From a virus: 22,734 nucleotides of DNA. The stretch lies in IMG/VR virus record IMGVR_UViG_3300033154_000392, positions 1 to 22,734 of that record; one strand, 5' to 3'. A program made the position numbers and the translations under genes. Below, one piece after another: positions 1 through 22,734 of the stretch. The stretch's first letter is position 1. Every line of letters starts with the position of its first letter. The notes under the pieces were generated by a model, which made no database searches, was not told the DNA's origin, and saw only the letters and a program-made list of their open reading frames with translations.

Positions 1-1
1 G

Positions 2-430
2 ACCTGTGGCAATGTGACCAAAGCCTGCGAGGACGCCGATATGAGCCGAGTCGGTGCCTACCGACGCAAGAACGATGATGAAGATCTCGCGAAGATCTGG
101 GACGAGGCAAAGGAAATAGGCGGCCAAGGTCTTGAAGATGAAGCACGTCGCCGGGCATACGAAGGTGTGCTAGAACCAAAGTTCCAGGATAAAGGGGTCA
201 CGACCGAATACGTCCGGAAATATAGTGACACCTTGCTGATATTCCTGCTGAAAGGTATCTTCCCGGAGAAGTATAAAGACCGCCAAACCACTGAACTGAG
301 CGGCGGTGTCAAGGTTGATCACGGTATTGACCTGAATAACCTCGATCCGGATGACCTCAGAGATCTCGAGAGGATACTCACCAAAGCCGCGCCAACGGAC
401 CAGATCGCAGATGAATCAGGAAAGTCGTAG
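2..430 (+). CDS. Terminase small subunit-like protein, 5' truncated
   Basis: The frame is open from base 2, so the true start probably lies before the window; the first usable internal start is GTG at 14. The extreme N-terminus (T-C-G-N-V-T-K-A-C from base 2, then S-R-V-G-A-Y) reads like the helix-turn-helix of phage small terminases and related DNA-binding proteins, where a GNVTKAC-type helix is followed by a recognition helix. The middle segment YSDTLLIFLLKGIFPEKYKDR, here split as YSDTLLIFLLKG and PEKYKDR, is a typical signature of such phage small-terminase-like proteins. In the family the protein recognises phage DNA and feeds it to the large terminase. It is unusual that the large terminase is not adjacent but about 1 kb downstream, after another DNA-binding gene. 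The family assignment is by eye; a small HTH regulator is the alternative. Confidence 0.62.
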   Translation, partial: TCGNVTKACEDADMSRVGAYRRKNDDEDLAKIWDEAKEIGGQGLEDEARRRAYEGVLEPKFQDKGVTTEYVRKYSDTLLIFLLKGIFPEKYKDRQTTELSGGVKVDHGIDLNNLDPDDLRDLERILTKAAPTDQIADESGKS

Positions 431-436
431 ATGCAC

Positions 437-457
437 CCCGGTACGGTTTCAACCGGG
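437..457. repeat. Inverted repeat just after the small-terminase gene
   Basis: CCCGGT (437-442) and ACCGGG (452-457) are perfect 6-bp arms. A nested alternative palindrome, CGGTT-TC-AACCG, lies at 444-455. No T-run follows, so this is not a clear intrinsic terminator. A TATAAT box occurs at 465-470 without a convincing -35 element. It could be an operator or a weak terminator. Confidence 0.4.
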
Positions 458-483
458 TCTCGTATATAATGCGGATTCAGGTC

Positions 484-511
484 AGTAATCTAAATAAGAA
501 TTACTTGTTTA
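484..511. repeat. AT-rich inverted repeats in intergenic island
   Basis: AGTAAT (484-489) pairs with ATTACT (500-505). An overlapping imperfect hairpin pairs TAAATAAG (491-498) with CTTGTTTA (504-511), matching at 7 of 8 positions. Bases 481-540 contain about 23% G+C by hand count, against well over 60% in the surrounding genes. Such islands commonly hold operators, promoters or melting regions; which of these applies cannot be decided here. Confidence 0.4.
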
Positions 512-539
512 TATTACCTACCATATTCTACATAATATA
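510..539. repeat. Inverted repeat upstream of the HTH gene
   Basis: TATATTA (510-516) and TAATATA (533-539) are perfect 7-bp arms separated by 16 bp. They lie about 28 bp before the GTG start of the following DNA-binding protein. The spacing would suit an operator at which that protein regulates itself, but this is inference. The region also contains promoter-like AT-rich hexamers without good spacing. Confidence 0.4.
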
Positions 540-566
540 CGACGCGTTCTATCAGAGGAGGATCTC

Positions 567-1283
567 GTGTCGTCTCGTACCCGGTTCGGCTACTGGCTCA
601 CGAACGCTGGTGCCGACCATCTCGCCATGATTGTGGAGGATCTGGAGGCCGTCCCCAACGCGGTCACGGTGCCTAGGATCGCTCGCATCATGCGGACCAC
701 GCCGTCGGTAGTGAGAAGAATCCTAGGTGCCGCCGACGTCCGCCCGGTCTCCGGGAGGATCTACTACTCGCCGCTCGCCGTCTCGGCCGTCATCAGGGGC
801 GTGCTCAACGATCGAGGTGACGAGCGGGCCACGACCATCCCCTCCGGTGGCGATCACGTTCTAGCTGCTCACAAGCGCTCCCATCACAGGCCGACCTATA
901 TCGAGCGGATAACCAGGGATCGCGCTGAGAGGATCGCGTCCACTGCCTCCCATTCCGGTCAGTGGCTCTCGTGCCGCGAGGCTGCCGGTCTGCTCGGGGT
1001 GACGACCCAGACACTCTTCAATTGGCGGTGCGCCAGGGATCGTGCGGTTGAGGCAGGTGAATCAATAGACCAGTGGCCGACATACTTCAGATCACCTCCC
1101 AGGACTGAGCGCTCAGACGACGAGACCAGACGGGGCTGGCAATCTAACCAGGTCGAGCACGTCCCGTCGTCAGCCAGGGATGAACTGACCGGTGACCAGG
1201 CAGTCAGGTCCTCCGGCAGGCACCCTCCGATCGTGTACGATAGGAATCTGCTGGTGGTCTGGATAAGGAAAGCCGTCAAGTGA
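567..1283 (+). CDS. Putative DNA-binding protein with two helix-turn-helix regions
   Basis: The 238-aa product starts at GTG 567, five bases after a strong AGGAGG (556-561). I do not recognise a named family. Residues about 35-75 (VTVPRIARIMRTTPSVVRR, then a GRIYYSPLAV stretch) look like a winged helix-turn-helix. Residues about 132-155 (WLSCREAAGLLGVTTQTLF, then NW) look like a second, excisionase/MerR-like helix-turn-helix, and a C-terminal segment (PIVYDRNLLVVWI) would close its wing. The linker is rich in Arg, His and Ser. The gene sits between the small- and large-terminase genes, with an AT-rich palindromic region upstream and a five-copy iteron array immediately downstream. It may bind the array, either for packaging-site recognition or for control of terL. 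A second small terminase, a replication-initiator-like protein or a late regulator are alternatives. Confidence 0.55.
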   Translation: MSSRTRFGYWLTNAGADHLAMIVEDLEAVPNAVTVPRIARIMRTTPSVVRRILGAADVRPVSGRIYYSPLAVSAVIRGVLNDRGDERATTIPSGGDHVLAAHKRSHHRPTYIERITRDRAERIASTASHSGQWLSCREAAGLLGVTTQTLFNWRCARDRAVEAGESIDQWPTYFRSPPRTERSDDETRRGWQSNQVEHVPSSARDELTGDQAVRSSGRHPPIVYDRNLLVVWIRKAVK

Positions 1284-1285
1284 CC

Positions 1286-1446
1286 GGACGGGATTCCCTT
1301 CTCAAGCTGCCCGGTACCCGAACGGGATTCCCTCCCTGGGCCGCCTGGTCGATGGACGGGATTCCCTCCCAGGCTCAGACGGGATTCCCTTCTCGGGCTC
1401 CCAGGTACCTGGACGGGATTCCCTTCCCAGGCGGATCGGTGATCCC
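1286..1446. repeat. Five-copy iteron array upstream of terL
   Basis: The 11-mer ACGGGATTCCC occurs perfectly five times, starting at 1288, 1322, 1356, 1379 and 1413. The start-to-start distances are 34, 34, 23 and 34 bp. The core GGGATTCCC is a 9-bp near-palindrome centred on one T. Spacers are related rather than random: those after copies 1 and 4 share a TTCTC start, a GCT and a GGTACC centre, and the latter contains the perfect palindrome CCAGGTACCTGG (1401-1412). Distances that differ by 11 bp keep all copies near the same helical face, as expected for cooperative protein binding. The array fills the whole gap between the HTH gene and terL. It could be a packaging initiation (pac/cos) region, an operator or an origin; too short and too regular in position for CRISPR. 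Confidence 0.85.
1433..1445. promoter_or_regulatory. Hairpin abutting the terL start
   Basis: GGATC (1433-1437) and GATCC (1441-1445) pair around a GGT loop, ending one base before the GTG start of terL at 1447. No good Shine-Dalgarno is visible in the usual window. A hairpin here could limit initiation of the large terminase, or simply be the last element of the iteron region. Confidence 0.35.
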
Positions 1447-2901
1447 GTGAACCTTCCACCCCTGGCGGACGTGCAGGTGGCCATAATCCAGCAGGACGGT
1501 CTGGCCGCGTTCGTCAAGAGGGCGTGGCCCCTGGTCGAGCCGGTCGACCCACTGATCTGGAACTGGCACCACGACGCGATGTGCGAGCACACCGAGGCGG
1601 TCCTCCAGGGCGAGCTGAAGAACCTCCTGATCAACGTGCCCCCGGGGTTCACCAAGTCGATGATCGTCTCGGTCATGGCGTCGGCCTACGCCTGGACCAT
1701 CAAGCCCGGATACCGGATCATCGCTATCTCCCACAAGGACGCCCTCGCCAGGAGGGACAGCCGCAAGGTCAGGTCTCTGGTCTTGTCGCCGTGGTACCGG
1801 GAGCGCTGGCCGGACGTCGTGCTCGAGAAGCTGGACGAGGCCAGGCTCGAGAACGTGGCCACGGGGTTCAGGATCATCGGGTCCGTGCAGTCGGGGATCA
1901 CCGGCGAGCGCGGCAACCTGGCGCTGGTCGATGACCCGCTGACCCCGGAGAAGGCCGACTCCCCGGCCGAGCGGGACAGGGCCTCGAGGTTCTTCTGGGA
2001 GACGTTGCCCACCAGGTTCACCGACTACAAGAAGGCCGGGAAGATCGTCATCATGCAGCGGCTCCACGGTCAGGACACCTCGGGCGAGATTATCGAGCGG
2101 GCGGACGCCGAGTGGGAGAAGCTGATCCTGCCGAACGAGTACGAGCCGGCCCGGTGCTGCGTGACCGTGCTCGGGTTCGAGGACCCGCGGACCGAGGAGG
2201 ACGAGCTGCTCCACCCCGAGAGGCTTGGCCCTGAGGAGACCGCCGAGATGAAGTCGGAGGCTGGGGTCGGACTCAGGGTCTACCACGGCCAGTTCCAGCA
2301 GAGCCCGAGGGCCAGGGAGGGGAACATAATCAAGGAGGAGTGGCTGGCCCGCCGGTTCGGGGCTCGCGGGGCCGAGCCGCTGATGGTCGTCCAGTCCTGG
2401 GACTGCGGGTCGAAGGACCGCAAGAAGAACGACCCGTCGGCCTGCGGCACGTTCGCGGTATTCAAGGACCGCGTGGAGATGTGGGACTACAGCCTGAAGA
2501 GGCAGCAGTTCCCGGCCCTCGAGCGGCGGGCCAAGGACAAGCACGAGGAGTTCACGCCCAGCCACGTCCTGATCGAGGACAAGGACGCCGGTCAGCAGCT
2601 CATCCAGGTGCTCAAGGCCCGGACCAAGATCCCCGTCGTGGCCTGCAACCCCGGCGACGTCGAGAAGATGCTCAGGCTGGAGACCGAGTCAGGGTTCGTC
2701 GAGTCGGGTTCGTTCTGGCTTCCGGAGCGCGCGCCCTGGGTGGCCGCGTTCGTCGAGGAGCTCATCACGGTCCCGGCCGCACCGCACGATGAGTCAGCCG
2801 ACGTGCTTAGCCAGTTCCTCCGGTGGCTCAGGCTCAAGAAGAAGAAGCCGAAGGGCGGTGCTCCGGTCAGCGTCGGCAAGGAGGCCGGCAAGGTCTCGTA
2901 A
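1447..2901 (+). CDS. terL: Terminase large subunit (packaging ATPase/nuclease)
   Basis: The 484-aa protein is the DNA-packaging motor: an N-terminal ATPase pumps DNA into the prohead and a C-terminal nuclease cuts concatemers. The start FVKRAWPLVEP is typical of the family. The Walker A-like loop VPPGFTKS lies at residues 64-71, Walker B LALVDDP at 158-164, and a coupling motif QRLHGQD at 204-210. Nuclease acidic residues are visible in QSWDCGSK (D319), VLIEDKDAG (E377/D378) and HDESADVL (D448/D452), the RNase H-like pattern of gp17-type terminases. Length is normal. The GTG start at 1447 directly follows the iteron array and has only a weak, distant GGCGGA upstream, so start strength may be low or controlled. 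Function is secure; the exact start is less so. Confidence 0.95.
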   Translation: MNLPPLADVQVAIIQQDGLAAFVKRAWPLVEPVDPLIWNWHHDAMCEHTEAVLQGELKNLLINVPPGFTKSMIVSVMASAYAWTIKPGYRIIAISHKDALARRDSRKVRSLVLSPWYRERWPDVVLEKLDEARLENVATGFRIIGSVQSGITGERGNLALVDDPLTPEKADSPAERDRASRFFWETLPTRFTDYKKAGKIVIMQRLHGQDTSGEIIERADAEWEKLILPNEYEPARCCVTVLGFEDPRTEEDELLHPERLGPEETAEMKSEAGVGLRVYHGQFQQSPRAREGNIIKEEWLARRFGARGAEPLMVVQSWDCGSKDRKKNDPSACGTFAVFKDRVEMWDYSLKRQQFPALERRAKDKHEEFTPSHVLIEDKDAGQQLIQVLKARTKIPVVACNPGDVEKMLRLETESGFVESGSFWLPERAPWVAAFVEELITVPAAPHDESADVLSQFLRWLRLKKKKPKGGAPVSVGKEAGKVS

Positions 2902-2904
2902 CTG

Positions 2905-2933
2905 TTTACTCCGGCGGGCGATCGTGCTATGAT
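2905..2933 (+). promoter_or_regulatory. Sigma70-like promoter upstream of the portal gene
   Basis: TTTACT (2905-2910) is separated by exactly 17 bp from TATGAT (2928-2933), and a TG one base before the -10 box gives an extended -10. It lies in the short gap between the terL stop (2899-2901) and the portal start (2955), giving an expected leader of roughly 15 nt that contains the AGGAGG at 2945-2950. It would let the head genes be transcribed separately from terL. Prediction from sequence only. Confidence 0.5.
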
Positions 2934-2954
2934 GTCGGACGACCAGGAGGCGCT

Positions 2955-4325
2955 ATGTCTAAGTTCGGAGTAGAGCTCGGGACCACCGGGCTCAGGCAGT
3001 TCGGCGGCCGCATCTCGGAGGAGTTCCTCAGGAAGCTCGAGGGATCGCGGGCCGCGAAGGTGTTCAGGGAGATGTCGGAGAACGATTCGACGATCGGGTC
3101 CATCTTGTTCGCGGTCGAGATGCTGCTCAGGAACGTGAAGTGGAAGGTCGAGTCGTTCAGCGACGACCTGGATCACGTCGAGCAGGCCGAGATGGTCGAG
3201 AGCTGCCTCTACGACATGAGCAACTCCTGGGAGAACACGATCGCCGAGATACTCTCCTTCCTCACGTACGGCTGGTCCAGCACCGAGATCGTCTACAAGC
3301 GGAGACAGGGTGCCGATCAGAAGGACCCGTCGAAGCGGTCGCGGTACGACGACGGGCACATCGGCTGGAGGAAGCTCGCCATCCGTTCGCAGGACTCCCT
3401 TGACTACTGGGAGTTTGACGAGGAGGGCGGGATCGACGGCTGGTGGCAGCGCCAGGACTACGCCCCGGGGACCAAGCCGCGCGCTCTCACCGTCCTGCTT
3501 CCCATAGAGAAGATCCTCCTGTTCAGGACCACCAGCCACAAAGGGAACCCCGAAGGGCGCTCCGCGATCCGGCGCGCCTTCGTGTCCTGGTACTACAAGA
3601 AGAGGGTCCAGGAGGCGGAGGCGATCGGGATCGAGCGCGACCTGGCCGGGATGCCCATCTTCTACCTGCCCCCCGATATGTTCGACGACGAGGCCGACAC
3701 CGAGACGAAGGCGAACCTGGCCGCGTACCGGAACATCATTGAGAATGTGAAGAACGACGAGCAGGCCGGGCTGCTGCTTCCCTCGGACTACGATGACGCT
3801 GGGAATCAGCTGGTCAAGTTCGAGCTCGCCGGCACCGGATCCAGGCGACTCATCGATACGAACGTGGTCGTCAACCGGTATGACCGATCGATGGCGATGA
3901 CGATTCTGGCGGACTTCATCCTCCTGGGTCACGAGAAGGTTGGGTCGTTCGCCCTGGCGTCGAGCAAGACGGAGCTGTTCGCCACGGCCCTGGGTGCCTG
4001 GCTCACTGAGATCTCGTCCGTGTTCAACCGCCACGCGATCCCCAGGCTCTATACCCTAAACGGCTGGAATCCGGGAGAGACCTGCATGCTCGTTCCCGGC
4101 GATATTGAGAAGGTAGACATTGAGGCGTTCGCCGCGGCGTATGGCAACCTCGTCATGGCCGGGGGACTTACGCCTGGATCGGAGGACGACGAGCAGTACA
4201 TCCGGTCCGAGGTTATGAGCCTGCCCGAGCATGTACCGGGCTTCGACGATGAAGAAGACATTCCGCCGGATACCCCGCCGGAGCCCACCCAGGTCCAGGA
4301 GCCTGAAGAGGAGCCGGAGATTTGA
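2955..4325 (+). CDS. Portal protein (DUF935/Mu gp29-like)
   Basis: The 456-aa product forms the dodecameric head vertex through which DNA enters and leaves. I chose ATG 2955 because AGGAGG (2945-2950) sits 4 nt upstream; the frame is open further upstream, but that extension is low-complexity and overlaps terL and the promoter. The N-terminus (GTTGLRQFGG, EEFLRKLEG, KVFREMSEND) and the sequences FAVEMLLRNVKWKVE and LLFRTTSHKGNPEGRSAIR resemble the Mu-type portal family with its conserved NP-G-S-R segment. The C-terminus is an acidic, proline-rich tail (PPDTPPEPTQVQEPEEEPEI). Position right after terL and before a MuF-type protein agrees with the Mu-like order portal then gpF. Family assignment is by eye. 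Confidence 0.8.
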   Translation: MSKFGVELGTTGLRQFGGRISEEFLRKLEGSRAAKVFREMSENDSTIGSILFAVEMLLRNVKWKVESFSDDLDHVEQAEMVESCLYDMSNSWENTIAEILSFLTYGWSSTEIVYKRRQGADQKDPSKRSRYDDGHIGWRKLAIRSQDSLDYWEFDEEGGIDGWWQRQDYAPGTKPRALTVLLPIEKILLFRTTSHKGNPEGRSAIRRAFVSWYYKKRVQEAEAIGIERDLAGMPIFYLPPDMFDDEADTETKANLAAYRNIIENVKNDEQAGLLLPSDYDDAGNQLVKFELAGTGSRRLIDTNVVVNRYDRSMAMTILADFILLGHEKVGSFALASSKTELFATALGAWLTEISSVFNRHAIPRLYTLNGWNPGETCMLVPGDIEKVDIEAFAAAYGNLVMAGGLTPGSEDDEQYIRSEVMSLPEHVPGFDDEEDIPPDTPPEPTQVQEPEEEPEI

Positions 4326-4507
4326 GCAGTACGATCGCGGGAGCGCTGGAACTCATGACGATCTCCGGGGCCATGGCCTGTTGCTCCGGACGGTCAAGGG
4401 AGGATTGCCCGTACGAGGTGTTTTATTTCCCCACTGCATATGAGGCTTGGACTGAAGGCTGGGACCAGGCAGACATGATGCTCAGGACGGAGCCGGTCGG
4501 TGGCTAG
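4322..4507 (+). CDS. Rmf/CrpP-like small protein
   Basis: This 61-aa protein starts at TTG 4322, overlapping the portal stop, or at ATG 4355 (50 aa). The core SGRSREDCPY followed by AWTEGWDQA closely matches the E. coli ribosome modulation factor (as I recall it, GRSKEMCPY ... WLGGWREA), with the same spacing up to CPY and a 3-residue insertion afterwards. RMF dimerises stationary-phase 70S ribosomes; the wider Rmf/CrpP family includes small phage and plasmid proteins of uncertain role. A CC pair before the core is extra. The gene overlaps the next start by 8 nt, so the two are translationally coupled. It is not an expected structural part. It could act on host ribosomes, or it may be a diverged member that no longer binds them. 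Confidence 0.62.
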   Translation: MSSTIAGALELMTISGAMACCSGRSREDCPYEVFYFPTAYEAWTEGWDQADMMLRTEPVGG

Positions 4508-5957
4508 TCGATTCTCAAAGATAGGTAACCCGCCAAGGAACGCCCGTCTTGCTAACCAGGCGATCAAGGCAGCCAGTAAGAAGTTTGAGCCCTCTATAGC
4601 CAGGGCGTTCGCGAAGGCGATCGCGAGCGTCAAGGACGACCTCACCTTGCGACGTCTGACCGTTATGATCGAGCGCGGTGAATTGACACAGGCCCTGGAG
4701 CTCGTCGGTCAGACAATGACGTCGGCCCTGACAAGCGGTGTTCCGCACCCGGCGGCAAAGCGCGTAGTTCCGTCCGCATTCAACCTCTCATCGAAGACCG
4801 CGACCCTGGCCGCAGCTGAAGAACAGATGTACATTGCGTTGGAGGCTCTCTCGATTGGCCAGCCTGCCGCATATACGGAGGTCCAGCTATCGCTCCTCCA
4901 GGATATCATCAGCGACGCCAGGGCCGGAGGGAACTTCAAGTTCGTCGTTGATTCGCGAGGACGTATCGTGGGCGGTGCGTCCTGGAAGCCAGCTGGTCCA
5001 GGTCGCGTGGAACTACTCAACCTGTTTTCAACAAAGGGCCGCGTAGGATCCGGGCTCGTTGGCGAGGTGCTGCGTGAGAATCCCGGAGCGACGGTGGATC
5101 TATTGTCCGCCGGAAGGGCTCAAGGGTTCTATGAGCACCTTGGAGCTATTCCGACGGAGGGGGGCCGGTATGAGTTCAGGCCCGGGAAGATCCAGCACGA
5201 GATCACTGGGGCATTCAAGGCAGGCGCGGCGGCCGGCACGAAGCAACTCCCCCCTGATATCGCGCTGAGGGCGTCACTCGACCTGACGAATCCGGAGGCC
5301 CTCAGGTATCTGCGGACGCACATCCCGACCTTGATCCGTGAGGTAACGGACGAGACCATGAAGGCCATACAGTCGACGCTGGTTCGCGGGTTCAGCGAGG
5401 GAATCCCGCCGGTCAAGATGGCCCGGGAGATCCGGGGCGTCATCGGCCTCACGGAGAAGCAGGCGCAGGCGGTCGCGAACTTCCGCGAGCAGCTGGAGTC
5501 CGGCCGCATGGGCGTGGGACAGGCCCCCTGGGACCGCCGGCTCTCGGCGACCGAGCGCGCCCGAGCTGGACGCATCTTCAGGGCAGGCGGCAAGACTGGA
5601 CCCGACGTCGACGCGCTGGTGTCCAGGTATGAGCAGTCCCTGGTCAACAGGCGGGCCATGAACATCTCGGTGACCGAGACGAACACCGCGTTCGGCGAGG
5701 GGCAGGACGAGCTGTGGAGACAGGCCGAGGAACAGGGCCTGATCGACCCGACAAAGACTATGGAGCATTGGCTGTACACCAAGGACGAGCATACCAGGAA
5801 GGACCACAGACGGGTGCCGATTGATAACCCCGGCGGCGTGATGCTTGGTGGGTTCTTCAGGACGGTGGTCGGCCCTGTGAGGGGACCGCGTACGTCCGGG
5901 AATGCGTCGTTCGATATCAACTGCCGGTGCTCAAAGTACCTGGAGTTCTTAGAATGA
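4500..5957 (+). CDS. MuF-type minor head protein with inserted GNAT-like domain
   Basis: The 485-aa protein starts at GTG 4500 after GGACGGAG. Residues about 30-80 (IARAFAKAIASVKDD, ELTQALELV) and 235-485 are the split halves of a Mu gpF/SPP1 gp7-like head morphogenesis protein. The C-terminal part shows the standard TETNTAFGEGQ, the TKDEHTRKDHRRVP motif, and the closing NCRC cysteines (475-477). Between them, residues about 128-228 look like a GNAT acetyltransferase: FKFVVDSRGRIVGGAS (strands), ELLNLFSTKGRVGSGLVGEV with an R-V-G-S-G acetyl-CoA loop at 181-185, and the AQGFYEHLGAIP motif at 207-218. MuF proteins bind portal and can be carried in the virion; some are fused to toxins. The GNAT part has lower G+C than the rest (58% in 4801-4860 against 68% in 5581-5640, hand counts), suggesting acquisition. 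Confidence 0.82.
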   Translation: MASRFSKIGNPPRNARLANQAIKAASKKFEPSIARAFAKAIASVKDDLTLRRLTVMIERGELTQALELVGQTMTSALTSGVPHPAAKRVVPSAFNLSSKTATLAAAEEQMYIALEALSIGQPAAYTEVQLSLLQDIISDARAGGNFKFVVDSRGRIVGGASWKPAGPGRVELLNLFSTKGRVGSGLVGEVLRENPGATVDLLSAGRAQGFYEHLGAIPTEGGRYEFRPGKIQHEITGAFKAGAAAGTKQLPPDIALRASLDLTNPEALRYLRTHIPTLIREVTDETMKAIQSTLVRGFSEGIPPVKMAREIRGVIGLTEKQAQAVANFREQLESGRMGVGQAPWDRRLSATERARAGRIFRAGGKTGPDVDALVSRYEQSLVNRRAMNISVTETNTAFGEGQDELWRQAEEQGLIDPTKTMEHWLYTKDEHTRKDHRRVPIDNPGGVMLGGFFRTVVGPVRGPRTSGNASFDINCRCSKYLEFLE

Positions 5958-5966
5958 GGGATCAAT

Positions 5967-6512
5967 ATGCCTAAGCCAAGACCGGACGAGAACCGCAAGG
6001 AGTTTCTCGATCGCTGCATGGGGGACGCTGAGGCGGGCGACGATTTCCAAGATGCGGCGCAGAGGTTCGCGTTCTGCGTCTCGCAGTGGGAAGGGGCGAG
6101 CAAGTCGGCGGACCTCGGGTCCGGCGAGATCACGAAGATTGATGAGGCCAGGCGCATCGTCTACGGCTGGGCGTACCTGGCCAAGGACGACGATGGGGAG
6201 CAGGTGGTCGATCACTCCGGTGACTTTGTGCCGGATGCCCAGAACCTGGAGGACGTGGCGGTTGACTACGTGCTGAAGAGTCGCGAGGGCGACGTCATGC
6301 ACGACATGATCGCGAAGTCGGTGCTGGTCGAATCGTTCGTCCTGACGCCCGAGAAGGCAACGGAGATGGGACTCGAGACCGATGCGATTGGCTGGTGGGT
6401 AGGATTCAAGGTGCTCGATGACGCGATCTGGAAGCGCGTGATGGACGGCGAGCTCAGGATGTTCTCGATCCACGGCAAGGGGATCAGGACGAAGGTGGAG
6501 GATGAATCATGA
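5967..6512 (+). CDS. Prohead protease, XkdF-like
   Basis: The 181-aa product matches the XkdF-type putative phage serine protease family (S78-related), which trims scaffold and capsid proteins during head maturation. The N-terminal motif EFLDRCMGDAEAG ... AFCVSQWE is the one often found at the front of these proteins. The core starts at RIVYGWAYLA (63-72). Candidate catalytic residues are H112 in DVMHDM and S167 in MFSIHGKG, with E122 in VESF and the GWWVGFKV strand between them. A GAGGGATC ribosome site lies just before ATG 5967. The stop overlaps the next gene by ATGA. The VDRGDNPGA motif usual at the end of longer homologues is at the start of the next gene instead. Confidence 0.8.
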   Translation: MPKPRPDENRKEFLDRCMGDAEAGDDFQDAAQRFAFCVSQWEGASKSADLGSGEITKIDEARRIVYGWAYLAKDDDGEQVVDHSGDFVPDAQNLEDVAVDYVLKSREGDVMHDMIAKSVLVESFVLTPEKATEMGLETDAIGWWVGFKVLDDAIWKRVMDGELRMFSIHGKGIRTKVEDES

Positions 6513-7555
6513 CGAAGAAGCGACGGAAACGGCACCTGTTGAAGCTCGGGTCGGTCGACATGATATCGCTCGTCGACCGGGGGGACAACCCCGGTGCCCG
6601 TGTGGCAATAAGTAAAAGACAAAGTTCATTGGATACAGACGACGAGGAAGGAGGTAAGATACCCGCTATGAACGCAAACGATGACGATAGGGTCGGATTC
6701 GCCAAGCGGTTCCTTACGTACATGGGCATCAGCAAGGCCGACCTGGATCTCGAAGAGGAGGTAATCGTGGATAAGGACGCACAGGAGCTGAAGAAACAGC
6801 TCGACGAGCTCCAGGGTAAGTTCGATGACCTGGAGAAGGAGACCGCGATCGCCAAGTCCATCAACACGGCCAACGATGCGATCGCCGTGGCCAAGTCGGC
6901 AGAGGACGTCGACAAGGTCATCGCGGGACTCGAGGACGTGGATGTCATCAAGGCAGTGACCGATATCGCCGCCGCCCGCAAGGGCGTGCTCGCGAAGTCG
7001 GCCGATGACGAGGTGGTCAAGGCGTTCCGCGAGAAGCTGCCGGTGCCTCTCCAGAAGGCATTCGACGAGATGGAGGACGACGATCAGAAGTCCTTCATGA
7101 AGTCCTACGACGGGAAGAAAGAAGACCCGACGTCGGCAACCCTCGCCAAGATGGCGAGCGCTCTTGAGGCGGCGAACACCCGACTCGAGAAGGTGGAGAT
7201 GGATACCCGGGAGGCCGAGATCGTGAAGGAGCTGGAGGATCTCGAGGGGATCATCAAGTCCGTTCCCGACGCCGCCAAGATGATCGCGAAGACGGAGAAG
7301 CGCGATCCCGACGCCGGCGCAGAGATGCTGGAGTACCACAAGGCACTCGCGGCGCAGGCGAAGGAGAAGGACTTCCTCAAGGTGATCGGTCAGGACGACG
7401 GCGCCATCGGGGATGCCGAGGCGGAGCTCGACAAGGCGGTCGAGAAGTACCGCGCGGAGCACCCGGACGTCAGCGAGGCCGAGGCGATGACCAAGGTTCT
7501 CGATGCTGACCCGGAGCTCTATGACAGGTACAACATCGAGAAGGAGGCGCGCTGA
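6509..7555 (+). CDS. Scaffolding protein (coiled-coil, acidic)
   Basis: The 348-aa protein starts at ATG 6509, overlapping the protease stop. Residues about 14-36 (SVDMISLVDRGDNPGA, then VAISKR) form a motif common in protease/scaffold genes of this module. The remainder is charged and strongly helical, with long Lys/Glu/Asp/Ala stretches (for example ELKKQLDELQGKFDDLEKE) and a C-terminal region ending YRAEHPDVSEAEAM and DRYNIEKEAR, typical of phage scaffolds that line the prohead interior and are cleaved or expelled. The position between protease and capsid genes fits. An internal AAGGAGGT followed by ATG at codon 54 could give a shorter form without the N-terminal motif. Confidence 0.78.
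   Translation: MTKKRRKRHLLKLGSVDMISLVDRGDNPGARVAISKRQSSLDTDDEEGGKIPAMNANDDDRVGFAKRFLTYMGISKADLDLEEEVIVDKDAQELKKQLDELQGKFDDLEKETAIAKSINTANDAIAVAKSAEDVDKVIAGLEDVDVIKAVTDIAAARKGVLAKSADDEVVKAFREKLPVPLQKAFDEMEDDDQKSFMKSYDGKKEDPTSATLAKMASALEAANTRLEKVEMDTREAEIVKELEDLEGIIKSVPDAAKMIAKTEKRDPDAGAEMLEYHKALAAQAKEKDFLKVIGQDDGAIGDAEAELDKAVEKYRAEHPDVSEAEAMTKVLDADPELYDRYNIEKEAR
6648..6670 (+). promoter_or_regulatory. Possible internal translation start in the scaffold gene
   Basis: AAGGAGGT (6648-6655) precedes an in-frame ATG at 6668-6670 (codon 54, MNANDDD). The 12-nt gap is longer than ideal. The preceding 40 bases are AT-richer than their surroundings. Lambda-type phages use nested starts to make scaffold separately, so a shorter product is possible. 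Confidence 0.3.
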
Positions 7556-7935
7556 TGGCCTACGAAGAGAAGGTTGACCCGATCACCTTGATCGCGAACG
7601 CAGATCTGAGCGCGTCTCAGTACTGCTTCGGGACGGTGAACTCCTCGGGAAAGCTGGCGATCACCGGAGCAGGTCTGGCCGCGGACGGTATCCTCCAGGA
7701 TAAGCCCGCAGCCGCTGACCGCCCAGGACAGGTCGCCACCACCCCGGGTCGGATCTCCAAGCTGAGGGCTGGCGCTGCGTGTACCGCGGGCGACAACCTG
7801 ACCCCTGACTCGACCGGCCGCGGAGTGACCGCGACTTCCGGCGATGTCGTCGGTGCGAAGGCGCTGGAGGATGCCTCAGGAGCGGATGTGAACATCGCCG
7901 TCCTGACGAAGTTCCAGGCCGAGCCGCTCGCCTAG
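7555..7935 (+). CDS. Capsid cement/head decoration-like protein
   Basis: The 126-aa product overlaps the scaffold stop by one base (TGATG). It is small, Ala/Gly/Thr-rich and predicted all-beta, with the recurring pattern of DUF2190-like capsid cement proteins: an early ISL-type strand (here ITLIANADLSASQY), a GILQDKPAAADRPGQV segment, then KLRAGAACTAGDNL and VVGAKALEDASGADVNIAVL. Such proteins bind the outside of the expanded shell. The location directly before the major capsid gene supports this. The assignment rests on pattern and position. Confidence 0.65.
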   Translation: MAYEEKVDPITLIANADLSASQYCFGTVNSSGKLAITGAGLAADGILQDKPAAADRPGQVATTPGRISKLRAGAACTAGDNLTPDSTGRGVTATSGDVVGAKALEDASGADVNIAVLTKFQAEPLA

Positions 7936-7972
7936 AGGCGACTGAGCAACCTGACCAGGAGGGACTAGAACC

Positions 7973-8980
7973 ATGCCCAACCCGACCGCAGGGGACGTCC
8001 ATGTCAATAGGCCACTCACCAACATCTCCATCGCGTACATGCAGTCCGCGACGGGGTTCGTGGCCGACAAGGTATTCCCCAACATCCCCGTCCAGAAGCA
8101 GAGCGATCGCTACTTCGCGTACGACCGCTCCGACTTCTGGCGGAACCAGTTCCGGAAACGCGCTCCGGGTACGGAGAGCGCCGGAGGGGGCTGGAAGATC
8201 GACAACACGCCCAACTATTACTGCGAGAAGTGGGCGCTCCACAAGGACATCGACGACGACACCCGCGCGAACGCAGACGCGCCCCTCAACATGGATCGGG
8301 ATGCGACCGAGTACCTGGCGCAGCAGGCCCTGATCTCGAGGGAGGTGGAATGGGCGTCGACGTTCTTCGCCGCTGGCATCTGGACGACCGACCTCGATGG
8401 GGTGTCAGGCACCCCGGGTTCGGGTGAGGTCCTCCAGTGGAACGACTCCAGTTCCACGCCGCTCACGGACATCAAGACCAACGCGACGGTGATGCAGCGA
8501 CTCACCGGCTATCGACCCAACAAGCTGATCGTTGGCCGCGAGGTCTGGGACCAGCTCAGCGAACACGGTGATCTGATCGACCGGATCAAGTACTCCGGTG
8601 GCGTCGGCAACGAACGCCCCGCGATCATCACCCGCCAGGCAGCCGCCGCCCTCTTCGAGGTCGACGAGGTCCTGGTGATGGACGGGATCCAGGTCACGTC
8701 GGACGAGAATCCTTCGTTCGAGACCTCGATCACGACCGCGTTCATCGGCGGGAAAAAGGCGATGCTCGTGTATGCAGCGCCGCGCCCGTCGCTCCTGATG
8801 CCGTCCGGTGGGTACACCTTCTCATGGTCCGCGTTCGCGGGTGCCGGTCCTCAGGGCCAGCGCATCAAGCGGTTCCGGATCGAGAAGGAAGAGTCCGACC
8901 GGGTCGAGGCCCAGATGGCATACGATCAGAAGGTGATTGGTGCCGATCTGGGAGTCTTCTTCGACACCATCGTAGCGTAG
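7973..8980 (+). CDS. Major capsid protein
   Basis: The 335-aa protein forms the shell, presumably with the HK97 fold. ATG 7973 follows AGGAGGG (7957-7963) at good spacing after a 37-bp gap. Recognisable segments are YMQSATGFVADKVFPNIPV near the N-terminus, KRAPGTESAGGGWKI, the acidic HKDIDDDTRANADAPLN, a GYRPNKLIVGREVW core strand (about 180-193), and the C-terminal RFRIEKEESDRVEA ... GADLGVFF. These resemble major capsid proteins of siphophages that pair with XkdF-like proteases and DUF935-type portals. The size and the place after scaffold and cement genes agree. No obvious N-terminal delta domain is present, consistent with the separate scaffold. Confidence 0.88.
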   Translation: MPNPTAGDVHVNRPLTNISIAYMQSATGFVADKVFPNIPVQKQSDRYFAYDRSDFWRNQFRKRAPGTESAGGGWKIDNTPNYYCEKWALHKDIDDDTRANADAPLNMDRDATEYLAQQALISREVEWASTFFAAGIWTTDLDGVSGTPGSGEVLQWNDSSSTPLTDIKTNATVMQRLTGYRPNKLIVGREVWDQLSEHGDLIDRIKYSGGVGNERPAIITRQAAAALFEVDEVLVMDGIQVTSDENPSFETSITTAFIGGKKAMLVYAAPRPSLLMPSGGYTFSWSAFAGAGPQGQRIKRFRIEKEESDRVEAQMAYDQKVIGADLGVFFDTIVA

Positions 8981-8989
8981 GAGGTCCCG

Positions 8990-9454
8990 ATGAAGGAGAG
9001 CATCTGGCACGAGAGGGAGTTCGATCCTGACGCTGAGTATACGGTTAACAAGCCGATGACTCACGCCGGTGAGACGTTTGAGCGTGGCGACAAGTTTGAC
9101 AAGACGACCGCGTCGCCGCGGAATCTTCGGATCATGTTCGAGCGCCGGTTTCTTGTGAAGGTGCCCTCCGATCAGGTTGCTGAGAGCCCCCCGCCTCCCC
9201 CGGTGCCAGCAGCCGCGGTAATACCGGAGGAGGACCGTGTGGAAGAGTCGGGATCGGTCGATGGCAGCACGGCCGATCCCGACGTCTCGGCTTTCGAGGT
9301 AGTGCCCCGTCCCAGAGCTCCAGGCTGGTTTGACGTGGTCGATGGGAAGGGCAATATCCTGAACGAGAAGTCTCTCCGCGTGGACGAGGCGAAGAAGTTC
9401 AAGGAGGAGAAAACCCATGAGCTGGACGTACGGCGGGGACCCGGAGAACAGTGA
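8990..9454 (+). CDS. Hypothetical protein with proline-rich linker, head-tail region
   Basis: This 154-aa protein is not recognised. ATG 8990 follows TAGGAGGTCCCG, so expression is expected to be strong. Residues 1-58 look like a small folded unit (EYTVNKPMTHAGETFERGDKF, here cut to KPMTHAGETFERGDKF). A PPPPP run (67-71) opens a Pro/Ala/Asp-rich linker to about residue 108, and RAPGWFDVVDGKGNILNEKS to the end forms a second unit with a charged helix. Position between the capsid and connector genes suggests a head-associated or connector-accessory role. The last 38 bases overlap the next gene. The linker DNA holds an exact 22-nt match to the universal 16S rRNA 515-region (9203-9224). Confidence 0.6.
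   Translation: MKESIWHEREFDPDAEYTVNKPMTHAGETFERGDKFDKTTASPRNLRIMFERRFLVKVPSDQVAESPPPPPVPAAAVIPEEDRVEESGSVDGSTADPDVSAFEVVPRPRAPGWFDVVDGKGNILNEKSLRVDEAKKFKEEKTHELDVRRGPGEQ
9203..9224 (+). other. 22-nt match to universal 16S rRNA 515/530-loop sequence
   Basis: From 9203 the DNA reads GTGCCAGCAGCCGCGGTAA followed by TAC. That is identical to the E. coli 16S segment starting at position 515 (as I recall it), including the site of the 515F universal primer plus three further bases. After one extra C (9225) the rRNA-like GGAGG continues at 9226-9230. In the phage gene it is read in frame as V-P-A-A-A-V-I-P (residues 72-79). It is not an rRNA gene. Coincidence in a Pro/Ala-rich linker, a captured fragment or an assembly artefact are all possible. 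Confidence 0.75.
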
Positions 9455-9863
9455 CCGTGACGCCGTTCGACTCCAGATCGGGGACACGGACACCAACGAC
9501 CAACAGCTGACCGACTCAGAGGTAGCCTACTACCTCTCCGAGAACGGGTCTGTGATTGGGGCCGCGTTCGGAGCGGTCAGCGCGATTATCGCGAAGTACG
9601 CCCGACTCGTCGACGAGGCAGTCGGCGATCTTAAGGTAAGCTACTCCCAGCGACTGGCGGCATACAAGGAACTTCGCTCTCAGCTGAAGAGCAGACGCGC
9701 CGTCAAGCACGGGATGCCGGTAGCCGGCGGTCTCTCGCTGGCCCGGAAGGAGACGGTCGAATCCGACACCGACCGCGTCGCTCCCGCGATCGAGCGGGAC
9801 GAATTCAGCTTCCCAGGCACCGAGAGCAGCCGGGACTCGGATCTAGACTACGATGACAGCTGA
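9417..9863 (+). CDS. Head-tail connector/adaptor protein
   Basis: The 148-aa product begins MSWTYGGDPENSDRDAVR, followed by IGDTDTNDQQLTDSEVAYYL and YARLVDEAVGDLKVSYSQR. This is the recognisable pattern of small helical phage head-tail connector proteins (gp6/gp15-like) that add to the portal after packaging. An AAGGAGGAG site (9401-9409) precedes ATG 9417, which overlaps the end of the previous gene by 38 nt in another frame. The C-terminus (SFPGTESSRDSDLDYDDS) is acidic and probably flexible. It overlaps the next gene by 11 nt. Confidence 0.75.
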   Translation: MSWTYGGDPENSDRDAVRLQIGDTDTNDQQLTDSEVAYYLSENGSVIGAAFGAVSAIIAKYARLVDEAVGDLKVSYSQRLAAYKELRSQLKSRRAVKHGMPVAGGLSLARKETVESDTDRVAPAIERDEFSFPGTESSRDSDLDYDDS

Positions 9864-10521
9864 TCATTTCCAAGCGGCAGGTCCCCCCTGGTGGGACGAC
9901 CGACCGGTGTGGATAGTGGCGGGAGGTCCGTCGCTGTCTGGGTACGACCTGTCCGACCTTCGCGCGCGCGGGCGCGTCCTCGGGGTGAATCGCGCCGCCG
10001 ACATCGTTCCCTGCGACGCGACCTTCTCCATTGACAGGATGTTCTTGACGAAGCGCCGACGCGACCTGGCAACCTGGGCGTTCCGGGGTCAGGAGGTCAT
10101 CGCGGCGGTTCCCCACGACTGGTTCGCGGAGAACGAGCCGATCCCCGGAGTCCGCTACGTCAGGAAGGAGACCGGTAGAGGCGTCGGTCAGGATCCAGAG
10201 GTCATCATACACGGATGCAACAGCGGCTACGGCGCGCTCTGCCTGGCGGTACTGAAGAGGGCGACGACGATCTACATGTTGGGATACGATCTCCACGGGA
10301 GGTCGGACGGGCTTCACTGGCACGACGGATACCCGTGGGGTCGCGGCAGCTGCCGCATATACTTCGAGCGGTGGGCCGAGCGGTTCCAGGATATCGCCGA
10401 CGAGCTGCCTCGGGGCGTGCAGGTATGGAACTGCAACCCGGACAGCCGGGTGCAGGCCTTCCCATTCAAGAGCTACGACGCGCTCGACATACCGAGCGTC
10501 CTGGAGGAGGTGACGGCATGA
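9853..10521 (+). CDS. DUF115/MptE-like Rossmann-type enzyme
   Basis: The 222-aa product looks enzymatic, not structural. It opens with VWIVAGGPSLSGYDLSDLR (19-37), a Rossmann-like nucleotide-binding start, followed by GRVLGVNRAADIVPCD. Later segments are NSGYGALCLAVLK (123-135), TIYMLGYDLHG (139-149), HWHDGY (155-160) and the terminal GVQVWNCNPDSRVQAFPF (188-205). This resembles the DUF115/MptE-like and sialyltransferase-like families found in several phages and in flagellar glycosylation loci. Those families transfer or bind nucleotide-activated groups; the substrate here is unknown. The gene is embedded between two connector genes and overlaps both (11 nt upstream, ATGA downstream), so it is produced with virion proteins. 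It might modify a virion or surface glycan. No clear ribosome site is present, suggesting coupling. Confidence 0.6.
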   Translation: MTADHFQAAGPPWWDDRPVWIVAGGPSLSGYDLSDLRARGRVLGVNRAADIVPCDATFSIDRMFLTKRRRDLATWAFRGQEVIAAVPHDWFAENEPIPGVRYVRKETGRGVGQDPEVIIHGCNSGYGALCLAVLKRATTIYMLGYDLHGRSDGLHWHDGYPWGRGSCRIYFERWAERFQDIADELPRGVQVWNCNPDSRVQAFPFKSYDALDIPSVLEEVTA

Positions 10522-10847
10522 GCATAGTCGATACCCTCCAGAACCTCTGCAACGACACCGCGAGCTGGCAGGCGTTCGTGAGCCGCGACCGCGCTGGGAA
10601 GCCGACCCACGGCGACGTCACGGCGCTCACGAACTGTCGGCTCGTCCGGAAGCACAAGCTCGTCCGGGACAAGAACGGCGACCAGGTGCTCAGCACCGCC
10701 CAGCTTTGGATCATGGTGGATCCGGGACCGGAGATCGGGCCGGACGACCTAATCACGCTGTCCGACGCGACGACCCCGCCGATCATCACGGTCGAGCTGT
10801 TCCAGGGCAGCGGCGGCTCGTCGCACACGAAGGTCTTCTTCCGATGA
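10518..10847 (+). CDS. Head closure/minor capsid protein (putative)
   Basis: The 109-aa protein starts at ATG 10518 after GGAGGAGGTG (spacing 7), overlapping the previous stop by ATGA. Its composition is mainly beta, with LTNCRLVRKHKLVRD, a TAQLWIMVDPGPEIGPDDLI turn here cut to WIMVDPGPEIGPDDLI, and ITVELFQGSGGSSHTKVFF at the end. Size, place after the connector and the D-x-I-T pattern resemble head-closure (stopper) proteins such as minor capsid protein 1/gp16-like, which hold DNA in after packaging. The assignment depends on gene order as much as sequence. Confidence 0.6.
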   Translation: MSIVDTLQNLCNDTASWQAFVSRDRAGKPTHGDVTALTNCRLVRKHKLVRDKNGDQVLSTAQLWIMVDPGPEIGPDDLITLSDATTPPIITVELFQGSGGSSHTKVFFR

Positions 10848-11278
10848 GCGGCCCACAGTACAGCGCCAAAGCCAGCGGCTACGAGCTGCTCGAGGCTGGC
10901 CTGAGGAAGAACGCCCAGGAGATACTGAGGTCGACGGCGTCGGCGCTGTTCATGGAGGCCGAGGAGACGATCGGGGCAGCGAAGCAAGAGACCCCGGTCG
11001 ACCACGGACCGCTCGTCAACTCGGGGCACGTCCAGCTTCCGGAGGTCACACCGAAGGAGGTGTCGGTCCTGCTCGGGTTCGGCGGTCCCGCGGGATCAGG
11101 AAACCAGGGGGACTCGAATGATGAGGACGTGGGGTACGCGGTTCATGTCCACGAGAACATGACGGCGAGTCACACCCAGGGTCAGAAGGCCAAGTTCCTA
11201 GAGGATCCGGTCAAGGCTCGGACGGCGGGGATGGTTGACCGCGTAGTCAGGCGGGTCAACAAGGGGGTGGGCGGATAA
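10844..11278 (+). CDS. HK97 gp10-like neck/tail completion protein
   Basis: The 144-aa protein starts at ATG 10844, overlapping the preceding stop (ATGA); no strong ribosome site is visible, so coupling is likely. The segments ALFMEAEETIGAAKQETPVD and GPLVNSGHVQL, and especially YAVHVHENMTASH with GQKAKFLEDPVKA (about residues 100-128), are characteristic of HK97 gp10-like minor capsid/neck proteins, which commonly carry the HE..... H..G..KFLE pattern. Such proteins join head and tail. Length and position before the tail terminator fit. Confidence 0.72.
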   Translation: MSGPQYSAKASGYELLEAGLRKNAQEILRSTASALFMEAEETIGAAKQETPVDHGPLVNSGHVQLPEVTPKEVSVLLGFGGPAGSGNQGDSNDEDVGYAVHVHENMTASHTQGQKAKFLEDPVKARTAGMVDRVVRRVNKGVGG

Positions 11279-11706
11279 TGGCCGCGAAGCTCGTGACAGA
11301 TGTGCTGGACTTCCTGGCTGACGAGGGACTGATCGATGCGGAGACAGGCTGGACCGGCAGCTACAATTACATGCCCCCGGATCCGGACAAAATGATCGTC
11401 GTGTTCGAGACCGGTGGCTTCCCGCCGGAGGCGAAGGCGGACAGCAGCGACGAGCAGGAGTATGATGGGCCGACGTTCATGATCATGGGACGCGGCGACT
11501 CGTTCGGGATGGCCGAGTTGAGAGATAAGATAGGAGAGATCTACCGGGCGCTCCACAAGTCGGAGCTCGCTCCGTCGTCCGGAGATCCGACATACGTGTA
11601 CGTGTACGCAATGCAGTCAGGACCGTTCCCGCTGGGGCACGACGCCGAGGACGATCGGCCGCGGCTCACGTGGAACTTCAAGGCGCTCAGAGAGCGCGAA
11701 GCATAG
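11278..11706 (+). CDS. Tail terminator/minor capsid protein
   Basis: The 142-aa product overlaps the preceding stop by one base (TAATG). The features VLDFLADEGLI at the start, GGFPPEAKADSS in the middle, then MIMGRGDSFGMAELRDKIGEIYRAL (here cut to GRGDSFGMAELRDKIGE) and VYVYAMQSGPFPLGHDAEDR-like end with RPRLTWNFKAL match small proteins of the minor capsid/tail terminator family that precede the tail tube gene. It should cap the head-proximal end of the tail tube. Family level only. Confidence 0.65.
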   Translation: MAAKLVTDVLDFLADEGLIDAETGWTGSYNYMPPDPDKMIVVFETGGFPPEAKADSSDEQEYDGPTFMIMGRGDSFGMAELRDKIGEIYRALHKSELAPSSGDPTYVYVYAMQSGPFPLGHDAEDDRPRLTWNFKALREREA

Positions 11707-11715
11707 GAGAAGAAA

Positions 11716-12129
11716 ATGGCAGCTGAAAAGGGCAGGAGCTTCGTCCTCAAACTGGGCGACGGATCTTCTTCGGAGGCGTTCACCACGATCGCCGGTTGCA
11801 AGGTGACCGGCTTCAACTTCGCTGGTGAGGACGTCGACATCGGTGACAAGGATGATGCGGGATGGCAGGTTCTCCTGGCTGACGCCGGGAAGAAGTCCGT
11901 GGCCTTGACCATCTCAGGGGTGTTCAAGGACTCGGTCGTAGAGGCGACGCTGGCCGCGATCGCGATCGCCCAGTCGATCGACAACTACGAACTCCACTTC
12001 GAGAGTGGCGACAAGTACTCCGGTGCTTGGAAGGTCGGCGGGCTCGAGTACAGTGGCGCCGAGGTGGGGGAGCTGACGTTCACGTGCAACCTCTCTTCCT
12101 CAGGGGTCATCGGATTCACCGCGGCGTAG
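11716..12129 (+). CDS. Major tail tube protein
   Basis: The 137-aa protein resembles TP901-1-type major tail proteins. It opens MAAEKGRSFVLKLGDG, and the pattern FTTIAGCKVTGFNFAGEDVD, DAGWQVLLADAGKKSVALT and the C-terminal YSGAEVGELTFTCNLSSSG is the usual tail-tube fold signature in which an AGxK strand is followed by a G-x-R/K-S segment. Copies stack to form the tube around the tape measure. AGGAG (11705-11709 region) precedes ATG 11716. A 36-bp gap follows before the chaperone gene. Confidence 0.85.
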   Translation: MAAEKGRSFVLKLGDGSSSEAFTTIAGCKVTGFNFAGEDVDIGDKDDAGWQVLLADAGKKSVALTISGVFKDSVVEATLAAIAIAQSIDNYELHFESGDKYSGAWKVGGLEYSGAEVGELTFTCNLSSSGVIGFTAA

Positions 12130-12165
12130 TAGCCGCCAGGCAGTAAAACCGAGGAGCGCGAGATC

Positions 12166-12543
12166 ATGGCAGAACCGAACGTGGAGAGAGGTGAGTTCCT
12201 GGCCGTCATAGGCGAGCTGGAACTCGTGATGGAGCCGTCGCTCGGACGGATCAAGAAGGTCGAGGCGATCCTGGGACGGCCAATAGTGCAGGTTGCCGGG
12301 GAGCTTGTCGCCGGGATGGGCGTCACGATCGCTCAGCTCGTCGCAGTGATCGAGACACTGGCGATGGACCCGAAGCCGAAGGGCGACAAGATCGGCAGGG
12401 CGGTCGTCAAGGCCGGCTACGTCAAGTCAGTTGTACCCCTCCAGGATCTCATCGATTACGTGCTGATGGGCGAGGGCGGGGACGCAGACGCGGAAGAGGA
12501 CGAGCCGGAGGGAAACGAACCAGAGGGCAGTCCGAGCGAGTAA
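12166..12543 (+). CDS. Tail assembly chaperone, upstream frame (G-like)
   Basis: The 125-aa protein has the look of GTA gp10-like tail proteins: NVERGEFLAVIGELELV, MEPSLGRIKKVEAILGRPIV and VTIAQLVAVIETLAM. ATG 12166 has a GAGGAG-type site upstream (12151-12157). The C-terminus is acidic (DADAEEDEPEGNEPEGS). By analogy with lambda gpG it coats the tape measure before tube assembly. Near its end is a slippery heptamer, and a fraction of ribosomes is expected to shift into the -1 frame, replacing the last eight residues with a second domain. The family and the frameshift support each other. Confidence 0.75.
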   Translation: MAEPNVERGEFLAVIGELELVMEPSLGRIKKVEAILGRPIVQVAGELVAGMGVTIAQLVAVIETLAMDPKPKGDKIGRAVVKAGYVKSVVPLQDLIDYVLMGEGGDADAEEDEPEGNEPEGSPSE

Positions 12544-12767
12544 CGGAACTGCCCTGGGATCGGTGGATGCGTCACGGACTGGGGGTCCTGAGATGGCCCC
12601 CCAGCGAGTTCTGGAACGCTACCCTCACCGAACTCTACCGGGGAATCGAGGGGTGGCAGGAGTGTCACGGCATGGGTCCAGGCGGCAGGACCGCGGCCCC
12701 GGGACAGCTGACAAAGGAAGAGGTAGGCGAATTGCATGAACTAATGGAGAGATTCCCGGATGAGTGA
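12166..12767 (+). CDS. G-T fusion tail chaperone made by -1 frameshift
   Basis: Reading the G frame to AAC at 12514-12516, then slipping back one base, continues from CGA 12516 without a stop to TGA 12765-12767. The fusion would be 117 + 83 = 200 aa. The -1 frame part encodes ELPWDRWMRHGLGVLRWPPS, then EFWNATLTELYRGIEG, the signature of the TAC_6-like tail assembly chaperone (W-x-G-x-x-x-W-x-P-x-x-FW-x-x-T). That signature starts upstream of the only ATG in the frame (12567), and the ATG has no ribosome site, so frameshifting explains it better than separate initiation. Lambda gpG-T is the model. The end overlaps the tape measure by 8 nt. Confidence 0.8.
12510..12555 (+). promoter_or_regulatory. 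Programmed -1 frameshift signal (slippery heptamer and hairpin)
   Basis: G-GGA-AAC (12510-12516) has the X-XXY-YYZ form in the zero frame and differs from the lambda G-T site GGGAAAG by the last base. A 7-nt spacer follows, then a stem of AGGGCAGT-CCG (12524-12534) with CGG (12544-12546), one bulged A, and ACTGCCCT (12548-12555): eleven pairs. The 9-nt loop AGCGAGTAA contains the zero-frame stop TAA (12541-12543). These are the textbook elements at textbook spacing. Confidence 0.85.
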
Positions 12768-15561
12768 GCTCGAACCAATCATCATCAGGTACAAGGCTGA
12801 TCTCTCCTCCCTCCAGGCGGCGAACGCCAAGTCTGTCGAGTCCTCTAAGAAGGCCACCGACCAGATCGCGAAGCAGTGGGATGCGCTCGGCAAACAGATG
12901 CAGCGTACCGGGAAAAAGTTATCCCTCACGCTCACCGTCCCGCTCGTGGCCCTCTCGAAGGTCAGCACCTCCACCTTCGCGGACTTCGAGCGCAACCTCC
13001 AGACGATCGTTGGTCTGGTGGGGATCGCTCAGGACCAGGTGGACGGTTGGAAGGACTCGATCCTCGCGCTCGGCCCGGCGGTCGGGCGCGGCCCAGTGGA
13101 ACTCTCGAACGCGATGTTCTTCATCACCTCTGCCGGGATCCGGGGGCAGGAGGCACTTGACACACTGACGATGTCGGCCAAGGCCTCTGCCGCCGGACTC
13201 GGCGAGACAAAGACCGTGGCACTCGCCACGGTCAGCGCGATGAACACCTGGTCTGACGCTGGATTGACGGCGGCGATGGCGACCGACATCCTGGTGAAGA
13301 CGATCAGGGAGGGTAACCTGGAGGCGGCCACACTCTCGAGCGCCCTCGGGATGGTGCTCGGCACGGCGAAGGCGGCTGGGGCCTCGTTCGCCGACGTCGG
13401 GGCGGCGATCGCGGTCATGTCCCAGCAGGGTCTGAGCGCCAGCCTCTCGGTCACCGCCCTGAACTCGGTCTTCAGCATACTCCTGACGACCAGCACGGAG
13501 TCGAAGAAGATGCTCGGCGACGTCGGGCTCACGCTCGAGGGCCTCCGCACGACGCTCCGCGAGGAGGGCCTGCTCGTCCTCCTCCAGTCGCTCAGCACCG
13601 CGTTCAAGGACAACCAGTCGGCGCTCGCCGAACTGATACCGGAGAAGCGTGCCCTCCGAGCCGTCCTGAGCCTCACGGGCCAGGACGCCGAGAAGGTCGG
13701 GAGGATCTTCGACTCCGTCAAGAACGCGACCGGCGCGCTCGACGAGGCGATCGGGGCAGTGGCGAACACGGCCGACATGCGGACGAACCAGGCGATGGCC
13801 AAGATGGAAGGGTCGATGATAAAGCTTGGCGACACCCTGAAGCTGGTCACGATCCCGGTCACCGAGAAGTTCGCCGACATCCTCGACAACCTGTCCACAG
13901 ATCTCTCCAACACGTCCGACACGACGCAGGAACTCGTCGCGGGGATAGTGGGGATAACCACCGCGCTCGGACCCATGCTGCTCGCCCTCGGCACCTTCGT
14001 GGTGTTGATGGCCAAGCTGAAGACCTCCGCCGTCGTCATCTCGATCATGGCGGTGCTCAAAGATGCTCTGATTGGGGTCCGGCTTCGGTTCATGGGGGCG
14101 GCGACCTCGGCCCAGGCTTTCAACGCGTCGCTCCTCAAGACCCAGGCGATCGCTGGCGGGCTCACGATCGCCATCGCCGTGATCGCTGCCGGATTCATCC
14201 TCATGATGAAGGCTGCCCGCCAGGCGGGGAAGGCGATCGACGAGGCGACCGATGCTCAGATACGTGCCGCCGCCACGCTCGACCCGTGGAAGGCGAAGAT
14301 CAAGGCCTTGAACGAGGCGAACCACGAGCTCTTCTCCGAGTGGAAGGAGAAGGTCGACGAGCTCCGCGGCCAGGGGATGGAGACCTCCGCGGCCTGGGTG
14401 AAGGCGTGGAAGGAGCTCGACATCTCCGAGCGTTTGATCGAGGCAGCCGCGGCCGCGACCGAGGCAGCGGCGGAGGTCCGGCGGCTGGAGGCAATGGCAA
14501 ACCTGGCCGCAGCGGCGGCCGAGAAGTTGACTGATCAGTACGAGAGTCTCAAGAAGGCGCTGCGTACCCCGGAGGAGGAGTTCAACGCGACGATCGCCTC
14601 GCTCGACAAGATGAAGACCGAGCTCGCCGCCATCGGGATCGAGGGGGCGGAGGTCGAGGAGACGTTCAGACGCGCCTCGGCCGAGGCTCGTCGGCTCTTC
14701 CTCGAGAGCTTCGACAGTGGCGGCGGACTGGGCGCGGCGCTGGAGAAGCTGAAGGGACTGAGCGGCGACCTGCTGGCCACGCTCCGCCGGAATGTCGAAC
14801 GGACGAAGGCGCAGTTCGAGCAGCTCCGACAGTCCGTGCGGACCCCGGAGGAACTCTTCGAGGAGACGCTGGCCGAACTCGACAAGCTGGAGATTAAGCT
14901 GAAGCTCATCGGCATGGCCGGGGAGGATATCGAGGAGACCCTGAGGCGACTCCGCGAGCAGGCTGGCAAGACGTTCAGGGATATGACGGAGGACGTCGAG
15001 GAGGTAGTGGAGGAGGTGAAGCGTCTCGAGATGACGTTCAGCTCGGCCTTCGAGGACGCGATCGTGGGCGGCAAGAAACTCAGCGACGTGCTGAAGGGTC
15101 TCAAACAGGACGTGCTCCGGATCTTCCTCAGGTCGATGATCACGGGTCCGCTCAGTGAGGACGCGGCGGCGATGTTCAGCGGGCTCTTCAAGAAAACCCC
15201 GTCCGCCCGCGGCAACATATTCACCGACGGCCACGTCACCCCGTTTGCGAAGGGAGGCATCACCACCGGACCGGTGGCGTTCCCGATGGTCGACGGGATA
15301 GGCACCGCCGGGGAGAAGGGCGTCGAGGCAATCATGCCGCTCCAGCGGACGGCTGGCGGAAAGCTCGGAGTTGCGGCAACCGGGGGCGGACGAGTCATAC
15401 ACAACACCTTCCAGATGGACGTGATCTATGAGATCCGATCCATCGATTCGCGGGATACTGCTCGGATGATCGAGGAGCAGGGCGACCGTATTGCGGACCA
15501 GACGCTCCGGAAGATCTCAAACGATCGCCGGTTCCGACAGATGTTCATGAGGGGTGGTTGA
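12760..15561 (+). CDS. Tail tape measure protein
   Basis: At 933 aa it is among the largest products and sets tail length. ATG 12760 overlaps the chaperone stop. The N-terminal 100 residues are helical; residues about 75-330 carry the TP901-type core (FERNLQTIVGLVGIAQDQV, ELSNAMFFITSAGIRG, ALNSVFSILLTTSTESKKML). Two hydrophobic segments lie at about 393-418 and 467-483 and may act in membrane passage of DNA. Residues 595-647 and 687-739 are a duplicated coiled-coil unit, both with RTPEE and IEE/VEE-T-x-RR. The C-terminus (FAKGGITTGPVAFPM ... GEKGVEAIMPL) is a lambda gpH-like end. The strong antisense open frame here is a by-product of codon bias. Confidence 0.93.
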   Translation: MSELEPIIIRYKADLSSLQAANAKSVESSKKATDQIAKQWDALGKQMQRTGKKLSLTLTVPLVALSKVSTSTFADFERNLQTIVGLVGIAQDQVDGWKDSILALGPAVGRGPVELSNAMFFITSAGIRGQEALDTLTMSAKASAAGLGETKTVALATVSAMNTWSDAGLTAAMATDILVKTIREGNLEAATLSSALGMVLGTAKAAGASFADVGAAIAVMSQQGLSASLSVTALNSVFSILLTTSTESKKMLGDVGLTLEGLRTTLREEGLLVLLQSLSTAFKDNQSALAELIPEKRALRAVLSLTGQDAEKVGRIFDSVKNATGALDEAIGAVANTADMRTNQAMAKMEGSMIKLGDTLKLVTIPVTEKFADILDNLSTDLSNTSDTTQELVAGIVGITTALGPMLLALGTFVVLMAKLKTSAVVISIMAVLKDALIGVRLRFMGAATSAQAFNASLLKTQAIAGGLTIAIAVIAAGFILMMKAARQAGKAIDEATDAQIRAAATLDPWKAKIKALNEANHELFSEWKEKVDELRGQGMETSAAWVKAWKELDISERLIEAAAAATEAAAEVRRLEAMANLAAAAAEKLTDQYESLKKALRTPEEEFNATIASLDKMKTELAAIGIEGAEVEETFRRASAEARRLFLESFDSGGGLGAALEKLKGLSGDLLATLRRNVERTKAQFEQLRQSVRTPEELFEETLAELDKLEIKLKLIGMAGEDIEETLRRLREQAGKTFRDMTEDVEEVVEEVKRLEMTFSSAFEDAIVGGKKLSDVLKGLKQDVLRIFLRSMITGPLSEDAAAMFSGLFKKTPSARGNIFTDGHVTPFAKGGITTGPVAFPMVDGIGTAGEKGVEAIMPLQRTAGGKLGVAATGGGRVIHNTFQMDVIYEIRSIDSRDTARMIEEQGDRIADQTLRKISNDRRFRQMFMRGG
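14542..14976 (+). repeat. Duplicated 53-residue unit within the tape measure
   Basis: Residues 595-647 (14542-14700) and 687-739 (14818-14976) align without gaps, sharing 24 of 53 residues by hand count, including RTPEE, F, LDK, the IG..G and EET..RR positions. Start-to-start distance is 276 bp. Tape measure proteins change tail length through such unit changes, so the copies may record a past length change. Confidence 0.7.
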
Positions 15562-15562
15562 G

Positions 15563-16168
15563 ATGGCAGACTTCCCGCGGACGATCATCCCGGCGCGCGT
15601 CTCGGCGTTCGAGCTTCCCGGTTCGTTCAAGTCCTGGGGCCGCACCGGGAAGGTTCAGACCCGGTCGCTCGGCGCCAAGGGCAGATCGTGGATGGAGCAG
15701 TTCCCGACGATGGCGGTGGACGCCCAGTCGACCAAGGAGTTCCTCGCGATTATCAACAGTTATAGGGGCACCGGCCTGACGTTCACGATCGCTCATCGCG
15801 ACTACTTGACCCCGAACGGAACGGGGGCGGGAACACCGCTCGTCGACGGGGGGAGCCAGACGGGGTCCTCGCTGGTCACGAAGGGCTGGACCGCGGGGCA
15901 GAGGGTGCTGAAGGCCGGGGACATATTCCTGATCGACGGTGTCGCCGACGCGAAGGACGTGCTGGCCAACGTGGATGCCGACGGAGCTGGGGACGCGACG
16001 ATCACGTTCGGGCCGCCGATACTCTCGGGTGGAAGCCCGGCCGACGAGGCCGCGCTCACGGTGATTGACGTGAAGATGACCTGCATCCTGGAGAACGTAG
16101 TCCTCCCGCGGTCCGGTCCGACCAGGGCACAGTCGGGACTGGGGCTCGTGTTCAAGGAATCTCTGTGA
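15563..16168 (+). CDS. Distal tail-like protein
   Basis: The 201-aa protein starts at ATG 15563, preferred over GTG 15554 because GAGGGGTGG sits at good spacing before it. It begins FPRTIIPARVSAFELPGS and includes GRTGKVQTRSLGAKGRSW, then EFLAIINSYRGTGLTFTIAH: a pattern resembling lambda gpM/GTA gp12-type distal tail or minor tail proteins, with most of the middle (SSLVTKGWTAGQRVLKAGDI and FLIDGVADA) being a beta module. It should form the ring after the tail tube at the tip. It ends in a GTGA overlap with the next gene. Confidence 0.6.
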   Translation: MADFPRTIIPARVSAFELPGSFKSWGRTGKVQTRSLGAKGRSWMEQFPTMAVDAQSTKEFLAIINSYRGTGLTFTIAHRDYLTPNGTGAGTPLVDGGSQTGSSLVTKGWTAGQRVLKAGDIFLIDGVADAKDVLANVDADGAGDATITFGPPILSGGSPADEAALTVIDVKMTCILENVVLPRSGPTRAQSGLGLVFKESL

Positions 16169-16809
16169 GGGACCTGACTGGCGACATGCAGACGGAGGTA
16201 GCTGCCCAGACCGGGACGACCGCCCACTTCATCTCGCTCGACTTCAGCGGCGGCACGATCTACTTGGTCACTCTCCCTCACGACGTCGACTGGGACGGCG
16301 AGACCTGGCTCGGGGTCGGGGGGCTTCTCGGGTTCGAGCCGATCGAGGAGGTGCCGGACCTGAGGGCTACCGGGGTACCGGTGCGGTTGTCCGGCGTCGA
16401 TCAGACCATCATCGCGATCCTGCTCAGCGAGAACTACCGCGGCCGATCGGCCGAGATATATCGGGCGAAGTTCGCGGTGGACGGGACCATCGTCGCTGAC
16501 CCGATCAACATCTTCACGGGTAGGCTCAACAGCGGGTTCGAGATCCGGGACGTCTTTGACGAGAAGGGAGCGCAGACGGGGACGGTCGAGATCACCGTGC
16601 GCCTCGTTTCGGACCTCGCGCTGCTGGGGTACACGAGGGGGATCAAGACCAACCTTGCGAGCCACCAGGCCGTCGAGCCGGACGACACGTTCTTCCAGCA
16701 CGTCAACGGGATACCGCAGGAGATCCTCTGGGGAACGAACAGGAACCGTAATATCAGAGGAGTAGGCAGTTCACCGCCTCCCAACTCTGGAGGTCTAGGA
16801 TGGAACTGA
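16165..16809 (+). CDS. Tail hub-like protein (DUF2163/GTA gp13-like)
   Basis: The 214-aa protein starts at GTG 16165, overlapping the previous stop. It contains LVTLPHDVDWDGETWLGVGG, then FEPIEEVPDLRATGVPVRLSG, a GTVEITVRLVSDLAL strand and the late DDTFFQHVNGIPQEILWG. This is the recurring layout of GTA gp13/DUF2163-like hub proteins (early D-x-x-G-x-x-W, late gDt-f.-v....-WG). It probably sits between the distal tail and the J-like tip. It is followed by the NlpC/P60-like gene as in GTA clusters. The last residues overlap the next start. Confidence 0.65.
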   Translation: MRDLTGDMQTEVAAQTGTTAHFISLDFSGGTIYLVTLPHDVDWDGETWLGVGGLLGFEPIEEVPDLRATGVPVRLSGVDQTIIAILLSENYRGRSAEIYRAKFAVDGTIVADPINIFTGRLNSGFEIRDVFDEKGAQTGTVEITVRLVSDLALLGYTRGIKTNLASHQAVEPDDTFFQHVNGIPQEILWGTNRNRNIRGVGSSPPPNSGGLGWN

Positions 16810-17222
16810 TTCGGACCGTCTGCTGGGACGCCGACCTCGTGATCTACGTCAAGTCGGTGATCGACGAGCCGTTCGAGTGGGGCCGCACCGACTGCGCCAC
16901 CCTTGTCCGGCACGCCCTTAAGGCTATGTACGGCAAGGACGTGCTGAGGGGAGTGGGCAGCTGGAGGACCCTCGCCGAGGCGCGGCGCGCGGTGAAGAGG
17001 ATTGGGCCGTACGAGACATTCTTCAAGTCGAAGGGCTGCGAGGAATGGAGCCCTGCGTACCGGCAGCGTGGTGACGTGGCAATCTTACCCTCGGGTGGAG
17101 ATCGGGATGGTCTTCCTGGGCTCGGGGTCGTGGTACGCGGCGGTGTCCTCACGGTCGATGACTTTGTGATGATCCTTCCTATAGAGGAAGGGACCGTGAT
17201 CATGAGGTTCCCCAATGGGTAG
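16800..17222 (+). CDS. NlpC/P60-like tail peptidase (DUF6950-like), His not evident
   Basis: The 140-aa protein starts at ATG 16800 after GGAGG (16789-16793). The segment FEWGRTDCATLVRHAL places a candidate nucleophile Cys at residue 32, in the NlpC/P60 W-G-x-x-D-C context, and GDVAIL at 91-96 is the usual following strand. Such proteins are thought to cut peptidoglycan locally during infection. The only histidine in the protein is H38, next to the Cys; a downstream catalytic His is missing, as in some DUF6950-like members. It may be inactive or use another residue. The order hub, NlpC-like, J-like matches lambda (L-K-J) and GTA clusters. Confidence 0.68.
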   Translation: MELIRTVCWDADLVIYVKSVIDEPFEWGRTDCATLVRHALKAMYGKDVLRGVGSWRTLAEARRAVKRIGPYETFFKSKGCEEWSPAYRQRGDVAILPSGGDRDGLPGLGVVVRGGVLTVDDFVMILPIEEGTVIMRFPNG

Positions 17223-20200
17223 GGATGCAAGAAGCATCCTTGGCGGCCTCGCCATTGGTGCTGGCTTCCTTTTCCCTGGTCTCGGGGCTATTGGCACCCT
17301 CTTGAAGATTGGTGGGTTCCTGATCATGCCGTCGGCCAGGCAGAAGGGGAAATCAGGGCGGCAGGAGGGGGCGCAGTTCTCGGCGACGTCGACGGTGCAG
17401 GGGCTCCCGATCGTCTACGGGACGGCGAGGTTCGCCCCGGGGTACGCGGACACGCGGGTAGACGAGTCGTCGACCGACGACAAGGACCTCTGGATCGTTC
17501 TCCCGATCTGCCACGGTGGTCGAAGGACCGGGGGCTCGGGCGGCATCAACGCGGTCACGAAGGTGTGGTTCGACGGGGAGCTCGCCGTCGACGGTGGTGT
17601 GGTCGAGGCGGGATTCTCTGGGTTCCTTGATTACTACGAGCACCTCGGGACGGACGACCAGAACGTCGACGCGGCGATCAACGCGGTGTTCCCGACCGAG
17701 TGGCCAGCTACGTCGAAGGGTCGTCAGGTCGCGTACATCGTCCTCAATCTCACCTACGATCTCGATGTCTACCCGAACGACCTGCCGAACATCGTGGTCG
17801 AGGTCGAGGGGAACCAGGTATACGACCACCGGGACACGAACTGGAAGCACTCCACGAACCCCTCCCTCTGCATCCGGGACTACATGCTCTCGGGCGTATT
17901 CGGGGCGAACATCACCGAGTCCACGATCGACGAGGACTGGTTCGACGACGCTGCGAACTTCTGCGATGAACTCGTCACGATCCCGAATGGAGCGGGTGGC
18001 TCGACTACCCAGAAGAGGTTCGAGTGCAACGGGACGCTCGATCCTACGAATACGCCCGAGGAGAATCTTGAGGCGCTCAAGACCTCGTGCCGCGGTGAGA
18101 TCATATTCCAAGGTGGCAAGTACCGGCTCTGGATACCGCAGAACACGAACGCCGAGACCTTCGAGCTGACCGAAGATAATATCATCGGGGATGTGCAATA
18201 TGCTTCCGGTGGGATCGACTACGCGGCGAATATCATGCGCGGGCTGTTCATCGACGCCGACCAGGAGTATCGGCCGAACCAGATCCAGTTCCCCGAGGCG
18301 GGGGCGACGAATGATTATTTGACCGCCGACAACGACTTCGAGTCGCCGCGGGACATGGAGCTTCCGTTTACGACCGACGAATATATGACCCAGCAGATCT
18401 GCCAGGTCGCCTTGAATGAGAGTCGCCAGGACATCACCTGCGTCCTCATGGCAAAGGAGGAGGCGCTCAAGCTCGAGGTTGGGGTGGTCGTTAAGGTGAC
18501 TCTCTCGACCCCCGGATGGTCGCAGAAGGAATTCTGGGTCATCGGCCTCTTCATCGGGATCGACGACGAACTCCAAGTGGCGCTCCGAGAATACGACGAT
18601 TCCGCGTACGCGTACACCACGATGAGCGACAAGCCCGCGGCGCCAGACACGAACCTGCCGAGCCTGCGCTCGATCTCCGCCCCGATCGGACTCACCCTGC
18701 TCTCGGACGGCACCACGGCCTCGAATCCCGGGGAGGGGTCGATCATCCCGCGGATCAAGGTCACCTGGGCGAAGCCGCCGAACGAGCCGTTCATGAAGTA
18801 CACTGAGATCTTCGCCCGCCTCGACGGGGAGAGCGATTGGATCTCGAAGGGCCAGGTGGACGTCAGGGACGTGCAGGAGTTCTTCGTCCTCGACGTTGAC
18901 TCGGGGGAGACCTGGGACGTGGCGGTCCAGGCGGTCAACAACATCGGGGTCCGGAGCATCCTCGACGAGGACTCGGTAGTCGTCTCCGACGGCGGGTTCG
19001 CGAACCCGATCCCGGACAACGTTAATTCGGTCGACCTCTCGCTCGAAGCAGACGACCTCGACGTCGAGTTCGCGGACGGGGAGAAGGACATCCAATGGAC
19101 CCTGATAAACCTCGTGCTAGACGTGGAGTATGCGAAGGACGCTCGGTTCAAGCTCTTTGAGTTCCGGCTCTACAACGCGCTCGACACCGACGACCAGATC
19201 GTGGTCGAGACCGCGGTGGGCGAAGACCTGGGCGGTGACGTCTACAGGCTCGCGAACGAGGTCTCCCGGCGGACCGGTGCTCGCGACGGCACCTGGACGG
19301 CTGAGGTTCGTGTGCGGAACATCGACGGGCAGGTGAGCGCGGCGTTCGTCAGTGACTCGGCCACCTACGTCCCGGTAGCGTTGGACGTTGACGCCGACGG
19401 GGCCCGGAGGGGGAAGCTTGCGACGCTCCCCGACGGCAGGGTGGACCCGGACCTCCAGCAGGACGATGTGCAGAAGAGGGGCAGGACGCTGATCAGCGGG
19501 GACGGGACCCCGACCGGTCAGAGCGGGACCACCGGCTCAGGGGACAGCAACCAGATCACCGACCAGGAGGTCATGTGCAACACCGGGGACGACTCGCGGA
19601 AGCTCTCGGCGGGGGCGGTCGAGACGGTCATCACCCCGTCCGGGAACCTCGGGGAGGACGTCGGACAGGTAACGGGCGGCGAGACCCGTCGGCTCGCGAG
19701 CGGTCACCAGGGAGGGACGGCCAAGGACGGGGATGCGGTCGTCTTTGATCCGGCGTACAACAACGTCCCGACTGTGATCTTCACGCCTAAGGGATTCGTG
19801 CCGTACGACCCGGACGACAATCTGGACTGGGACGGCGGTGGCTTCGTGGCCGATCAGGTTCAGTATCAGGAGATCGAGCCGCTCAACCTGAGCGCTTCCG
19901 GGTTCGACATGAGGGCGCGGCTCCGGCTGAAGGCTGCCCAGACCGGGAGGACCGACGACTTCGCTGACGGGGCCGGGAGGATCCTCGACGCGATCGGCGA
20001 GACGCGGGAGGCGAACCTCGACCCGGCCGCAGCGGCGGCGGACCTCTACACGATCCACTTCAAGGTCGAACTGGAGGCCGAGAACCTGTTTGGGCAGCCG
20101 GTTGACGCTCTTCTCAACGTGGCGATAGACACGAACGACGGCGGTGGCTGGGTCGAGCGCCTCGTGATAGCCTACTCCCTCTACCAGGACGAGCTGCCGT

Positions 20201-20463
20201 CGGCCTCGCACACCTGGGTGCTGGAGTCCAGGTCGATCACGGTGTCCGGGCTCGCCCTGGACGACGACGTCCGGCTGAGGCTCAAGTCGGAGGCCCGTGG
20301 CCCGAAGACGGCCTGGGTGACGATGGAGGTCACGGCCTTCAATAAGGACACCGATGGCGACGCCGAGAACGGGGTGACGTACACGACTGCTGCCGACGCG
20401 GTCGCTGACTGCACCCCGGACGTCGAGGACGGCGTCCCGTGGGAAGCGTTCGAGGTGACCTGA
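17215..20463 (+). CDS. J-like tail tip/host specificity protein
   Basis: The 1082-aa product starts at ATG 17215 with GAGG (17204-17207) at good spacing, overlapping the previous gene by 8 nt. The N-terminus (8-39) is hydrophobic and glycine-rich (LGGLAIGAGFLFPGLGAIGT); this is common in J-like tip proteins. LPIVYGTARFAPGYAD, then a large beta region and a hub-like domain (ITESTIDEDWFDDA, TEDNIIGDVQYASGG) follow. Residues about 484-580 resemble a fibronectin III fold (IKVTWAKPP ... WDVAVQAVNNIGVRS). A linker rich in Gly/Thr/Ser (about 760-790) leads to a C-terminal beta domain of about 250 aa that could bind the host. The tip should open the tube and determine adsorption. Confidence 0.82.
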   Translation: MGRDARSILGGLAIGAGFLFPGLGAIGTLLKIGGFLIMPSARQKGKSGRQEGAQFSATSTVQGLPIVYGTARFAPGYADTRVDESSTDDKDLWIVLPICHGGRRTGGSGGINAVTKVWFDGELAVDGGVVEAGFSGFLDYYEHLGTDDQNVDAAINAVFPTEWPATSKGRQVAYIVLNLTYDLDVYPNDLPNIVVEVEGNQVYDHRDTNWKHSTNPSLCIRDYMLSGVFGANITESTIDEDWFDDAANFCDELVTIPNGAGGSTTQKRFECNGTLDPTNTPEENLEALKTSCRGEIIFQGGKYRLWIPQNTNAETFELTEDNIIGDVQYASGGIDYAANIMRGLFIDADQEYRPNQIQFPEAGATNDYLTADNDFESPRDMELPFTTDEYMTQQICQVALNESRQDITCVLMAKEEALKLEVGVVVKVTLSTPGWSQKEFWVIGLFIGIDDELQVALREYDDSAYAYTTMSDKPAAPDTNLPSLRSISAPIGLTLLSDGTTASNPGEGSIIPRIKVTWAKPPNEPFMKYTEIFARLDGESDWISKGQVDVRDVQEFFVLDVDSGETWDVAVQAVNNIGVRSILDEDSVVVSDGGFANPIPDNVNSVDLSLEADDLDVEFADGEKDIQWTLINLVLDVEYAKDARFKLFEFRLYNALDTDDQIVVETAVGEDLGGDVYRLANEVSRRTGARDGTWTAEVRVRNIDGQVSAAFVSDSATYVPVALDVDADGARRGKLATLPDGRVDPDLQQDDVQKRGRTLISGDGTPTGQSGTTGSGDSNQITDQEVMCNTGDDSRKLSAGAVETVITPSGNLGEDVGQVTGGETRRLASGHQGGTAKDGDAVVFDPAYNNVPTVIFTPKGFVPYDPDDNLDWDGGGFVADQVQYQEIEPLNLSASGFDMRARLRLKAAQTGRTDDFADGAGRILDAIGETREANLDPAAAAADLYTIHFKVELEAENLFGQPVDALLNVAIDTNDGGGWVERLVIAYSLYQDELPSASHTWVLESRSITVSGLALDDDVRLRLKSEARGPKTAWVTMEVTAFNKDTDGDAENGVTYTTAADAVADCTPDVEDGVPWEAFEVT

Positions 20464-20756
20464 TGAAGAGGGAGAACGCGGCGAGCGCGATGAAGAAGGA
20501 GGACTGCAAGAGCGAGAGGGGGAAGGTGATCAGGTCGCTTCGAGGATCGGTGCCCTCGCACAAGCGGGCCCGGAAGGAGAACCCAGACAATCCGGCCCTC
20601 AAGTGCCGGGGGACGGTCAGCTGGAAGTGCGGGAGGATCACGCAGGCCGACATGTTCGTCGACGTCTCGGATCTCGACGAGTCGGTCCGCGGTGACTCGA
20701 TCTTCGTCTGTGATGCCTGCGTCGAGCGGCTCAGGAGAACGGGGGTCATGTTGTGA
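20463..20756 (+). CDS. Small basic Cys-rich protein, possible zinc binder
   Basis: The 97-aa protein is not recognised. ATG 20463 follows GAGGTG at spacing 6; an upstream GTG in frame has no support. The first 45 residues are very basic and low in hydrophobics (MKRENAASAMKKEDCKSERG ...). Two cysteine pairs occur later: C-x7-C in KCRGTVSWKCGR and C-x2-C in FVCDACVERL, which could bind one metal as a loose zinc ribbon. It lies between the J-like and adhesin genes with a one-base overlap on the left and GTGA on the right. A regulatory, chaperone or nucleic acid-binding role is equally possible. Confidence 0.55.
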   Translation: MKRENAASAMKKEDCKSERGKVIRSLRGSVPSHKRARKENPDNPALKCRGTVSWKCGRITQADMFVDVSDLDESVRGDSIFVCDACVERLRRTGVML

Positions 20757-21883
20757 GGATAGATCCGATACCGTACTCGTTCACGCGTGACTCCGTCGCG
20801 GCGATAATCGACCCGTTCAAGGAGTCGAGGCTCGTCGTCGAGAACCAGCCGGTCGTCGGGTACCCCGGCGTTCGCGGCGGCGGTGGGTTCCTCGTCATGC
20901 CGTCGGTTGAGCAGTTGTTCTATGATAACTACTTAGGCAATCAGACGCTGGACGCTGCGATCGGATCACCGTGGACCAGTGGGGATGGTGTCGCGAGAGA
21001 CGAGAACGCGTTGCTCGGTGGTCTCAGTGTCGAGATGCCGAAGAACTCGACGCTGTATCAGGTCTATCAGACAGCTGACGTTTTGACCTTCTCGGCGTTC
21101 GTTTATATTCCACCTCCGATGATCTTCGAAGATATAAATCTCTACATAGGGGACGGTTCTACCTCGACCGATATTCTCACGCTCGGAGCCGGTATCGTCT
21201 CGTTGGGCGACTACTGGTACTTCATCTTTGACACTTTCACCGGACAGAACGGTGCGACGGATCGCTGGGGTATCGTGCATGCTAATACAGGTAATGATAC
21301 CCCAATCTGGGTGGATTGCCTCTCGCTTACAGAGACGCCGTCTCCGGTCGGGTTCGTCCCGAACGCCTCGGCCTCGGCGACCGAGACGAGCGAGGACGAC
21401 GACCTGATGATGACGCTCAAGGAGCCGCTGCCGCAGAGCGGGTCGCTCTCGTTCGTCTTCATTCCGTTCTACGACAAGGACGACTCTGTCGACGCGGCTC
21501 TTGATCTGTTGAGCATCTACCCTAGTGGCGGAGCTGCTGACGACGACATCCGGATGGGGGTGGGACTCAACACGAATGGGCTCTTCGTCTACGCCGAGAC
21601 GGTGGACGGAGGAGACGAGAACACGACCGATGATTACGCGTTGACCGACTGGGTCGCGTTCGTTCCGCACGAGATCGTCATCCGATGGGACCTTCAGCCG
21701 GGAGGCACGAAGCTGACGACTATCTTTGTCGACGGGGAACTCCAGACCGAGAGTGTGGGGATCACCGTGATGCCAGAAGGCCTCGTCGACGTGTGGATCG
21801 GCGTCCGCAGGGCCGAAGCGGCCGTGTGGGCGAATCATGCTCAGGTGATCATTCAGGATCTACAGTTCCACGGGAGGACGTGA
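20753..21883 (+). CDS. Putative tail adhesin, beta-rich/lectin-like
   Basis: The 376-aa product starts at GTG 20753, overlapping the preceding stop. After a short Pro-rich lead (RIDPIPYSFTRDSV, ENQPVVGYPGVRGGGG) it is almost all beta. Residues about 60-200 resemble a carbohydrate-binding jelly roll (DVLTFSAFVYIP, GDYWYFIFDTFTG, WVDCLSLTETPSPVG). Residues about 220-370 resemble a LamG/concanavalin fold (SLSFVFIPFYDKDD, HEIVIRWDLQPGG, TIFVDGEL). Such proteins act as receptor-binding parts. The first domain has a distinctly lower G+C content (48% and 43% in 21061-21120 and 21121-21180, hand counts), which suggests exchange. No enzyme motif is visible. Confidence 0.65.
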   Translation: MRIDPIPYSFTRDSVAAIIDPFKESRLVVENQPVVGYPGVRGGGGFLVMPSVEQLFYDNYLGNQTLDAAIGSPWTSGDGVARDENALLGGLSVEMPKNSTLYQVYQTADVLTFSAFVYIPPPMIFEDINLYIGDGSTSTDILTLGAGIVSLGDYWYFIFDTFTGQNGATDRWGIVHANTGNDTPIWVDCLSLTETPSPVGFVPNASASATETSEDDDLMMTLKEPLPQSGSLSFVFIPFYDKDDSVDAALDLLSIYPSGGAADDDIRMGVGLNTNGLFVYAETVDGGDENTTDDYALTDWVAFVPHEIVIRWDLQPGGTKLTTIFVDGELQTESVGITVMPEGLVDVWIGVRRAEAAVWANHAQVIIQDLQFHGRT

Positions 21884-21884
21884 G

Positions 21885-22676
21885 ATGAGTGGGATCATCC
21901 TGACGCCGAGGGAGATATCGAAGATGAGCCGGTCCGTCCGGCCTGCTGCCGAGGAGGGTTCGCAGGCCTGGGGCGCGGCTCGCGACGTTCTCGGCAAGGA
22001 CTGGGAGGTCTTCAAACTGGAGTCCGACACCGCGGCGCTCTGGGACTTCACCAGGGGCCGAGGCGACCCGCTGCTCGACCTGACAGGGAACGACAACGAC
22101 CTCACGGTGGTGGGCGGTCCGGTCAGACAGGCTGGAGGGCCGTTCGGTTGGAGATACGACCTCGACGGCTCTGGTGACGGTCTGTACGCGGCCAGTGACC
22201 CGGCGTCGCTGAAGATTGTCGGAGAGCTGACGGTCGAGGTCCTCTGTCAGTGGGACAGCGGGGACACGGGAGCGGTGATCAGCAAGCTCGATCACGACGG
22301 GACGAAGAGGTCGTGGAGTCTGCTGAGGCTGGACGCGTCCGATCTGGTGTGGCGCGTATCCTACGACGGGGACCTGGATGACGAGCTGGGGGTCGACGTG
22401 GCGGTGTCTCCGGACGTGACCGACCTGTATGTCGCCGCGATCTTCAAGCCAGGAACCTACACCCGGCTGTTCGTGAACGGCAACCTGGTCGCCGAGGAGA
22501 CGAGCGGCATCGGGGACGCCCTCTTCGACTCCACGGCCGACGTGTTGGTCGGCGGCGAGTGGTCCACGCCGCCGACGATGTCGGCCGGGATGGATGGCAA
22601 GGTCTACGCCGTCCGTATCACGCCGCGGGCCAAGGGGCCGGCCGAGATCTGGGAAGCCGGAGGGAGGCTGTTCTGA
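21885..22676 (+). CDS. LamG/concanavalin-like lectin tail protein
   Basis: The 263-aa product starts at ATG 21885 after GGGAGGACG. Residues about 1-45 (SGIILTPREISKMSRSVRPA) form a helical lead that may attach it to the tail. Residues about 50-263 have the LamG_3 pattern: ALWDFTRG..DPLLDLTGNDNDLTVVGGP, here cut to DPLLDLTGNDNDLTV; then ELTVEVLCQWDSGDTGAVISK, here cut to ELTVEVLCQWDSG; and the typical TRLFVNGNLVAE and GKVYAVRITPRA strands. Such folds bind glycans. It may be a second receptor-binding protein next to the preceding one. Stop and next start overlap as TGATG. Confidence 0.72.
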   Translation: MSGIILTPREISKMSRSVRPAAEEGSQAWGAARDVLGKDWEVFKLESDTAALWDFTRGRGDPLLDLTGNDNDLTVVGGPVRQAGGPFGWRYDLDGSGDGLYAASDPASLKIVGELTVEVLCQWDSGDTGAVISKLDHDGTKRSWSLLRLDASDLVWRVSYDGDLDDELGVDVAVSPDVTDLYVAAIFKPGTYTRLFVNGNLVAEETSGIGDALFDSTADVLVGGEWSTPPTMSAGMDGKVYAVRITPRAKGPAEIWEAGGRLF

Positions 22677-22734
22677 TGGGCCGCATCTACCTGCCGTTCG
22701 AGGATCCGAACCGACTCTTCGCGCCGACGTTCGC
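22676..22734 (+). CDS. Partial gene at right window edge
   Basis: ATG 22676 overlaps the preceding stop by one base and opens MGRIYLPFEDPNRLFAPT, running off the window. Only 19 codons are visible, so no function can be assigned. Its coupling to the lectin genes suggests another tail protein. Confidence 0.5.
   Translation, partial: MGRIYLPFEDPNRLFAPTF

Follow-up and report, generated by a model that had tools for sequence, protein, structure and literature searches.

A two-box repeat array beside terL as a probable docking site for a phage protein of DNA packaging or terL control

We found that the noncoding gap directly upstream of the large terminase gene of an uncultured tailed phage is filled by a row of five identical short words, and we propose that at this array a phage protein probably docks to initiate DNA packaging or to control terL. 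The array was analysed in a stretch of 22,734 nucleotides (positions 1 to 22,734 of IMG/VR virus record IMGVR_UViG_3300033154_000392, hereafter the window), whose first 2.9 kb carry the following features, with the strand given where one was assigned:

2..430, + strand: terS, small terminase subunit (phrog_4044, E 6.7e-25; phrog_309, E 6e-9)
437..457, + strand: GC-rich hairpin CCCGGT/ACCGGG in the fold of 431-566, after the terS stop and without a T-run
460..542: AT-rich imperfect dyad, two 39-bp arms with 5 bp between them, 29/39 positions complementary
567..1283, + strand: orphan double-HTH protein of 238 aa (HTH_23, E 3.5e-5; HTH_29, E 3.4e-4; both under the Pfam cut-offs)
1287..1424, + strand: array of five A-boxes, perfect ACGGGATTCCCT copies, with unit 3 shorter by 11 bp
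1313..1318: B-box 1, GGTACC core
1344..1355: B-box 2, degenerate CCTGGTCGATGG, offset from its own A-box as in unit 1
1401..1412: B-box 3, perfect palindrome CCAGGTACCTGG
1433..1445: possible degenerate final box GGATCGGTGATCC, 1 bp short of the terL start codon
1447..2901, + strand: terL, large terminase subunit (phrog_38, E 6.5e-71; PF17289, E 5.6e-8)

The A-boxes start at 1288, 1322, 1356, 1379 and 1413. A sequence-only reading of this DNA had described five exact ACGGGATTCCC copies spaced by 34/34/23/34 bp, and all the positions it gave are correct. The invariant core reaches one base beyond that 11-mer, to the 12-bp word ACGGGATTCCCT in 5/5 copies, an imperfect palindrome centred on GGGAtTCCC and identically oriented throughout. 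Across 200 dinucleotide-shuffled versions of the window, no 11-mer occurred more than twice per 200 bp, compared to the five copies observed, and ACGGGATTCCC has no further exact copy elsewhere in the window. As also described before, the HTH gene (stop at 1283) lies before the array and terL (GTG start at 1447) directly after it. The A-boxes span 125 bp of the 163-bp gap between these two genes, which the array as a whole occupies entirely, and no coding frame was found in the array region by codon score. The GTG start is backed by alignment with the TerL of the nearest relative, which starts alike.

The repeat unit is 34 bp long and combines the A-box with a second palindromic box (B-box) centred 27.5 bp from the A-box start. 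The B-box keeps an exact GGTACC core in units 1 and 4, is degenerate in unit 2 and missing in unit 3, while in unit 5 its place is occupied by GGATCGGTGATCC; an inverted A-box with 2 mismatches is found at 1438-1448. Of the palindromes previously seen in the spacers, CCAGGTACCTGG is present at 1401-1412. Since the A-boxes are identical and the rest of the full units is only 43-76% alike, sequence comparison suggests that the A-box has been kept by selection, beyond what recent duplication alone would leave.

Where the sequence-only reading had all copies facing nearly the same way, we found no common face. At 10.5 bp per turn, as for ordinary B-DNA, the A-box centres lie at 0, 86, 171, 240 and 326 degrees, with a mean resultant of 0.10 (the probability of a random R at least this large being 0.96). 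Because 34 and 23 bp correspond to 3.24 and 2.19 turns, the sites rotate steadily round the helix, and the 11-bp difference in spacing only holds the rotation step roughly constant. The related inverted site reported inside the MuF gene (5399-5409) does exist, at chance level: GGGAWTCCC is expected 0.34 times in the window and was seen once outside the array, and no significant additional A-box-like site was found in the window.

The nearest relative covering this region, L006 (67% identity for TerL, 73% for the portal and 77% for the capsid), has a counterpart of the array built on another word. Within the 182 bp before its terL, CTTAAG occurs five times (at 16, 37, 79, 121 and 145, in steps of 21, 42, 42 and 24 bp) and a second motif, CCARTCACACG, three times (at 52, 95 and 161), each time 15-16 bp past a CTTAAG. 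A palindromic 6-mer occurred at least 4 times in 0/5000 shuffles of this array region, and when the whole 6.9-kb contig was shuffled, some 6-mer appeared five times per 150 bp in 4/200 shuffles. Both arrays hold five A-boxes over a similar span (125 bp in the window, 129 bp in L006), the last box centre lying 28 and 35 bp, respectively, from the terL start codon; the contig of L006 starts 15 bp ahead of the first CTTAAG, so that its true copy number could be higher. In L006, 4/5 sites share one helical face (R 0.78, P 0.04). Thus, position, copy number and span are conserved, as the sequence-only reading had asked of relatives, but neither the word (ACGGGATTCCCT against CTTAAG) nor the spacing is, even though a promoter-like site between terL and the portal gene has kept its sequence in the two phages. 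This comparison covers two phages, the window and L006, with the position upstream, that of the HTH gene, lying outside the L006 contig. The word of L006 is not restricted to its array: CCTTAAGG lies within terL at 236, and CTTAAG follows at three positions further on. These extra copies (236-243, 1745, 4317 and 4437) are intragenic, read in frame as Leu-Lys and are at least partly expected from codon use. A coding-repeat origin of the L006 array was considered, given that the five CTTAAG share an open frame (1-186), and was rejected on a noncoding codon score; the second motif changes frame, which also speaks against a coding repeat.

Among 84 terL loci for which 150 bp or more of upstream sequence was available, a comparable array was found in two, the window and L006. 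Candidate arrays in L007 and L081 were rejected, their scores coming solely from GCGCGC or CGCGCG runs. The array is not general, as distant relatives with overlapping terS and terL have no room for it. When viral and genome collections were searched for closer relatives with the TerL, portal, capsid, TerS and HTH proteins and with a DNA pattern for the TerL P-loop, only L006 came back with the region. As these searches matched exact short patterns of peptide or DNA, relatives may have been missed. Another contig, L068, is about as close as L006 and starts in the portal gene. A scan of viral_contigs for paired A-boxes gave two matches, L016 and L017, both discarded as unrelated loci. The first is explained by dense GC-rich TTCCCACGGG-type repeats across 350 bp (1500-1860). 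The second is an unrelated contig that has at 2540-2650 a ACATTTCGGG...CCCGTACG repeat array with 24-31 bp spacing and a pentapeptide-repeat-like frame, with no recognised terminase gene in the 3 kb examined. In L051, a noncoding AT-rich stretch of about 260 bp before a portal gene (4480-4745) carries TTAAAA tracts about every 10 bp, resembling helically phased curved DNA.

A row of short palindromes with a fixed geometry and an exchangeable word has the look of a protein-docking array. Palindromic boxes are also able to form hairpins in a 5' leader, and the repeats might then serve, within the terL mRNA, as a hairpin or an element of attenuation. We regard this as very improbable: fold energies are ordinary in both phages (z -1.23 in the window, -1.76 in L006), there is no Rfam match, and DNA palindromes whose word is changed in a relative suit protein binding better.

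The terS gene, truncated at its 5' end by the window edge, encodes a protein that shares 35-41% identity with TerS proteins, annotated or putative, from cultured phages, and terL is followed by portal, MuF, protease, scaffold, capsid and tail genes. In four of the five annotated phages examined (L147-L150) terS and terL overlap; in RcRudolph, the fifth, they are separated by two small genes. In the window the two genes are 1,016 bp apart, separated by the orphan double-HTH gene, the 83-bp dyad and the array. The 29 matching positions of the dyad (460-542) were reached in 0/300 shuffles (maximum 22), its region has a DNA fold z of -2.9, and our promoter scan placed a weak sigma70-like site inside it (508-536). 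Lying between terS and the HTH gene, the dyad could be the operator or promoter region of the latter or part of a packaging site. The HTH protein, with motifs at about residues 27-53 and 133-156, has weak excisionase/MerR-like matches in PHROGs and no homologue in viral_contigs, phages or plasmids; it is our candidate for binding the array.

The wide separation of the terminase genes, together with an orphan HTH gene, would also fit a mobile cassette (dyad, HTH gene and array) inserted between terS and terL, in which the repeats would be the cassette's own end or control sites, with no role for the terminase. This is unlikely, as an unrelated insertion would not explain an array at the same position and with the same span but another word in L006, and convincing terminal repeats around the cassette were not seen. 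Iteron-like repeats in the same orientation beside a DNA-binding protein gene, with an AT-rich dyad upstream of that gene, could instead mark an origin or a centromere-like site to which the double-HTH protein binds, situated in the terminase region by chance. Such a replication or partition element seems even less likely: the HTH protein has no Rep- or Par-type family match, no AT-rich unwinding region flanks the array (GC about 63%), and the array abuts terL in the window and L006 alike.

A more serious alternative is that the double-HTH protein, sitting on the five A-boxes, only represses or activates terL, thereby setting how much TerL is made or when, with no part in packaging, which we consider a realistic possibility. 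The array begins 3 bp past the stop of the HTH gene, fills the gap up to terL with a last degenerate box reaching the start codon, and thus adjoins the HTH gene and leads into terL alone. Quasi-palindromic repeats are typical dimer operators. The portal module is preceded by a promoter-like site of its own, located between terL and the portal gene (TTTACT-17-TATGAT, 2905-2933), with a sequence-conserved counterpart in L006 (TTTCCG-17-TATAAT, 1654-1682). Judged from its sequence, this conserved site suggests a separate transcript for the head genes, so that terL could be a transcription unit of its own. However, no sigma70-like promoter was recognised in the array of either phage by a scan that covers this promoter type only and is not very sensitive, since it also missed the conserved portal site of L006. 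Also, the A-box is absent from the region upstream of the HTH gene (431-566), which thus holds no autoregulatory copy. Multi-site repressor operators of phages have repeated binding words in the same orientation beside the gene of a DNA-binding protein; here, by contrast, all sites form one array, none lies upstream of the regulator and no promoter was recognised.

Nonetheless, our leading reading is packaging recognition, because the array is located at the terminase genes, in the terS-terL interval, and resembles P1 pac, lambda cosB and SPP1 pac in size and multiplicity. We tentatively take it for a pac/cosB-like recognition site bound by TerS, by the double-HTH protein or by both. The role in packaging or terminase control that the sequence-only reading had suggested fits the noncoding location between terS and terL and the counterpart in L006, while its helical argument does not hold. 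Against packaging, the array lies behind another gene, 857 bp downstream of terS, and an operator array would look identical. An operator is nearly as good a reading, and both can hold together. The start of the L006 contig 15 bp before its array is, as a single case, only a hint of a genome end.

The packaging sites described for P1, lambda and SPP1 are located in or beside terS. P1 pac is a 161-bp sequence with seven TGATCA/G hexamers recognised by the terminase (PMC10028697), and the likeness lies in the length of about 160 bp and the seven copies of a short palindrome-like hexamer. P1 pac, however, lies inside pacA (terS) and its hexamers are Dam-methylated, whereas the array found here is intergenic, precedes terL and is made of ACGGGATTCCCT or CTTAAG, and so is not a pac of the P1 type with TGATCA/G hexamers within terS. 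Lambda cosB is 120 bp long with three TerS sites (PMC4669245); like our array it holds several copies of a word that varies among close relatives, for cosB lambda, 21 and N15, where the word is recognised by TerS (PMC4669245). It carries an IHF site and differs in adjoining cosN, in preceding the DNA-binding region of TerS and in its inverted R2, whereas the window has five quasi-palindromes in the same orientation after terS and no recognised cosN. A lambda-type arrangement, with a Nu1-family TerS and the array upstream of terS, was not found, and up to E 1 no Nu1 model in Pfam was matched by TerS or by the HTH protein. SPP1 pac has three sets of direct repeats, and SF6 lacks boxA and has a different repeat pair (PMC4737164); short direct-repeat sets, with a boxA that varies among relatives while the layout is kept, are thus shared with our array, but the SPP1 site overlaps the promoter and the start of terS, whereas our array precedes terL. 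The SPP1 TerS complex also lowers transcription of its operon (PMC4737164, PMC6316719). SPP1/SF6 and lambda/21/N15 are precedents for repeat words changing between relatives. A literature search for the same arrangement returned nothing specific.

The sequences show the repeats, their lack of coding, the arrangement in two boxes, the place between terS and terL and the counterpart with another word in L006; from these features we infer protein binding, the identity of the binder and a packaging role. The array would be a docking site of two alternating short palindromic boxes, on which TerS, the double-HTH protein or both would load. A compact nucleoprotein complex, covering about 12 turns of the helix, could then form and bring TerL into place to make the first cut on the concatemer, and the same complex may repress terL too, as at SPP1 pac.

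The way in which terminases recognise phage DNA remains under dispute: according to a recent review, the TerS of most phages binds pac weakly or unspecifically in vitro (PMC9611059). A clean five-copy, two-box array beside terL gives binding tests a well-defined substrate, and the complete replacement of its word in a relative with 67% identity, with copy number and span kept, gives them a natural specificity swap. It is conceivable, though rather unlikely, that these phages represent a lineage with a three-part packaging recognition module, in which TerS and TerL are joined by a dedicated double-HTH protein that reads a neighbouring fast-evolving array, packaging specificity then being set by pairs of protein and array that diverge between close phages. 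Even if the array were an operator only, it would still reveal that TerL is controlled separately.
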